A stretch of 53,805 bases of DNA from an uncultured Clostridium sp. (lineage in GTDB: Bacteria; Bacillota; Clostridia; Lachnospirales; Lachnospiraceae), in NCBI GenBank assembly GCA_946553025.1, contig CAMNRM010000035.1:1-53805 (forward strand), in the 5' to 3' direction. A program made the translations under genes and the position numbers. The notes below the pieces were generated by a model. That model was not told the origin of the DNA and ran no database searches. It worked only from the letters and a program-made list of their open reading frames with translations. Shown here in pieces: positions 1 through 53,805 of this stretch; position 1 is the stretch's first letter, and every line of letters starts with the position of its first letter.

Positions 1-1219
1 TTTCCTTTCGCCAGGGATCGGCCTTTAACAGCGTTACTGCACTGCTTACGCAGGCTTCCAAATCCCCGTTCTCATAATGACACAGCACAAGAAGATCCCA
101 GGCTTCCAGCAGACTGCGGGCCAAAAGCACAGAAATTCCGTCGCTTCCATAGCGCTCTAACTGCCCAAGCGCCTTTTGAAGATAGCCGGCAGCTTCACGG
201 TAGCGGCAGCACCCGGCACAGTACCTTCCCATTAAAAAATCAAAATCCGCTTCTTTTGGGAAACGCCGAATGGCTTCTTTATAGGTTTTTACCAGATCCT
301 TTTCCTTATATTTTCCGAAGCTTCCTTCATCGGCCTGTGCCTTCCCCAAATCATCCGCCTTCGCCTTCCCCGAAAAATCCGTATAGATCACCAGAAGGTG
401 CTTAAAAATCAGCGCCCCCATCAGTTCATCCTTTTTTTCGTTTTCCGGCAGACGGCGTGCCGCCTTCTGATACCAGACAGCCGCCTCTTTATATTTTTTC
501 TGCTGAAAATAAGAATCCCCCAGATAAGTCATCAGCTTATAGTCCTCCGGGTGATCCTCCAGTTCCTTTTTTACCAGCAGAATATTCCTCTCCGTCTTAT
601 TCTTTTCTTCCAGTTCCTCGGGTGTGTAGCCGGTGTGGAGGATGGACAGCTCCCGGCTCTTATCTGCGCCGATAAGTCTTTCTTTGCTCAGATACAGCTT
701 TTCATGAACCCTGCCCCGATAGCGCAGCCCGGGCATATTGCGAAACAGGCGGATCTGTGTTCCTGCCAGAGAAATTCCCCGGCTTCCGTCCGCTTTCACC
801 GTAAACTGCCAGTTCAGCCCCGCTCCGGTCGTTTCCGACAGTTCCTCCTCGCTGCCGTCCACCTGAACCCATCTGGCCGATGCCGCATAAAAGCCTTCCC
901 GGTCCAGTTCTTCAAGTATGGGAAGAAGCTTTTTCACATCTTCCTGGGAAAAATATTCATCGGCATCCAAAAAAGCAATCCAGTCCCCCGAAGCCTGATC
1001 AATGGCAAAGTTTTTTGCCGCCGCAAAATCATCGATCCAGGAAAAATAAAAAACCTTCGCTCCCATCTCCTTTGCCAGAGCAGCCGTCCTGTCCGTGCTT
1101 CCCGTATCCACGACAATCTGCTCCCACAGAATATCCTTTCCCCAGGATAAGGCCCGACGGATATTTTTCTCTTCATTTTTTACAATCATACACTGCGAAA
1201 GCCTGATTTTTCTTTCCAT
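1..1219 (-). CDS. Family 2 glycosyltransferase with C-terminal repeat region, 3' end cut by window edge
   Basis: The frame is open from an ATG at 1219 to the left edge, so the C-terminus is missing. AGAGGAG lies just upstream of the ATG. The N-terminus has the GT-A nucleotide-sugar fold signature: QCMIVKNEEKNIRRAL, VDTGSTDRT and a DADE metal-binding motif (FLDADEYFS) after a WIDDFAAAKNFA stretch. The next gene shares these motifs, so the two are paralogues. The family transfers a sugar from a nucleotide sugar to an unknown acceptor in the cytoplasm. Proteins of this kind with tetratricopeptide-like tails are common near Gram-positive surface and flagellar genes; a role in glycosylating a surface protein is inference. 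Confidence 0.85.
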   Translation of the reverse strand, partial: MERKIRLSQCMIVKNEEKNIRRALSWGKDILWEQIVVDTGSTDRTAALAKEMGAKVFYFSWIDDFAAAKNFAIDQASGDWIAFLDADEYFSQEDVKKLLPILEELDREGFYAASARWVQVDGSEEELSETTGAGLNWQFTVKADGSRGISLAGTQIRLFRNMPGLRYRGRVHEKLYLSKERLIGADKSRELSILHTGYTPEELEEKNKTERNILLVKKELEDHPEDYKLMTYLGDSYFQQKKYKEAAVWYQKAARRLPENEKKDELMGALIFKHLLVIYTDFSGKAKADDLGKAQADEGSFGKYKEKDLVKTYKEAIRRFPKEADFDFLMGRYCAGCCRYREAAGYLQKALGQLERYGSDGISVLLARSLLEAWDLLVLCHYENGDLEACVSSAVTLLKADPWRKE

Positions 1220-1274
1220 CCCTGCTCCTCTGCTGTCACTGCTCACATAGGTTTTGTCTAAGCGACAAAACCGC

Positions 1275-2351
1275 CTATAAAATCTCCCGAAGCCGCCCTG
1301 CCGCCGGCTCATAGCCCTGGTCTGCGGCCATACGGTAGTATCTTACCGCCTGATCCTTCTGTCCCGAAACCTCGTACCAGGCACCCAGATTGTAAGCAGC
1401 CTTAAACGAACCGGTTCCCACAACCCCGCCAAGCTCCGGGCGCTCCCCTAAAGAAAGGCATTTTAAATAAGACGCTTCAATCTTAGGAAGCAGAGAAAGA
1501 TAGCGCCCTACATCGGATAATACCCGTTTCATATAAAATAACCCGCAGACAAAGCAAAAATCGGACCAGTTTCCCAGAGCCCTCTCTTCCTTCTCGACAA
1601 TCCTCCCGGCCTCGTCCAGATGCGCCATCTCCCCTAAATCCAGCAGGGTGTACAGATAAAGGACGACGCCTCCCGCCCGGAAAGCATCCTTTTTCCCGGA
1701 AATACGGTAAAACCTGCGAAAATACGGCAGGCTCTCTTCCAAACGTTTTAAGTTTCTTAAGGTCTGTGCCATCTGATACTGATAATAAGCGTCCCCGGGG
1801 TAGTCCTTTACCGCCTGTTTAAGATAAGCTAAATTCCTTTCCCCCTTATCCCCCACAAGGTAGCCGTCATGATCCACTTCCATCGAAAGCGCATAGCAGG
1901 GATAGTTTCCTTTGGGCTGTTCATGAATTACCCCTTCATAGACAACACCCCGGGGCAGAATCCTGGGAAGAACCGAGGTTCCTGTGCTTACGCCTTCCCC
2001 GTCAGGATAATCGTCATAGCGGATAATCCCGCCAAGCCAGATCCCGCTTCGGCTTTCCAGTTCCTTTTCCAGTTTTTCCCTGCTGTAATCCCGGACATAC
2101 TCGTCGGCATCCAGCACCAGGTTCCAGTCGGCGTCCGACTGCTTTAAGGCAAAATTACGGGCAGCGCCGAAATCATTGATCCAGGAGAAGGAAAAGACCT
2201 TCGCCCCCATCTCCCGGGCAATCCCTGCAGTATTATCCGAAGAGCCGGTATCTGCCACGATTATCTCATCCACCAGCGGTTTTGCCGCTGCCAGACACCG
2301 CCGCAGACAGCGCTCTTCATTTTTAACAATCATAACCAGATTTATCTTCAC
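1275..2351 (-). CDS. Family 2 glycosyltransferase with Sel1/TPR-like C-terminus
   Basis: 358 residues from a GTG start whose G is shared with the stop of the PilZ gene (TAGTG), implying translational coupling. Residues 1-100 form the GT-A domain: LVMIVKNEERCLRRCL, VADTGSSDNT, and the DADE motif in LVLDADEYVRD. Residues ~170-358 are helical and repeat-like and end in a Sel1-type repeat (AVRYYRMAADQGYEPAAG). Transfers a sugar to an unidentified acceptor. The pairing with a paralogue, a PilZ protein and flagellar genes suggests a surface or flagellar glycan under second-messenger control, which is inference. Confidence 0.87.
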   Translation of the reverse strand: MKINLVMIVKNEERCLRRCLAAAKPLVDEIIVADTGSSDNTAGIAREMGAKVFSFSWINDFGAARNFALKQSDADWNLVLDADEYVRDYSREKLEKELESRSGIWLGGIIRYDDYPDGEGVSTGTSVLPRILPRGVVYEGVIHEQPKGNYPCYALSMEVDHDGYLVGDKGERNLAYLKQAVKDYPGDAYYQYQMAQTLRNLKRLEESLPYFRRFYRISGKKDAFRAGGVVLYLYTLLDLGEMAHLDEAGRIVEKEERALGNWSDFCFVCGLFYMKRVLSDVGRYLSLLPKIEASYLKCLSLGERPELGGVVGTGSFKAAYNLGAWYEVSGQKDQAVRYYRMAADQGYEPAAGRLREIL

Positions 2352-2977
2352 TATGCCCTCTTCCCCAGCCGGTTCTGGCGTTCCTTCTGCTTCATATAGA
2401 CAAACTTGCGCACACTGGCCTCGGAATCCAACGATATCCCCACAAACTGGCAGCCGTAGCTGTATTCCCCTTTAACCAGGGCACCGATCCGGACAACTTT
2501 AGCTTCTAAAGAAACCATTCCTTCGCCCAGACGGGGATGGAAGGTAAACAGTTCATTCTTCTTCAGCACATGGGAGGTCAGGAGAAAGATTCCGCCTGCG
2601 CTGATATTTTGGATCGTTCCGGAAAAGTAGCCGGTGGTCAGCGAATTAAACTCGGCTTTCATCGCGACTTCCACCCGCAGATCCTTCTGCCTTTGAAAGG
2701 TATCCTGCACCTTGATAATCGTGCACTTGGCCATCCACGGTTCGGTCAGGCGATTTACCTGGGTATTATTCTGAATAATTAAATCACAGTAACAGCGGAC
2801 AACACCCAGTGTACGATCATAAAAATCCACAAACGCCCTTACACGTATACTGCGCAGTTTCGTATATTTAAAATACAGCAGAACTCTGTCGTCGTCCATC
2901 ACCTCTGCCCTGGCCTTCGCCAAAGGCCGGTTATCGGTTCCATAGACAAGGCATTGTTCGCAATCCTTTAATACCAT
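2351..2977 (-). CDS. PilZ-domain protein (YcgR-like layout)
   Basis: 208 residues. Residues ~1-95 are a beta-rich N-terminal domain as in YcgR-type proteins. Residues ~95-200 are a PilZ domain with the second c-di-GMP motif intact (NISAGG, matching D/N-x-S-x-x-G). The first motif, normally RxxxR, reads RQKDLR: the distal Arg is present but the proximal position is Gln, preceded by an Arg. Binding may be altered or lost. The gene lies 14 bases after the lytic transglycosylase gene and overlaps the glycosyltransferase start by one base. By family it would couple cyclic di-GMP to motility or polysaccharide output. Confidence 0.83.
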   Translation of the reverse strand: MVLKDCEQCLVYGTDNRPLAKARAEVMDDDRVLLYFKYTKLRSIRVRAFVDFYDRTLGVVRCYCDLIIQNNTQVNRLTEPWMAKCTIIKVQDTFQRQKDLRVEVAMKAEFNSLTTGYFSGTIQNISAGGIFLLTSHVLKKNELFTFHPRLGEGMVSLEAKVVRIGALVKGEYSYGCQFVGISLDSEASVRKFVYMKQKERQNRLGKRA

Positions 2978-2991
2978 GTTTTCTTTCCCCC

Positions 2992-3852
2992 TTAAATACT
3001 AATGCTTCCAACCTCTCTGCTGGCATTCATCATCATCTGAAGCTGCAGCATCTGAATCAGGCTGACGTAGCTTTCTTTGCTCAGGGTAATGGTTTCCCCG
3101 TCCTCACTCATGGAAGCCGAGCCTAAAAGCATACCCATGGTATTCATGCTGCTTCCAATACCGTAGGCATTTGCCAGATCTCCGTAGGACGTGCCGTATA
3201 CACTGGCCAGCTTGCTGCTTGCAGAAGTTTGGGAATCGCCGTTTAACAGACTTACATAGGCACTGGAACTTCCGCCCAGAAGCCGGGAATAAATACTCGC
3301 CGAGCCGTTATTCGAGGCCATCACCGTCTTTCCTGTGGAAATCGGCGTGCCCATGTATGAATTTACCACCCGGACATAATTCTGCGTTTCTTCATAGGGC
3401 GGGATGCCGCCATAACGATTCACCGCGTCCGGACCTGCATTATAGGCAGCTAAAGCAAGGGACACATTCCCGTTAAAGCGATCCAGGTTCTGCTTGATGT
3501 ACTTGGCACCACCCATAATATTCTGCCTTGCGTCGTAAGGATCAGCTACCCCCAGCGACCGCGCCGTCGCCGGCATAAGCTGCATAACACCGATGGCACC
3601 CGCCTTGGAAACGGCATTCGGATTAAAGCCGGACTCTGCCTTGGCAACTGCCTTAAGTAAATTGACCGGGACATCGAACCTTGCCGATGCCTCCTCAAAA
3701 ATTGCATCCATACTCTCTGAACCGCTTTGGATTTTATTCGTATAGATGGACTGGAAGGAAGGCGTGGAACTGCTGCTTCCTGTCCGGGAAGTGGTGTTCG
3801 GCTTCTGGATATTTACGCCTTCCAGGCCGGCTAACGAAGTAACTAATGCCAT
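2992..3852 (-). CDS. Lytic transglycosylase (SLT domain)
   Basis: I place the start at 3852 because GAGG sits nine bases upstream; in-frame ATGs at 3861 and 3867 are less well served. About 286 residues. The N-terminus (~45 residues) is Ser/Thr-rich without a signal peptide. The goose-type lysozyme/SLT domain follows, with the catalytic Glu in [11 protein letters not shown], then [17 protein letters not shown] and [18 protein letters not shown]. It cleaves peptidoglycan glycan strands to 1,6-anhydro ends. Absence of a Sec signal and position in a flagellar neighbourhood suggest local wall remodelling during flagellar or surface assembly, possibly exported by the flagellar system (inference). 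Confidence 0.9.
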
Positions 3853-4001
3853 GGTTTTCATCCTCATTTCTTTTCTGAATTTATCGCTGCCATTCTGTGT
3901 TCACTGTAACTTCACCGCAGCTATAATCTTCTTATTTTATTTTTAACCTTTTTTACCTTATAAACGAAAACATTCCTGCTGCCTTTTTGCAGAGCATCCC
4001 G

Positions 4002-5210
4002 TCAGTTCAGCGCCTTCCCGTCTGCTCCAAGAGTGTGGCCGTCCATCACGACATTGGCAGCCATCGCACCGTTGCCGTAGAGATAGTACAGGTTTCCGCC
4101 TTCTAACAACCATCCGGTCTGCATCTGCCCGCCGGCATTCATATAGTACCACACATTATCAACCAGCGTCCATCCCCTCTGCATCCGCCCGGAAATATCC
4201 ATATAGTACCATATCCCCGGCTGCGGCTGAATCCAGCCCACGGCCATACCGCCGTTCTCATACAGATAGTACCAGGAATCCCCTTCGGTGTTCACCCAGC
4301 CCGTCATCATCTTTCCGCTGGCATCCATAAAATACCAGAACCCGTTAATCACCTGCCAGCCTTTAACCATATTTCCGTCTGCACCAAAATAGTACCAGTC
4401 GCTGGAAATCTTCTTCCAGGTATTCGTCTGCTTTGTTCCGTCGGGAAGAATGTACTGGTTTCCCCGCACTGCGCCGCCGTCATCCGTCCGCCGGGCTTCC
4501 TCTTCCTCCCAGTCAAGTTCCTGCGATGTGGAGGGAACAAAATTTCCTTCCTTCAGATATTTCTTTTCCTCCGAAGTAACCGGAATAGCCTTTACCTCAT
4601 AATAGTAAGCAATCTCATCATCCGTCATATCCTTGGAGAGATCCACGGAATTGGTGTTCACCGTCATCCGCCGGATAACCTTATCCCCGCCGTATAAAAC
4701 CAGGGAATAGCCCGGTGCATACTCAACCGACTTCCAGACGGCCTGATGCTTATTCTTACTGTTCCATCCGGCGGTTTCCGCATCGCCTAAAACCGTCACC
4801 GGCACATAATCCACCCGCACCTGGAGCGTGGAGTTATCCAGAGCCTTTGCCGAAACATACTCTGCACCGCTCACCTTGCACTGGGTCCGGGTCAGGGAAG
4901 CCGGAAATACCTTCCCCTCCTCTGCATTTACATTAATCTCCAGGCGGACTTTTTTCCCGGGCTTCCACTTCTCATAGGCCGTCCGGTACTGGACATCACC
5001 CAGAACACATCCGTTCCCGCTCACCGTAATCTCCGGATCGGGAATCTCTCCCTGTTCTCCAAAATCCGTTTTAATATTTACCGTTACACTCTCAATAACG
5101 CTGGACTCCGCACCGTAACCCTTCCGGCTCCCCGCGGCCAGAAAAATCACCGCAGCCAATACCAGAGAAAAACTTTTCACGGTGCAAAATCCCCATTTCT
5201 TCCAGTTCAT
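4002..5210 (-). CDS. Secreted cell-wall-binding repeat protein A
   Basis: 402 residues. Residues 1-33 are a signal peptide (KSFSLVLAAVIFLAAGS core). Residues ~35-220 form a beta-rich domain without recognisable catalytic residues. Residues ~245-402 are tandem choline-binding-type repeats of about 20 residues (WYYF, GWQVINGFWYFMD, MMTGWVN, WYYMNAGGQMQTGW). The repeats anchor proteins non-covalently to wall polymers. The gene lies 21 bases downstream of a paralogue with the same layout. The N-terminal domain probably binds a ligand or partner. No hydrolase domain is present, unlike many proteins with such repeats. Confidence 0.88.
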   Translation of the reverse strand: MNWKKWGFCTVKSFSLVLAAVIFLAAGSRKGYGAESSVIESVTVNIKTDFGEQGEIPDPEITVSGNGCVLGDVQYRTAYEKWKPGKKVRLEINVNAEEGKVFPASLTRTQCKVSGAEYVSAKALDNSTLQVRVDYVPVTVLGDAETAGWNSKNKHQAVWKSVEYAPGYSLVLYGGDKVIRRMTVNTNSVDLSKDMTDDEIAYYYEVKAIPVTSEEKKYLKEGNFVPSTSQELDWEEEEARRTDDGGAVRGNQYILPDGTKQTNTWKKISSDWYYFGADGNMVKGWQVINGFWYFMDASGKMMTGWVNTEGDSWYYLYENGGMAVGWIQPQPGIWYYMDISGRMQRGWTLVDNVWYYMNAGGQMQTGWLLEGGNLYYLYGNGAMAANVVMDGHTLGADGKALN

Positions 5211-5231
5211 CTACCGCAATACCTCGCTTTC

Positions 5232-6605
5232 CTACTGCCAGACGCCGTCCTCCCCAATCGGCAGGCCATCGATAAACGTACTCCTTGCCATCTCTCCGGT
5301 TTCCGGATAAAAATAGTACCACAGGCCGTCAATCTTATACCAGCCCTCCACAATTTCCCCGTTCGCGTCCGCAAAATAAGTCTTTCCGTCACGGATAATC
5401 CATCCGGTAAACATCGCACCCTGCAGTCCGTTGTCCAGGGTATTCAGATAATATTTCCTGCCGTTTAAAGTAAGCCAGCCCGTATACAGGCTTCCGTCCG
5501 CATTAAAATAATAGTAATAAGGGCCAATCACCCGCCAGCCTCCCGATACCATGGAACCTGCCGGGGCGGGATATTCTGCCTCGGGCCGGAAATAATACCA
5601 GGTTTCCCCCAGCTTAAACCAGCCAACCACCATCGCTCCGTCGGTATGTAATAAATAGGTATAGCCGTCCTTCTGCTGCCAGCCGTTTAACATCCTTCCC
5701 TGTTCGTCAAAAAGATACCAAAGACCGTTAAACGTAGCCCAGCCGTTCTGCGCCAGCCCTCCGTTCGGATAGCGGTATTTCCAGACATCATCTTCCTGAA
5801 ACCACCCGATCTTATCTTCCGTCCCCTTCACCGTTGAAGGATTCTGGGACTGCTGCCCCTTTCCGTCGGAAACATAGCGGTCGGTAATCTGCAGTTCGCC
5901 CGAGTCCAGCCAGTCGCTGTTTTTCCCGTACTTTTTCTGTTCGGAAGTCCCCGCCACGGTGCGCACCTTAAACATGTAGTCGCCGGGTTCCGTCATATAG
6001 GGGTAAAAATTATAATTTCTTGAACTTACCGCCGTCAGCCGGTGGACGTTCTTCCCGTCCCGTAAAAGCTGCACGTCGTAGTAACCGGAATCATTCTCCG
6101 GCTGTTCCCAACGGGCCTCGCCCAGATTCTTCTCGTTCCAGAACGCATCCTTAGGCGAATCATAGCTTCCCTTCACCGGACTGATGCGAAGTGTCACCTC
6201 CAAAGCATCCCCGTTCCTTCTTGCCGATACAAACTCCCCGCCGTTTACCCGGATATTCGTCCGCTTGTAGCTTGCCAGAAAATAGTGCTCGCTCACATCC
6301 GTCGGCTCTAAAACAACCTTCATCGTCGGTGCGTCGGCCGTCATCACCTTTGCGGAACTCTTATCCGTCCACTCCGCACTGCTCAGAGCGTACTGGGAAC
6401 CGCTGGCGTTTACCGCCACCCCGCCCTCGGAAGCCTTATCTCTTCCCACATCAATATTGGGAAGGCGGTTTCCCGCTTCCAGTTCCGAGGAAACTTTAAT
6501 ACTTACATTATTGATCGGCTTCGTCGCGGCCATTACCTCCAGGCAAGTCCCTGTCAGCAAAAGAAACGCCAGCCAAAATGCCGTAAGTCGCTTTATTCCT
6601 GCCAT
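5232..6605 (-). CDS. Secreted cell-wall-binding repeat protein B
   Basis: 457 residues, paralogue of the next gene. Signal peptide at residues 1-27 (LTAFWLAFLLLTGTCLEVMA). Residues ~30-260 share the beta-sandwich-like domain of protein A (KPINNVSIKVSSELEAGN; later VQLLRDGKNVHRLT, fibronectin-like). Residues ~275-457 are cell-wall-binding repeats (WYLFDEQGRMLNGW, TWYYF, YYYYFNADGSLYTGW, LWYYFYPETGEM). No enzymatic domain is seen. The 120 bases upstream show no terminator, so it may be transcribed with the FlhB-like gene. Function beyond wall binding is unknown. Confidence 0.88.
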   Translation of the reverse strand: MAGIKRLTAFWLAFLLLTGTCLEVMAATKPINNVSIKVSSELEAGNRLPNIDVGRDKASEGGVAVNASGSQYALSSAEWTDKSSAKVMTADAPTMKVVLEPTDVSEHYFLASYKRTNIRVNGGEFVSARRNGDALEVTLRISPVKGSYDSPKDAFWNEKNLGEARWEQPENDSGYYDVQLLRDGKNVHRLTAVSSRNYNFYPYMTEPGDYMFKVRTVAGTSEQKKYGKNSDWLDSGELQITDRYVSDGKGQQSQNPSTVKGTEDKIGWFQEDDVWKYRYPNGGLAQNGWATFNGLWYLFDEQGRMLNGWQQKDGYTYLLHTDGAMVVGWFKLGETWYYFRPEAEYPAPAGSMVSGGWRVIGPYYYYFNADGSLYTGWLTLNGRKYYLNTLDNGLQGAMFTGWIIRDGKTYFADANGEIVEGWYKIDGLWYYFYPETGEMARSTFIDGLPIGEDGVWQ

Positions 6606-6728
6606 GAAAAACCTCTACCTTTCTATACTTATACTGTAACCTTTCTGTCTGTCATCCATTCTGCATCATCGGTTCAGGTGCCGGTCTGTTCCTATTCACC
6701 TGTCCGCTGTAGCCGGTCAAAAATGCCG

Positions 6729-7139
6729 TCACCGCATCTGTCTGAGGCTGACCTGACCTTCGCCTGCCGGGGCCTTGGGGGCTTCCTGTGCCATCTCCTG
6801 ATAGGTTTCCGGTGCATCGCCCTCTTCGCCTTCCTGAAAAGCCTCCTGTCCGGCTTCCTGCTCTTTTTCGGCAGGAATATAGCCCAGGAAATAAATATAA
6901 ATTTCCACAATCGCCTGGTACAGTTCCCTGGGAATCTCTGCCCCAAGCTTTAACTGGGTAAGAAGCGTAGCCAGAGAATCATCCTCGTACACCGGAACCC
7001 CGGCCTCCAGAGCCGTTTCGGTAATCCTCTCCGCCATGTATCCCATCCCGGAAGCGACAATCACCGGCGCACCGTTCTTCTCCGGGTTATATTTTAAGGC
7101 AACGGCCTTTTGCTGCATAAGTTCATCATATTCGGACAT
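6729..7139 (-). CDS. FlhB C-terminal domain homologue (YlqH/FlhX-like)
   Basis: 136 residues from ATG 7139, chosen because AAGGAGAG sits eight bases upstream; this overlaps the preceding gene by 14 bases. Residues ~8-90 match the cytoplasmic domain of the flagellar export switch FlhB beginning immediately after the NPTH autocleavage point (AVALKYNPEKNGAPVIVASG, then EIPRELYQAIVEIYIYF). The transmembrane part of FlhB is absent. The tail (~95-136) is Glu/Ala-rich and probably disordered. Known relatives are small stand-alone proteins paired with a FliK-like or YlqG-like partner; they may substitute for or modulate the FlhB export gate. Confidence 0.85.
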   Translation of the reverse strand: MSEYDELMQQKAVALKYNPEKNGAPVIVASGMGYMAERITETALEAGVPVYEDDSLATLLTQLKLGAEIPRELYQAIVEIYIYFLGYIPAEKEQEAGQEAFQEGEEGDAPETYQEMAQEAPKAPAGEGQVSLRQMR

Positions 7140-8631
7140 TAATCGTTCTCTCCTTCTCCCTGATTTCGGGAAAAACTTCATCGACTCTTCGATCCCGGAC
7201 ACGCTCCCGAACCAGAAGCTGGCTGAACCGGAAACCGTTCCGCTTTAAGATATCGGCAACCTCCGTATGGATCTTTTTTTCATCCTTTGCCAGCTGCGGC
7301 GGAACCAAAAGCTGAAGCCTTGTTTCCCGATCCTGCATAATCATCAGCAGTTCAAACTTGCCCAGGCTCTGGATATCGAATTTCAGGAAAAGCTTAATCT
7401 TCCTCCCGCCGTCCTCGTTATCCCGCTTGGCATCCGGATCGACCCACATCTCCGACATCACATTATTATCCTCATATTGAAAAGGAATAACAAAATGCAG
7501 AAGAGGCAAATATACGCTTTCATTTAACAGCATTCCGTTAATCATAGAATAAAACTGCTGCACGTTCTCCAGACCGGCCTGCCCGTTCGCACCCTTTAAC
7601 ATCAGATTCGCCATGCCGTCGGCAAAATCACTGATGGCACTCTTATTTTCTGCCTGGGGGAAATCTTCCTTATTTGCAATCAGCCAGGTAGAAATCCCCT
7701 CGGTAGGGCGCTGTACCTGGCGGGAAGCCATGTGAAGCAGCTCCTTTAAGCTTTCATCCACATCCCCCTTAAACAGGCGGGCAAAGCCCTTATTCGAGGT
7801 CATCTCCTCAAAAAGCTTGTGCAGAGATTCCTCCGAACCGTTCTGATAGCGGACGGCGTGGAAGATTAAAAGCATCGTCGCTTCCCTTATCGGCCCGTAA
7901 TCATGCGTGGCAGAAATATAGGAGGCAAGGAAGGGAATAAGACGGCCGTTAAGCACCGCCGCATTCTGCTGCGTATCCCCGTTCTCCGCCGCCCAGTTCA
8001 TCCCCTGTGTGATTTCCTGAAATTCCTCGCGGTAGGCCCGGTAGAGGAGCTGCCCGATATCGCTGGTCAGCGAACGCATCTGCTGTAAAAGATGCGCCCC
8101 GGACGAAAAATTATTATATCCCTTTAAAAACCGCATCGCCAGTTCCTGAAGGCGGTTCGACGAATTCTGCGAAAGAATGGAGCGAAGCTGATTAAAAAAC
8201 TGCCCGGTAAACTTCGCCTGAATCTCCTGCTGGTTCTCGAAAAAATCCACAATCTCCTCCGGAGAATCCATCTTCATGGACAGAAGGAGCTTTTCCACCA
8301 GGCTCCCCACTTCATTCTGCTTGATATCCTTGGTCTTTGTGACATCGGTAAAGAGGATATTTTCCAGAATCGCCGCAAGCTGCCCGCTCTCTCCCAGGCC
8401 CTTAATAAACGCACCGTAATTGCTCTCATAATTAATCGGACTGAATAGGGCATCCTGCGTATTACTCCCTGTATGACCTTCCTGCTGACCGTCTGCCCGG
8501 ACAACCCGGGTAGGATCGGTGGGATTATGCACGGCCTGATTCGCTGCATTCCCCCGGGGGTCCTGAGGATTTAAGATATTCCGGTTATCGGTATTCAAAT
8601 TTGGTGTCGTCACCTGTAAAATATTTGCCAT
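7126..8631 (-). CDS. FliK-like / YlqG-like protein, partner of the FlhB-domain gene
   Basis: 501 residues from ATG 8631 (GGAGGGG just upstream; a 20-residue longer frame to 8691 would run over the SigD-type -10). The N-terminus is Asn/Gln-rich and disordered. Residues ~60-390 are largely helical with no recognised family. The last ~100 residues (KLFLKFDIQSLGKFELLM, LQLLVPPQLAKDEKK, ILKRNGFRFSQLLVRERV) resemble the C-terminal domain of hook-length control protein FliK. FliK works by touching the FlhB C-terminal domain, and here the next gene encodes exactly that domain alone, so a dedicated pair is likely. The SigD promoter upstream puts it in the late flagellar regulon. Confidence 0.68.
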   Translation of the reverse strand: MANILQVTTPNLNTDNRNILNPQDPRGNAANQAVHNPTDPTRVVRADGQQEGHTGSNTQDALFSPINYESNYGAFIKGLGESGQLAAILENILFTDVTKTKDIKQNEVGSLVEKLLLSMKMDSPEEIVDFFENQQEIQAKFTGQFFNQLRSILSQNSSNRLQELAMRFLKGYNNFSSGAHLLQQMRSLTSDIGQLLYRAYREEFQEITQGMNWAAENGDTQQNAAVLNGRLIPFLASYISATHDYGPIREATMLLIFHAVRYQNGSEESLHKLFEEMTSNKGFARLFKGDVDESLKELLHMASRQVQRPTEGISTWLIANKEDFPQAENKSAISDFADGMANLMLKGANGQAGLENVQQFYSMINGMLLNESVYLPLLHFVIPFQYEDNNVMSEMWVDPDAKRDNEDGGRKIKLFLKFDIQSLGKFELLMIMQDRETRLQLLVPPQLAKDEKKIHTEVADILKRNGFRFSQLLVRERVRDRRVDEVFPEIREKERTINVRI

Positions 8632-8670
8632 ATGCCCCTCCAGCTTATTTTCATACTTTGTATCTGTAAT

Positions 8671-8698
8671 ATATCGGCAAATGTTAATCAAATATTAA
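8671..8698 (-). promoter_or_regulatory. SigD (sigma-28) promoter for the FliK-like gene
   Basis: On the minus strand a perfect GCCGATAT -10 (8678-8671) is preceded 15 bases upstream by TAAT (8697-8694), close to the TAAA consensus. It lies ~40 bases before ATG 8631. Two other flagellar transcription units in the window have the same architecture. Between this site and the flgM promoter (8699-8984) the sequence is AT-rich, without a credible gene; it holds one copy of the dispersed near-palindrome. Confidence 0.8.
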
Positions 8699-8870
8699 CT
8701 TTCCATGTCATTCGGGTTCTTTTTTCATTAAGATAATACAGATTGCTCTGCACTTTATGATTTTGGTATTATTATATTATTATTTTCCCTTTTAGACAAG
8801 ACAAAAAATTCAATTGTAAGTATTATTTAAGCCAAATGTCAGCGAATGGTAATTCTATTAAGGAAATCCT

Positions 8871-8896
8871 GTTACGGTTCACATGTTCACAGCAAC
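8871..8896. repeat. Dispersed 26-base near-palindrome, copy 1
   Basis: Left arm GTTACGGT, right arm AGCAAC, with TTCACATGTTCAC between. It is followed by GGGCAAAAA, which copy 3 (49067-49092) also has. It sits midway between divergent SigD-type promoters. Confidence 0.7.
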
Positions 8897-8984
8897 GGGC
8901 AAAAAGGACAAAAAATCGCTTAATTTACCACAGATTTACCAAAAACAACGGTTAAAATTTCTTGTTAAATTGGCAGGATACACC

Positions 8985-9011
8985 TTAACATAAAGAAAAA
9001 ATTGCCGATAA
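8985..9011 (+). promoter_or_regulatory. SigD (sigma-28) promoter for flgM operon
   Basis: GCCGATAA at 9004-9011 matches the sigma-28 -10 consensus. TTAAC at 8985-8989 supplies the -35 (TAAC with a 14-base spacer or TTAA with 15). The flgM start is 127 bases downstream. SigD control of flgM gives the known feedback in which SigD makes its own anti-sigma factor. Confidence 0.78.
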
Positions 9012-9137
9012 ACAGTTATATAATTATACATTCTAAAATGAAACAATGGATTGACAAGGCGTAGAGAACACAGATAGACCTTTTCTAGTTAAGATTAACA
9101 TGAAGCTGATTTATCTGTCTGGAAAGGAGGTCGCTAT

Positions 9138-9437
9138 ATGAATGTAACATTTCAAAAACTGAACACGGCATACCGCCCGACAGTCCCTGTAAAGGCCAAG
9201 CAGGTACCTCGAACGGAAAAGATAAAAGGGGATTATGATACCGTAAATATCCGCCGTTCCCAGGCTGCCCCGGAGGATGATGAAACCTTCGCCAGGCTGC
9301 TTGCCCGCAAGGCTGCCGCCCAGTTAGGCGACGGAGCCAGCCAGGAAAAGATGCAGGAAGTGAGCCGCAGGGTTTCTGACGGTTCCTACAAACCGGATGC
9401 CCAGAGAATTGCCGGAAGGCTTTTGGGCCTGGGCTGA
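9138..9437 (+). CDS. flgM: FlgM, anti-sigma-28 factor
   Basis: 99 residues with GGAGG upstream. The C-terminal half carries the FlgM signature: VNIRRSQAAPEDDETFARLL, then EVSRRVSDGSYKPDAQRIAG followed by RLLGLG. FlgM binds sigma-28 in the cytoplasm and is released by export through the finished hook-basal body. The N-terminus (residues 1-35) is basic and unstructured, as expected for an export substrate. First gene of the flgM-flgN-flgK-flgL-yviE-fliW-csrA operon, behind a SigD-type promoter. Confidence 0.95.
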   Translation: MNVTFQKLNTAYRPTVPVKAKQVPRTEKIKGDYDTVNIRRSQAAPEDDETFARLLARKAAAQLGDGASQEKMQEVSRRVSDGSYKPDAQRIAGRLLGLG

Positions 9438-9463
9438 TACAGAAAGGAGTTTAACTGCGGTTC

Positions 9464-9946
9464 ATGGACCAGACAACACAGACAACACTCGATGAATTTA
9501 TCGCCGTAGTCCAGGACACGGCCGAACTGGCTGTTTCAATTGCCAAGATAGAAACATCAAAAGCAGAGGCAGCCTCCGAAAAAAAGCACCATTACCTGGA
9601 CAGCTACATCCAGACCGAACAGGCCATGATTTTAAAGCTGCGCGGCCTTGAACAAAAACGGACACACCTGGCGGAAGCACTTGGCTGGAAAGGGCTTACC
9701 TTCCGCCAGATTCTTGCGAACGCTTCTCCTGAAGACCAGGAAAAGCTTTTGCCTTCCTTTAATCAGTTGGAAGAATCGCTTAAAGGACTGGAAACCTCTC
9801 GAAAAGCTTCCGAACAGATCCTTAATGTACGGCTCCACGAGCTGCAGGTAGCCATCGCCCGCAGAGAGGGCGGCTCCTACGATGATGCAGGAAACGTCAA
9901 TTTAAACAGCCCCTATCGTTCCAAGATGAAAGATCGGTATGTTTAA
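9464..9946 (+). CDS. flgN: FlgN-family export chaperone
   Basis: 160 residues, helical throughout (IAVVQDTAELAVSIAKIE, QTEQAMILKLRGLEQKR, LEESLKGLETSRKASEQ), matching the FlgN chaperone family. The C-terminus (SPYRSKMKDRYV) is the short positively charged tail seen in Clostridia. FlgN escorts FlgK and FlgL, whose genes follow, to the flagellar export gate. It lies 26 bases after flgM with AGAAAGGAG upstream. Confidence 0.9.
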   Translation: MDQTTQTTLDEFIAVVQDTAELAVSIAKIETSKAEAASEKKHHYLDSYIQTEQAMILKLRGLEQKRTHLAEALGWKGLTFRQILANASPEDQEKLLPSFNQLEESLKGLETSRKASEQILNVRLHELQVAIARREGGSYDDAGNVNLNSPYRSKMKDRYV

Positions 9947-9984
9947 TTCGATTTAATGATTTGTAAAGATAGAAAATCGTTATT

Positions 9985-10001
9985 TTAACATTATCTTAAC
10001 A
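9985..10001 (+). promoter_or_regulatory. TTAACA-N5-TTAACA direct repeat (Pho-box-like) upstream of flgK
   Basis: TTAACA at 9985-9990 and again at 9996-10001, an 11-base period as in Gram-positive PhoP boxes. The same arrangement occurs upstream of the PAP2-like gene at 24415-24431. In an AT-rich spacer this can arise by chance. Confidence 0.3.
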
Positions 10002-10069
10002 TTCAATATTGATCATTTACGATTGACCAATATACACAAAACGAACAAACCCATTGGAGGATTAAATTT

Positions 10070-11956
10070 ATGGTAAGAGCAACATTCGCCGGCTATACCA
10101 CCGCACTTTCCGCTTTGCAGGCTAATCAGAAGCGGCTGGATATTTCCGGACAGAACCTTTCAAATATGAACACCCCGGGCTACACCAGACAGCAGCTTAA
10201 GGTGTCAAGCGTAAATTACACCAACCCGATTTCTCATTACTTAAACGATACCCAGGCGGTCGTAGGCTACGGTGTAAGCATGGACGCCGTGACGCAGATC
10301 CGCGATCCTTATCTGGATGCACAGTATCGGAATCAGATTCAGAAGTCGGGCTATAATGACTCCATCAATACGGCTCTGGACAGGCTGGCAGGCATCTTTG
10401 ATGAAAGTGATATCACCGGTATCCGCAAAGCATTTGATAATGTATTATCTACCCTGACCAATATGCAGGACCCGGCAAAAGTAACCGATCAAATTTACGA
10501 TTCCGAGCTCCGCAACCGTATACAGGCGCTGACGAATGCACTGAATAATGCCTCTCGGGATTTGACCAAAGCACAGCAGGACGAACTTCAGAAACTGGAT
10601 GGAACCGGTGTAAATGAAATGGGCGACGTTCAGAACATCAATAATATCTTACAGCAGGTCGGCAAATTAAACCGCGAAATCAAAAACGGACAGATTGCCG
10701 GAATGGACTGCCTGGAACTGATGGATGAACGAAATCTTTTGTTAGATGAACTGGCAAGTTATATTCCTATTGAGGTTACGTATTATAAAGATGCTGCGCA
10801 TGATGGGATTGGCGCAGATCCTACAGATCCAGATAAAGCTGTTGCCCGCCCAAATGAAGAATACCACCTTGACGGACATGGAAATATCGTTGGCCGCCGG
10901 GACTGGCCCGATGACCTGCGGGTAGAGATGGTTTACAAAGATAAAGACGGCAATACACAAAAACTCACCTTAGTTGAAGGCACCATAGGAGAAGATGATG
11001 ATAACTATGGACAGCTTCAAATGCAGGTAGAGTACAAGGATAAAAACGGTAATAATGTTACATGGACCAGTGACAGTAAAACAGCTGTAAATATTTTGGA
11101 TTCCGATGGATCACCCAATGTTTCTTTAACATTTACAGGTCTTACGCAATATAATCCTTTAAAACCAGGAGCACAGTTAGATCCAACTACAGGATCTAAA
11201 CCAGTAACATTTTCCCGGGATACTAATAAAACTCCAGCTGAACTCTCAGGCTATTTTTCTGGTGGTTCCGTGCAAGCTAAACTGGATATGTTGTGGAAAG
11301 ACGGAACAACAGAAGGGATTGCTGATGTAAGAGGTTACGAATTCTACCACAATCAGTTGAATAATCTTGCTTCCGCATTTGCCAGTATAATGAATAAGCT
11401 GAATATTGAAGGAACAAGTGCTAATCCTGATAAAGATAAATCGCAATATCTGCTGGCAAATAAAACTGATAATACAGTAAATGGGATTACAGCAGCAAAC
11501 ATTGGTGTCAGCCAGGGCTGGATTAATGGCAGTGTTCATGTATCTACTACAGATTTGAATGAAGATGGAAATAATAATGATACAATCCTGAAAATGATAG
11601 AAGCGATGAGTGCTGCCTATACAAAAGACGGTTATACAGGTAAGAATTTTTCCGTTAGTGCCACGGAACTTAACGGTGTTGACTTAAAAAATAATTCTTT
11701 CACCGATTACATTAATTATACATCGACAATCCTGGCTAATGACACATATACGAATGCTCAAGACCTGAAAACCAATGTAACCGTATTAAATGGAATTCAA
11801 AATTCCCGTGATGAAGTTTCCGGTGTCAGCCTGGACGAAGAAGCATCCAATATGATGATGTATATTTCCGCTTATAATGCAGCCTCCCGTCTTATGACTA
11901 CATTGGATGAGGCATTGAATACTTTAATTAATAATACTGGTTTGGTTGGTCGTTAA
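10070..11956 (+). CDS. flgK: FlgK, flagellar hook-associated protein 1
   Basis: 628 residues with GGAGG upstream. The conserved N-terminus (GYTTALSALQANQKRLDISG, QNLSNMNTPGYTRQ) and C-terminus (DEEASNMMMYISAYNAASRL, MTTLDEALNTLIN) form the coiled-coil core joining hook and filament. The central ~230-560 region is variable and Asp/Asn/Gly-rich. Base composition falls sharply there: by direct count 57% G+C in 10081-10140 against 32% in 11041-11100. This points to a fast-evolving or exchanged exposed domain. FlgN is its chaperone. Confidence 0.97.
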   Translation: MVRATFAGYTTALSALQANQKRLDISGQNLSNMNTPGYTRQQLKVSSVNYTNPISHYLNDTQAVVGYGVSMDAVTQIRDPYLDAQYRNQIQKSGYNDSINTALDRLAGIFDESDITGIRKAFDNVLSTLTNMQDPAKVTDQIYDSELRNRIQALTNALNNASRDLTKAQQDELQKLDGTGVNEMGDVQNINNILQQVGKLNREIKNGQIAGMDCLELMDERNLLLDELASYIPIEVTYYKDAAHDGIGADPTDPDKAVARPNEEYHLDGHGNIVGRRDWPDDLRVEMVYKDKDGNTQKLTLVEGTIGEDDDNYGQLQMQVEYKDKNGNNVTWTSDSKTAVNILDSDGSPNVSLTFTGLTQYNPLKPGAQLDPTTGSKPVTFSRDTNKTPAELSGYFSGGSVQAKLDMLWKDGTTEGIADVRGYEFYHNQLNNLASAFASIMNKLNIEGTSANPDKDKSQYLLANKTDNTVNGITAANIGVSQGWINGSVHVSTTDLNEDGNNNDTILKMIEAMSAAYTKDGYTGKNFSVSATELNGVDLKNNSFTDYINYTSTILANDTYTNAQDLKTNVTVLNGIQNSRDEVSGVSLDEEASNMMMYISAYNAASRLMTTLDEALNTLINNTGLVGR

Positions 11957-12061
11957 TTTTTAAAAATCTATCATGTTAAATAAAAAATTATACAACTGAA
12001 TCAAATCTATAAGAAAAGAAATCAACAAAACAGACCTAACAAACTGTGGAGGTAAAGCAGT

Positions 12062-13300
12062 ATGCGTGTTACTAATGGAGCAACCTATAGAAATTTTACC
12101 ACTGGTGCAAATAATGTTCATGCCCAGCTGATAAAAAGTTATAATAAAGTTTCCAGCGGGGAAGCCTACGAAAAAGCGTCAGACAGCCCTCTTAACTATT
12201 ACAACAGCCAGAAAATTGACAGCCGTTATCAAGATGTTATCGGCAAGCAGGCATTAATCAAAGATGTACAAAACCGTATCTATCAGCAGGAATTAGGTGC
12301 AAGAGATGTTCAGAGTATCCTATCCAAGGCAAAAGACCAGATCATCTATGCAAATACAGATACCACAAATGATACTCCTCTGTTAAGCCTTCGTGATGAC
12401 CTTCTGCAGAAAGAGCATGAAATTGTCAATGCCTTAAATATGCAGTATCAGAACTTTTATGTATTTGGCGGAAATGATATCTCTACTCCCCCATTTGCAT
12501 TGAGCGGCGACGGAACTACCATTACTTATACGCACACCTTTCCTGGTGCTAGTGAACCAACTACTTTTGAAATGAAATTAGAAGAAACAAAACCTTATCC
12601 TGCTGCTGATCCCACAGAGTATGGGTTTTCACTAAAAGTTGAAACTCCTAGTGGTCAAACTTTTACCTATGATCCCAAAAACCCTCCTGCTGATCCAACT
12701 GATCCTACCGATCCAGGAAATCAGGCCCAGGCACTGTTATTAAAAGCCATGAAAGAGCAAGGACGTATGGACGTTGGCTATGGTTCTATCCGTGACCATG
12801 ATACACTTATTGATACGTACACAGGTGGTGTAAATCTATTAACCGGACTTACTTCGGATGCTGTCAAAGGCGGAGCTGGCGTCCCTGCAACTGATTCCAG
12901 CGGCAAAAGTATCATGGATTATTTAAACGAAAGCCCCCTCGCCCTGATCAGCCGCTCTGTACAGGCGATTGATAAATATGTCGGCGACGCGGATAATCCC
13001 GATCGTGACCGTGCTGAACTCAACCACCTTCTCTCCCAAACCATCACCGATATGGTTACTACGGAGCACAGGGTAAGTGCAGTTTATTCTGATTTAGGAA
13101 ACAAATACCGTCTTCTGGAAGACACCACGGATAAGCTGTCCTTAGAAAAGAATAATTTAACGGAACAGTACACCGACGTATGGGGTGCCGATCCTTATGA
13201 ATCCATCGTTGAGATGTACAACAGCCAGCAGGCTTACAATGCTGCTCTTAAAGTAGGTACAAATTTAATGTCCTCTTCGCTGTTTGATTTTATGCGATAA
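12062..13300 (+). CDS. flgL: FlgL, flagellar hook-associated protein 3
   Basis: 412 residues with GGAGG upstream. Flagellin-like N-terminus (MRVTNGATYRNFTTGANNVH; KVSSGEAYEKASDSPLNY) and C-terminus (SIVEMYNSQQAYNAALKVGT). The middle (~residues 135-290) carries Pro/Asp/Thr-rich inserts (DPTDPTDPGNQ). FlgL sits between FlgK and the filament and is exported with FlgN. The FNVFGGN-type motif near the end of the N-terminal helix (YVFGGNDISTPPF) is typical of the family. Confidence 0.96.
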   Translation: MRVTNGATYRNFTTGANNVHAQLIKSYNKVSSGEAYEKASDSPLNYYNSQKIDSRYQDVIGKQALIKDVQNRIYQQELGARDVQSILSKAKDQIIYANTDTTNDTPLLSLRDDLLQKEHEIVNALNMQYQNFYVFGGNDISTPPFALSGDGTTITYTHTFPGASEPTTFEMKLEETKPYPAADPTEYGFSLKVETPSGQTFTYDPKNPPADPTDPTDPGNQAQALLLKAMKEQGRMDVGYGSIRDHDTLIDTYTGGVNLLTGLTSDAVKGGAGVPATDSSGKSIMDYLNESPLALISRSVQAIDKYVGDADNPDRDRAELNHLLSQTITDMVTTEHRVSAVYSDLGNKYRLLEDTTDKLSLEKNNLTEQYTDVWGADPYESIVEMYNSQQAYNAALKVGTNLMSSSLFDFMR

Positions 13301-13309
13301 ATACACTTC

Positions 13310-13347
13310 ATCTTTGCTGTCTGTCTTCACTGGCGGACGGCAAAGAT
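13310..13347 (+). other. Intercistronic hairpin between flgL and yviE
   Basis: ATCTTTGC (13310-13317) pairs with GCAAAGAT (13340-13347), extended by an inner GTC/GAC. No T-tract follows, so it is more likely an mRNA-stability or processing hairpin than a terminator. It may set different expression upstream and downstream. Confidence 0.5.
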
Positions 13348-13391
13348 TGTGTTGAATTAAAGTTTTTATTCTGTAATAAAAGGAGGTTTTT

Positions 13392-14039
13392 ATGCAACCG
13401 TTGATTAAAATCACGACCGAACCGATTCAGATTACGCGGTTCACACAGAATGCCCGGCTGGTCAGCCCGAATTCTGTTGATATTGAGCGGAGGAAAGCCA
13501 TTGCCCGCCATCGGATGATGCATAAAACAGGCTTACAGGGTTCTGCCTCCATTGAAAATTTAAGCCGGATTAACCGTACATTTTCCCAGCACATGAATAA
13601 TGTCACGCCGCAGCCGCAGGGCGGGCAGAGCCAGTCTTTTGAGCAGCTTGCCTCACAGCAGAGCCGCGCAGCTTCGGTGATGAAAACCGCACCAAAGGTA
13701 CAGGTTCCGCAGAATATCCCTGCACCGACGGCTAATCTTTCTGCTACAGACAGTACGGCTGCTGCCACTGCTGCGAATTCGGTTGCTTCTGCAGTAACGT
13801 CTTCTCAGGTAAGCCAGAGCCAGACCGTACAGGATGTCCCTGCACAGGCGGGTTTATCCTACACAGCACAGCGCGGCGCTTTTGAAATGCGGGTAGCCAA
13901 AGGTGAACTTACCTATCTCCCGCCGCTGACCATGACCATCGTTACCCAGCGTCCTTCCGTTCATGTGGAATACCTGGGCGGCTATAATTACGTTCCACGC
14001 CAGACCGATGCCAGCACAAACATTAATCTATTCACATAG
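13392..14039 (+). CDS. YviE-like protein (DUF6470) of the flagellar operon
   Basis: 215 residues with AAAGGAGG upstream. The N-terminus (PLIKITTEPIQITRFTQNAR) and C-terminus (LTYLPPLTMTIVTQRPSVHV, EYLGGYNYVPRQ) are the conserved parts of the family; the middle is Gln/Ser/Ala-rich low complexity. The position between flgL and fliW matches yviE in Bacillus subtilis. Molecular role is not established. Co-transcription suggests a late flagellar accessory function. Confidence 0.8.
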   Translation: MQPLIKITTEPIQITRFTQNARLVSPNSVDIERRKAIARHRMMHKTGLQGSASIENLSRINRTFSQHMNNVTPQPQGGQSQSFEQLASQQSRAASVMKTAPKVQVPQNIPAPTANLSATDSTAAATAANSVASAVTSSQVSQSQTVQDVPAQAGLSYTAQRGAFEMRVAKGELTYLPPLTMTIVTQRPSVHVEYLGGYNYVPRQTDASTNINLFT

Positions 14040-14054
14040 GAGTGATTGCTTCAT

Positions 14055-14519
14055 ATGACAATACAAACTGATTATGGTATGGTAGAATATCAAGAAGAGG
14101 ATTTACTGATTTTCCGCGACGGACTTTTTGGCTTTCCCAAATTAACCCGTTACCTTCTGCTTCGGATGAATGACGAGGACGATTCCATCCTGCTTATGTT
14201 GTCCGTAGAAGAAAGCAAGGTTGTTTTCGTTTTAATTAATCCGTTTTTCCTCACTCCGGATTATTCTCCCGTCCTTGCTCCTGAAGAACTCGCCTGTCTG
14301 GAATCTGAGGACAGCGGGGAACTTTCCTATTATGCTATTTGTGTCGTACAAAATGATTACCTTGAAAACACTGTAAATCTGAAATGTCCTCTGGTCATTA
14401 ATCCAAAGACTCGTCATGGAATCCAAGTTATCTTAAAAGATTCCGCTTACGGCTACCGCCACAAGTTAGGTTCCTTTGCATCCATCACGAATCCACCAGA
14501 TGACCAGGACGGGGAGTGA
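14055..14519 (+). CDS. fliW: FliW, flagellar assembly factor
   Basis: 154 residues from ATG 14055, preferred over the in-frame TTG at 14046 because AGGAGTG lies ten bases before the ATG and only one before the TTG. Family features: YGMVEYQEEDLLIFRDGLFG, FPKLTRYLLL and CPLVINPKTRHGIQVI. FliW binds flagellin and allosterically antagonises CsrA, giving homeostatic control of flagellin synthesis. The gene is directly followed by csrA, the standard partner-switch arrangement. Flagellin itself is not in this window. Confidence 0.95.
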   Translation: MTIQTDYGMVEYQEEDLLIFRDGLFGFPKLTRYLLLRMNDEDDSILLMLSVEESKVVFVLINPFFLTPDYSPVLAPEELACLESEDSGELSYYAICVVQNDYLENTVNLKCPLVINPKTRHGIQVILKDSAYGYRHKLGSFASITNPPDDQDGE

Positions 14520-14524
14520 CCACT

Positions 14525-14779
14525 ATGCTGATACTTCGACGTAAAAAAAATGAAAGCCTTTTAATTGGAGAAAATATCCGTATAACGATTATTGACTGCG
14601 CCTCCGACGGTGTGCGCCTGGCCATTGATGCGCCAAAACAGATTTCCATTCTTCGTGAAGAGCTTTCCGAGGCAGAACAGACGAATAAAACTGCTCTCTC
14701 TCCTGATTTGCATTCTGTTTTAAAACTTCAATCGTTTTTCCATCATCCTCCGAAAGATGAAAACGAACAGAAAGAGTAA
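14525..14779 (+). CDS. csrA: CsrA, RNA-binding translational regulator
   Basis: 84 residues from ATG 14525 (GGGGAG eight bases upstream; a GTG at 14516 overlapping the fliW stop is less likely). The N-terminus MLILRRKKNESLLIGENIRI and VRLAIDAPKQISILREEL are classic CsrA beta-strands, including the C-terminal RNA-contacting stretch. CsrA represses flagellin translation by binding GGA motifs and is inhibited by FliW. The tail after residue ~60 is longer and more polar than usual. Last gene of the operon, followed by a strong terminator. Confidence 0.96.
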   Translation: MLILRRKKNESLLIGENIRITIIDCASDGVRLAIDAPKQISILREELSEAEQTNKTALSPDLHSVLKLQSFFHHPPKDENEQKE

Positions 14780-14780
14780 A

Positions 14781-14822
14781 AAAGATGCTGCGGGTCTTGA
14801 TGATCTTGCAGCATCTTTTTTT
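14781..14822 (+). terminator. Rho-independent terminator after csrA
   Basis: AAAGATGCTGC (14781-14791) pairs with GCAGCATCTTT (14808-14818) and runs into a T-tract. It ends the flgM-csrA operon. Confidence 0.93.
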
Positions 14823-14856
14823 AATTCGTTAAATGTAAGAAAATAAATCAACGGTA

Positions 14857-14913
14857 CAATTAAAAAATATCTTTACGCCTTAATTCCTCCACATTTTCTT
14901 GAGTATCTATGGA
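14857..14913 (-). pseudogene. Decayed C-terminal copy of a small antitoxin-like gene
   Basis: Directly after the PIN toxin stop, and in the same frame, the minus strand reads SIDTQENVEELRRKDIF then stop. This parallels the end of the 60-residue protein at 15618-15800 (SVDAQEYVEDLRSNDRI). The DNA beyond the stops is also similar (ATCAAYGGTRCAAT near 14849 and 15589). It looks like the surviving tail of a duplicated gene whose body was replaced by the PIN module. Confidence 0.6.
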
Positions 14914-15294
14914 TTATATATTTTCTAATCTCTTTTGTAATTTTTTATCAAAGGTTATGATGCTAATCCCCTTTTCTTTCTTATAACCATATAAAAGACA
15001 ATCTACAAAATCCAGCTTTGGCGTTTTATCGAAAATCTCTAATGCTCGAAGTAATACATCTGCATATAAAATAATAATATCATTGTTTAATTTGCGAAAA
15101 CTGCTGATAATATCTTCTCTGGAAACCTGATAAAGCCCTTCTAATACATAACAAACTTCTGCCAGTACTTCTAATGTTACATGGCAGCTTTTAGTTCTTA
15201 TCATTTTCCTTATATAGATAAACTGTTCTTCATTATCTCTTAATAAAAACCTTAAAACAGCATTTGCATCTAATAAACACTTATTTCCCTCCAT
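14914..15294 (-). CDS. PIN-domain toxin (VapC-like)
   Basis: 126 residues, starting inside the antitoxin gene (14-base overlap). The PIN acidic residues are visible: Asp in CLLDANAVLRFLLRD, Glu in TLEVLAEVCYVLEG, Asp in KLDFVDCLLYGYKK and Asp in ISIITFDKKL. These form the metal site of a single-strand RNase, usually acting on tRNA or mRNA. The gene is much more AT-rich than the flagellar genes around it, suggesting transfer. The antitoxin is the upstream gene. Confidence 0.85.
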   Translation of the reverse strand: MEGNKCLLDANAVLRFLLRDNEEQFIYIRKMIRTKSCHVTLEVLAEVCYVLEGLYQVSREDIISSFRKLNNDIIILYADVLLRALEIFDKTPKLDFVDCLLYGYKKEKGISIITFDKKLQKRLENI

Positions 15295-15493
15295 ACTTTT
15301 CTACCACCGCTTTCCTCCAAGCATCTTTTTCTTGCTCAATTAAAGCTGTATTTGCATATTGCTGAAGTATCCCTGCTGCTGATTCTTCCCAATCTATCTC
15401 GTTTTCTACTGGAATCACAATAACTTTTTGATTTATTGGTAATGGTTCATTTACACGCACAGCCATTCCATCATAATATCCCACAATTGACAT
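15281..15493 (-). CDS. Antitoxin partner of the PIN toxin
   Basis: 70 residues from ATG 15493 (GAGGTGG upstream; a GTG three codons earlier is also possible). The N-terminal half (GYYDGMAVRVNEPLPINQKV) resembles the small beta DNA-binding or swapped-hairpin antitoxins encoded before PIN toxins. The C-terminal half (AAGILQQYANTALIEQEKD) is a helical neutralising tail. The overlap with the toxin gene is the usual TA coupling. Confidence 0.75.
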   Translation of the reverse strand: MSIVGYYDGMAVRVNEPLPINQKVIVIPVENEIDWEESAAGILQQYANTALIEQEKDAWRKAVVEKYGGK

Positions 15494-15617
15494 ATCATCC
15501 ACCTCACTTTTCTAGAATTTCAAAAAATTTTCCACTCTTATATTTTTTACCTTTTCTTCAAATTTCATATCTTCATAAAGAAAAAAAATCAATGGTGCAA
15601 TATCAAGAAATATCTTT

Positions 15618-15800
15618 TTAAATTCTGTCATTACTTCTTAAGTCCTCCACGTATTCTTGAGCATCTACAGAAAACATTTTTTCTCCTCTCCCCATATATT
15701 TACCAAGATCTAATTTAGAGGATAAATTTCTCTTCCCATCAAGTATTGTAATCATAACTTCTTGTCCAACAGACATATTTATATTTTCATCTTTTCTCAA
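15618..15800 (-). CDS. Small orphan antitoxin-like protein
   Basis: 60 residues from TTG 15800, supported by AGGAGG six bases upstream. The first part (NMSVGQEVMITILDGKRNLS) looks like a short beta-rich domain and the end (SVDAQEYVEDLRSNDRI) like a helical antitoxin tail. No toxin gene follows directly. A decayed copy of its tail lies after the PIN toxin. Family not recognised; antitoxin assignment rests on size, context and tail. Confidence 0.5.
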   Translation of the reverse strand: MRKDENINMSVGQEVMITILDGKRNLSSKLDLGKYMGRGEKMFSVDAQEYVEDLRSNDRI

Positions 15801-15825
15801 AAATTACCTCCTGGACTACGATAAA

Positions 15826-15853
15826 TGCCGTAGGTTTTATTCAACCTGCGGCA
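15826..15853 (-). terminator. Hairpin downstream of the nucleotidyltransferase-family gene
   Basis: TGCCGTAGGTT (15826-15836) pairs with AACCTGCGGCA (15843-15853) with one mismatch. On the minus strand the T-tract is short (TTTATC), so termination may be weak. It marks the likely 3' end of the fliD-fliS unit. Confidence 0.6.
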
Positions 15854-15867
15854 CCTTCATTTGTAAA

Positions 15868-17040
15868 CTACTTCGTAAACACCCTCAACATCAACCTCAC
15901 GCCCCGGACAATCCAGAACACAGGTAAAAGTGCAGGGGTTTTTTCCAGACTTGGGTAAATGGACGACATATAGTGGTAGTCCGGAAAGGCCCAGCGCACC
16001 TTTTTCATCGCCTGTTCCTTCTTCTTTTCCCACTTTTCCCGCCGAAGTTCCCGGCTTTCCTGCTTTCTTTCTTTTTCAATATCCCGTTCAATAATGCTCT
16101 GCAGGCGCAGCGCCTGTTCGTCGGACTCGTGGTTGATAATCCCCTTGGTCAGAAGACGGTCTTCCAGTACGTCGTACACGGACATATCGTCTAACTGATT
16201 CTGGAAATAATTATCCTTTTTATCCCCAAACCACATATAGGAAATCCGAAGAATCTTCTCCGCCAGATCTTCAATCTGAAAATCCGCCAGATTTTTTTTC
16301 ACCGCCTCATGGTGCAGTTCATCCCGCCAGATAATATGAAAATGCAGCAAATCCAGCACTTCCCGCAGGGTCAGTTCATCCATAACATAATGGTAGGCAG
16401 CCCCGGCCATGCGGTAGATAAACTCGCTTTCCGGGGGCAGCATCCGAATATAGTGATAAGGCTCCTTGTTTATTGCTGTTTCCAGGAGCCTTGTCATATT
16501 CTTTATATACTTTGCAGTCCTAAAGGGAAGCTGTGTATACAGCATAACGGAAATGCCGGATACCTTGTTCATCCGCTCTCCCATCCCCTTATAGTTCTGG
16601 TCAATCTCATAACCTAAATCAATCAGATAACCTTTGGCATAAAAATAATTTTCTTCATCCAGCAAAATCTGAAGAGCGTTATTATATGCCATCTCCGGAA
16701 TCTTATAAAAATCCCGGATATATTCATAGGTCAGGACAGTGCAGGAAATCTCCCGCATATCCAGCCAGGTCAATATCTCCTTAACCTGCTCCTTACAGTT
16801 TTCCCCAAAAAGCAAAGCTTCCTGGTAACGCTCAAAAAAACGATCCCGCCACTTATCCGGCAGAGAATCTCCCTTGCCTAGAATTCCCAGATAAACAATA
16901 TTTGATACTTTATGAAAATCTGCCAGACGAAACATTCTTTCCCAGTCAAGACGGCTGTAGGCCACCCGCAGATCATCCTGACGAATAACTGAGGACACAA
17001 TTCCCACCAGGGAACGCCCTTCAAACAATAATTGATTCAT
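15868..17040 (-). CDS. Nucleotidyltransferase-family protein (PF14907-like), active site apparently lost
   Basis: 390 residues. Overall organisation matches the uncharacterised nucleotidyltransferase family common in Gram-positive surface-polymer loci: an N-terminal helical domain, a central strand region (VLTYEYIRDFYKIPEMAY; NNALQILLDEENYFYAKGYL; LIDLGYEID) and a helical C-terminus. In active relatives the centre contains a DxD preceded by an Arg. Here the corresponding stretch is NNALQILLDEE without a clear DxD. The C-terminus is basic and may lie at the membrane. It is last in the fliD-fliS unit; a flagellar link is positional only. Confidence 0.6.
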   Translation of the reverse strand: MNQLLFEGRSLVGIVSSVIRQDDLRVAYSRLDWERMFRLADFHKVSNIVYLGILGKGDSLPDKWRDRFFERYQEALLFGENCKEQVKEILTWLDMREISCTVLTYEYIRDFYKIPEMAYNNALQILLDEENYFYAKGYLIDLGYEIDQNYKGMGERMNKVSGISVMLYTQLPFRTAKYIKNMTRLLETAINKEPYHYIRMLPPESEFIYRMAGAAYHYVMDELTLREVLDLLHFHIIWRDELHHEAVKKNLADFQIEDLAEKILRISYMWFGDKKDNYFQNQLDDMSVYDVLEDRLLTKGIINHESDEQALRLQSIIERDIEKERKQESRELRREKWEKKKEQAMKKVRWAFPDYHYMSSIYPSLEKTPALLPVFWIVRGVRLMLRVFTK

Positions 17041-17090
17041 CGCACTCTCTTTATACTGTTCCTATGATTTTGTCTGTTTTCTATTTTCTG

Positions 17091-17492
17091 TTACTTTGCA
17101 GCCTGCTGATAAGACTTTTTCCCATGCATCCTGCGGTTTAATTCCTGATCTTTCTTCTTTAACTTTTCCAGCAAATCCTGGGTTTTCCTGCGGATTTCAT
17201 AGATTTTCTTCTCCTCGGGGGTCTTCCCCACAGCCTTTTCCAAATCCGACGCAATTAATTCCCGCAGTTTCACACTTGCCGCCGGGCTTACCTCCCCAAG
17301 CTGCCAGAGATCTTCCATACAGCGCTCGATTTTAAGCATCTCATCCTGCCGAAGCTGAAGAAGCATAGCAGCAGATATGCCGTCATCCCGTTCAAAGGTT
17401 TCCTCCATCTCGCCGGTCAGCCGATCCAGTTCACGGATAGAATTCCATTTCCGCTGAAGAAGAATCATTACCTCTCTCAAATCCAGTTCCAT
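17091..17492 (-). CDS. FliT-like chaperone candidate
   Basis: 133 residues from ATG 17492 (AAAGGA ten bases upstream); an in-frame TTG at 17531 would add 13 residues. Almost entirely helical and charged (DLREVMILLQRKWNSIRELD; KIYEIRRKTQDLLEKLKKKD). FliT, the chaperone of the cap protein FliD, is small, helical and often encoded after fliD-fliS, the position seen here. Sequence alone does not prove the family, so this is a positional call. Confidence 0.55.
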   Translation of the reverse strand: MELDLREVMILLQRKWNSIRELDRLTGEMEETFERDDGISAAMLLQLRQDEMLKIERCMEDLWQLGEVSPAASVKLRELIASDLEKAVGKTPEEKKIYEIRRKTQDLLEKLKKKDQELNRRMHGKKSYQQAAK

Positions 17493-17558
17493 CTGCGCCA
17501 GTCCTTTCTTCCGGTTATCCCTGCTAAACAAACCCTTCGCAAAAGTCTGTGCTCACGG

Positions 17559-17963
17559 TTATCCCCGGATTTCCTTTCCCCGAACCACATGGGTATCGTT
17601 CACTTTCCTGCTGGCACCGTCAAAACCTTCTCTTAACTCGGAAAGAATATGACGGATACGCCCGATTTCACTCTCCTGACGCTCTCTTCCTGCCCTTACC
17701 CGGCTGAGATCAAACACCAGATAATCATAAATCCGCTTTAAATCCCAGGCAATCGGCTGGCTCATATCCAGAATATCCGTCAGATACCGGACAATCTTCG
17801 TCACCCGCGTCACACAATCATCAAAGTCTTTATAATTTTTATCCTGCAGTGCATGTTCAGCCCTGGTCAGACGCCGAATAGCCTCATCAAACAAAAGAAG
17901 TAAAAGCTCTGGACCAGACATGGAATAAATACTTTTCTCTTTATATTGACTATATCCGTTCAT
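17559..17963 (-). CDS. fliS: FliS, flagellin export chaperone
   Basis: 134 residues from ATG 17963, picked over upstream in-frame codons because AAGGAAAGG lies six bases before it. FliS features: YSQYKEKSIYSMSGPELLLL, LLFDEAIRRLTRAEHALQDK, a central TDILDMSQPIAWDLKRIYDY and VFDLSRVRAGRE. The C-terminal tail is longer than usual. It binds the flagellin C-terminal helix and delivers it for export. Located between fliD and a FliT-like gene. Confidence 0.93.
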   Translation of the reverse strand: MNGYSQYKEKSIYSMSGPELLLLLFDEAIRRLTRAEHALQDKNYKDFDDCVTRVTKIVRYLTDILDMSQPIAWDLKRIYDYLVFDLSRVRAGRERQESEIGRIRHILSELREGFDGASRKVNDTHVVRGKEIRG

Positions 17964-18086
17964 CAAATCCCTTTCCTTCATACCGCTGCCGCCGGGCAGG
18001 CCGGGTGCCGGAAAAACACTATCCGGCACAGCCCGCCGCCCAAACCGCAGCACATCATCATTTTATGGTTGTTCCTCCAGTATCTT

Positions 18087-20651
18087 TTATGAACTAAGCT
18101 GAGAAAGATAACTGGACTGTGTGTTCATCTGATTCAGCAGGGACTCCATCGTCGTAAACTGAGAAATATAGCGATCCTGTTCCGATTTTAACTGCGACTG
18201 AAGCCGTTCAATCAGATCCTGAATATCCTCAATCTCTCTATACAACTGGTTATTAAACAGAGAAGTAGGTTTCTTCTCCGAACCGGCAATCTCAATCAGC
18301 CGCCCGTAAGAACCCTTTCCTGTTCCGCCGCCGTTCTTCGATGAATAGCGGGTAGCGTAAGGTGTAAAGGTTTCATCCATAATATCCACAAGACCCTTGG
18401 AAACCTTTCCGCCGCCGGTAAATACATTTCCTACAGCCTCAGAATCTTTCTCAACCGCTGCACGGAACTTGCTCTCGTCAAACGAAATCGTACCGCCATC
18501 GCCGTAATCATCGGAATAGGTGATACCCATTGCCTTCAGTTCCTCAAAGCCGACATTATTCATCAGCTTCAGGAAAATACCCTGTACATCCGTACTTAAA
18601 TCACGCATCGCAGAATCGCCGTAGAGAATACCCTGCTTCGCCTTCTTCTCCCAGTTTTCAATGGAAGTATCGTCCATCTCCTTCTTCTGCTCATCCGTCA
18701 GCGGGCCGTAAGAACTGTCGGGACGGGTGGTAATTTCTTTATTAATATCACCGGCAAGCTTATTAAAGTCCTCAAAGAATCCCTTAACACGCTCAACAAT
18801 GCCGTCAACATCCGCTTTCGCTGTGAAGGTTACGCCGCCGGCGGAGTCGGCTTGCCAAACTTCTTTACCTGTTGTTGCATCTTTTTCAAACTTACCGCCA
18901 AATGCACCGGATACCGTAACACTTAAACCTTCCAGGTCAAATGTATTCGAGGCACGTTCCATCTTTACATCTACACCGTTGCCGTAGCTTACACAGATGA
19001 TGGCGTTTTTGCCTCCGTCTACTCCGGCGTCTTTGTTATATTTTACATTTCCGTCTGTATCTGTTTGTATCTTACCATTTGAATCACGCTCCACACCCTG
19101 ACCAAAAAGCACCTTGGATAAATTAGAATCCAGAGTGATTTCACGGCCCTTTCCTGTTTCTGATGAAACCAACATAAACTGACCTGTAGCATCAACATAA
19201 GTCGCTTTTACACCTGCATCTGTAGTAGAATTAATCTTTGACAAAATATCGTTAATACTGCTGTCTTTGGTCAGTCCTTCAATGGCTACTCCGTTAATCC
19301 TAAGGTCAAGCGCATCACCATTAGTAAATTTAAGAGTAGCATCACCAATGGCATTTTTATCCCCAAGAATACCTGCCTGATCTAACTTTCCGCTCAGATT
19401 AACCTTGTTGGATTCACCATAGCTGATACCTAAGTTATTCAACAAAGCATAATCGTTGGATACAATAGAGAGGCTGGATGTTTTATTGGTTGTATTAAAG
19501 CTTAACTTACCACTTGTAACATCTACCTCTGCCTTAACCATGTCTTTTCCAAAAGCACGGTCTAAACGTGACTGGAGGTTTTCAGCCATCTTTTTTAGTT
19601 GATCCTCCTTATTTCCTCCATCATCCAAGATTTTCTTAAGGGCATCAACCTCATCTTTACTAATTAACTCAACCTCTTTCTTACTTCCATCATAATTAAA
19701 GGTTAATTTCTTTCCAGCCATGGCTTCAACTGCGGGTGTCTTGGTTATACCAGTATCTTCAAAAGACCCTGTTCTGCCAGCATTTACTTCCGCCAATTTT
19801 GCCTGCGTAGCTTCGATCTCATTTTCACCATACCCTAACGCTTTCATAGCTGTACCATAAACCTTAAAACCAGTGGGTTGTGTATCTTTATTAATATTAA
19901 GATCTATTCTTTCACCATCACCACTCAGCGTAAATGAAAGTATATCCTTAGCTTCATGATCGCCAATCTTTATATCTGCATTTTCCAGCGCCAGGTTTAA
20001 TTGTCTTACTAACTCCTCACGTTCTGCCTTAGTAGCTGTTTTCGTATAATCAATTTCTTTTGTTACCTCTTTTCCATTTGCATCTTTTTCTGTATATGCA
20101 TCCGGCAGCGTAAGCCTTATTACCTGGTCAGGTGTTTTACCTTCTCCCGGCTTTTTAAATATCAACTGACTCCCTTTTAACTTAGAATCTCTCCAGATAG
20201 CATTCAAATCATCCAAGCTTGTTTCAATACCATTCGCACTCTTATGTGTATCCGACTGGCGAACGGTAGATGTAGCAAGCTGCTCCACCCCTTTAAGAGA
20301 AACATTGTTTAAAAGGTTGGAAGTTCCCGTTGCCGTAACAAACCTTGTCGCTTCATCTCTTCCATGTACGGAAATAATGTTCTTTGCAAAGAAATTCGGA
20401 TCTTTTAAGCTGTCTGTGGAAGAAAAGCTGGTATACTTATCGCCGAAATCCAGAATCTGGTCGCTGATATTGCGGTAAGCTTCCTGCTTCCACTGGATCT
20501 GGGTAATCTTATTCTTCTGGTTATTAATCTTGGTTGTTGTCCCCAAGGTCATCTTCTCGATAATGGAATCACGGTCGATGCCGGAAGCCATACCGCCGTA
20601 GCCTCTCAGGGATGTATTGCCTATGCTGTTTGTACTTGATATACTTGCCAT
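18087..20651 (-). CDS. fliD: FliD, flagellar filament cap
   Basis: 854 residues, well above the ~450-700 usual for the family. N-terminal FliD domain: SLRGYGGMASGIDRDSIIEK, ITQIQWKQEAYRNISDQILD, with FSSTDSLKD. The C-terminal FliD domain has VKGFFEDFNKLAGDINKEIT, GILYGDSAMRDLSTDVQGIF and SQFTTMESLLNQMNTQSSYL. The central ~180-540 region is expanded, charged and lower in G+C (35% by count in 19441-19500, 50% in 18481-18540). FliD caps the filament and guides flagellin polymerisation; the centre is solvent-exposed. Confidence 0.96.
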   Translation of the reverse strand: MASISSTNSIGNTSLRGYGGMASGIDRDSIIEKMTLGTTTKINNQKNKITQIQWKQEAYRNISDQILDFGDKYTSFSSTDSLKDPNFFAKNIISVHGRDEATRFVTATGTSNLLNNVSLKGVEQLATSTVRQSDTHKSANGIETSLDDLNAIWRDSKLKGSQLIFKKPGEGKTPDQVIRLTLPDAYTEKDANGKEVTKEIDYTKTATKAEREELVRQLNLALENADIKIGDHEAKDILSFTLSGDGERIDLNINKDTQPTGFKVYGTAMKALGYGENEIEATQAKLAEVNAGRTGSFEDTGITKTPAVEAMAGKKLTFNYDGSKKEVELISKDEVDALKKILDDGGNKEDQLKKMAENLQSRLDRAFGKDMVKAEVDVTSGKLSFNTTNKTSSLSIVSNDYALLNNLGISYGESNKVNLSGKLDQAGILGDKNAIGDATLKFTNGDALDLRINGVAIEGLTKDSSINDILSKINSTTDAGVKATYVDATGQFMLVSSETGKGREITLDSNLSKVLFGQGVERDSNGKIQTDTDGNVKYNKDAGVDGGKNAIICVSYGNGVDVKMERASNTFDLEGLSVTVSGAFGGKFEKDATTGKEVWQADSAGGVTFTAKADVDGIVERVKGFFEDFNKLAGDINKEITTRPDSSYGPLTDEQKKEMDDTSIENWEKKAKQGILYGDSAMRDLSTDVQGIFLKLMNNVGFEELKAMGITYSDDYGDGGTISFDESKFRAAVEKDSEAVGNVFTGGGKVSKGLVDIMDETFTPYATRYSSKNGGGTGKGSYGRLIEIAGSEKKPTSLFNNQLYREIEDIQDLIERLQSQLKSEQDRYISQFTTMESLLNQMNTQSSYLSQLSS

Positions 20652-20855
20652 TATCTAAAACTCCTTTCATTTCAAAATGGATATTGTCTTTTCCGTGCAG
20701 ATCCAGTTCTGCCGTCCTCTGCCCTCCCCGGACATCCTTTTCTCAGGGTGCAAATTTTTCTGGCGGCGGTTTTCATCTAAACATCTTCACTGATTCATTA
20801 CCGCCGTCATTTCCACGCAATACCCGGAAAAAATTCATTTTTCATCTATACTTAT

Positions 20856-20882
20856 TTATCGACATGTTATATAATAAAATTA
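20856..20882 (-). promoter_or_regulatory. SigD (sigma-28) promoter candidate for fliD
   Basis: On the minus strand GTCGATAA (20863-20856; consensus GCCGATAA, one mismatch) has TAAT (20882-20879) with a 15-base spacer, the same -35 as the FliK-like gene. It would give a ~200-base leader before ATG 20651. Overlaps the plus-strand TATAAT (20870-20875) of the divergent parA gene, so the two promoters may compete. Confidence 0.6.
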
Positions 20883-20929
20883 ATATGGAGAAAATCATTT
20901 TTACAATTTTATTTTTTGGAGGTACTGTT

Positions 20930-21730
20930 TTGTCTATCATTATTACAGTTTCAAATCAAAAGGGCGGCGTGGGCAAAACCACTACATCCGCAGCTATAGC
21001 TTCCGGGCTTTCTCTTGCAGGCAAGAAGGTTCTTGGCATTGACCTCGACCCGCAGGGAAACCTTGGATTCTGTCTTGGGGCAAATATGGATAACCAATAT
21101 ACGGTTCTGGACGTGCTTAACGGTGAGGTTTCCATCGAAGACGCCATGTTTGCGAGTGAATACGGCGATATCCTGCTCTCGGATATCACACTGAGCAGCA
21201 ACGGACTGGAAAAATTCACCTCAAACCGGGAAACGATTCTGCGAAATGCATTGTGGCCGGTCATTAATAAATATGATTATATCGTGATTGACACGCCGCC
21301 GGCATTAAACCTGCTGACCGTGAACGCCTATGCGGTTTCGGATCATCTGATTATTCCCATGGCTTCGGATATTTTAAGCCTGGTGGGACTTGCACAGTTA
21401 AAGGAAACCATTGAATCCGTGCGCGATACCTTTAACCCCCGTTTAAATGTACTGGGCATCCTTCTGACCCGCTTTAATGCGCGAACCCTGCTTTCCCGGG
21501 ACGTGCTGGAGATGGCCGAGCAGCTTGCCAGTCAGATTAACACCAAAGTATTTACGGCGAAGATCCGCTCCGGTGTAGCGATTGCCGAAGCCCCGGCGCA
21601 CGGCGAGAGCATCTTTTCCTATAATCCGCATTCGGGCGCGGTTACAGATTACCAGGCATTTCTTGAAGAGATAGCCCCGGCTATCCATCTGGATCTGCCG
21701 AAAAAAACCGATGAAACTTCAGCGACTTAA
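20930..21730 (+). CDS. ParA/Soj-family ATPase
   Basis: 266 residues from TTG 20930, chosen because GGAGG lies seven bases upstream and the protein then starts SIIITVSNQKGGVGKTTTSA as the family does; earlier in-frame ATGs only add non-family residues. Deviant Walker A (KGGVGKTTT), Walker A' (GIDLDPQGN) and Walker B (YIVIDTPPALNLL) are intact. ParA ATPases position cargo on the nucleoid or membrane. No parB or parS is seen; the partner is more likely the ComFB-domain protein downstream, and the divergent neighbour is fliD. Polar positioning of flagellar or chemosensory parts is a plausible role (inference). Confidence 0.9.
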   Translation: MSIIITVSNQKGGVGKTTTSAAIASGLSLAGKKVLGIDLDPQGNLGFCLGANMDNQYTVLDVLNGEVSIEDAMFASEYGDILLSDITLSSNGLEKFTSNRETILRNALWPVINKYDYIVIDTPPALNLLTVNAYAVSDHLIIPMASDILSLVGLAQLKETIESVRDTFNPRLNVLGILLTRFNARTLLSRDVLEMAEQLASQINTKVFTAKIRSGVAIAEAPAHGESIFSYNPHSGAVTDYQAFLEEIAPAIHLDLPKKTDETSAT

Positions 21731-21820
21731 TGACGGTTTAATGTCTATTTTTCATGGAAATAAATCAGTAATTCCTTCCTGTGCACCCAGACACATAAAG
21801 GAATAAAGGAGGAACTATAA

Positions 21821-22780
21821 ATGGCTACAAAAAAAACAAACAAAACTTCTCATGTCATGAATCTTCTAACGAACGGAACCCCTCCGGAAAACGGTGATCC
21901 GGCAGAAACTTCTGCAAATGCGGCTTCTTCGGATTCCGCTGCCGGCAGCCAGGAGAAAAAAGGCGATGCTTCGTCCCACGCAGCAAGTCCGAAAAAAGTA
22001 ACTGTAGTGGACGAAGCCAGTCAGAATGACCGCCTTTCCCAGGAGATCTTTAATAAATTATCCGAAGAACTGGAAGAAGAAACAAAGGCAGAACCGGAAG
22101 CAATTTCCGAACCGGCTCCAGCACCGGCTCCGGCTCCTGAACCTGCACCGACTCCAGCTCCCGAACCGGCTCCAGCACCCGCTCCAACTCCGGAACCGAC
22201 ACCAGAACCAACCCCAGTTCCCGAACCGACTCCAGCACCCGCTCCGGCTCCCGAACCGACTCCAGCACCCGCGCCTGCTCCGGAACCTGTTCCTGTTCCC
22301 GAACCTGCACTGGCTCCAGCACCCGCTCCAACTCCCGAACCGGCACCAGAGCCCGCTCCGGCTCCCGAACCAACCCCTGCACCATCTCCAACTCCGGAAC
22401 CAGCACCAGAACCGGCTCCGAAAAAGGAAGAACCGGTACAGTTATCAGGAAGGACAGCTCATCACGCCTTCCTTTCCAAGGGGAATGAAAGCCTGATTAG
22501 CGGTGAGTTCCGCTTTATCAATGTTATGGAACATCTGATGCTCCGCCAGGATATCAGCAGCTGTATGGATCAGTACAATGTGTGCAAATGCCCGCGCTGC
22601 ATGGCTGACGTGTGCGCCCTGGCGCTTACGGGTCTGCCGCCCAAGTACGTGGTTACCAGCAAGGATTCCCTTTCCCCGTTAATCAGCTACTATGAAAACA
22701 GGAATAAAATTACCATCCTGACCGCATTGATTAAGGCGTGCAACAAAGTTCGTGAAAATCCTCATCATCAAAGACCATAA
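21821..22780 (+). CDS. ComFB-domain protein with long proline-rich linker
   Basis: 319 residues with AAAGGAGG upstream. Residues ~1-85 are polar and disordered. Residues ~88-207 are a tandem low-complexity tract of PAPAPEP/TPAPEP units. Residues ~215-319 are a ComFB domain: FRFINVMEHLMLRQDIS, then four Cys in CKCPRCMADVCALALTGLP and PKYVVTS. Some ComFB proteins are reported to bind cyclic di-GMP. The Pro-rich tether suggests a domain held at a distance from an anchor. Pairing with the ParA ATPase 90 bases upstream suggests a joint system. Confidence 0.82.
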   Translation: MATKKTNKTSHVMNLLTNGTPPENGDPAETSANAASSDSAAGSQEKKGDASSHAASPKKVTVVDEASQNDRLSQEIFNKLSEELEEETKAEPEAISEPAPAPAPAPEPAPTPAPEPAPAPAPTPEPTPEPTPVPEPTPAPAPAPEPTPAPAPAPEPVPVPEPALAPAPAPTPEPAPEPAPAPEPTPAPSPTPEPAPEPAPKKEEPVQLSGRTAHHAFLSKGNESLISGEFRFINVMEHLMLRQDISSCMDQYNVCKCPRCMADVCALALTGLPPKYVVTSKDSLSPLISYYENRNKITILTALIKACNKVRENPHHQRP

Positions 22781-22833
22781 CGATTCCTGTTTATGCAGGA
22801 CTCGCGGAAAACATACATGATAAAGGTAAAACC

Positions 22834-22873
22834 GGCCGGAAAGAATGAACTATCGGATTCTTCACCGGCCTTT
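22834..22873 (+). terminator. Hairpin terminator after the ComFB gene
   Basis: GGCCGG (22834-22839) with AAGAAT pairs with ATTCTT and CCGGCC (22865-22870), followed by a short TTT. The hairpin is long, but the T-tract is poor. Confidence 0.6.
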
Positions 22874-22941
22874 ACTCTAACCGGAAAGAACTGGAAAGGA
22901 AAATGGATGTCTGATTTCAAGACCAGAAGGGAGGCTTAGTC

Positions 22942-23169
22942 ATGACTTGTTTTTCATGTAAAGGAAATATACAAAAAAATACTACCACTTATATGACTGA
23001 AATAGATGGATGTTATATAATTATCAAAAATGTCCCCTGTACAAAATGCACGCAATGTGGTGAAGAATATTTAAACGGAACTACTTTGCAAAAAATAGAA
23101 AAGATTCTTGCAAAAATGAAAAATATGCTTACAGAATTAGCTGTGGTTGATTACAATAAAGCCGCATAA
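22942..23169 (+). CDS. YgiT-type zinc-finger protein 1 (orphan antitoxin-like)
   Basis: 75 residues, with AGGGAGG upstream. Zinc ligands: MTCFSCKGNI and CTKCTQCGEEYLNG, the paired CxxC plus CxxCxxC pattern of YgiT/MqsA N-terminal domains. The C-terminal ~30 residues form a helix. Relatives normally pair with an upstream DUF4258 or MqsR-like toxin; none is present. A near paralogue lies at 23887-24117. AT-rich compared with neighbours. Confidence 0.82.
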   Translation: MTCFSCKGNIQKNTTTYMTEIDGCYIIIKNVPCTKCTQCGEEYLNGTTLQKIEKILAKMKNMLTELAVVDYNKAA

Positions 23170-23196
23170 ATAAAAGCAAGAACTATCCTCTCCTCA

Positions 23197-23256
23197 CAGC
23201 GGACAGCAACAGAATTATCGTGTTAAGAAAGGTACTGGGGAAGGCACAGAAAAATT
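23197..23256 (+). repeat. 60-base repeat, copy A (ex-coding)
   Basis: Aligns without gaps to 24241-24300 with about ten mismatches. In one frame both copies encode a common peptide (here TADSNRIIVLRKVLGKAQ). About half the differences are synonymous, so this looks like the remnant 3' end of a gene. It follows YgiT-type gene 1. Confidence 0.55.
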
Positions 23257-23288
23257 GTTAATTTATGGAAATAAAAGGAGATTGAACA

Positions 23289-23480
23289 ATGAGCAATAAA
23301 GAATTGGCTATTCAATTATTAAATCGGATTCCTGAATATAAAATGTATTATATTCTCGGAGTATTAGAAGGCGCTGCCATTCCCGAAGAACTTCCAATAA
23401 CTAATGCCCTTTTAAGTGAACCAAGTCTTGCTAAAGACTGGTTAAGTGAAGAGGAGGATATTGCATGGAAAAATTTATAA
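23289..23480 (+). CDS. Putative antitoxin of the MazF-like pair
   Basis: 63 residues, with AAAGGAG upstream. Sequence features: LAIQLLNRIPEYKMYYILGV, LEGAAIP, then an acidic tail (DWLSEEEDIAWKNL). The gene overlaps the MazF-like gene by 16 bases and supplies its ribosome binding site (GAGGAGG). Small size, acidic tail and overlap are typical of type II antitoxins, though no DNA-binding motif is recognised. Confidence 0.65.
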   Translation: MSNKELAIQLLNRIPEYKMYYILGVLEGAAIPEELPITNALLSEPSLAKDWLSEEEDIAWKNL

Positions 23481-23797
23481 AAGGAGATGTCGTTATTCTT
23501 TCGTTCCCCTTCTCGGATTTAAGTTCTTCCAAAAAGCGCCCTGCTCTAATTCTTGCTGATATAACCGGGGATGATTACATCATGATTCAAATTACATCAA
23601 AAAACATCAGGGATAATTATGCAATATCTTTATCGAAAACTGATTTTTCTTTTGGCTCGCTTAACCAAGAAAGTAATTTGCGCCCAAATAAAATATTCAC
23701 TCTTGACCAAAAATTGATTTTATATAAAGCCGGACATTTATCCAATTCAAAATTAACTGAATGTATCAATAAAATATGCAATATCCTTCAATCATAA
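23465..23797 (+). CDS. MazF/PemK-like endoribonuclease toxin
   Basis: 110 residues. The family N-terminus KGDVVILSFPFSDLSSSKKR followed by PALILAD is clear, as is the strand IMIQITSK and the C-terminal SNSKLTECINKICNIL helix. MazF-type toxins cleave mRNA at short sequences and are held in check by the co-encoded antitoxin. It lies between the two YgiT-type zinc-finger genes in an AT-rich patch, suggesting an acquired TA island. Confidence 0.8.
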   Translation: MEKFIKGDVVILSFPFSDLSSSKKRPALILADITGDDYIMIQITSKNIRDNYAISLSKTDFSFGSLNQESNLRPNKIFTLDQKLILYKAGHLSNSKLTECINKICNILQS

Positions 23798-23886
23798 CAT
23801 TAAAATTAAGGAAGAACCGGAACACACTCTGACTTATTCAAATAAGACAAAACACTTCCCTTAAAAACCCGAAAGGAGCATAACAT

Positions 23887-24117
23887 ATGAGATGCACAAG
23901 TTGTAAAAATGGAGAAATGCAGGAAGATATAACAACCTACTTTGCTGAACTTAAAGAATGTTATGTGATCATCGAAAATGTACCCTGTTTAAAGTGCAAA
24001 CAATGTGGCGATGTAGTGTTTAAACATTCCACAGCCGAAAAAATCGATGATATTTTAGATAACCTTGAAAAGATTGTTAGTAAAATTTCAATTATTGACT
24101 ATTCTAAAGTTGCATAA
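23887..24117 (+). CDS. YgiT-type zinc-finger protein 2 (orphan antitoxin-like)
   Basis: 76 residues, GAAAGGAG upstream. Paralogue of 22942-23169: MRCTSCKNGEMQ, CYVIIENVPCLKCKQCGD, VVDY/IIDYSKVA end. The CxxC and CxxCxxC zinc ligands are intact. No DUF4258 or MqsR partner is adjacent. The block from 22942 to 24300 therefore has the order zinc finger, 60-base remnant, MazF pair, zinc finger, 60-base remnant. Confidence 0.82.
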   Translation: MRCTSCKNGEMQEDITTYFAELKECYVIIENVPCLKCKQCGDVVFKHSTAEKIDDILDNLEKIVSKISIIDYSKVA

Positions 24118-24240
24118 TAACTATTTTTACAACAAAAACCTCCCCTGCACCAACAAAAATCGTTTTTCATAGATAAACGCACCATACTTACTCAAATAGC
24201 TGGAAGGGCATGTAACCATTCATTCTAAGTCTTATGAAAA

Positions 24241-24300
24241 CAGCAGACGGCGACAGAATCATAGTATTAGGAAAGGTACTGGGGAAAGCAGAGTAAAATT
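24241..24300 (+). repeat. 60-base repeat, copy B (ex-coding)
   Basis: Pair of 23197-23256. In frame it reads TADGDRIIVLGKVLGKAE and stops. It lies ~120 bases after YgiT-type gene 2. Confidence 0.55.
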
Positions 24301-24414
24301 TTGATTTGGAGCATTGATGATTATGTATAGAAGAATTGGTAAGATTCCCACCCCAAAAACCCGCATTTTTCTTACCTTTTCTTTCCCTTTCTTCCATTCT
24401 CGAATCCCAAAATC

Positions 24415-24463
24415 TTAACATTTTCTTAACACCCTTGTCCTATCCTTCTAAGAGTGCTATAAT
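24415..24463 (+). promoter_or_regulatory. Promoter of the PAP2-like gene with Pho-box-like repeats
   Basis: TTGTCC (24435-24440), 17-base spacer, TATAAT (24458-24463). Immediately upstream TTAACA occurs at 24415-24420 and 24426-24431 with an 11-base period, like Gram-positive PhoP binding repeats. The leader to ATG 24617 is ~150 bases. Phosphate control would suit a phosphatase-family product but is inferred. Confidence 0.55.
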
Positions 24464-24616
24464 CTTTCCTTAATAATACCGGCAAAATAAGCATAAACTA
24501 TATGAAGACATTAACCCTTGTCTGTCGTTATGATAAGCAGCAGAAACAATTACGGAATTGAAAAAGCGCTGTTTTTACAAAATGCCCTCCGCGCTCTGCA
24601 GGAAAGGATGTATCTT

Positions 24617-25270
24617 ATGAAAGAATTTATCCGAAAATACCGGCACGCCTGGATATTAAGCTACGGATTGATTTATATTACCTGGTTTATGTATCTGGAG
24701 CGCACCGTAAGAACCCAATATCATGTTATGCATGTTGCACTGGATGATTATATTCCCTTTAATGAATATTTTATTATTCCCTATCTTTTATGGTTTGCCT
24801 ATGTGGGAGTAACAATTGCCTATTTCTTTTTTACGAATAAGGAAGAATACTATCAGCTTTGTATTTATCTGTTTGGAGGAATGACCATCAGCCTGATTGT
24901 CTGTACTTTATTCCGCAACGGCACGGATTTCCGCCCCATGATTGACCCGGATAAGAATATATTCTGCCGCATGGTATTTGCCCTCTATAAGACGGATACC
25001 TGCACGAATGTATTTCCCAGTGTCCATGTGTATAATTCCATCTGCACCCATGTTGCTATTTCCAGAAATGCGGTCTTAAGACAGCACCACAGACTTCAGA
25101 TAGGAAGCTTCCTGCTCATGGTTTCCATCTGTCTGGCGACGGTATTTTTAAAGCAGCACTCCGTGATTGACGGTATCGGATCTGCGATTATGGCCTATGC
25201 ACTGTATTACACCGTTTACGGGGCACACGAGCACGCTGCACAGAAGGTTCGTCCGAAGATGCTGGGATAG
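24617..25270 (+). CDS. PAP2-like integral membrane protein 1
   Basis: 217 residues from ATG 24617 (AGGAAAGG nine bases upstream), which aligns its start with the paralogue at 49119-49784. Five or six transmembrane helices. PAP2 motif 2 is NVFPSVHVYNS and motif 3 is FLKQHSVIDGIGS (His and Asp present). Motif 1 (KxxxxxxRP) is not obvious; FRPMIDPDKN may be its remnant. The family removes phosphate from lipid or polyprenyl phosphates or transfers phosphoalcohols. Exact substrate unknown. Confidence 0.8.
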   Translation: MKEFIRKYRHAWILSYGLIYITWFMYLERTVRTQYHVMHVALDDYIPFNEYFIIPYLLWFAYVGVTIAYFFFTNKEEYYQLCIYLFGGMTISLIVCTLFRNGTDFRPMIDPDKNIFCRMVFALYKTDTCTNVFPSVHVYNSICTHVAISRNAVLRQHHRLQIGSFLLMVSICLATVFLKQHSVIDGIGSAIMAYALYYTVYGAHEHAAQKVRPKMLG

Positions 25271-25341
25271 CGGACTTCCCTGTGTATTGGAATAGCAGAC
25301 TTCCTGGTCTATTAGAATAACAGACTTTCAGGTGTATTGGC
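25267..25341 (+). repeat. Three 25-base tandem repeats at the PAP2 gene stop
   Basis: Units 25267-25291, 25292-25316 and 25317-25341 share ATARCRGACTT followed by TGTATTGG-like ends. The first unit contains the last codons and stop of the gene; each later unit again carries an in-register TAG or TAA. Confidence 0.75.
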
Positions 25342-25396
25342 CTTGCTTTTATTCCGCAAACTTATCCTAAGGCAGGGAATGAATCCTGCAAATCAT

Positions 25397-25452
25397 AAAA
25401 ACACAGAAGAACGTTCATTGACCAAACGGCAAAAACGTTCCCTGTGTTTTTT
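25397..25452. terminator. Bidirectional terminator between PAP2-like gene and carbamate kinase
   Basis: AAAAACACAG (25397-25406) pairs with CTGTGTTTTTT (25442-25452), with AACGTT on each side inside. T-tracts are present on both strands, fitting convergent genes. Confidence 0.85.
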
Positions 25453-25519
25453 CTTATCGTAAAAGCAATTATCTCACAGACAATTTTGACCACTCAGACA
25501 TCACCATTTATAACAGCTT

Positions 25520-26452
25520 CTACGAAATCACCGTTCCGCCCTTCCCCTTAATGCTCTCTCTTGCCATCTTCAGCGAAGTAATAATCGCCTTCCGCCCCTT
25601 CCCGTTTTCCACGAAATCTATCGACGCATTTACCTTGGGCAGCATGGAGGCAAATTCAAAATGCCCCCGCTCGGCAAATTCCTTCGCCTCCTCCACGCTC
25701 ATCGCATAAATCGGCTGCTGGTCGGGCGTTCCGTAGTTTAAGGTTACATTGTCCACCTTGGTAATAATCATCAGCACATCGGCGTCTACTTCTTTAGCCA
25801 GTAATCCGCTGGCAAGGTCTTTTTCAATAATCGCACTTGCCCCTTTTAAGTCGCAGCCCTGTTCCATCACCGGAATTCCCCCGCCGCCGCAGGCAATCAC
25901 CATCTGATCGGCATCCAAAAGCGCCTTGATTGCGTCAATCTCCACGATGGCCACCGGCTTTGGCGAGGCAACAATCCGCCGAAAACCTTTCCCGGCCTCC
26001 TCGATCACATAGTTGCCCTTCTGTTCCTCCTCTGCCGCCTCCTGTGCCGTCATATAGCGTCCGATTTTCTTCACCGGCATGTAGAAGGCTTCATCGTAGG
26101 TATCCACCGTCACCTGGGTAAGCACCGTGCACACCGGCTTGTAAATCCCCCGCCGCACCAGCTCCGAGCGGATGCCGTTCTGCAAGTCATAGCCGATATA
26201 ACCCTGACTCATCGCAGAACAGACCGACATCGGAGCCTTGCTGTAGCCGTCGTGCTGTTTTCCAAACTCATTCATCGCCGTGTGGATCATCCCCACCTGC
26301 GGAGCATTGCTGTGGACAATGGCTACCTGCCAGCCCTCCTGGATAAAATCTCCAATCACCTTTGCCGTCCTTGCCACGGCAGCCTTCTGTTCGGGAAGGT
26401 TCGTCCCCAAATCATTATGTCCAAGAGCAATAACTATTCTCTTCTTTGCCAT
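25520..26452 (-). CDS. arcC: Carbamate kinase
   Basis: 310 residues from ATG 26452 (GGAGG five bases upstream; in-frame ATGs further up are poorer). Amino-acid-kinase fold with VIACGGGGIPVMEQG and IEKDLASGLLAKEVDADVLM as in carbamate kinases. The first glycine loop, usually ALGGNAL, reads ALGHNDLGT, a variant. The enzyme interconverts ATP plus carbamate and ADP plus carbamoyl phosphate, usually for ATP gain from arginine, citrulline or purine breakdown. No deiminase or transcarbamylase is adjacent. carAB lies 2 kb away. Confidence 0.92.
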   Translation of the reverse strand: MAKKRIVIALGHNDLGTNLPEQKAAVARTAKVIGDFIQEGWQVAIVHSNAPQVGMIHTAMNEFGKQHDGYSKAPMSVCSAMSQGYIGYDLQNGIRSELVRRGIYKPVCTVLTQVTVDTYDEAFYMPVKKIGRYMTAQEAAEEEQKGNYVIEEAGKGFRRIVASPKPVAIVEIDAIKALLDADQMVIACGGGGIPVMEQGCDLKGASAIIEKDLASGLLAKEVDADVLMIITKVDNVTLNYGTPDQQPIYAMSVEEAKEFAERGHFEFASMLPKVNASIDFVENGKGRKAIITSLKMARESIKGKGGTVIS

Positions 26453-26478
26453 ATTTTCCTCCATTCTGTGCACAACTC

Positions 26479-26504
26479 GTTATTGTGCACACGTTCACAG
26501 TAAC
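26479..26504. repeat. Dispersed 26-base near-palindrome, copy 5
   Basis: GTTATTGT at the left and ACAGTAAC at the right are near-perfect inverted arms around a GCACACGTTC centre. It borders the four-hairpin element on its left, just upstream of arcC. Confidence 0.7.
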
Positions 26505-26537
26505 CACAACTCGCAGCACATCCATTATATGATACCA

Positions 26538-26720
26538 GGGTCAAAAGGTCGAAAATTCGACGAAAGCTTGCTTTCAGGAGAATTTTTGAACTTGGGACCC
26601 GCCAAAAACATGAAAAAGTAGCCCGATAGGGCGGATTTTGAATGTTTTTAAGATTGCGGGAGCACGAAGTGCGGAGCAATCTGTATCTTAAGAAGCGGCA
26701 AAAGAACTTTTGACGCTTCT
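26538..26720. other. Array of four interrupted hairpins (structured element)
   Basis: Hairpin 1 (26538-26600): GGGTC/GACCC outer, AAAATTC/GAATTTT middle, GAAAGC/GCTTTC tip. Hairpin 2 (26604-26649): AAAAACAT/ATGTTTTT outer, GCCC/GGGC tip. Hairpin 3 (26651-26682): AGATTGC/GCAATCT outer, GCAC/GTGC tip. Hairpin 4 (26691-26720): AGAAGCG/CGCTTCT outer, CAAAAG/CTTTTG inner. No credible gene is present. The element is bracketed by near-palindrome copies at 26479 and 26861. Hairpin 4 recurs at 53582-53611. It could be a structured RNA or a non-autonomous mobile repeat. Confidence 0.7.
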
Positions 26721-26860
26721 ATCATTATATCTTTAGTAAAATCAAAACACAAGACAGATGAAACAATAAATCGTAAAGAAAATCCTCTGGAAAAAAAAAT
26801 CCAGCCATGCTATAATCACAGTCGTAACCCGCCCTGCTGTATTCAATATTCAACCAACAG

Positions 26861-26886
26861 GTTACGGTTCACACATTCACAGCGAC
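26861..26886. repeat. Dispersed 26-base near-palindrome, copy 2
   Basis: GTTACGGTTCACACATTCAC followed by AGCGAC. It borders the four-hairpin element on its right and lies 130 bases before the glycosyltransferase gene. Confidence 0.65.
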
Positions 26887-27017
26887 ACCAATATCTCTTA
26901 GTTAAACAAAATTCATCCCACGTTGAAGGGACTGCACTTAGAAGAATTGCATTTACAAATACACAAAGGGTTATACTATAACCACACACCATTCCAGAAA
27001 GGAGCCTGTTTTTTCTT

Positions 27018-28046
27018 ATGAAATTATTATCCATTGCCATTCCCTGTTATAACTCTGCCGCTTACATGGAAAACTGTATCCGTTCCCTTCTTGTCGGCGG
27101 CGAAGATGTGGAAATCCTGATTATCGACGACGGCTCCACAAAAGATAATACCGCCGCGATTGCCGACGAATACGAACGCCTCTACCCTTCCATCTGCCGT
27201 GCCATCCATCAGGAAAACGGCGGACACGGAGCAGCCGTGAACACCGGAATCCGGGAAGCTGCGGGAACCTTTTTTAAGGTCGTGGACAGCGACGACTGGG
27301 TCAATGAAGAGGCATTCCGGCAGATCCTTTCCGTTCTTAGCCAGTACCAGGAACCCGCATCGGACGATGAAGCGCTCGATATGCTGGTCAGCAACTTTGT
27401 TTACGAAAAACAGGGAGCGAAGCGGAAAAAAGTCATGAACTACCGCACGGCATTCCCAAAAAATCAGCTGTTTACCTGGGAGGATGTCCGTTTTTTCATG
27501 AAGGGGCAATATATTTTAATGCATTCGGTCATCTACCGCACCAGTATGCTGCGCGGCTGCGGGCTTGAACTGCCCAGACACACCTTTTATGTGGACAATA
27601 TTTTTGTCTATCATCCCCTGCCCCATGTGCGCAGGCTCTATTACCTTGATGTGAACTTTTACCGCTACTTTATCGGCCGAAACGACCAGTCCGTCAATGA
27701 GCAGGTGATGATTGGCCGCATTGACCAGCAGATTTTAGTCACGAAGCTGATGCTGGGCTATTACGATCTGGGAAAAATCCGCCCCCGAAAACTCCGCCAT
27801 TACATGATGCAGTATCTGGAAATTATGATGACCATTTCCTCGATGCTCGCCATCCGCTCGAATGATCCGGAAAACTTTAAAAAGAAAAAAGAACTGTGGC
27901 AGTATCTGCGCAAACAGAACTTCCCCCTCTATCTCCGGCTGCGCTGGGGCTTCCTGGGTCAGGGCGTCAACCTTCCCGGAAAAAGCGGGCGGAAAATTTT
28001 CAGCGTCTGCTATAAGATCACGCAGAAATTCTACGGATTTAACTAA
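27018..28046 (+). CDS. Family 2 glycosyltransferase
   Basis: 342 residues. GT-A motifs: LLSIAIPCYNSAAYMENCIR, ILIIDDGSTKDNT, QENGGHGAAVNTGIREA, and the metal-binding VVDSDDWVN. The C-terminal half is helical and basic (LRLRWGFLGQGVNLPGKSGR), probably membrane-associated. The family transfers a sugar from a nucleotide sugar to lipid, glycan or protein. The Shine-Dalgarno (AAAGGAG) is about 13 bases from the ATG, unusually far. A 27-base tandem repeat begins just after the stop codon and continues in the same frame. Confidence 0.9.
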   Translation: MKLLSIAIPCYNSAAYMENCIRSLLVGGEDVEILIIDDGSTKDNTAAIADEYERLYPSICRAIHQENGGHGAAVNTGIREAAGTFFKVVDSDDWVNEEAFRQILSVLSQYQEPASDDEALDMLVSNFVYEKQGAKRKKVMNYRTAFPKNQLFTWEDVRFFMKGQYILMHSVIYRTSMLRGCGLELPRHTFYVDNIFVYHPLPHVRRLYYLDVNFYRYFIGRNDQSVNEQVMIGRIDQQILVTKLMLGYYDLGKIRPRKLRHYMMQYLEIMMTISSMLAIRSNDPENFKKKKELWQYLRKQNFPLYLRLRWGFLGQGVNLPGKSGRKIFSVCYKITQKFYGFN

Positions 28047-28049
28047 GCC

Positions 28050-28163
28050 GGCGGCGGCTGTTTGCAGGACCCTGGCAGCATCTGTTGTTTGCAGAACCCT
28101 GGCGGCGGCTGTTGTTTGCAGAACTCTGGCAGCGGCTGCTGTTTGCAGGACTCTGGCGGCGGA
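28050..28163 (+). repeat. 27-base tandem repeat (four units plus a partial)
   Basis: Units at 28050-28073 (24 bases), 28074-28100, 28101-28127 and 28128-28154 (27 bases each) and a partial 28155-28163. The core is GGCGGCTGTTGTTTGCAGAA. In frame with the glycosyltransferase beyond its TAA the units read GGGCCLQNP-like. Too short and spacerless for CRISPR. Confidence 0.85.
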
Positions 28164-28217
28164 ATAGGTTTTGCCGCCGCCGTGCTCCTGCTCCTCTCTT
28201 CTTTTTGCGCCTGTTTT

Positions 28218-31200
28218 TTACACCCTGGCAATATCCACAAGCGTCAGTTCTTTTGCCTTATTTTCCATACTGGTTGCCAGCGCCTCGGCTGTATCTAAGG
28301 AGGTCAGCACATGCACCCCCGTTTCAATGGCATTTCGCCGGATAATAAACCCGTCATGGCTTCGCTCTGCCCCCTGGTGGGGAATATCGATAATCAAATC
28401 AATCTTATGCCCTAAAACCAGGTCGAGAATATTGGGCGATTCCTGTTCAATCTTGCGGACACGGATAGCCTTTACCCCCGCGTTATTTAGCGCCCCTGCC
28501 GTTCCCCTGGTGGCAAAGATCCGATAGCCCAGGGCGGCAAATCTCCTGGCAATGGGAATCAGTTCCTCCTGATCCTCGTCCCGCACGGTGATAATCATAT
28601 TTTTATATTTGGGAAGCTTTATCCCCGCACCCTGAAACGCCTTCGATAACGCCTCGTTAAAACTTTCGGCAATGCCCAGGCATTCTCCGGTAGACTTCAT
28701 CTCCGGCCCCAGGCTGATATCTGCCCCGCGGATTTTTTCAAAGGAGAACACCGGCATCTTAATCGCGATATAATCCGCCTTTTTCTGCAGTCCCGGCGTA
28801 TAGCCCAGTTCCCGGATGGTTTTTCCGCAGATAATCTGCGTTGCCAGAGGAACGATGGGAATCCCCGTTACCTTGCTGATATAGGGAACCGTGCGCGAGG
28901 AACGCGGATTCACTTCAATAATATACACGTCTTCCCCGTCCACGATAAACTGAATATTAATCATTCCCTTTACATGCAGGGCGCGGGCAAGTTTTTTCGT
29001 GTAATCGACAATGGTTTCCACGTTGCTTTCCGTAATATTATAGGCAGGATAAACCGAAATCGAGTCGCCGGAATGAACCCCCGTCCTCTCGATGTGCTCC
29101 ATAATCCCGGGAATTAAGATATCGGTTCCGTCACAGATGGCGTCAACCTCCAGTTCCTTCCCCCGGATATATTTATCCACCAGGATCGGGTGCTCCTGGG
29201 CAATCTGGTTGATGATTCCGATAAATTCATCGATATCCTTATCCTGAATGGCAATCTGCATCCCCTGTCCGCCCAGAACATAGGAGGGACGAACCAGCAC
29301 CGGATAGCCCAGCTTATGGGCCGCCGCCTTGGCTTCCTCGGCGGTAAACACCGTAACCCCGGCAGGACGCGGAATCTGACACTGCTCCAAAATCGCGTCA
29401 AACCTCTCCCGATCCTCGGCGGCATCCACATCCTCCGCCGCCGTTCCCAGAATCGGCACGCCCATCTTCATCAGAGCCTCGGTCAGCTTAATGGCCGTCT
29501 GTCCGCCAAACTGCACCACTGCCCCGTCCGGCTTTTCCACATCCACAATGCTTTCCACATCCTCCGGCGTCAGCGGCTCAAAATACAGCTTATCGGCAAT
29601 ATCAAAATCCGTACTCACCGTTTCCGGGTTATTATTGACAATAATCGTTTCATAGCCTTCCCGCGCAAACGCCCAGGTGCTGTGCACCGAACAAAAGTCA
29701 AACTCAATGCCCTGCCCGATGCGGATCGGCCCGGAGCCAAGCACCAGAACCCGCTTTTTCTCTTTTACGGAAACCGCTTCATTCTCCCCGTCATAAATCG
29801 AGTAGTAATACGGCGTCTGGGCCGCAAACTCCGCCGCACAGGTATCCACCATCTTAAATGCGGCGAGAATACCATACTCCCTGCGAAGGGCCTTAACCGT
29901 TCCCTCGGAAAGCATCGTCAGCCGGGCAATCACCGCATCCGGAAACTCCAGCCGTTTTGCCTCCCGCAGGAGTTCTTCCGGAAGAATCTCTTTTGCAGCT
30001 TCTTTATCCTGTCCTGCTTCCTTCTGCTGCTCTGCTTCTCCATCCTGCCCTGCTTCCCTCTGCTGTCCTGCTTCTTTCCCTGCCTCTTCCCGCCTCTTCG
30101 TCTTCTCCTCTGCTGCTTTTTTCGCGCTTTCCCCTGCCTTAACAAGCCTTTCTTCCATCTCCACCAGCACCGCCAGCTTGTCGATAAACCAGCAGTCAAT
30201 CCTGGTTATCTCGTGAATCTTTTCATAGGACACCCCTCTGCGCAGGGCTTCGGCAATCACCCAGATCCTCCGGTCGTCCACCTTGTTCAGCATGTCTTCC
30301 AGTTCCTCGTCCGAAAGAGCCGTAAAATCATAGCTCATTAAACTGTCCACATGCTGTTCCAGCGATCGGATAGCCTTCATCAGCGCCCCTTCAAAATTCG
30401 TGCAGATGCTCATCACCTCCCCGGTTGCCTTCATCTGCGTTCCCAGGGTTCTCTTTGCGCTGATAAATTTATCAAAAGGAAGTCTTGGCATCTTTACCAC
30501 GCAGTAATCCAGCATCGGTTCAAAGCTTGCATAGGTCTTTCCGGTCACGGCGTTTTTAATCTCGTCCAGGGTATAGCCCAGGGCAATCTTTGCCGCCACC
30601 TTGGCGATAGGATAGCCGGTCGCCTTGGACGCCAGGGCAGAGGAACGGCTCACCCGGGGATTGACCTCGATAACACAGTATTCAAAACTTTCCGGATGCA
30701 GGGCATACTGAACATTGCAGCCGCCGGTAATCCCCAGTTCGGTGATAATGTTCAATGCCGACGTTCTCAGCATCTGATATTCCTTATCGCCCAGGGTCTG
30801 CGAGGGTGCAACCACGATGGAATCTCCGGTGTGTACGCCGACCGGATCAATATTTTCCATGTTGCAGACGGTAATCACATTGCCCGCCGAGTCCCGCATT
30901 ACCTCGTACTCGATTTCCTTCCACCCGGCGATGCACCGCTCCACCAAAACCTGGCCCACGCGGGAAAGCCGAAGCCCGTTGCCAAGGATTTCAATTAATT
31001 CCTCTTCATTTTTTGCAATTCCTCCGCCGCTTCCTCCCAGGGTGTAGGCCGGGCGCAGCACAACCGGATAACCGATTTTCTTCGTAAAGGCAATGCCGTC
31101 CTGAATGGTTTCCACCACCTCCGACGCCGCCACCGGCTCCCCGATCTTTTCCATGGTTTCTTTAAATTCCAGGCGGTCTTCGGCCTTTTTAATGGTCTGC

Positions 31201-31559
31201 GCCGTCGTTCCAATCAGTTTTACATGATTTTCCCTTAAAAATCCGGATTCCTCCAGCTCCATCGCCAGGTTAAGCCCGGCCTGTCCGCCCAGGGTGGGAA
31301 GGACGCTGTCCGGACGCTCCTTCTTAATTAACTGCTCCACAACTTCCAGGGTCAGAGGTTCGATATAGACATGGTCAGCGATATCCTTATCGGTCATAAT
31401 GGTCGCCGGATTTGAGTTTAAAAGAACGACCTCGATTCCTTCTTCTTTTAAGGAACGGCAAGCCTGCGTCCCGGCATAGTCAAACTCGGCGGCCTGTCCG
31501 ATGATAATCGGCCCGGAGCCAATCACCAGTACTTTTTTAATTGCAGGATTCTTCGGCAT
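28218..31559 (-). CDS. carB: Carbamoyl-phosphate synthase large subunit
   Basis: 1113 residues, ~45 longer than usual (~1065). Two ATP-grasp halves: [20 protein letters not shown] at the start and [19 protein letters not shown] in the second; [20 protein letters not shown] and [20 protein letters not shown]. The C-terminal MGS-like domain carries allosteric control. Residues ~470-528 in the oligomerisation domain are an inserted Lys/Glu/Gln/Ala tract ([20 protein letters not shown]). Makes carbamoyl phosphate for pyrimidines and arginine. ATG overlaps the carA stop by one base (TAATG). Confidence 0.97.
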
Positions 31560-32692
31560 TATCTTTTCACCTCCATCATCGTTAAAAACCGGTCAAATAA
31601 ATATCCTGAATCCAAAGGCCCGGGGCAGGCTTCCGGATGGTACTGCACGGTAAATATATTCTTTCCCACATAGCGAAGCCCCTCGTTCGTCCCGTCGTTG
31701 ACATTGACAAAGGCGGGAACGGCCACCTTCGGATCAATGCCTGACGCATCCACCGCATAGCCGTGGTTCTGGGAAGAGATATAGACCCGCCCGGTTTCCA
31801 GATCCTTTACCGGATGATTTCCTCCCCTGTGCCCGTACTTTAACTTATAAGTCGAAGCCCCGGCAGCCAGCGCCATAAGCTGATGGCCCAGACAGATGGC
31901 AAAGATCGGCACATCCGCCGCATAAAGCTTTCGGATCTCGCGGATAATCTCCACGTTTTCCGCCGGATCACCAGGCCCGTTGCTAAGCATAATCCCGTCC
32001 GGATTTCCCGCTAATATCTCTTCGGCCTTCGTCCATGCCGGATAAACCGTTACCTGGCAGCCCCGCTTTACGAGCGAACGGGCAATATTATCCTTCGCCC
32101 CGAGATCCAAAAGAGCCACCCGCTTTCCTTTTTCCGGACGGCTCTTCTCCGCCGCCGGACTTTTCTCCTCCTTTGCCGGACGGCTCATCTCTGCCTCCAG
32201 CACGCAGACTTCCTTCACGCTTGTCTTTGCAACCACACCCTCCACCCGGTACGCCTTCATGCGGGAAATGGGTTCGGAAATATCGGCATACTCCTTTGTG
32301 GTGATCATGCCGTTCATGGTTCCTTTTTCTCTTAATAATTTCGTCAGGGATCTTGTATCTATATGACAGATACCGGGAATATTATTCGATGTTAAGAAAT
32401 GCTGAATCGATTCTTCGCTTCGGAAGTTACTGGGAATACGCGATAATTCACGGACAATATAGCCCTCGACCCAGGGCTTTTTCGACTCCATATCCTTTTT
32501 ACAGATTCCATAGTTTCCGATTAAGGGATAGGTCATCACCACAGCCTGACCGGCATAAGAAGGGTCGGTAAGGACTTCCAGATAACCGGTCATCGATGTA
32601 TTAAACACAATTTCGCTGATTACTTCCCTGGGTGAACCGATGCTGGTTCCGGTAAACACCGTTCCGTCTTCCAGAATAAGGAATGCTTTCAT
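31559..32692 (-). CDS. carA: Carbamoyl-phosphate synthase small subunit
   Basis: 377 residues from ATG 32692 (GAGG upstream; protein then starts [15 protein letters not shown] as in the family). The N-terminal domain is followed by a class I glutamine amidotransferase with catalytic Cys in [15 protein letters not shown] and His in [12 protein letters not shown] short charged insert ([20 protein letters not shown]) sits between the domains at residues ~180-200. Hydrolyses glutamine and channels ammonia to CarB. Confidence 0.96.
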
Positions 32693-32755
32693 GTATGTAC
32701 CTCGTCTTTCTTCTTGATAACTGACTGCTGCCGGGCACAAGCCCAAATTGAAAAG

Positions 32756-32784
32756 ATTATATATTATTTCGACGTATTTTGCAA
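32756..32784 (-). promoter_or_regulatory. Promoter of carAB
   Basis: On the minus strand TTGCAA (32784-32779), 17-base spacer, TATAAT (32761-32756). Transcription would start near 32749, giving a ~57-base leader, too short for a PyrR-type attenuator. It makes carAB separable from the antiterminator gene upstream. Confidence 0.75.
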
Positions 32785-32816
32785 TCCTTTTTCCAGCAAA
32801 AATTTTTAATTTTAAA

Positions 32817-33641
32817 TTACAGCTTAAGCCTCTCCATATGAATGGCCAGATGCCCTACGGCCTCCCGGGGAACCGGCTTTCCCAGTTCCTTCCCAATCAT
32901 GGCGCAGATCTCTTCGGCCAGTGCATAGGCTTTTGGAAACTGTTTTCTGGCATACTCATCCATATCCAGGGGAACGGCTTTGCTGTCCCGAACCTGCACT
33001 AAAAGATAGCGCAGATGCGCCATAAAACGCTCAAACAAAAACGAATGCATATCAAGCGTCAGCCCCATCCCTTCTTCTGCCATTACCACGGTCTTTTTCA
33101 TCACAGCCACCATCTGCAGGGACTCTTCCAGCCGTTCATCCATTCTCCCTGCCCGGATGTGCAGGGCAATATAGCCCACTTCGTCCTCACAGAGCCTGCA
33201 GCCAACCGTCTGGTCAATCATCTCTCTGCCCTTTAAGGCAATCGCATATTCCTCCGGATAGAGAACCCGGATGTCGCTGTGAAAAGGATTTTTCAGCACA
33301 ATCCCGTGCTGCATCCGCTCGGCGGCCACCGCAATATGATCCGCTAACGGAATTAAAATATTGGGATTCAGTTCCTCCAGTTCCTTCCTGGCCAAGTCCA
33401 CAATCCTCCCCGCCAGTTCCAGGAATTTCGGATTCATCCCGCTGATCACCTGCCTCCCGGTACGCTTCTTTTCCTCCCGGTCAACAATGGTATAGCGCTT
33501 TGTATTTTCATCCCGCTCGAAACGCTCGTTTACCCGCTTTCCAAAACCTATGCCGCTCCCCAGCAAAATCGCCTCTTCCTGCCGTTTCATATCGTAAACC
33601 AGCACTCCGTTATTGTTTAATACCTTAATCACACGATACAT
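32817..33641 (-). CDS. LicT/GlcT-family transcription antiterminator
   Basis: 274 residues. Residues 1-55 are the CAT RNA-binding domain (MYRVIKVLNNNGVLVYDMKR; LGSGIGFGKR). PRD1 (~65-170) and PRD2 (~175-274) carry the phosphorylatable His (PLADHIAVAAERMQHGI, DEVGYIALHI; FLFERFMAHLRYLLVQV, VGHLAIHMERL). When active it binds RAT RNA and prevents termination. A RAT-like site with an overlapping terminator lies at 36130-36207 before the PTS gene just upstream, its probable target. Having the antiterminator downstream of its PTS gene is the less common order. Confidence 0.93.
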   Translation of the reverse strand: MYRVIKVLNNNGVLVYDMKRQEEAILLGSGIGFGKRVNERFERDENTKRYTIVDREEKKRTGRQVISGMNPKFLELAGRIVDLARKELEELNPNILIPLADHIAVAAERMQHGIVLKNPFHSDIRVLYPEEYAIALKGREMIDQTVGCRLCEDEVGYIALHIRAGRMDERLEESLQMVAVMKKTVVMAEEGMGLTLDMHSFLFERFMAHLRYLLVQVRDSKAVPLDMDEYARKQFPKAYALAEEICAMIGKELGKPVPREAVGHLAIHMERLKL

Positions 33642-33660
33642 CCAAAGTCCCCCATTCGCC

Positions 33661-33692
33661 GTTACGGTACACCCTCACCGTAAGCGTTTTCT
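33661..33692. promoter_or_regulatory. Inverted repeat and cre-like site before the antiterminator gene
   Basis: GTTACGGT (33661-33668) and ACCGTAAG (33677-33684) are inverted arms, reminiscent of the dispersed near-palindrome but diverged. CCGTAAGCGTTTTCT (33678-33692) matches the CcpA cre consensus at nine of eleven fixed positions. Catabolite control of the antiterminator is possible. Confidence 0.35.
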
Positions 33693-33717
33693 CTTTTATC
33701 GTTTCTCCCCGTAGCTT

Positions 33718-33758
33718 AAAGGCTGCTGTCTATACCGAATCAGGATGCACAGCAGCCT
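33718..33758 (-). terminator. Terminator after the PTS gene
   Basis: AAAGGCTGCTGT (33718-33729) pairs with ACAGCAGCCT (33749-33758). The minus-strand T-tract is short (TTTAAG), so some read-through into the antiterminator gene is likely. Confidence 0.7.
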
Positions 33759-33797
33759 AAAACATCATCAATCCATTGTCTGAATCAAATGTCCGGA

Positions 33798-36032
33798 TCA
33801 AATATGCAGATCTGCCGCATGATCCAGGGCATGAATCTCTTTTTCTTCCTCAACCTTAATGAAGGCCCCCTCCGGAAGCGCCGTATAGATAATCATACAG
33901 GCTTCGGAAACCGCATTTTCTTTGACATAGTCTAAATCAAAACCAATCAGCTTATCGCCCTTTTTCACCTTATCGCCGTCTTTGACAAAAGCCTCAAAAC
34001 CCTTTCCTTCCAGCTTCACCGTATCCACACCGATGTGAAGCATGAATTCCGTTCCATCCGCAGTTTTTAACCCCACGGCATGTTTTGTCGGGAAGACAAA
34101 GGCTACTTCGGCATCACAGGGCGCTAAGGCTTCACCATTAACCGGCATAACCATAAAGCCGTCCCCAATCATTTTCTGTGCAAAGGTAACATCCGGTGCG
34201 TGGTCAATCGGCTCTACCCTGCCGTTAAACGGACTGTATAAAGGAACAACCTTTGCCGCGGAAGCTGCTTCTTTTTTCTCCTGAACCGGTGCTTTTTCGT
34301 TCGCTGCTTTTTCCTCTGCCGTATCTTTTGTTTCTTCTTCTCCAAGATACTCCACATCCGGAGCAGTCGCCATATAGGCTACAAGATTTGCCTTAATATT
34401 GGGAACGGTCGGGCCGTAGATAACCTGAACGCCCTGGCCTTTTTTCAGCACGCCTGCCGCCCCGGTTTTCTTTAACAGCGCCTCGTGCACCAGTTCCGGC
34501 TTCTTTACCGTACAGCGCAGACGGGTAATGCAGCAGTCCACATCCACAACATTTTTCTTTCCGCCAAGGCCATTTAAAATCGCCTGCGACAGTTCGTCAG
34601 ACTCTCCCTTATCCGCAGCGCCCGCGCCTTCTTTTCTCGCATTCACATCGCTTCTGCGGTAAAGCTTTACTTCTTCGCTGTCATCCCGTCCGGGTGTTTT
34701 TAAGTCAAACTTTAAAATCAAATATTTGAATAAGAAAAAGTATACAACAAAATAGGCAACACCCACAACCGGAATCCAGTACCAGCTTGTTTTTGCCGCT
34801 CCCGGAAGAATACCAAAGAGAACCAGGTCGATAATACCGCCGGAAAACGTCATGCCCACGCCGACATTAAAGATATGCATCAGCATGTAAGCCGCTCCCG
34901 CCAGCACACTGTGCACCGCATATAAGAACGGAGCCACAAAGATAAAGGTAAATTCCAGCGGTTCGGTAATTCCGGTAAGCATGGAGGTCAGCGCAGCCGA
35001 AAGAAGCAGTCCCCCTGCAGCCTGCTTTTTCTCCGGTTTTGCTACCTGATACATCGCCAGTGCAGCCCCCGGAAGGCCAAAAATCATGAACGGGAACTTT
35101 CCTGCCATAAACCGGGTACCCGGGTTTACGCTGAAATGGGCAATTTCTCCCACATGGCCAAGCTGCGCAAAGAAAATATTCTGTGCACCGTAAATCATCT
35201 CTCCGGCGACCTCCAGCTGTCCGCCCACAGCCGTCTGCCAGAATGGCATATAGAACACATGGTGAAGACCAAAAGGAATTAAGGCACGCTCGATAATCCC
35301 GTAAATCCATGTCCCTGCATAACCTGAACTGTTGACCAGTGCGCCCAGGCCGTAGATTCCGTTTTGGATTACCGGCCAGATAAAGTACATCAGGATTCCC
35401 ACAAAGATATAGACAAGGCTGGAGATAATCGGCACAAACCGCGTCCCTCCAAAGAAAGATAATACCTGGGGAAGCTGAATATTATAGTATTTGTTGTGCA
35501 GTGCGGCAACGCCAAGTCCCACGATAACACCGCCAAACACCCCCATCTGCAAAGAGGATATCCCTAAAACCTTCGTCACCGAACCGTCCAGCATGTTGAC
35601 GGTCTGCTCTGCCGAACCAACCATACCGGAAATCGCCGCCCCGGTTCCGTCAAAAACAGCCGAAACGCTGACCAGGCTTCCGGAAAGCACCAAAAGGGCA
35701 TGGATAGCCGTGTGCATAATAAAAAAGGCAATTACGCTGGCTAACGCCGCCACTTCTTTTTCCTGTTTTGCCATACCTACGGCTACACCGATGGCAAAGA
35801 GCAGCGGAAGATTTTCAAAAACCACATTTCCGCAGCTGTTTAAAATATTTAAAAATCCGTTTAACAATGTCCCTTCACCCAAAAGCGCTTCCAGATGATA
35901 CGCCTGGATCATCGTTGCATTTGTAAAGGAACCTCCAAATCCGAGCAGCAGTCCTGCTACCGGAAGAATCGCGATCGGAAGCATGAATGAACGTCCGACT
36001 CTCTGCAATACGCCAAAAATCTTATCTTTCAT
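33798..36032 (-). CDS. PTS glucose-type permease, fused IIC-IIB-IIA
   Basis: 744 residues from ATG 36032 (AAAGGAG upstream; then MKDKIFGVLQRVGRSFMLPI as in IIC). Residues 1-~430 are the membrane IIC channel. IIB (~470-550) has the phosphocysteine in VDCCITRLRCTV. After a low-complexity linker, IIA (~600-744) has His in VFPTKHAVGL and MLHIGVDTVKLEG. Imports and phosphorylates a glucose-type sugar; glucose or N-acetylglucosamine cannot be told apart here. Expression is probably LicT-controlled through the leader at 36130-36207. Confidence 0.93.
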   Translation of the reverse strand: MKDKIFGVLQRVGRSFMLPIAILPVAGLLLGFGGSFTNATMIQAYHLEALLGEGTLLNGFLNILNSCGNVVFENLPLLFAIGVAVGMAKQEKEVAALASVIAFFIMHTAIHALLVLSGSLVSVSAVFDGTGAAISGMVGSAEQTVNMLDGSVTKVLGISSLQMGVFGGVIVGLGVAALHNKYYNIQLPQVLSFFGGTRFVPIISSLVYIFVGILMYFIWPVIQNGIYGLGALVNSSGYAGTWIYGIIERALIPFGLHHVFYMPFWQTAVGGQLEVAGEMIYGAQNIFFAQLGHVGEIAHFSVNPGTRFMAGKFPFMIFGLPGAALAMYQVAKPEKKQAAGGLLLSAALTSMLTGITEPLEFTFIFVAPFLYAVHSVLAGAAYMLMHIFNVGVGMTFSGGIIDLVLFGILPGAAKTSWYWIPVVGVAYFVVYFFLFKYLILKFDLKTPGRDDSEEVKLYRRSDVNARKEGAGAADKGESDELSQAILNGLGGKKNVVDVDCCITRLRCTVKKPELVHEALLKKTGAAGVLKKGQGVQVIYGPTVPNIKANLVAYMATAPDVEYLGEEETKDTAEEKAANEKAPVQEKKEAASAAKVVPLYSPFNGRVEPIDHAPDVTFAQKMIGDGFMVMPVNGEALAPCDAEVAFVFPTKHAVGLKTADGTEFMLHIGVDTVKLEGKGFEAFVKDGDKVKKGDKLIGFDLDYVKENAVSEACMIIYTALPEGAFIKVEEEKEIHALDHAADLHI

Positions 36033-36129
36033 CTCTCTTCTCCTTTCCGTTTTTCCCTGATTGCCCTGATAAATCCTCTGGCATCCGGCAAAAATACCCA
36101 CCGTTTAACTCCCATAAACGACAAAAAGA

Positions 36130-36177
36130 CATAAACCTCCCTTCCACTTACAAAAACTGCGTCATGGGTAGTTTATG
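36130..36177 (-). terminator. Leader terminator of the PTS gene, overlapping the RAT
   Basis: On the minus strand CATAAACTACCC (36177-36166) pairs with GGGAGGTTTATG (36141-36130), 11 of 12, followed by TCTTTTTG. The upstream arm overlaps the RAT element, so the two structures are mutually exclusive. Confidence 0.85.
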
Positions 36178-36207
36178 CCTGATTTATCGTTCTTAATCAG
36201 TAACACA
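36171..36207 (-). promoter_or_regulatory. RAT (ribonucleic antiterminator) element
   Basis: The minus strand reads TGTTACTGATT ... AATCAGGCATAAAC, matching the conserved halves of BglG/LicT RAT sites (TGTTACTG and CAGGCA-AAACC). The GATT/AATC stem is intact. It begins at the predicted transcription start. Confidence 0.82.
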
Positions 36208-36215
36208 CTATATAA

Positions 36216-36244
36216 AGTATAAAAGAAGCCTGCCGGTTTGTCAA
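36216..36244 (-). promoter_or_regulatory. Promoter of the PTS gene
   Basis: Minus strand TTGACA (36244-36239), 17-base spacer, TATACT (36221-36216). Near-consensus, as expected for a gene controlled by antitermination. Confidence 0.88.
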
Positions 36245-36270
36245 CTGTTTTTAGGCACTGTTTTTGGACA

Positions 36271-38184
36271 TTATTCTAATTCCGACAATCCCGTATACAG
36301 CTGATAATATCTTCCGTGCTGTGCCACCAGATCGTCGTGATCTCCGCGCTCGATAATCTCCCCGTTTTCCAGAACCATAATCGCATTGGCATTGCGGACG
36401 GTGGAGAGGCGGTGGGCGATGACGAAGGTGGTGCGATCCTTCATCAGACGATCCATCCCGTGCTCGATATGCTTTTCTGTTCGTGTATCGACGGAACTGG
36501 TTGCCTCATCTAAGATCAGGATTGGAGCCTTGGAGATGGCGGCACGGGCAATGTTTAACAGCTGCCTCTGTCCCTGGCTTAGATTGGCCCCGTCACCCTC
36601 CAGCAGCGTATCATAGCCCTCCGGAAGACGCATAATAAAGGAATGGGCAGAGGCGGTTTTTGCTGCCTGAATGACTTCTTCATCCGTGGCATCCAGCCTC
36701 CCGTAGCGGATATTTTCCCGCACGGTTCCGGTAAACAAATGCGTATCCTGAAGCACCATAGCGATGTTTTTGCGCAGGTTTTCCCGGGCAATCTCGCGGA
36801 TATTTACCCCGTCAATGGTAATCTCGCCGGACTGGATATCGTAAAAGCGGTTAAGCAGGTTGGTAATCGTCGTTTTTCCGGCTCCGGTGGAACCGACAAA
36901 GGCGATTTTCTGTCCCGGCTTGGCGTACAGACTGATATGTTTCAGAATGGTTTTTTCCGGATTGTAGCCAAAGCTTACATCTTCCAGGCGGACAAAGCCC
37001 TTCATCGGCTCCAAAACCTTTGCCTGCGCCGAATCGGCGGCTTCCGGTTCTTCATCCATTACCCGAAATACACGTTCCGCCCCGGCCAGAGCCGAAAATA
37101 CATTGGAAACCTGCATGGAAATTTCGTTAATCGGCCGGGAGAACTGACGGGAGAAATTTAAAAATACGGTAAGCCCGCCCACATCAAAATTCTTAACCAC
37201 ACAGAGCAGTCCGCCGATACAGGCGGTCAGCGAGTAATTCACCTGGCTTAAATTTCCCATCACCGGCCCCATAATTCCTCCGAAAAACTGCGCACGGATC
37301 TGATTGTCCCGAAGCTCCTGGTTTAATATCGAAAACTCTTCCTCGGCAACGTCTTCATGACAGAACACCTTAACGACCTTCTGCCCGGTAATGGTTTCCT
37401 CGATATAACCGTTTAACGCCCCTAAGGAATACTGCTGGGCGGAGAAATATTTCTGGCTGCGGCGGGCTACCGCACCCCCTGCTCTCATCATCAGAGGAAT
37501 CATTATCAGGGTTATCACGGTAAGGTAAATATTGGTATAAATCATCAAAGCCAGGGTTCCCACCAGACTTAATGCACCGGAAAAAAGCTGAACCAGAGTG
37601 CTGCTTAACATATTTCCGATGGTATCCACATCATTGGTAAACCGGCTCATTAAATCTCCGTTGCTGTTCGTGTCATAGTAACGCACCGGAAGGGACTGCA
37701 TCTTGGTAAATAAATCATTGCGCAGCTTAACCAGGGCATTCTGGGCCACGGTCAGCATCACCTTGGCCTGGAGATAATTGGCGCAGACTCCGGTGAAATA
37801 AATCATGGCAAGCACGACCAGGGAGAAAAAAAGTCCGGTGGGATTCCCCCGGCTCCCGTCCGTCGGGGCAATGTAGATATTAATAATCGGGCGAAGCATA
37901 TAGGAACCGGCAAGGGTCGCCCCGGTGTTTAACAAAATACAGATAAAAGCAACGGCAATCTTTGCCTTATCTTCATTAATATACTGCATAAGACGGCGGA
38001 TCGTCTGCGCACTGTCCTTGGGCTTTCCTCCCATCCGGACACGCTGTCTTCTGGGGCCGAACCCCGGCCCGCCCGGGCCATGTCCGCCGGGTCTGCCTCC
38101 TCCGGGACCGCCCATACCGGCAGAAGAAGCACGGTTTCCATATCTGCGCTTTAAGCTTTCTCTTCGTTTTTCTCTGTCCATCAC
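36271..38184 (-). CDS. Heterodimeric ABC exporter, catalytic half
   Basis: 637 residues. The N-terminal ~55 residues are Gly/Pro/Arg-rich (GMGGPGGGRPGGHGPGGPGF). Six transmembrane helices follow (~75-370), then the ATPase: Walker A VGSTGAGKTT, signature NLSQGQRQ, Walker B ILILDEATSSVD with catalytic Glu, and His in VIAHRLSTV. Walker B and H-loop are canonical; the signature is not (LSQGQ). With the other half this gives one consensus and one degenerate site. Exports drugs or lipids. Starts inside the stop of the partner gene (4-base overlap). Confidence 0.93.
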   Translation of the reverse strand: MMDREKRRESLKRRYGNRASSAGMGGPGGGRPGGHGPGGPGFGPRRQRVRMGGKPKDSAQTIRRLMQYINEDKAKIAVAFICILLNTGATLAGSYMLRPIINIYIAPTDGSRGNPTGLFFSLVVLAMIYFTGVCANYLQAKVMLTVAQNALVKLRNDLFTKMQSLPVRYYDTNSNGDLMSRFTNDVDTIGNMLSSTLVQLFSGALSLVGTLALMIYTNIYLTVITLIMIPLMMRAGGAVARRSQKYFSAQQYSLGALNGYIEETITGQKVVKVFCHEDVAEEEFSILNQELRDNQIRAQFFGGIMGPVMGNLSQVNYSLTACIGGLLCVVKNFDVGGLTVFLNFSRQFSRPINEISMQVSNVFSALAGAERVFRVMDEEPEAADSAQAKVLEPMKGFVRLEDVSFGYNPEKTILKHISLYAKPGQKIAFVGSTGAGKTTITNLLNRFYDIQSGEITIDGVNIREIARENLRKNIAMVLQDTHLFTGTVRENIRYGRLDATDEEVIQAAKTASAHSFIMRLPEGYDTLLEGDGANLSQGQRQLLNIARAAISKAPILILDEATSSVDTRTEKHIEHGMDRLMKDRTTFVIAHRLSTVRNANAIMVLENGEIIERGDHDDLVAQHGRYYQLYTGLSELE

Positions 38185-39953
38185 GCGCTTACCTCCTTCT
38201 CCCGATCACGCTGGGAATAATAAATTTCCTGATAAGGTTCACAGGTCTTTAAAAGTTCCTGATGTGTCCCCATCGCAGCAATTTTTCCGTCATCAAGAAC
38301 CAGAATCTGGTCGGCATCCTCCACCGAACTGATTCTCTGGGCAATGATAAATTTCGTAGTATCTTTAAGCGCCGTCCGGAAACATTCCCGGATTTTTGCC
38401 TCGGTCGCGGTATCTACGGCGCTGGTGCTGTCGTCTAAAATCAGGATTTTCGGTGCCTTTAATAATGCCCGGGCAATACATAGGCGCTGCTTTTGCCCGC
38501 CGGAAACATTCGATCCGCCCTGGCCGATTTCGCTCTGATAGCCTTTGGGAAAAGCCGTAATAAACCCGTCCGCCTGGGCACTGTCCGCCGCCTGCCGCAG
38601 TTCTTCCATACTGGCTTCTTCCGCGCCCCAGCGCAGGTTTTCTTCGATGGAGCCGGAGAAAAGAACGTTCTTTTGCAGAACCATCCCCACGCCGTTTCGC
38701 AGATGTTTAAGGGAGTACTCCCGCACATCCATGCCGTCCACCAGCACCTGTCCGCCGGTAACATCGTAGAGCCGTGGAATCAACTGCACCAGAGAGGTTT
38801 TTCCGCTTCCGGTCGCCCCGATAATCCCGATGGTCTGCCCGGGAAGGGCGGTAAAGTTTAAGTGATCCAGTACCAGGTTTTCCGGTTTTTTCGATACATT
38901 TTCCATATTTTTCTGCCGTTCGGTCTGATAAGAAAAACAGACATCCCGAAATTCCACACGGCCCTCGGTAACTTCTTTTTCTTTATGGCCCGAACATTCA
39001 TCGGTTAAATCAATCTCTACATCCATGATTTCATTCATTCTTTTTACGGAAGCCATGGCGCGGGAACTCTGTAAAAATACCATGGAAAGCATCATTAAAG
39101 ACATTAAAATCTGCACAATATAGGTGGTAAATGCCGTTAAATCCCCCACCTGCATATCCCCGGCGATAATGATATTTCCCCCGTACCAGACAACCGCCAG
39201 CGTCGTAATATTCATCGCCAGCATCATCACCGGCATGGTCATAATCACAACGTTTAACGCCCCCATGCTGGCATCTTTAAGGCTGGTGTTTGCCTTCTTA
39301 AATTTCGCTTCTTCATAGTCTTCCCGGACAAAAGATTTAATCACCCGGACGTTGGTTAAAGCCTCCTGAATCCCGTTATTTAAGGTGTCAATCGCCTTCT
39401 GCATAACCTGAAACCGCGGAAAGGCCGTGCGCAGAATCGTTACAATCGCCAGGGTTAAAAGCGGAATCACGATAAGAATAATCACCGCCAGACGGGAGTT
39501 CATGATAAAGGCCATAATCAGCGCACCAATCATCATCCCCGGCGCACGAAACATCAGCCGCAGACCCATCATGGTTACATTCTGCACCTGCTGGATATCG
39601 TTGGTCAGACGTGTGACCAGCGAACCGGCGGAAAAATCATCAATGTTTTTAAAGGAAAATTTCTGCACCTTGGCAAATAAATCCTGGCGCAGATCGCTGG
39701 TAAAACAAATCGAAGCTTTCGCGCTGAAATAGGCCCCGCCGATACCGCCCAAAGCCATCACCAGAGCAACTGCAGCCATGGCAATGCCCATCCAGAGAAT
39801 ATAGCGGGTATCCCTCTGTGCCACGCCGTGGTTGATGATTAAGGACATCATTTTCGGAAGCATAATCTCTCCTAAAACTTCGGTAATCATCAGAAGAGGG
39901 CCGAGAAGGAAGGCGCTTAAATAAGGCTTAATGTAAGGTTTATAACGTTTCAT
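38181..39953 (-). CDS. Heterodimeric ABC exporter, degenerate half
   Basis: 590 residues with six N-terminal transmembrane helices and a C-terminal ATPase: Walker A GATGSGKTS, signature NVSGGQKQR. Walker B is ILILDDSTSAVD with Asp in place of the catalytic Glu, and the switch His is Gln (IIAQRISSV). This is the hallmark of the non-catalytic half of BmrCD/LmrCD-type multidrug exporters. First exporter gene after marR (3-base gap), so it is probably repressed by that regulator. Confidence 0.93.
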   Translation of the reverse strand: MKRYKPYIKPYLSAFLLGPLLMITEVLGEIMLPKMMSLIINHGVAQRDTRYILWMGIAMAAVALVMALGGIGGAYFSAKASICFTSDLRQDLFAKVQKFSFKNIDDFSAGSLVTRLTNDIQQVQNVTMMGLRLMFRAPGMMIGALIMAFIMNSRLAVIILIVIPLLTLAIVTILRTAFPRFQVMQKAIDTLNNGIQEALTNVRVIKSFVREDYEEAKFKKANTSLKDASMGALNVVIMTMPVMMLAMNITTLAVVWYGGNIIIAGDMQVGDLTAFTTYIVQILMSLMMLSMVFLQSSRAMASVKRMNEIMDVEIDLTDECSGHKEKEVTEGRVEFRDVCFSYQTERQKNMENVSKKPENLVLDHLNFTALPGQTIGIIGATGSGKTSLVQLIPRLYDVTGGQVLVDGMDVREYSLKHLRNGVGMVLQKNVLFSGSIEENLRWGAEEASMEELRQAADSAQADGFITAFPKGYQSEIGQGGSNVSGGQKQRLCIARALLKAPKILILDDSTSAVDTATEAKIRECFRTALKDTTKFIIAQRISSVEDADQILVLDDGKIAAMGTHQELLKTCEPYQEIYYSQRDREKEVSA

Positions 39954-39956
39954 TGC

Positions 39957-40439
39957 TTATCTCCTTCGGTTATTATTTTGATTTATTTTTTCCAGATTCT
40001 CACACATACGCGCAAAGAAATTTTTCAGTTCATTGATTTCTTTTTCACTGAATCCAAGAAACATGGACTTTTCGACGCGGAAAAAAATTTCATGGCTCTG
40101 TGTGACAATATCCTCTCCCTTCGCGCTCAGCAAAATCCGGTTGCAGCGGTTGTCTTTCGGATCGGACATCCGCAGAATATATCCGGCTTTTTCCAGTTTT
40201 TTCAAGGTCACGGCAATCGTCGCCGTAGAAACACCCAAAAATTCTGCAATATCCTTCTGCGACGCTTCGGGATGGTTGGACAGATACATTAAAATCTGGT
40301 GCTGGCTTCGGTAGACGCCGGTCTGCCGCACTTCCTTTTCCAGAACATCCCGATGCAGATGACCGGTTTTCATATAAAGCTTAACGGCCTGGTGCGTCAG
40401 GGACTGGGGTTTTTGCGGATCTTTTTCTGGTGTTTCCAT
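39957..40439 (-). CDS. MarR-family repressor of the ABC exporter
   Basis: 160 residues from ATG 40439 (GGAGG five bases upstream; an ATG four codons earlier overlaps the SD). Winged helix: HQILMYLSNHPEASQKDIAE, FLGVSTATIAVTLKKLEKAG, YILRMSDPKDNRCNRILLSA. MarR proteins release DNA on binding small aromatic or xenobiotic ligands. Two perfect 16-base palindromes lie between its promoter and start, so autoregulation of the marR-ABC operon is likely. Confidence 0.93.
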   Translation of the reverse strand: METPEKDPQKPQSLTHQAVKLYMKTGHLHRDVLEKEVRQTGVYRSQHQILMYLSNHPEASQKDIAEFLGVSTATIAVTLKKLEKAGYILRMSDPKDNRCNRILLSAKGEDIVTQSHEIFFRVEKSMFLGFSEKEINELKNFFARMCENLEKINQNNNRRR

Positions 40440-40461
40440 AAAATCCTCCATTCATGCGTTT

Positions 40462-40492
40462 TTAGTTAATTAACTAATAGTTAGCTAACTAT
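40462..40492. promoter_or_regulatory. Double palindromic MarR operator
   Basis: TTAGTTAATTAACTAA (40462-40477) and ATAGTTAGCTAACTAT (40477-40492) are perfect 16-base palindromes sharing one base, with centres 15 bases apart. They sit downstream of the -10 of the marR promoter. Confidence 0.88.
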
Positions 40493-40506
40493 TTAATTCT
40501 GCAAAG

Positions 40507-40535
40507 ATTATACGGGATATTTAATGACTGTGCAA
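40507..40535 (-). promoter_or_regulatory. Promoter of the marR-ABC operon
   Basis: Minus strand TTGCAC (40535-40530), 17-base spacer, TATAAT (40512-40507). The double operator begins 15 bases downstream of the -10, near the start of transcription. Confidence 0.85.
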
Positions 40536-40610
40536 GAAGAAAATTGTGAAAGTTTTGTGAACTGTTCTTTCTTTATATTTTCTTTACCATAAAAAAACAA
40601 GGTACTACAA

Positions 40611-40679
40611 AAAAGTACCGTACTTTTATTTTCCTTGTACCGTGATATCATGGCAAAAAGCCTGTTAGTATGATATCAC
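40611..40679 (-). terminator. Hairpins downstream of the MATE remnant
   Basis: GTGATATCAT (40642-40651) pairs with ATGATATCAC (40670-40679), with GGC/GCC inside. AAAAGTAC (40611-40618) pairs with GTACTTTT (40620-40627) and, on the minus strand, runs into TTTTTTG. Together they look like the old terminator of the gene whose tail survives at 40774. The rest of 40540-40770 shows no gene. Confidence 0.5.
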
Positions 40680-40773
40680 CTGACCTTACAGCTTCCATCG
40701 TCAGAAAATCAATTCAATCTTGTCAATTCAATTTTATGCCGTTTAACATTCATTGCCCGGATAAACGCTCACA

Positions 40774-40915
40774 TTATTTTGCATCAAACCCATGAACCCA
40801 GTCCGAGCGCAGGTAGTATACCAGGTAAATAACGGAACTGATTCCCCAGGTAAGCGGATAGGCCCAATAGATATCGTTGTTTTCCCCGGTCAGGCGCATT
40901 TTACTCCGGTATCAT
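40774..40915 (-). pseudogene. 3' remnant of a MATE-family exporter
   Basis: The minus strand is open for ~46 codons to a TAA at 40776-40774 and reads RLTGENNDIYWAYPLTWGIS, then SVIYLVYYLRSDWVHGFDAK. This is the last transmembrane helix and tail of a MATE transporter. No start or upstream portion remains, and a stop lies just before the fragment. Confidence 0.75.
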
Positions 40916-40926
40916 AAAATTATTGA

Positions 40927-40955
40927 TTGTAGAAAAACAAAGAAAAAGGTATAAT
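40927..40955 (+). promoter_or_regulatory. Promoter candidate for the DUF4430/ECF pair
   Basis: TATAAT at 40950-40955 with TTGTAG (40927-40932) 17 bases upstream. The -10 is perfect, the -35 weak. The ~45-base leader is too short for a cobalamin riboswitch. Confidence 0.5.
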
Positions 40956-41002
40956 CAATTTATCTATTCCCGAAGAAAAAGAATCAGAAAGGGCAACAAC
41001 TT

Positions 41003-41455
41003 ATGAAAACTACAGCTTCAGAAAAAAAGAAACCGTTCATTATCGCGTTAATGACGGTGGGCATTGTTCTGGCAGGGCTTTTGTTCTGTTATTTTCAATT
41101 TCGGCCTCAGCCGGAACAGGGAGAAAAGGAAATCAGCGTAGAAGTCGTATACGAAGATCAGTCCTCAGAAAACTCTACAATCAAAACTTCAGAAAGCTAT
41201 ACTATCCGAACCAATGCCGAATATCTGGAACAGGCGCTGGAAGATGCCAAAGGGCTGACGATAGAAGGCAGCCGGACGAAACAGTTCGGGCTGATGATCG
41301 AGAGTGTCAACGGCGTTGAGGCAGTCTATGACAAAAACCAGGCTTGCTGGGCCATAGAGGTGGATGGAAAACCCTGCAATTACGGGGTCAGCCAGCAGCC
41401 TGTCCGAAACGGTGAACATTACCGGCTGGTTTATACCGCCGCCAGTATGCCATGA
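41003..41455 (+). CDS. DUF4430 (transcobalamin-like) surface protein
   Basis: 150 residues, GAAAGGG upstream. Residues ~10-33 are a single hydrophobic anchor (FIIALMTVGIVLAGLLFCYF), no lipobox seen. Residues ~65-150 are the DUF4430 domain, related to the C-terminal domain of transcobalamin (YTIRTNAEYLEQALEDAKGL; AVYDKNQACWAIEVDGKPCN; QPVRNGEHYRLVYT). Overlaps the ECF S-component gene by four bases. A ligand-capture role for a corrinoid or other vitamin is inferred from this pairing. Confidence 0.8.
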   Translation: MKTTASEKKKPFIIALMTVGIVLAGLLFCYFQFRPQPEQGEKEISVEVVYEDQSSENSTIKTSESYTIRTNAEYLEQALEDAKGLTIEGSRTKQFGLMIESVNGVEAVYDKNQACWAIEVDGKPCNYGVSQQPVRNGEHYRLVYTAASMP

Positions 41456-41940
41456 GCCGCGTTCGACAGGTAGCAGCGGACGGACTTTGGGCAGCGGTTC
41501 TGTTCGCCCTTCAGATTTCCATGATCCATCTGCCCAACATTGAACTGGTGTCCCTGATGGTGATTCTGTATACCCTGGTGCTGGGAAAACGGGTGCTGAA
41601 TATCCTGATAACTTTTACCATTCTGGAGGGCATCTTTCACGGTTTTGGCGTCTGGTGGGTTTCCTACCTCTACATCTGGCCTGTTCTGGCAGGACTTACT
41701 GCTTTGATGAAACGGTTGGGTGCCCCGGATTGGGGATATGGGATTTTATCCTGTCTGTTTGGATTTTCCTTCGGCTTTCTGTGTTCCCTCCCCTACCTTG
41801 CCGGAGGCCCAGGGGCCATGTTTGCCTGGTGGATAGCCGGAATACCGTTTGATATTGTGCACGGAATCAGCAATCTGATCATCGGTCTGGTGCTGTTTCG
41901 CCCGATAAAACGAATCTTGATTTTCTGCAACAGGATATAG
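41452..41940 (+). CDS. ECF transporter S component
   Basis: 162 residues, five or six transmembrane helices (LWAAVLFALQISMIHLPNIE; LVSLMVILYTLVLGKRVLNI; GILSCLFGFSFGFLCSLPYL; WWIAGIPFDIVHGISNLIIG). The pattern fits the substrate-binding subunit of energy-coupling-factor vitamin importers. The shared A/A'/T module is not in the window and is probably encoded elsewhere. The DUF4430 protein encoded just upstream suggests a cobalamin-like substrate. Confidence 0.8.
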   Translation: MSRVRQVAADGLWAAVLFALQISMIHLPNIELVSLMVILYTLVLGKRVLNILITFTILEGIFHGFGVWWVSYLYIWPVLAGLTALMKRLGAPDWGYGILSCLFGFSFGFLCSLPYLAGGPGAMFAWWIAGIPFDIVHGISNLIIGLVLFRPIKRILIFCNRI

Positions 41941-41961
41941 GAAAAACAAAGATAGTTTTAC

Positions 41962-42159
41962 ATGGATATTTTCATTCAGACGGAAGGACACTTTGGTGAT
42001 ATAAAAGAAAACGAGGATTTCCGGAGGTTCCATTATCGGTCAGCAGAAAAAGTATATAAAGAGTTGATGCTGTATGTCATCAGCAGGAACATCATGAAAT
42101 ACCATCGATTTGTGCATCAGGAAATTGAAAAATATGAAGGAAAAAAGGAGCAGAAAGCA
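41962..42159 (+). pseudogene. 3' fragment of an IS1182-type transposase
   Basis: FIQTEGHFGDIKENEDFRRF, then HYRSAEKVYKELMLYVISRN and IMKYHRFVHQEIEKYEGKKE match the C-terminal end of IS1182-family DDE transposases. The catalytic body and start are missing; the frame is closed by a TAG three codons before 41962. The right edge coincides with the point where the SIS gene on the other strand loses its normal sequence. Confidence 0.8.
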
Positions 42160-42748
42160 TCTTTCCAATCTCCCTTGATTCGTCTTCCTTCTGCCCAATC
42201 TCCTGCGCCGCACAGGCAGCCTCCTTTACCAGTTCATCCAGGGAAAAACTGCTGTGATAGCCCAGCCCGAAAGCCATCCCCAGCCCGTAAAGCTGCGACA
42301 GGGTAAACGAGGATGTATTGGGAAATGCCTCTTCGTCCGCCCGAAACGCCAGCAGCACATCCGCCCTTTTGGCCAGCGCACTCTCCGCCCCTTCCGTCAC
42401 GCCAATCACGCAGCGATCCGCCTTTACCGTTTCCAGAAGCCGAACCGTTTCCGCCGACTCACCCGAGCGGCTTAAGACAATCAACGGCCGGGTGTCTTCC
42501 CTCTGCGGACAGCCATAGTCCAGCAGATCTCCGGTATTCACCAGTTCCGCCGAAAAATCTCCCTGCCGGTTCAGCAGCCACAGCGGAAGTTTCAGCGCAG
42601 ACAGCGAGGTGGAAATTCCTGTCATCACCACCGGACGGCGCTTCACTGCCGACGCTATAGTTTCCGGAATCGATAAAATCCTTTCTCTGTGTCCGGCAAA
42701 CTGTTCCGGCTGCTTTTGAATATCCCGAAATAATTTTTCCACTTCCAT
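42092..42748 (-). pseudogene. SIS-domain (sugar isomerase) gene truncated by an IS remnant
   Basis: 218 residues from ATG 42748 (GGAGGG upstream); family members have two SIS domains and ~330-350 residues. Residues 1-~197 hold the first SIS domain: VVMTGISTSLSALKLPLWLL, PLIVLSRSGESAETVRLLE, VIGVTEGAESALAKRADVLL, then the start of the second half. The last ~20 residues are encoded antisense to the transposase fragment and are not family sequence. The product probably lacks half its active site. It follows hyuB by 14 bases as the last operon gene. Confidence 0.75.
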
Positions 42749-42762
42749 ATCTTCCCTCCGCT

Positions 42763-44421
42763 TTATCGATAACCATAGAGTTTTTCTGCCATTTCGGGAC
42801 TTACCTTCTTACATGCAATATCCCCGGAAACCTTTTCTCGGTTCCGCTCCAGAGGATTGCCGTAGCCTGCGCCTCCGCCAAGCGCCATCTCCACCCGGTC
42901 GCCTGCGTAAAGCACGGCATGGCCCTTGGCCCGCATAGCTTCAACCGTCCCGTCCTTTCGCGTAATCTTTAAATAAGCCGGTGCCCCGTCCTGTCCTCCC
43001 CGTGCTCCCCTGGCCGGATACTTAAACCGGTCGGAGTAGAAGGTCATATCTACCTGATCTTTTAAAAACTCGTACTCGCGAACCGCCCCAAGACCGCCCC
43101 TCGTCCTGCCGGCCCCGCCGGAATCCGTCCGCAGATCGTAGCGCAGGACACGGAAAAACTTCTGGGCAATCTCTAACGATTCCACCGGAGAATTCTTGCA
43201 GTTTCCCAGCGGATCGTCAATTAAATCCGCACCGTCATTGTACATCCCCGCGCCGTAGCCGCCCCCGAGTTCATCACTGATGGCGACAAAGGAGTCCTCC
43301 CCCGTCCACTGTAAATTAATCTCCGTTCTCTGGTCGTAGCCCTGTGCCGGAACACGCTCCGGGAGCACCTCTTCAAAGGCTTTTAAAATCGACTGGAACA
43401 CGCGCATAATAATAATATTTCTTCCTTCCACCGGGGCAAATTCCTTTGGATTTAAGATACATCCTTTGGGTGCCGTCACCCGAATCGGCCGGTAAGCCCC
43501 GTCATTAATCGGAACGGACGGGTCGGTTAAAATCATCTTTAATGCCGAATAAGTCGCCGAAACCGTGGAGGCAATAGGACAGTTAATTGCCGTAACCACC
43601 TGATCGGACGTTCCGCCATAATCCACCTGCATAGTATCGCCCTTAACCGTAACCTTCACCCGGATAATAATCGGATCGTCGTGGATTCCGTCGTCATCCG
43701 CCATACATTCCCCAAAGTATTCCCCGTCCGGCACCTTGGCGATGGCCGAGCGCATGGCCCGCTCTGCATAGTCCAAAAGCTGTTCGGAAACTTCCATAAA
43801 GGCATCGTAACCGTAGCGCGAAACAAAGCCGTGAATTCTTCGCCGCCCGGTTTCATTCGCCACAAGCTGCGCATTAAAATCACCGATCGTATCCTTGGGA
43901 AGACGAAGATTTGCCCGAAGCATCTGCTCGAAAATCCCGCCGTTCCAGTCCCTTGACAGAGAAAATTTCATCGGGGTAAACCGAAATCTCTCCTCAAAAA
44001 TATCCCTTGCATACAGGTTAAACCCCGGCGAATGTCCCAGATCCGCATGGTGCCCTGCACTCCCGGAAAAAGCAACCAGCTTCCCCTCCTCCACTACCGG
44101 GGAAAACAGATAGACGTCCGACTGGTGCTGTCCCCCATTGTAGGGGTCATTTAAGATAATCACGTCATCCTCCGTCAGGGAAGACACATCCACCATGCGC
44201 AGCGCACCGGTGAGTGCCGAACTTACGGAATTCATGTGCAGCGGAATATTCTGGGACTGGGCAAGCACCCTTCCCTTGGCATCCGCCAGAAATGTCGATG
44301 CGTCCGCTGCCTCACGGATAACCGTGGAGTAGGCGCTGCGCAGCATATCCGCGCTCATCTCCCGGGCAACCGCAAGCAGGTTATTGCTTAAAATATTAAA
44401 TAATGCAATATCATTTGCCAT
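42763..44421 (-). CDS. Hydantoinase B / oxoprolinase-family subunit
   Basis: 552 residues. Family motifs: DVIILNDPYNGGQHQSDVYL, AFSGSAGHHADLGHSPGFNL, GEYFGECMADDDGIHDDPII, and the Gly-rich GGAGRTRGGLGAVREYEF. With HyuA it hydrolyses a cyclic amide or related bond using ATP (N-methylhydantoinase, 5-oxoprolinase and acetone carboxylase are relatives). The substrate cannot be told from sequence. The ROK regulator and SIS gene in the operon hint at a sugar-linked compound, an inference. Confidence 0.9.
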   Translation of the reverse strand: MANDIALFNILSNNLLAVAREMSADMLRSAYSTVIREAADASTFLADAKGRVLAQSQNIPLHMNSVSSALTGALRMVDVSSLTEDDVIILNDPYNGGQHQSDVYLFSPVVEEGKLVAFSGSAGHHADLGHSPGFNLYARDIFEERFRFTPMKFSLSRDWNGGIFEQMLRANLRLPKDTIGDFNAQLVANETGRRRIHGFVSRYGYDAFMEVSEQLLDYAERAMRSAIAKVPDGEYFGECMADDDGIHDDPIIIRVKVTVKGDTMQVDYGGTSDQVVTAINCPIASTVSATYSALKMILTDPSVPINDGAYRPIRVTAPKGCILNPKEFAPVEGRNIIIMRVFQSILKAFEEVLPERVPAQGYDQRTEINLQWTGEDSFVAISDELGGGYGAGMYNDGADLIDDPLGNCKNSPVESLEIAQKFFRVLRYDLRTDSGGAGRTRGGLGAVREYEFLKDQVDMTFYSDRFKYPARGARGGQDGAPAYLKITRKDGTVEAMRAKGHAVLYAGDRVEMALGGGAGYGNPLERNREKVSGDIACKKVSPEMAEKLYGYR

Positions 44422-44432
44422 ACTTTCCTTCT

Positions 44433-44484
44433 CCTTTTATTATCCTGCATTACTGTATCCTTTTATCATCCTGCATTACTGTTT
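44433..44484. repeat. 26-base direct repeat between hyuA and hyuB
   Basis: 44433-44458 and 44459-44484 are adjacent copies of CCTTTTATTATCCTGCATTA plus CTGT, differing at two or three positions. They fall in the 123-base gap of the hyuA-hyuB operon, where genes of this kind usually abut. Confidence 0.8.
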
Positions 44485-44544
44485 TTATGGTTCACAAAAA
44501 ATCCCTTTTCCTTTATGCGAATGCCCAAATAGCAGCATGGGGAT

Positions 44545-46596
44545 TTACTGTGCTGTGGTGCCGTCCCATTCCAGCAGAAGACTTCCGTTTTCCTGCAGAA
44601 ATCCGTCCCAGTGCTCCGGAATAAAACAGGTCGTTGTGTCGTCCTCCACAACCGCTGGGCCGTGAATCACTGCCTCGGCAGGAAGCTTTGACCAGGTATA
44701 AAAATCGCAGTCCTTCCATTTTCCTCCAATCAGCACCGGAGAGCGGGAGGATTCGTACTTATCCGTCACAGCACAGTACCTCATCTCTTCCAGAAGATGA
44801 TTATTCTGCGGGATAATGGTCTTTAAGCGGTAGTTGACAATCTCCACCTCGTTATCCGGCGAGTTGCAGCCGTACCGGGCAAGATGCAGACGGTGGAATG
44901 CCTCGGCAACCTCCCCGGCGTTTTCGGGAAGTTCGTCAAAATCTATCTGAAGTTCAAAAGCCTGACCGGCATAGCGTGCATCTATCGCGTATTTAAAAAC
45001 CATCGACTCCCGTTTAAACCCGTAGGAAACCATATTTTCGACGGCATTTTCCCGGATCTGGACAAACTGCTCCCGCAAAAGCTCCGAAGAGGTTTCCGCA
45101 CAGCGGCTGACATGGGTCTGCACATAGTCCCGGATAACGTCCGCCACCAGAAGGCCGAAGGAAGAAAGGATTCCGGCATAGCAGGGAACCAGCACACGGG
45201 TAATCCCCAGTTCCTGGGCAATATTTGCCGCGTGAAGCCCGCCGCCCCCGCCAAAGGCAACCATGGTGTACTGCCTTGCATCGTACCCTCTCTCGGTGGA
45301 AACCAGACGAACCGCCTGCATGGTATTTGCTTCCATAATACGGATAATCGCCTCCGCCAGTTCATCCGGCGCTGCCTGCACCTGTCCGGCCAGTTCGCCA
45401 ATCACCGTTCGGGCATTTTCCACGTTTAAGGGATAATTTCCCCCGGCAAAATGTTCCGGCCGGATAAACCCGCGGTAGGCAAGGGCATCACTCACGGTCG
45501 CCTGATCTCCGCCCCGCCCGTAGCAGGCCGGCCCCGGAACCGCTCCGGCGCTCTTAGGCCCTACCTGGAGCATACCGCCCTCATCCAGCCAAGCGATACT
45601 TCCCCCGCCCGCGCCCACGGTAACGATATCCAGCATCGGCACGGCGATTGCCGATCCGCCGATCTTATTCTCTGTAGAAACCAGAGGCTCTCCCCGGTTG
45701 ACCAGGCAGACATCGGCGCTGGTTCCCCCGATATCCAGGGTAATAATATTCGTAACCCCAAGCTGGCGTGCCATAAATGCCGCCCCGGTAACCCCCGCTG
45801 CCGGGCCGGAAAGCAATGTTCTCGCCACCTCTTTTCGCAGCGCACCCATAGGGATAATTCCGCCGTTGGACTGGGTAATAAAAATTTCTCCGCGAAAATG
45901 GCGGTTTTTCAGTTCCCCGTAAAGCTTCTCGATATAATTCACCATGACCGGAGCGATATAGGCGGTGATGGCCACCGTGCTGGAACGCTCATATTCCCGA
46001 AACTGCGGCAAAATCTCATAGGAAGCCGTGATAATCGCCCCGGGAAGCTCCTCCTCCAAAATCTCCTTCACCCGGCTCTCATGGGCAGAATATGCATAGC
46101 TGTGCAGAAAACATATGCCGACCGAAGATACCTCTTCCTTTCTTAATTCCCCGGCAATGGCGCGAACCTCATCCTCATTAAGCGCCTTCAGCACCTCCCC
46201 GTCCGCCGTAACCCGCTCCGCAACCGGAAACACCATGTTCCGGGGAATGATGGGCTTTGGCCTCTGGTAAAATAAATCATAGACATTCTCTTTGTCCCCG
46301 CGCTGAATTTCCAGGACGTCGGCAAACCCCTCCGTAACCAGAAGCGCCGCCTTCACCCCCTTGCGCTCTAAAACCGCATTCGTCGCCACCGTGGAACCGT
46401 GGAGCATCTCTCCCATATCCTTCCAGTCCCCAATCAGCCTGTCCGCCCCTTCAATCACCGCCTGTTCCGGCTGCGCCGGCGTCGAGGCAACCTTCATCGT
46501 CTTTAGCAGGGATTTTCCGTCCTGTTCCTGAAAATAAATAATGTCGGTAAATGTCCCCCCGATTTCCGCCGCAAACTTACGATTTGCCTTCCCCAT
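44545..46596 (-). CDS. Hydantoinase A / oxoprolinase-family subunit
   Basis: 683 residues. Actin-like ATPase motifs: KFAAEIGGTFTDIIYF, STVATNAVLERKGVKAALLV, IITLDIGGTSADVCLV, TVGAGGGSIAWLDEGGMLQV. The start is like other HyuA proteins. Phosphorylates or activates the substrate carbonyl for hydrolysis with HyuB. Lies 31 bases after the ROK gene, with GAAAGGAG upstream, so the regulator and enzyme genes form one transcript. Confidence 0.92.
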   Translation of the reverse strand: MGKANRKFAAEIGGTFTDIIYFQEQDGKSLLKTMKVASTPAQPEQAVIEGADRLIGDWKDMGEMLHGSTVATNAVLERKGVKAALLVTEGFADVLEIQRGDKENVYDLFYQRPKPIIPRNMVFPVAERVTADGEVLKALNEDEVRAIAGELRKEEVSSVGICFLHSYAYSAHESRVKEILEEELPGAIITASYEILPQFREYERSSTVAITAYIAPVMVNYIEKLYGELKNRHFRGEIFITQSNGGIIPMGALRKEVARTLLSGPAAGVTGAAFMARQLGVTNIITLDIGGTSADVCLVNRGEPLVSTENKIGGSAIAVPMLDIVTVGAGGGSIAWLDEGGMLQVGPKSAGAVPGPACYGRGGDQATVSDALAYRGFIRPEHFAGGNYPLNVENARTVIGELAGQVQAAPDELAEAIIRIMEANTMQAVRLVSTERGYDARQYTMVAFGGGGGLHAANIAQELGITRVLVPCYAGILSSFGLLVADVIRDYVQTHVSRCAETSSELLREQFVQIRENAVENMVSYGFKRESMVFKYAIDARYAGQAFELQIDFDELPENAGEVAEAFHRLHLARYGCNSPDNEVEIVNYRLKTIIPQNNHLLEEMRYCAVTDKYESSRSPVLIGGKWKDCDFYTWSKLPAEAVIHGPAVVEDDTTTCFIPEHWDGFLQENGSLLLEWDGTTAQ

Positions 46597-46627
46597 AATT
46601 TGCTTTCTCTCCTTTCTGTAATCTCAT

Positions 46628-47698
46628 CTATGCTTTAACAATCTGCACCGCCGCTTCAATCTTGCTCCGGCAGATGGAAATAATCCCGTCAAGGTTTTTC
46701 TCCGCGATAACCTTATCTACAATAATGGCAGGAATATAATCCTCCTGAATATATTTTGCAATTTCCCCGCGAATATCCGGGATGTCCTCCGGCTTTAAAT
46801 GCGGCGTTGCCACCACCATTAAATCCGGGTCAATCACACAGCAGATATTCACCATCATCCTTGCCGTAAGCAAAATCAGTTTTTCCCTTCTCTTCTCCTT
46901 TTTTGCTTCTTTCAGAGCATTCGCCAGCATAATATCCGCACAGCCGCACTGGCTGGCTTCCCGCTCATGTTCTCCTAAAGCCATGTAGGCCAGTTCCCCG
47001 GAGAAGCAGTTTTTACTGTTATAAAGCTTACGGTTAATCATCATCGCCGCACCGATATGATCGAGGATGCTGATGTAAGCCATGTTCTGGTGATCCTGGC
47101 GCAGAAACTTGCTGCAGGCACCCATCGTCGCGGATTTAATATCATTCTCTATCCAGATCGTGCAGGAATAATACCGGGCAATAACCTCCTTTAAATCCGC
47201 GCCCTCCCACTCCAATATGGCAGGAATATTAAAAATACGCCCGTTTGTCACCGTACCGGGAACAGCAATCCCAATAATTTCCATCTTCAGCCGATCAATC
47301 TTTTCCGTCATCTGCTCTAAGACCTGCAAAAGATTCTCCGTCCAGGTCAGCGCCGGATCTTTTTCATACACCCGGGCAAAAATCTCCTTTTCCATGATAT
47401 TGGTAATCTTACAGTGGAACTGCTCCCCCTGAATATAGATACAGACAATATATCCCTTATTCTGATTAACCTCATACACCCTCGCCCGGCGTCCGCCCGT
47501 ATAGGTGCTGATCCCCGTACACACCACCATCCCCTTCCCCTCTAAGTTGCGTACCACCTTGTTAATGGTCTGCAAACTAAGTCCGGTATTTTCCGCAATC
47601 TGCACCTGCGATATCCCCGGACTGGACGCAATGCTGTTGAATACAATCCCCTCATTAACCTTTTTAATCGTCTGCGGCTTTCCAACATAGGTATTCAT
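46628..47698 (-). CDS. ROK-family transcriptional regulator
   Basis: 356 residues. N-terminal winged helix (GISQVQIAENTGLSLQTINK, VVRNLEGKGMV) with the wing TYTGGRRARVYEVN, then a ROK domain (IIGIAVPGTVTNGRIFNIPA; IWIENDIKSATMGACSKFLR; FSGELAYMALGEHEREASQC with CGCADI). Relatives (XylR, NagC) bind a sugar or sugar phosphate and repress catabolic genes. First gene of the hyuA-hyuB-SIS operon with a palindromic operator in its leader, so it probably autoregulates. Confidence 0.9.
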   Translation of the reverse strand: MNTYVGKPQTIKKVNEGIVFNSIASSPGISQVQIAENTGLSLQTINKVVRNLEGKGMVVCTGISTYTGGRRARVYEVNQNKGYIVCIYIQGEQFHCKITNIMEKEIFARVYEKDPALTWTENLLQVLEQMTEKIDRLKMEIIGIAVPGTVTNGRIFNIPAILEWEGADLKEVIARYYSCTIWIENDIKSATMGACSKFLRQDHQNMAYISILDHIGAAMMINRKLYNSKNCFSGELAYMALGEHEREASQCGCADIMLANALKEAKKEKRREKLILLTARMMVNICCVIDPDLMVVATPHLKPEDIPDIRGEIAKYIQEDYIPAIIVDKVIAEKNLDGIISICRSKIEAAVQIVKA

Positions 47699-47733
47699 CT
47701 TGTTTCCTCATTTCCTGCTTGCTGCTTACTGCT

Positions 47734-47768
47734 ATTGCTTATTGCTTATTGCTTATTGCTTATTGCTC
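47734..47768. repeat. 7-base microsatellite in the ROK leader
   Basis: Five ATTGCTT units in tandem (last one ATTGCTC), preceded by degenerate GCTTGCTGCTTACTGCT. It lies in the 5' leader 36-70 bases before the start codon. Unit length is not a multiple of three, but it is outside coding sequence. Confidence 0.9.
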
Positions 47769-47805
47769 AGCCATTATAATTTATCCGTTTAACGGAAAGC
47801 AATCT

Positions 47806-47839
47806 TTATTAACAAACTTTATATACTTTGTTTAGTAAG
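47806..47839. promoter_or_regulatory. ROK operator candidate
   Basis: TTAACAAA (47809-47816) and TTTGTTTA (47827-47834) with flanking TTA/TAA form an AT-rich inverted repeat like the TTTGTTnA arms of XylR/ROK operators. It begins at the predicted transcription start. Confidence 0.65.
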
Positions 47840-47847
47840 TTGACCCA

Positions 47848-47875
47848 ATTATAACATATCTACAAATTTTGTCAA
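47848..47875 (-). promoter_or_regulatory. Consensus promoter of the ROK-hyuAB operon
   Basis: Minus strand TTGACA (47875-47870), 16-base spacer, TATAAT (47853-47848): both hexamers perfect. The operator lies just downstream. The remaining 47876-48106 is AT-rich with no credible gene. Confidence 0.88.
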
Positions 47876-48106
47876 GTTACTTTATCTATAATCGTGTATT
47901 TTGCTAAAAATAGTTTTGTTTTTTGGTAATTATGCCAGCTTTTTATATGGTTTTGAACTTTTTAAATGATAGATTGCACAATTTGCCTGAATGATACCTT
48001 TAGCCTATAAAACTGGTTTTGCTTCTCTGCAAAAATGCCATTTCCTATAACCTGATTCACCTTCACTCTAGTACAACAGCCCCCTTTGCAGGAAAAAAGC
48101 AACGCC

Positions 48107-48594
48107 CTATATTCCCATTTCCCTCATTTCCTTTAGCATAAATTCCTCTAACTTCTTCTTGTTCGGTAAATGCAGCATATAGGTGGATACGAACAACTGA
48201 TTATCCATTCCTGACAACGCATATTCAACCATCTGCGATCCCTTATCCGTGCAGAGCAGGATTCCGACCGGCGGATTATCACCCTCGGACATTTCATTCT
48301 TTTTATAATAACCAACATATGCATTGAGCTGCCCTAAATCCTCGTGCCGGAACTCGTCATTTTTCAGTTCAATAATCACGTTACAATGCAGCAACCGGTT
48401 ATAAAAAAACGCTCAAATGCATCATCGATTACCATAATCTCTCTTATATGAGAAAAGGAAAGGTGGTTTACTAGCAATTCCGGCTTCGTCATAAATTGGT
48501 GCGACGGCGTTGCACTTTTCGCAGCGTTTCCAGCTTTAACATTGATTTCTTTTATGCTGTCCGCAAGCAATTCAAATTTCATATTATCAGCCAT
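48107..48594 (-). pseudogene. DUF1016 / YhcG-type PDDEXK nuclease, deleted and frameshifted
   Basis: Two overlapping frames make one broken gene. The 5' part (ATG 48594) ends HLSFSHIREIMVIDDAFERF, from the DUF1016 N-terminal domain. The 3' part begins NRLLHCNVIIELKNDEFRHE, then DLGQLNAYVGYY, the C-terminal nuclease core. The middle (~150 codons, including NWSVREL-type sequence) is missing. The frame changes at a run of seven T (minus strand) near 48402-48408. Intact relatives are ~340-residue nucleases linked to defence and restriction loci. Confidence 0.8.
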
Positions 48595-48715
48595 TGTCTA
48601 CCTCAACTTCCTGTTCTGTAGCAAATAATGCTGGCTTCTCCATTATTTTTATCCTTTTATCTTATTTTCGGCAATATTAGTTTTTGCCGAATTTTAATCG
48701 AATTATACCGTTTTA

Positions 48716-48980
48716 AGGATGGCATGTTAAGTATCGTTTTACAATTTTTACCAATTTCGCAAACCTGTTATTACAGATAAAAAATTTCCCAAACTCCAAG
48801 ACGGCATGGCGTGTCAAAATATTAGAAGAAATGGTCAATAAACAAATCGAAGCACTGTTGCGAAAAGATATTTTATATATAAAAGATGTTTTTATTCCTG
48901 AAGTCAGCAAAAAAACACTGGAAAAACCTGCGGCTGCGGGGTATTATGAGAAGGTTACTGACATGATACACAATAATTGA
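48716..48980 (+). pseudogene. Open C-terminal fragment of an unrecognised protein
   Basis: A frame open for ~88 codons to TGA 48978-48980 without an ATG or SD. It reads NFPNSKTAWRVKILEEMVNK, then QIEALLRKDILYIKDVFIPE, and ends YYEKVTDMIHNN. It looks like real protein (helical, charged) but I do not recognise the family. It lies next to a broken DUF1016 gene in a decayed patch. Confidence 0.4.
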
Positions 48981-49066
48981 ATTGCTTCTTTTACCTTTCT
49001 TAGAAAAATCAAATCAAAATAAGCGAACACTACATCCCTTCTAAAAATGCAGTGTCCGCTTTACTT

Positions 49067-49092
49067 GTTACTGTTCACACGTTCACAATAAC
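49067..49092. repeat. Dispersed 26-base near-palindrome, copy 3
   Basis: GTTACTGTTCACAC then GTTCACAATAAC, followed by GGGCAAAAA as in copy 1. It lies just downstream of the second PAP2-like gene. Confidence 0.7.
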
Positions 49093-49118
49093 GGGCAAAA
49101 ATCCATAAAAAACTTCTC

Positions 49119-49784
49119 TCACCCAAAAAACTCTTCCACACCAATCTTAAATTTCCTTCCAACCCTGTTCACGCTATAGATAAGCAGCATATCCAGCCCA
49201 AGGCTCAGCAGCCATCCCCAAAAGACATCAATCACCGAATGCTGCTTGATAAACACCGTAGAAAGACTGATTCCCACGGTAACTGCCAGGGACAGCGCCC
49301 GTATCTTCCGCTTCTTTCCAAACGCCTCCGAATGGCAAACCGCCAGATGGATAGCCACCGTACTTGACACATGAATCGAAGGGCATACATTCCTGGGCGG
49401 ATCGATATTTCTGAGGAAACGGATAATCTCCGCACACATAGTTTCACTGCCAATCTCTTCCCGAAGCATCAGGCCGTTAGGCCAGATAAGATAGATAAGC
49501 AGACAAATCGTTGCCCCGGCAAACATCACCAGACACAGTTCCATGTACGCCCTTTTCTCCCGAATCATAAAATAAAACATGAAAAAAGGCACCCAGAAAT
49601 ACCATAAAAAATACAGAAAGACAAACCATTCATTAAAGGGAATCCATCCGTCAATCACGGAATACACAATCCATCTTGGTTCCGGTCCAAAGTTTTGCAG
49701 CATAAAAAAACCGGCCAGAAAAACAAAAAGATAAAGTCCGGTCAAACAGTAACGATGTGTTTTTATCCATTGTACAATCTTCAT
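49119..49784 (-). CDS. PAP2-like integral membrane protein 2
   Basis: 221 residues, paralogue of 24617-25270. Five or six transmembrane helices. Shared landmarks: DGWIPFNEWFVFLYFLWYFW, RNVCPSIHVSSTVAIHLAVC (motif 2) and STVFIKQHSVIDVFWGWLLS (motif 3). PAP2 motif 1 is not recognisable. Probably acts on a lipid phosphate or transfers a head group; substrate unknown. Confidence 0.8.
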   Translation of the reverse strand: MKIVQWIKTHRYCLTGLYLFVFLAGFFMLQNFGPEPRWIVYSVIDGWIPFNEWFVFLYFLWYFWVPFFMFYFMIREKRAYMELCLVMFAGATICLLIYLIWPNGLMLREEIGSETMCAEIIRFLRNIDPPRNVCPSIHVSSTVAIHLAVCHSEAFGKKRKIRALSLAVTVGISLSTVFIKQHSVIDVFWGWLLSLGLDMLLIYSVNRVGRKFKIGVEEFFG

Positions 49785-49860
49785 TCAATTCTCCAAATCT
49801 AATTCTCTAAATCTAATTTTCCAATCTAATTCTCTAAAATTCTAATACTCTATCCGATAT

Positions 49861-50688
49861 TTATCTTAACAGACAGCAGGAAACCACATATTCTCCATCA
49901 AGTATCGTCTGGAAAAACCGCCATGGAAGGTTAAGCTTTTCTTCTCCCAGGCGGCAGCAAAGAACTTCTTTCATTAAAAAATATTCCTGCTTTTGTTTCT
50001 CTTTTTTCCCTGGAAACAAGCGCCGAATATCCGGATTTTCTGATTTCTTTTCCCCTTCCGTAAGGATGAATTCCAGGGTGGTAAAGTCTACCGACAGCCC
50101 TTTTCCAATCGCCTTAACATAGCTTTCTTTTAATGTCCAGAGCCGGAAAAAATCCCGATACCAGCTGTTTTCACCGCCGTTTTTTTCACTTTCTTCCAGA
50201 AATATCTGCTCCCCCGGGGTCAGAACCCGCCGGGACATGCTTCGCTTTACCGGGCGGATGGCTTCCACATCCACCCCCAGAGGAGAAGTTCCCACGCCGC
50301 AGACCACCATATCCTTCCCATGGCTGATATTAAAATGAATCTGCGGATAATTTTTTAAAAAAGGCTTTCCAAGTTCCTCCTTTTCCAGTTCATCCTCCAG
50401 ACAAAATTCCGCTTCCGTACAGGAAAACTCACCGGAAAATTCACGAAACAAACTCTCCTTCAGCAATTCCAGCCCGGCACGATGTTCCCTCTTATGTTTC
50501 TCATTTCCCTGTATCCGTTTTTCTGTTTTCTCTGTTTTTCCTGTTTCTTCCTCACGGCTGCTTTCGACAGAAAATCCACCTTTTATCAGGCTTCCCTCAC
50601 GGCTATCTCCGGCAGAATATTCCCCCTTCTCCAGATTCCCACCACCATCCCCCAAAGAATCTGCAAATTTCTGGAAATACACAGCCAT
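49861..50688 (-). CDS. 4'-phosphopantetheinyl transferase (Sfp-type)
   Basis: 275 residues from ATG 50688, one base after the stop of the preceding gene, so coupled. Family motifs: IHFNISHGKDMVVCGVG, LGVDVEAIRP with the Mg-binding Asp and Glu, and FRLWTLKESYVKAIGKGLS with the WxxKE-K motif. It moves phosphopantetheine from CoA to carrier proteins. An insert of ~50 charged, Ser/Glu/Lys-rich residues near the N-terminus (~30-85) is not typical. No carrier or synthase is adjacent. Confidence 0.9.
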   Translation of the reverse strand: MAVYFQKFADSLGDGGGNLEKGEYSAGDSREGSLIKGGFSVESSREEETGKTEKTEKRIQGNEKHKREHRAGLELLKESLFREFSGEFSCTEAEFCLEDELEKEELGKPFLKNYPQIHFNISHGKDMVVCGVGTSPLGVDVEAIRPVKRSMSRRVLTPGEQIFLEESEKNGGENSWYRDFFRLWTLKESYVKAIGKGLSVDFTTLEFILTEGEKKSENPDIRRLFPGKKEKQKQEYFLMKEVLCCRLGEEKLNLPWRFFQTILDGEYVVSCCLLR

Positions 50689-50689
50689 C

Positions 50690-51001
50690 TCAGCTTTCCC
50701 ACTCCCTGTCCTCAAACTGAATTTTAATGGCAGAAATCCTTCCGCTGATCACTGCCCATTTCCCGTCCAATTGTTTGGGGACTTCGATTACGGACTCGGT
50801 GTGTACCTTTACATCAAAAATCATGGACTGTTTTCCGGAAGCTTTTGCCCGGAGCGGCTCCTTTTCATCGGATAAATACAGGGTTCTTTCCCCTAACCAT
50901 AAGCCATAGATTTTTCGGTCTTTTTTTGTTAAATTATACTCCTTGGGAACCCTTAATTTCGTCCCGGAAACCTTTACTTCTGCTGTGCCGATAGCAAACA
51001 T
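50690..51001 (-). CDS. Unrecognised small protein, possibly AbrB/MraZ-like fold
   Basis: 103 residues, GAAAGGGGAATGG upstream. Two strand-rich halves look alike: VSGTKLRVPKEYNLTKKDRK and TESVIEVPKQLDGKWAVISG. This pattern recalls swapped-hairpin DNA-binding folds (AbrB, MraZ) but key residues are not conclusive. It is coupled to the Sfp-type gene. Function unknown. Confidence 0.5.
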   Translation of the reverse strand: MFAIGTAEVKVSGTKLRVPKEYNLTKKDRKIYGLWLGERTLYLSDEKEPLRAKASGKQSMIFDVKVHTESVIEVPKQLDGKWAVISGRISAIKIQFEDREWES

Positions 51002-51104
51002 TTTCCATTCCCCTTTCCTGTAACCTGTTTCTATTCTAACAAGTTTTTTTCTTTTTGGGAATCCATTTTAGATAAATTTAAGGAATGTTTTTTTCTGCTG
51101 CGGT

Positions 51105-52463
51105 TTACGACATTTTTCTGCATGAAACCTCGCATCGTTTCCCGCGTCCGTCTTTCCAGACCGCATAACCGCCCACCAGATCGGCCAGTATCCACCCTAT
51201 GGGAATGGCCCACCAGATCCCCCAGACGCCCACGCCCGGCAGGGGTGCTGTTATATAAGCTAAGACCACTCTCGTCCCCAGGGAAATCACGGTAAGCACA
51301 ACCGACATCTCCGGTTTTCCAATCCCGCGAAAGTATCCGTAGAGCAAAAACAGCACGCCGATCCCGCAGTAAAATGCACCTTCTACCCGAAGATATCCCG
51401 CTCCGATTCCAAGAATTTCCAACTCTGTTTCCTTAATAAATATCTGCAAAAGAAGCGGGGCAAAGCAGAATACTGCCACGGAAACTGCTGCGCAAAAAAG
51501 CATGGAAACCCTGACCGCACTTAAAATACCTTCCTTTACCCGTTCCTTTTTTCCTGCCCCGTGATTCTGTGAGGTAAAGATGGAGAACGCATTTCCAAAC
51601 TCCTGGGCAGGCATGTAGGCAAAGGAATCAATCTTCACCCCGGCGGCAAATGCTGCCATAACAGCGGTTCCAAAGCGGTTGACCAGGCCCTGAATCATAA
51701 GTATTCCAAAGTTCATCACTGACTGCTGGATACAGGCCGCCGCAGAAAAACGCAGGATTTCTCCCACGCTTTTTCCGGTAAAAGAAAGTTCTTCTTTTCT
51801 TGGCCGCAGCCACGCCTCCCTGATCCAGGTATAAGCCCCGATACCCAGGCCGGAAAACATCTGGGCAATAACGGTAGCCGCAGCCGCCCCCCGGATTCCC
51901 CAGCCGAACCGAATCACAAAAAGCAAATCCAATCCCACATTCAGCAGCGCCGCACTTCCCAGAAAACACAGAGGAATAACAGAATTCCCCACAGCCCTGA
52001 GAAGAAAGGCAAAATAATTATATAAAAACACAAAAAAGATGCCAAAAAAAATCACAAACACATACTCTTCCATCATCAGCCACAGGGAATCCGGCGTCTG
52101 GAGCAGCTTTAAAATTCCGGGCAGGGCGGCAAATACCAGCACATTTACGCTGACGCTCACCGCCCCGATAAGCACAAAAGCCGCAGCTATGCTGTTTCGC
52201 ATCTGCACCTCATCTTTTTTTCCGAAATAAAACGAATACACCGATCCGCTCCCCATACACAGGCCGATAAGAATCGAGGTTAAAAATGTCATCAGCGTAT
52301 AGGCCGATCCCACCGCCGCCAAAGCATCCGCGCCCAAAAACCTGCCTACAATCAGCGTATCGGCAATATTATAGCATTGCTGCAAAAGGTTTCCCAAAAT
52401 CATCGGACCTGCAAAGGCCAGCATGGAAGCCGTTACCTTTCCCTCGGTTAAATCCTTATTCAT
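51105..52463 (-). CDS. MATE-family exporter
   Basis: 452 residues with twelve transmembrane helices in two homologous halves. MATE landmarks: MLAFAGPMILGNLLQQCYNI, ADTLIVGRFLGADALAAVGS, and in the second half SVMNFGILMIQGLVNRFGTA and SQNHGAGKKERVKEGI. Exports cationic drugs or metabolites using Na+ or H+. Overlaps the GGDEF gene by four bases, so the two are co-transcribed. Confidence 0.93.
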   Translation of the reverse strand: MNKDLTEGKVTASMLAFAGPMILGNLLQQCYNIADTLIVGRFLGADALAAVGSAYTLMTFLTSILIGLCMGSGSVYSFYFGKKDEVQMRNSIAAAFVLIGAVSVSVNVLVFAALPGILKLLQTPDSLWLMMEEYVFVIFFGIFFVFLYNYFAFLLRAVGNSVIPLCFLGSAALLNVGLDLLFVIRFGWGIRGAAAATVIAQMFSGLGIGAYTWIREAWLRPRKEELSFTGKSVGEILRFSAAACIQQSVMNFGILMIQGLVNRFGTAVMAAFAAGVKIDSFAYMPAQEFGNAFSIFTSQNHGAGKKERVKEGILSAVRVSMLFCAAVSVAVFCFAPLLLQIFIKETELEILGIGAGYLRVEGAFYCGIGVLFLLYGYFRGIGKPEMSVVLTVISLGTRVVLAYITAPLPGVGVWGIWWAIPIGWILADLVGGYAVWKDGRGKRCEVSCRKMS

Positions 52464-53548
52464 TCCGCATTCTCCAGACGGCTGTCTTTCCAGTCCTTAT
52501 GCTGATGGTACTTGCGCTTATTCTCCTGTTTGCAGAGGTACATGGCTTCATCGGCCTGTTTCAGAAGCTTTTCCCTGGTCAAATCCTGCTCTTTTCCGGT
52601 AACGGCAAGGACACCGTAGCTGAAGCTTACCGGATACTCCTTTTGATTTTCCCGGATAAACATTTCCAGGGCCGTGCCTAACTTTTCCTCCGCGGCGTGC
52701 TTGGGGCAGTCCATAAAGATAATCACAAACTCATCCCCGCCAATCCGGGCAAAGATATCGGTATTGCGGATTCTGGTCTTGACAACGGAAACAAAGTTGC
52801 TGATATAAGTATCGCCCTCCATATGGCCGAATTTGTCATTAACATATTTAAGCCCGTCCAAATCCAGATAACAGAACGTGTGCGGCTTTCCCTTCCATAG
52901 CATATGATCCAGCTGTTCCTCTGCATAGCGGCGGTTAAAAATCCCTGTTCCCGGATCGCTGTAAGCCTTATCCGTAAGCTGCCGGGTTCTCTGTTTTTCC
53001 TCGGTAACATTCGCCACGACATGGGCATAGACCAGACCATCCTTCCAGGGAATGGAAAAGGAAAGGATTAAAAAGCACTGGCCGCACCCGTCCTCAGCCT
53101 CCCATACCCGCTCGCACTCACTCGGTTCCCACTCCAGAAGATGATGCTGGAACTCCAGACGGTGCTGACAAAAATCGCAGGAGCCTTCCTCCGTATGAAA
53201 CCTCCCTGACCGCTTATTGCAGTAGAGAATCGATTTATCGTCCGCTTTCACCACCATAATCCACTCGTCCCGCATCCTGGTTAATTCGGTAAGAAGATCA
53301 TTGTACGACTGGATAACCTCCATATATTTGCCCACTTCTTCTGCCTTCTGCCGCAAATCATCTTCTCTCCTCTTCAGCTGCCGCAAAAAGGAAACCATCT
53401 CCTCAGCCACCTCATGCAGCATCGGTTCTTCATCGCTGATATTTTTAGAAAGCCTTTCCAGCGCTTCAATATCCATCTCATTCTTGTCCGAGTCATTTAA
53501 AATATTTTTCAAATACGAAAAAAGAATCTGGCTGTTCTGCCCTTCCAT
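52460..53548 (-). CDS. Diguanylate cyclase with Cys/His-rich sensor domain
   Basis: 362 residues from ATG 53548 (GAGGAGAG seven bases upstream; an in-frame start at 53575 lies over the SD). Residues ~1-90 form a coiled-coil region. Residues ~95-185 look PAS-like and hold several Cys and His (CNKRSGRFHTEEGSCDFCQH; DGCGQCFLIL). The GGDEF domain (~200-350) has an intact RIGGDEFVII active site and an RNTD inhibitory I-site five residues before it. Makes cyclic di-GMP. No EAL domain. Confidence 0.93.
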   Translation of the reverse strand: MEGQNSQILFSYLKNILNDSDKNEMDIEALERLSKNISDEEPMLHEVAEEMVSFLRQLKRREDDLRQKAEEVGKYMEVIQSYNDLLTELTRMRDEWIMVVKADDKSILYCNKRSGRFHTEEGSCDFCQHRLEFQHHLLEWEPSECERVWEAEDGCGQCFLILSFSIPWKDGLVYAHVVANVTEEKQRTRQLTDKAYSDPGTGIFNRRYAEEQLDHMLWKGKPHTFCYLDLDGLKYVNDKFGHMEGDTYISNFVSVVKTRIRNTDIFARIGGDEFVIIFMDCPKHAAEEKLGTALEMFIRENQKEYPVSFSYGVLAVTGKEQDLTREKLLKQADEAMYLCKQENKRKYHQHKDWKDSRLENAE

Positions 53549-53581
53549 AAAACATCTCTCCTCTTTTTTATACAAATGTAT

Positions 53582-53611
53582 AGAAGCCTCAAAAAGTCTT
53601 TTGCCGCTTCT
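53582..53611. repeat. Second copy of hairpin 4, opposite orientation
   Basis: AGAAGC (53582-53587) pairs with GCTTCT (53606-53611), with CAAAAAG/CTTTTG inside. It matches the reverse complement of hairpin 4 at 26691-26720 along nearly its whole length and again lies next to a near-palindrome copy. Confidence 0.75.
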
Positions 53612-53630
53612 GATGCTATGGACTGTTTTG

Positions 53631-53655
53631 GTTGCTGTTCACACGTCACAGTAAC
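53631..53655. repeat. Dispersed near-palindrome, copy 4
   Basis: GTTGCTGTTCACACGTCAC followed by AGTAAC; one base shorter than the others. It is 20 bases from the hairpin-4 copy, upstream of the GGDEF gene. Confidence 0.65.
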
Positions 53656-53707
53656 CTGTTTTGCACACAGTGCTTCTTGTTTCTGCAATCCTAAAAACAT
53701 CAACCCC

Positions 53708-53716
53708 ATTATAACA
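53708..53716 (-). promoter_or_regulatory. Extended -10 promoter candidate for the GGDEF-MATE operon
   Basis: Minus strand TGTTATAAT (TGn plus perfect TATAAT); no good -35 at the expected distance. The leader to ATG 53548 would be ~150 bases and would include the near-palindrome and hairpin copies. Confidence 0.45.
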
Positions 53717-53805
53717 TTATCACTCCCCGATTTCCAGCATATATTTCTTAAAGATAGTGTAACTTTACCTGGGGAACCCAAAGGGCAGACTTTCCCCTGC
53801 ACTTT

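Follow-up and report, generated by a model that had tools for sequence, protein, structure and literature searches.

Structure of the element in the window

The window (here, the whole stretch of 53,805 nucleotides that was analyzed) contains, between an ORF on the minus strand (25520-26473) and another on the plus strand (27018-28046), a single 195-bp non-coding unit at 26530-26724 of the plus strand that takes in all four hairpins of the region, hairpin 4 included (Table 1). A sequence-only reading of this DNA had pointed to four interrupted hairpins in a gene-free stretch, and both observations hold: the ORFs that overlap or lie beside the hairpins are three of 81 to 113 codons that appear chance-like, and the minimum-energy fold of the unit gives the four hairpins together with a short closing stem (26531-26535/26683-26687). 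The folding energy was −76.5 kcal/mol, compared with a mean of −45.45 for shuffled sequences (z = −7.48), and 0 of 200 shuffles folded as low. The unit is bounded by imperfect terminal inverted repeats of 21 bp, which match at 18 of 21 positions in the consensus of the genome's own copies; in the window copy 17 of 21 match. The window copy aligned to model R1 over all 194 positions with a score of 198 bits, the model having been built from 38 sequences that include this copy. A counterpart of hairpin 4 was recognized, as judged by reading, in 11 of 29 copies from relatives. A repeat search of 26300-27100 alone gave no match.

Table 1. Features of the element in the window
Feature	Position	Strand	Basis
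Complete mobile unit (MITE), Clostridiales-1 type, 195 bp	26530..26724	+	Comparison of 12 two-ended own copies; target duplications
Left target duplication, TTATA	26525..26529	.	Sequence
Right target duplication, TTATA	26725..26729	.	Sequence
Left terminal inverted repeat, TGATACCAGGGTCAAAAGGTC	26530..26550	+	Sequence
Right terminal inverted repeat, TGATAGAAGCGTCAAAAGTTC	26704..26724	-	Sequence; own consensus ends GGTC
Rfam RF01699 Clostridiales-1 RNA (hairpins 1-3 and closing stem)	26530..26688	+	130.5 bits; gathering score 48
Hairpin 1	26538..26600	+	Minimum-energy fold
Hairpin 2	26604..26649	+	Minimum-energy fold
Hairpin 3	26651..26682	+	Minimum-energy fold
Hairpin 4, beyond the Rfam model, bearing the right terminal repeat	26691..26720	+	Minimum-energy fold
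Decayed 3'-end remnant (hairpin 4) from another copy	53582..53611	-	Comparison with truncated copies in the own genome

The sequence-only reading had placed the hairpins between two near-palindromes. Copies of this 26-bp sequence, GTTACTGTTCACACGTTCACAGTAAC, are indeed present at 26479 and 26861 and beside 53611, and the window holds five in all (8871, 26479, 26861, 49067, and 53631). They were rejected as borders, however, as the inverted repeats and duplication of the element lie inside them, at 26525-26729. With up to 3 mismatches allowed, the genome contains the near-palindrome 194 times (0 for a reversed-pattern control). It lies within approximately 500 bp of 4 of the 14 own copies described below, on both sides only at the window copy. 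It is a dispersed repeat in its own right, distinct from the element.

The element contains a known RNA class

Positions 26530-26688 match the Rfam family RF01699, Clostridiales-1, over model positions 1-166 of 166 (130.5 bits, E = 1.1e-29), where the curated gathering score is 48 bits; the sequence-only reading had not recognized it as a known RNA class. The Rfam model spans hairpins 1 to 3 and the closing stem and ends before hairpin 4. Rfam assigns the family the type "Gene; sRNA." Clostridiales-1 was first described by Weinberg et al. in 2010 (PMC2864571); Table 1 of that paper lists it as "probably" an RNA, "probably not" cis-regulatory, and "probably not" a riboswitch, and the passages, Background, and Table 1 of the paper give it no assigned function. 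No statement that Clostridiales-1 is a mobile element was found in the literature searched, which was mostly without subscription journals and without bioRxiv preprints. The RNA class is already known; what appears to be new is that it is a MITE, that a fourth hairpin belongs to it, and that a likely partner can be named.

Near-identical copies with target duplications in the own genome

In the genome from which the window derives (4.87 Mb), RF01699 gave 29 matches up to an E value of 1, a loose limit at which 1 of 14 control genomes also matched, below the cut-off; 14 of the own matches scored above the cut-off. Twelve of these 14 copies are two-ended, with identical borders (TGATAC..AGG.TCAAAAGG on the left and CTTTTGACGCTTCTATC(A) on the right) and lengths of 194-195 bp, and the remaining two (L041 and L043) lack the right part. 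Similarity among the copies ends outside these borders. An exact 5-bp direct repeat stands right outside the borders in 9 of the 12 two-ended copies; of the other three, one has a 4/5 match (L032), one a 6-bp repeat, TTTGAA (L035), and one is decayed (L040).

The ten complete own copies of equal length share 96.9-99.5% identity across their 45 pairs, while the window copy is only 75.5-86.2% identical to seven copies from species of the same genus, which argues for recent bursts within species. Fragments of the element, either truncated 3' ends or hairpin 3 by itself, are also dispersed in the genome. One such fragment is the segment at 53582-53611, which had been reported as a reversed recurrence of hairpin 4 and is now recognized as a decayed 3'-end piece of the same element. 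The left flank of one own copy (L033, contig C12) contains a repeat of about 53 bp, with at least about 15 other occurrences in the own genome and at least about 15 in genome G003 of the genus.

Distribution in other Lachnospiraceae

The search of the whole genome and of related Lachnospiraceae proposed in the sequence-only reading yielded, beyond the 14 own copies, matches in 161 of 299 family genomes at E = 0.001 (130 above the cut-off) and in none of the 14 control genomes. Scanning GTDB contigs with a pattern gave at least 115 stretches. Of 80 titles among the matches listed, one reads only "bacterium," and the others name Lachnospiraceae, Clostridiales, Clostridia, Clostridiaceae, or individual genera, among them Muricomes, Fusicatenibacter, Hungatella, and Butyrivibrio.

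The first 80 loci listed contain 84 cores; 23 were set aside, and the other 61 have a recognizable start away from the locus ends. In 16 of these 61, [AT]TCA is followed by an exact duplication, whereas 200 tag swaps averaged 0.65 such cases and never exceeded 3. Among all 115 loci listed, 33 two-ended units were found outside the own genome, with the right end placed from the hairpin-4 sequence, independently of the duplication; exact 5-bp duplications flank 23 of the 33, and 6-bp duplications flank 2. For the own units and those of the loci listed together, 26 of 32 exact duplications have the form TNNNA, for which the background is 10%. In three genomes (G013, G057, and G052), the three-hairpin module occurs in tandem (L297, L298, L299, L300, and L301); in the later tandem modules of L297, the first half of hairpin 1 is altered.

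Element-free sites and orientation of insertions

A comparison for empty sites, also suggested by the sequence-only reading, was run against other species of the genus, using the flanks of seven own sites as queries against 11 genomes. Readable element-free sites were recovered for two of the seven insertions. At L010, which lies between two coding genes, the junction is continuous without the element in five species (G004, G005, G006, G007, and G008). At L035, located at a gene end, no element lies between the gene and the downstream inverted repeat in six species (G001, G002, G003, G005, G008, and G010); the duplication cannot be judged at these sites because the intervening sequence has diverged. 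The other five queried sites, including that of the window, gave one-sided or no alignments in the 11 genomes. At both L010 and L035, the gene upstream ends at the leading TGA of the element, which acts as its stop codon.

Orientation to neighboring genes was classified by crude ORFs for 90 of 112 copies (22 were dropped at locus ends), with relatives represented by 14 of 29 fetched loci. Across 50 sites between tandem genes, orientation was balanced (28 to 22; p = 0.48), while the own tandem sites alone favored co-orientation 7 to 1 (p = 0.07). The fixed orientation to the downstream gene expected of a cis-regulatory leader was not found.

Compensatory changes and mismatches in the fold

A covariance test for compensatory changes, likewise proposed at the outset, was conducted on 38 aligned units and 41 predicted pairs. 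Two-sided changes occurred in 23 of the 41 pairs; such cells numbered 166, compared to 58.2 in shuffled alignments (0 of 500 as high) and at most 41 when partners were slid. The cells counted depend on one another, and the same alignment supplied the structure. These data argue strongly that the fold of the body has been kept through compensatory change across Lachnospiraceae, and to that extent the earlier suggestion of a structured RNA family was borne out.

Departures from Watson-Crick pairing were also counted. If a fold exists in DNA only, G-U and A-C mismatches are expected to be equally frequent. In 154 unique rows of 155 model matches, a few weak opposite-strand matches included, G-U exceeded A-C by 188 to 53 over all pairs and by 130 to 50 over pairs that are at least 75% Watson-Crick, an excess that is possibly inflated since the alignments were fitted to the plus-strand fold, and here too the cells depend on one another. 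Without a fitted model, hairpin 3 gave 21 to 9 (p = 0.043) in 60 of 93 unique candidates, 33 having been dropped for poor pairing. The preference for G-U suggests selection on RNA, with support that is moderate because the fitted rows lean to the plus strand.

A likely partner transposase and insertion sequences with matching ends

The own genome also contains a sister element (L062; C18:55129-55292, L062:1130-1293) that has like ends but differs in its interior; its duplication is TATTA. A second sister MITE, at L243:1501-1663, likewise has like ends and a different interior, with TAGAA as its duplication. A search of 299 genomes with L062 led to a contig terminus in G085 that carries such an end and, behind it, the beginning of a transposase. 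Relatives of this 104-residue transposase piece were found in 17 of the 299 genomes. Two of three longer transposases (L292 and L293) contain the domains DUF772 and DDE_Tnp_1_6, and the third, shortened one (L284) contains DUF772 only. IS1182 is the NCBIfam family that all three match best; as their scores of 126.4, 120.7, and 60.7 bits are under its cut-off of 270, we call them IS1182-like only.

Thirteen transposase regions were fetched and 12 scanned for inverted end pairs, and plausible pairs were judged to be present in five. Three of the five have exact 5-bp duplications: L285 (1051 bp, TAATA), L289 (1865 bp, TGACA), and L292 (1862 bp, TATAA). Insertion sequences with such ends and TNNNA duplications are thus present in G329, G309, and G209, the last containing L292. 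Among these three, a long reading frame (538 residues) is present in L292 alone, whose end pair was preferred to another of the same score that would interrupt the frame; the frames of L285 and L289 are shortened. The other two plausible pairs delimit L293 (1850 bp, a frame of 544, with flanks that would suit a 6-bp repeat) and L291 in G151 (2019 bp, no duplication). L295 was left out of the plausible pairs (ends 14/20, no duplication), and the other six scanned regions had no end pairs or spurious ones.

The end of L291, TGATGTTGGGGTCAAAAG, equals the 3' end of MITEs from members of the same genus, such as L006, over 18 bases, and the end of L284 in G072, where the left end alone was found (TGATTTAAGCGTCAAAAGGTC), differs from the own consensus 3' end at 2 of 21 positions. 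Genomes with at least 9 Clostridiales-1 matches, 9 being the number scored per genome, made up 10 of 17 transposase genomes and 43 of 282 others (p = 1e-4), on the assumption that both draws of 299 comprise the same genomes, as their handles suggest. Mere presence of Clostridiales-1 was unlinked to the transposase (11/17 versus 150/282; p = 0.46).

The own genome yielded no IS1182-like transposase; of the 11 genomes of the genus, G002 alone has a trace of one, a relic of 50 residues preceded by an intact end. The own genome has 44 exact end-like places, and the sole inward-facing pair 600-6000 bp apart was read as two MITE copies (C11:44048/48384), which indicates that this genome has no autonomous copy. 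End pairs 230-6000 bp apart in the fetched loci likewise included no convincing autonomous copy. DDE_Tnp_1 (PF01609) transposases were rejected as the partner, as 20 loci in the 11 genus genomes were judged to have no convincing ends. As the MITE and the insertion sequences have only their ends in common, the MITE is not a simple deletion derivative of them. IS1272 is described in PMC5678879 as using an inverted-repeat-replacing mechanism, which differs from the 5-bp duplications of the window element.

Interpretation and alternatives

We consider it very probable that the window element is a MITE moved in trans by an IS1182-like DDE transposase, with its fold kept, probably as RNA. The identification as a MITE is based on target duplications, element-free sites in sister species, dispersed near-identical copies with terminal repeats, insertion sequences with like ends, and a copy number that goes with the transposase. 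We infer that an IS1182-like transposase moved these copies. In the proposed mechanism, the element codes for nothing, and a transposase resembling the IS1182 family would recognize ends of about 18-21 bp (TGAT.....G.GTCAAAAG) and insert the element into AT-rich TNNNA sites, with duplication of 5 (sometimes 6) bp. The body consists of three hairpins closed by a short stem, corresponding to Clostridiales-1 RNA, plus the terminal hairpin 4, and its fold was kept by compensatory changes during radiation through Lachnospiraceae. The composite mobile repeat with reusable parts envisaged in the sequence-only reading agrees with the duplicated targets, the sites that lack the element, the insertion sequences that match it, the truncated pieces, and the modules in tandem.

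It is most likely as RNA, upon transcription of the element, that the fold matters, given the compensatory changes and the mismatches that favor G-U on one strand. We would guess that an RNA fold either helps the host to tolerate insertions or benefits the element in trans. The broader proposal, which we hold tentatively and at somewhat under even confidence, is that Clostridiales-1 is a selfish structured RNA, namely, a protein-less transposon that IS1182-like transposases move, whose body is kept as folded RNA throughout a bacterial family, and whose RNA serves the element. If true, such an RNA may make insertions tolerable or act in trans on the host or the transposase. A MITE whose hairpins matter as DNA alone, as cruciforms or single-stranded hairpins in transposition or replication and with no RNA function, would fit the overlap of the arms of hairpins 1 and 4 with the terminal repeats as well as the balanced orientation to tandem genes; since a DNA-only fold should prefer neither strand, the G-U counts, far above those of A-C in all three comparisons, speak against this account, and we regard it as rather unlikely.

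Two further explanations would give the RNA a role in the host. A cis-acting 5' leader regulating downstream genes might be read from the co-orientation at the own tandem sites, but the bias disappears over all 50 tandem sites, and we consider a leader very improbable. Least probable of all is an ordinary host small-RNA gene family multiplied by duplication; although such a family would agree with the Rfam type, the compensatory changes, and the 2010 table (PMC2864571; probably RNA, probably not cis-regulatory), it is contradicted by the element-free sites in sister species and runs counter to the target duplications, the sharp common ends that take in hairpin 4, and the matching insertion sequences.

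Compared to Clostridiales-1 as catalogued, the window element has the same hairpins 1 to 3 and closing stem, above the curated cut-off, while the moving unit adds hairpin 4 and acts like a transposon, for which "sRNA gene" is not a fitting type. A family typed as a small-RNA gene, with a match in more than half of the family genomes sampled, thus appears to be the body of a mobile element that has spread among gut bacteria, and its annotation as an RNA gene would need revision. With a likely partner transposase and its ends now named, both mobilization by the transposase and the need for the fold as RNA versus DNA become testable.

Bacterial MITEs are short and non-coding, with terminal inverted repeats, a target duplication, many copies, and ends in common with an insertion sequence elsewhere. 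The window element has these general features, with its like-ended autonomous element in other genera and not in the own genome; it differs in a body that is conserved family-wide with compensatory changes and in a three-hairpin module that is in tandem in some genomes. BOX elements of Streptococcus pneumoniae are modular dispersed repeats with structured parts that can be reiterated, and the likeness, by description only and to repeats of another bacterial group, is in modularity.

Two minor observations concern the window. A candidate outward-facing hybrid promoter, TCGACC-17-TATAAT, can be read at the left end of the element, where promoter-like sites number 4 against 1.6 expected. Elsewhere, an ORF at 21821-22780 contains a long repetitive stretch rich in proline, alanine, and glutamate.
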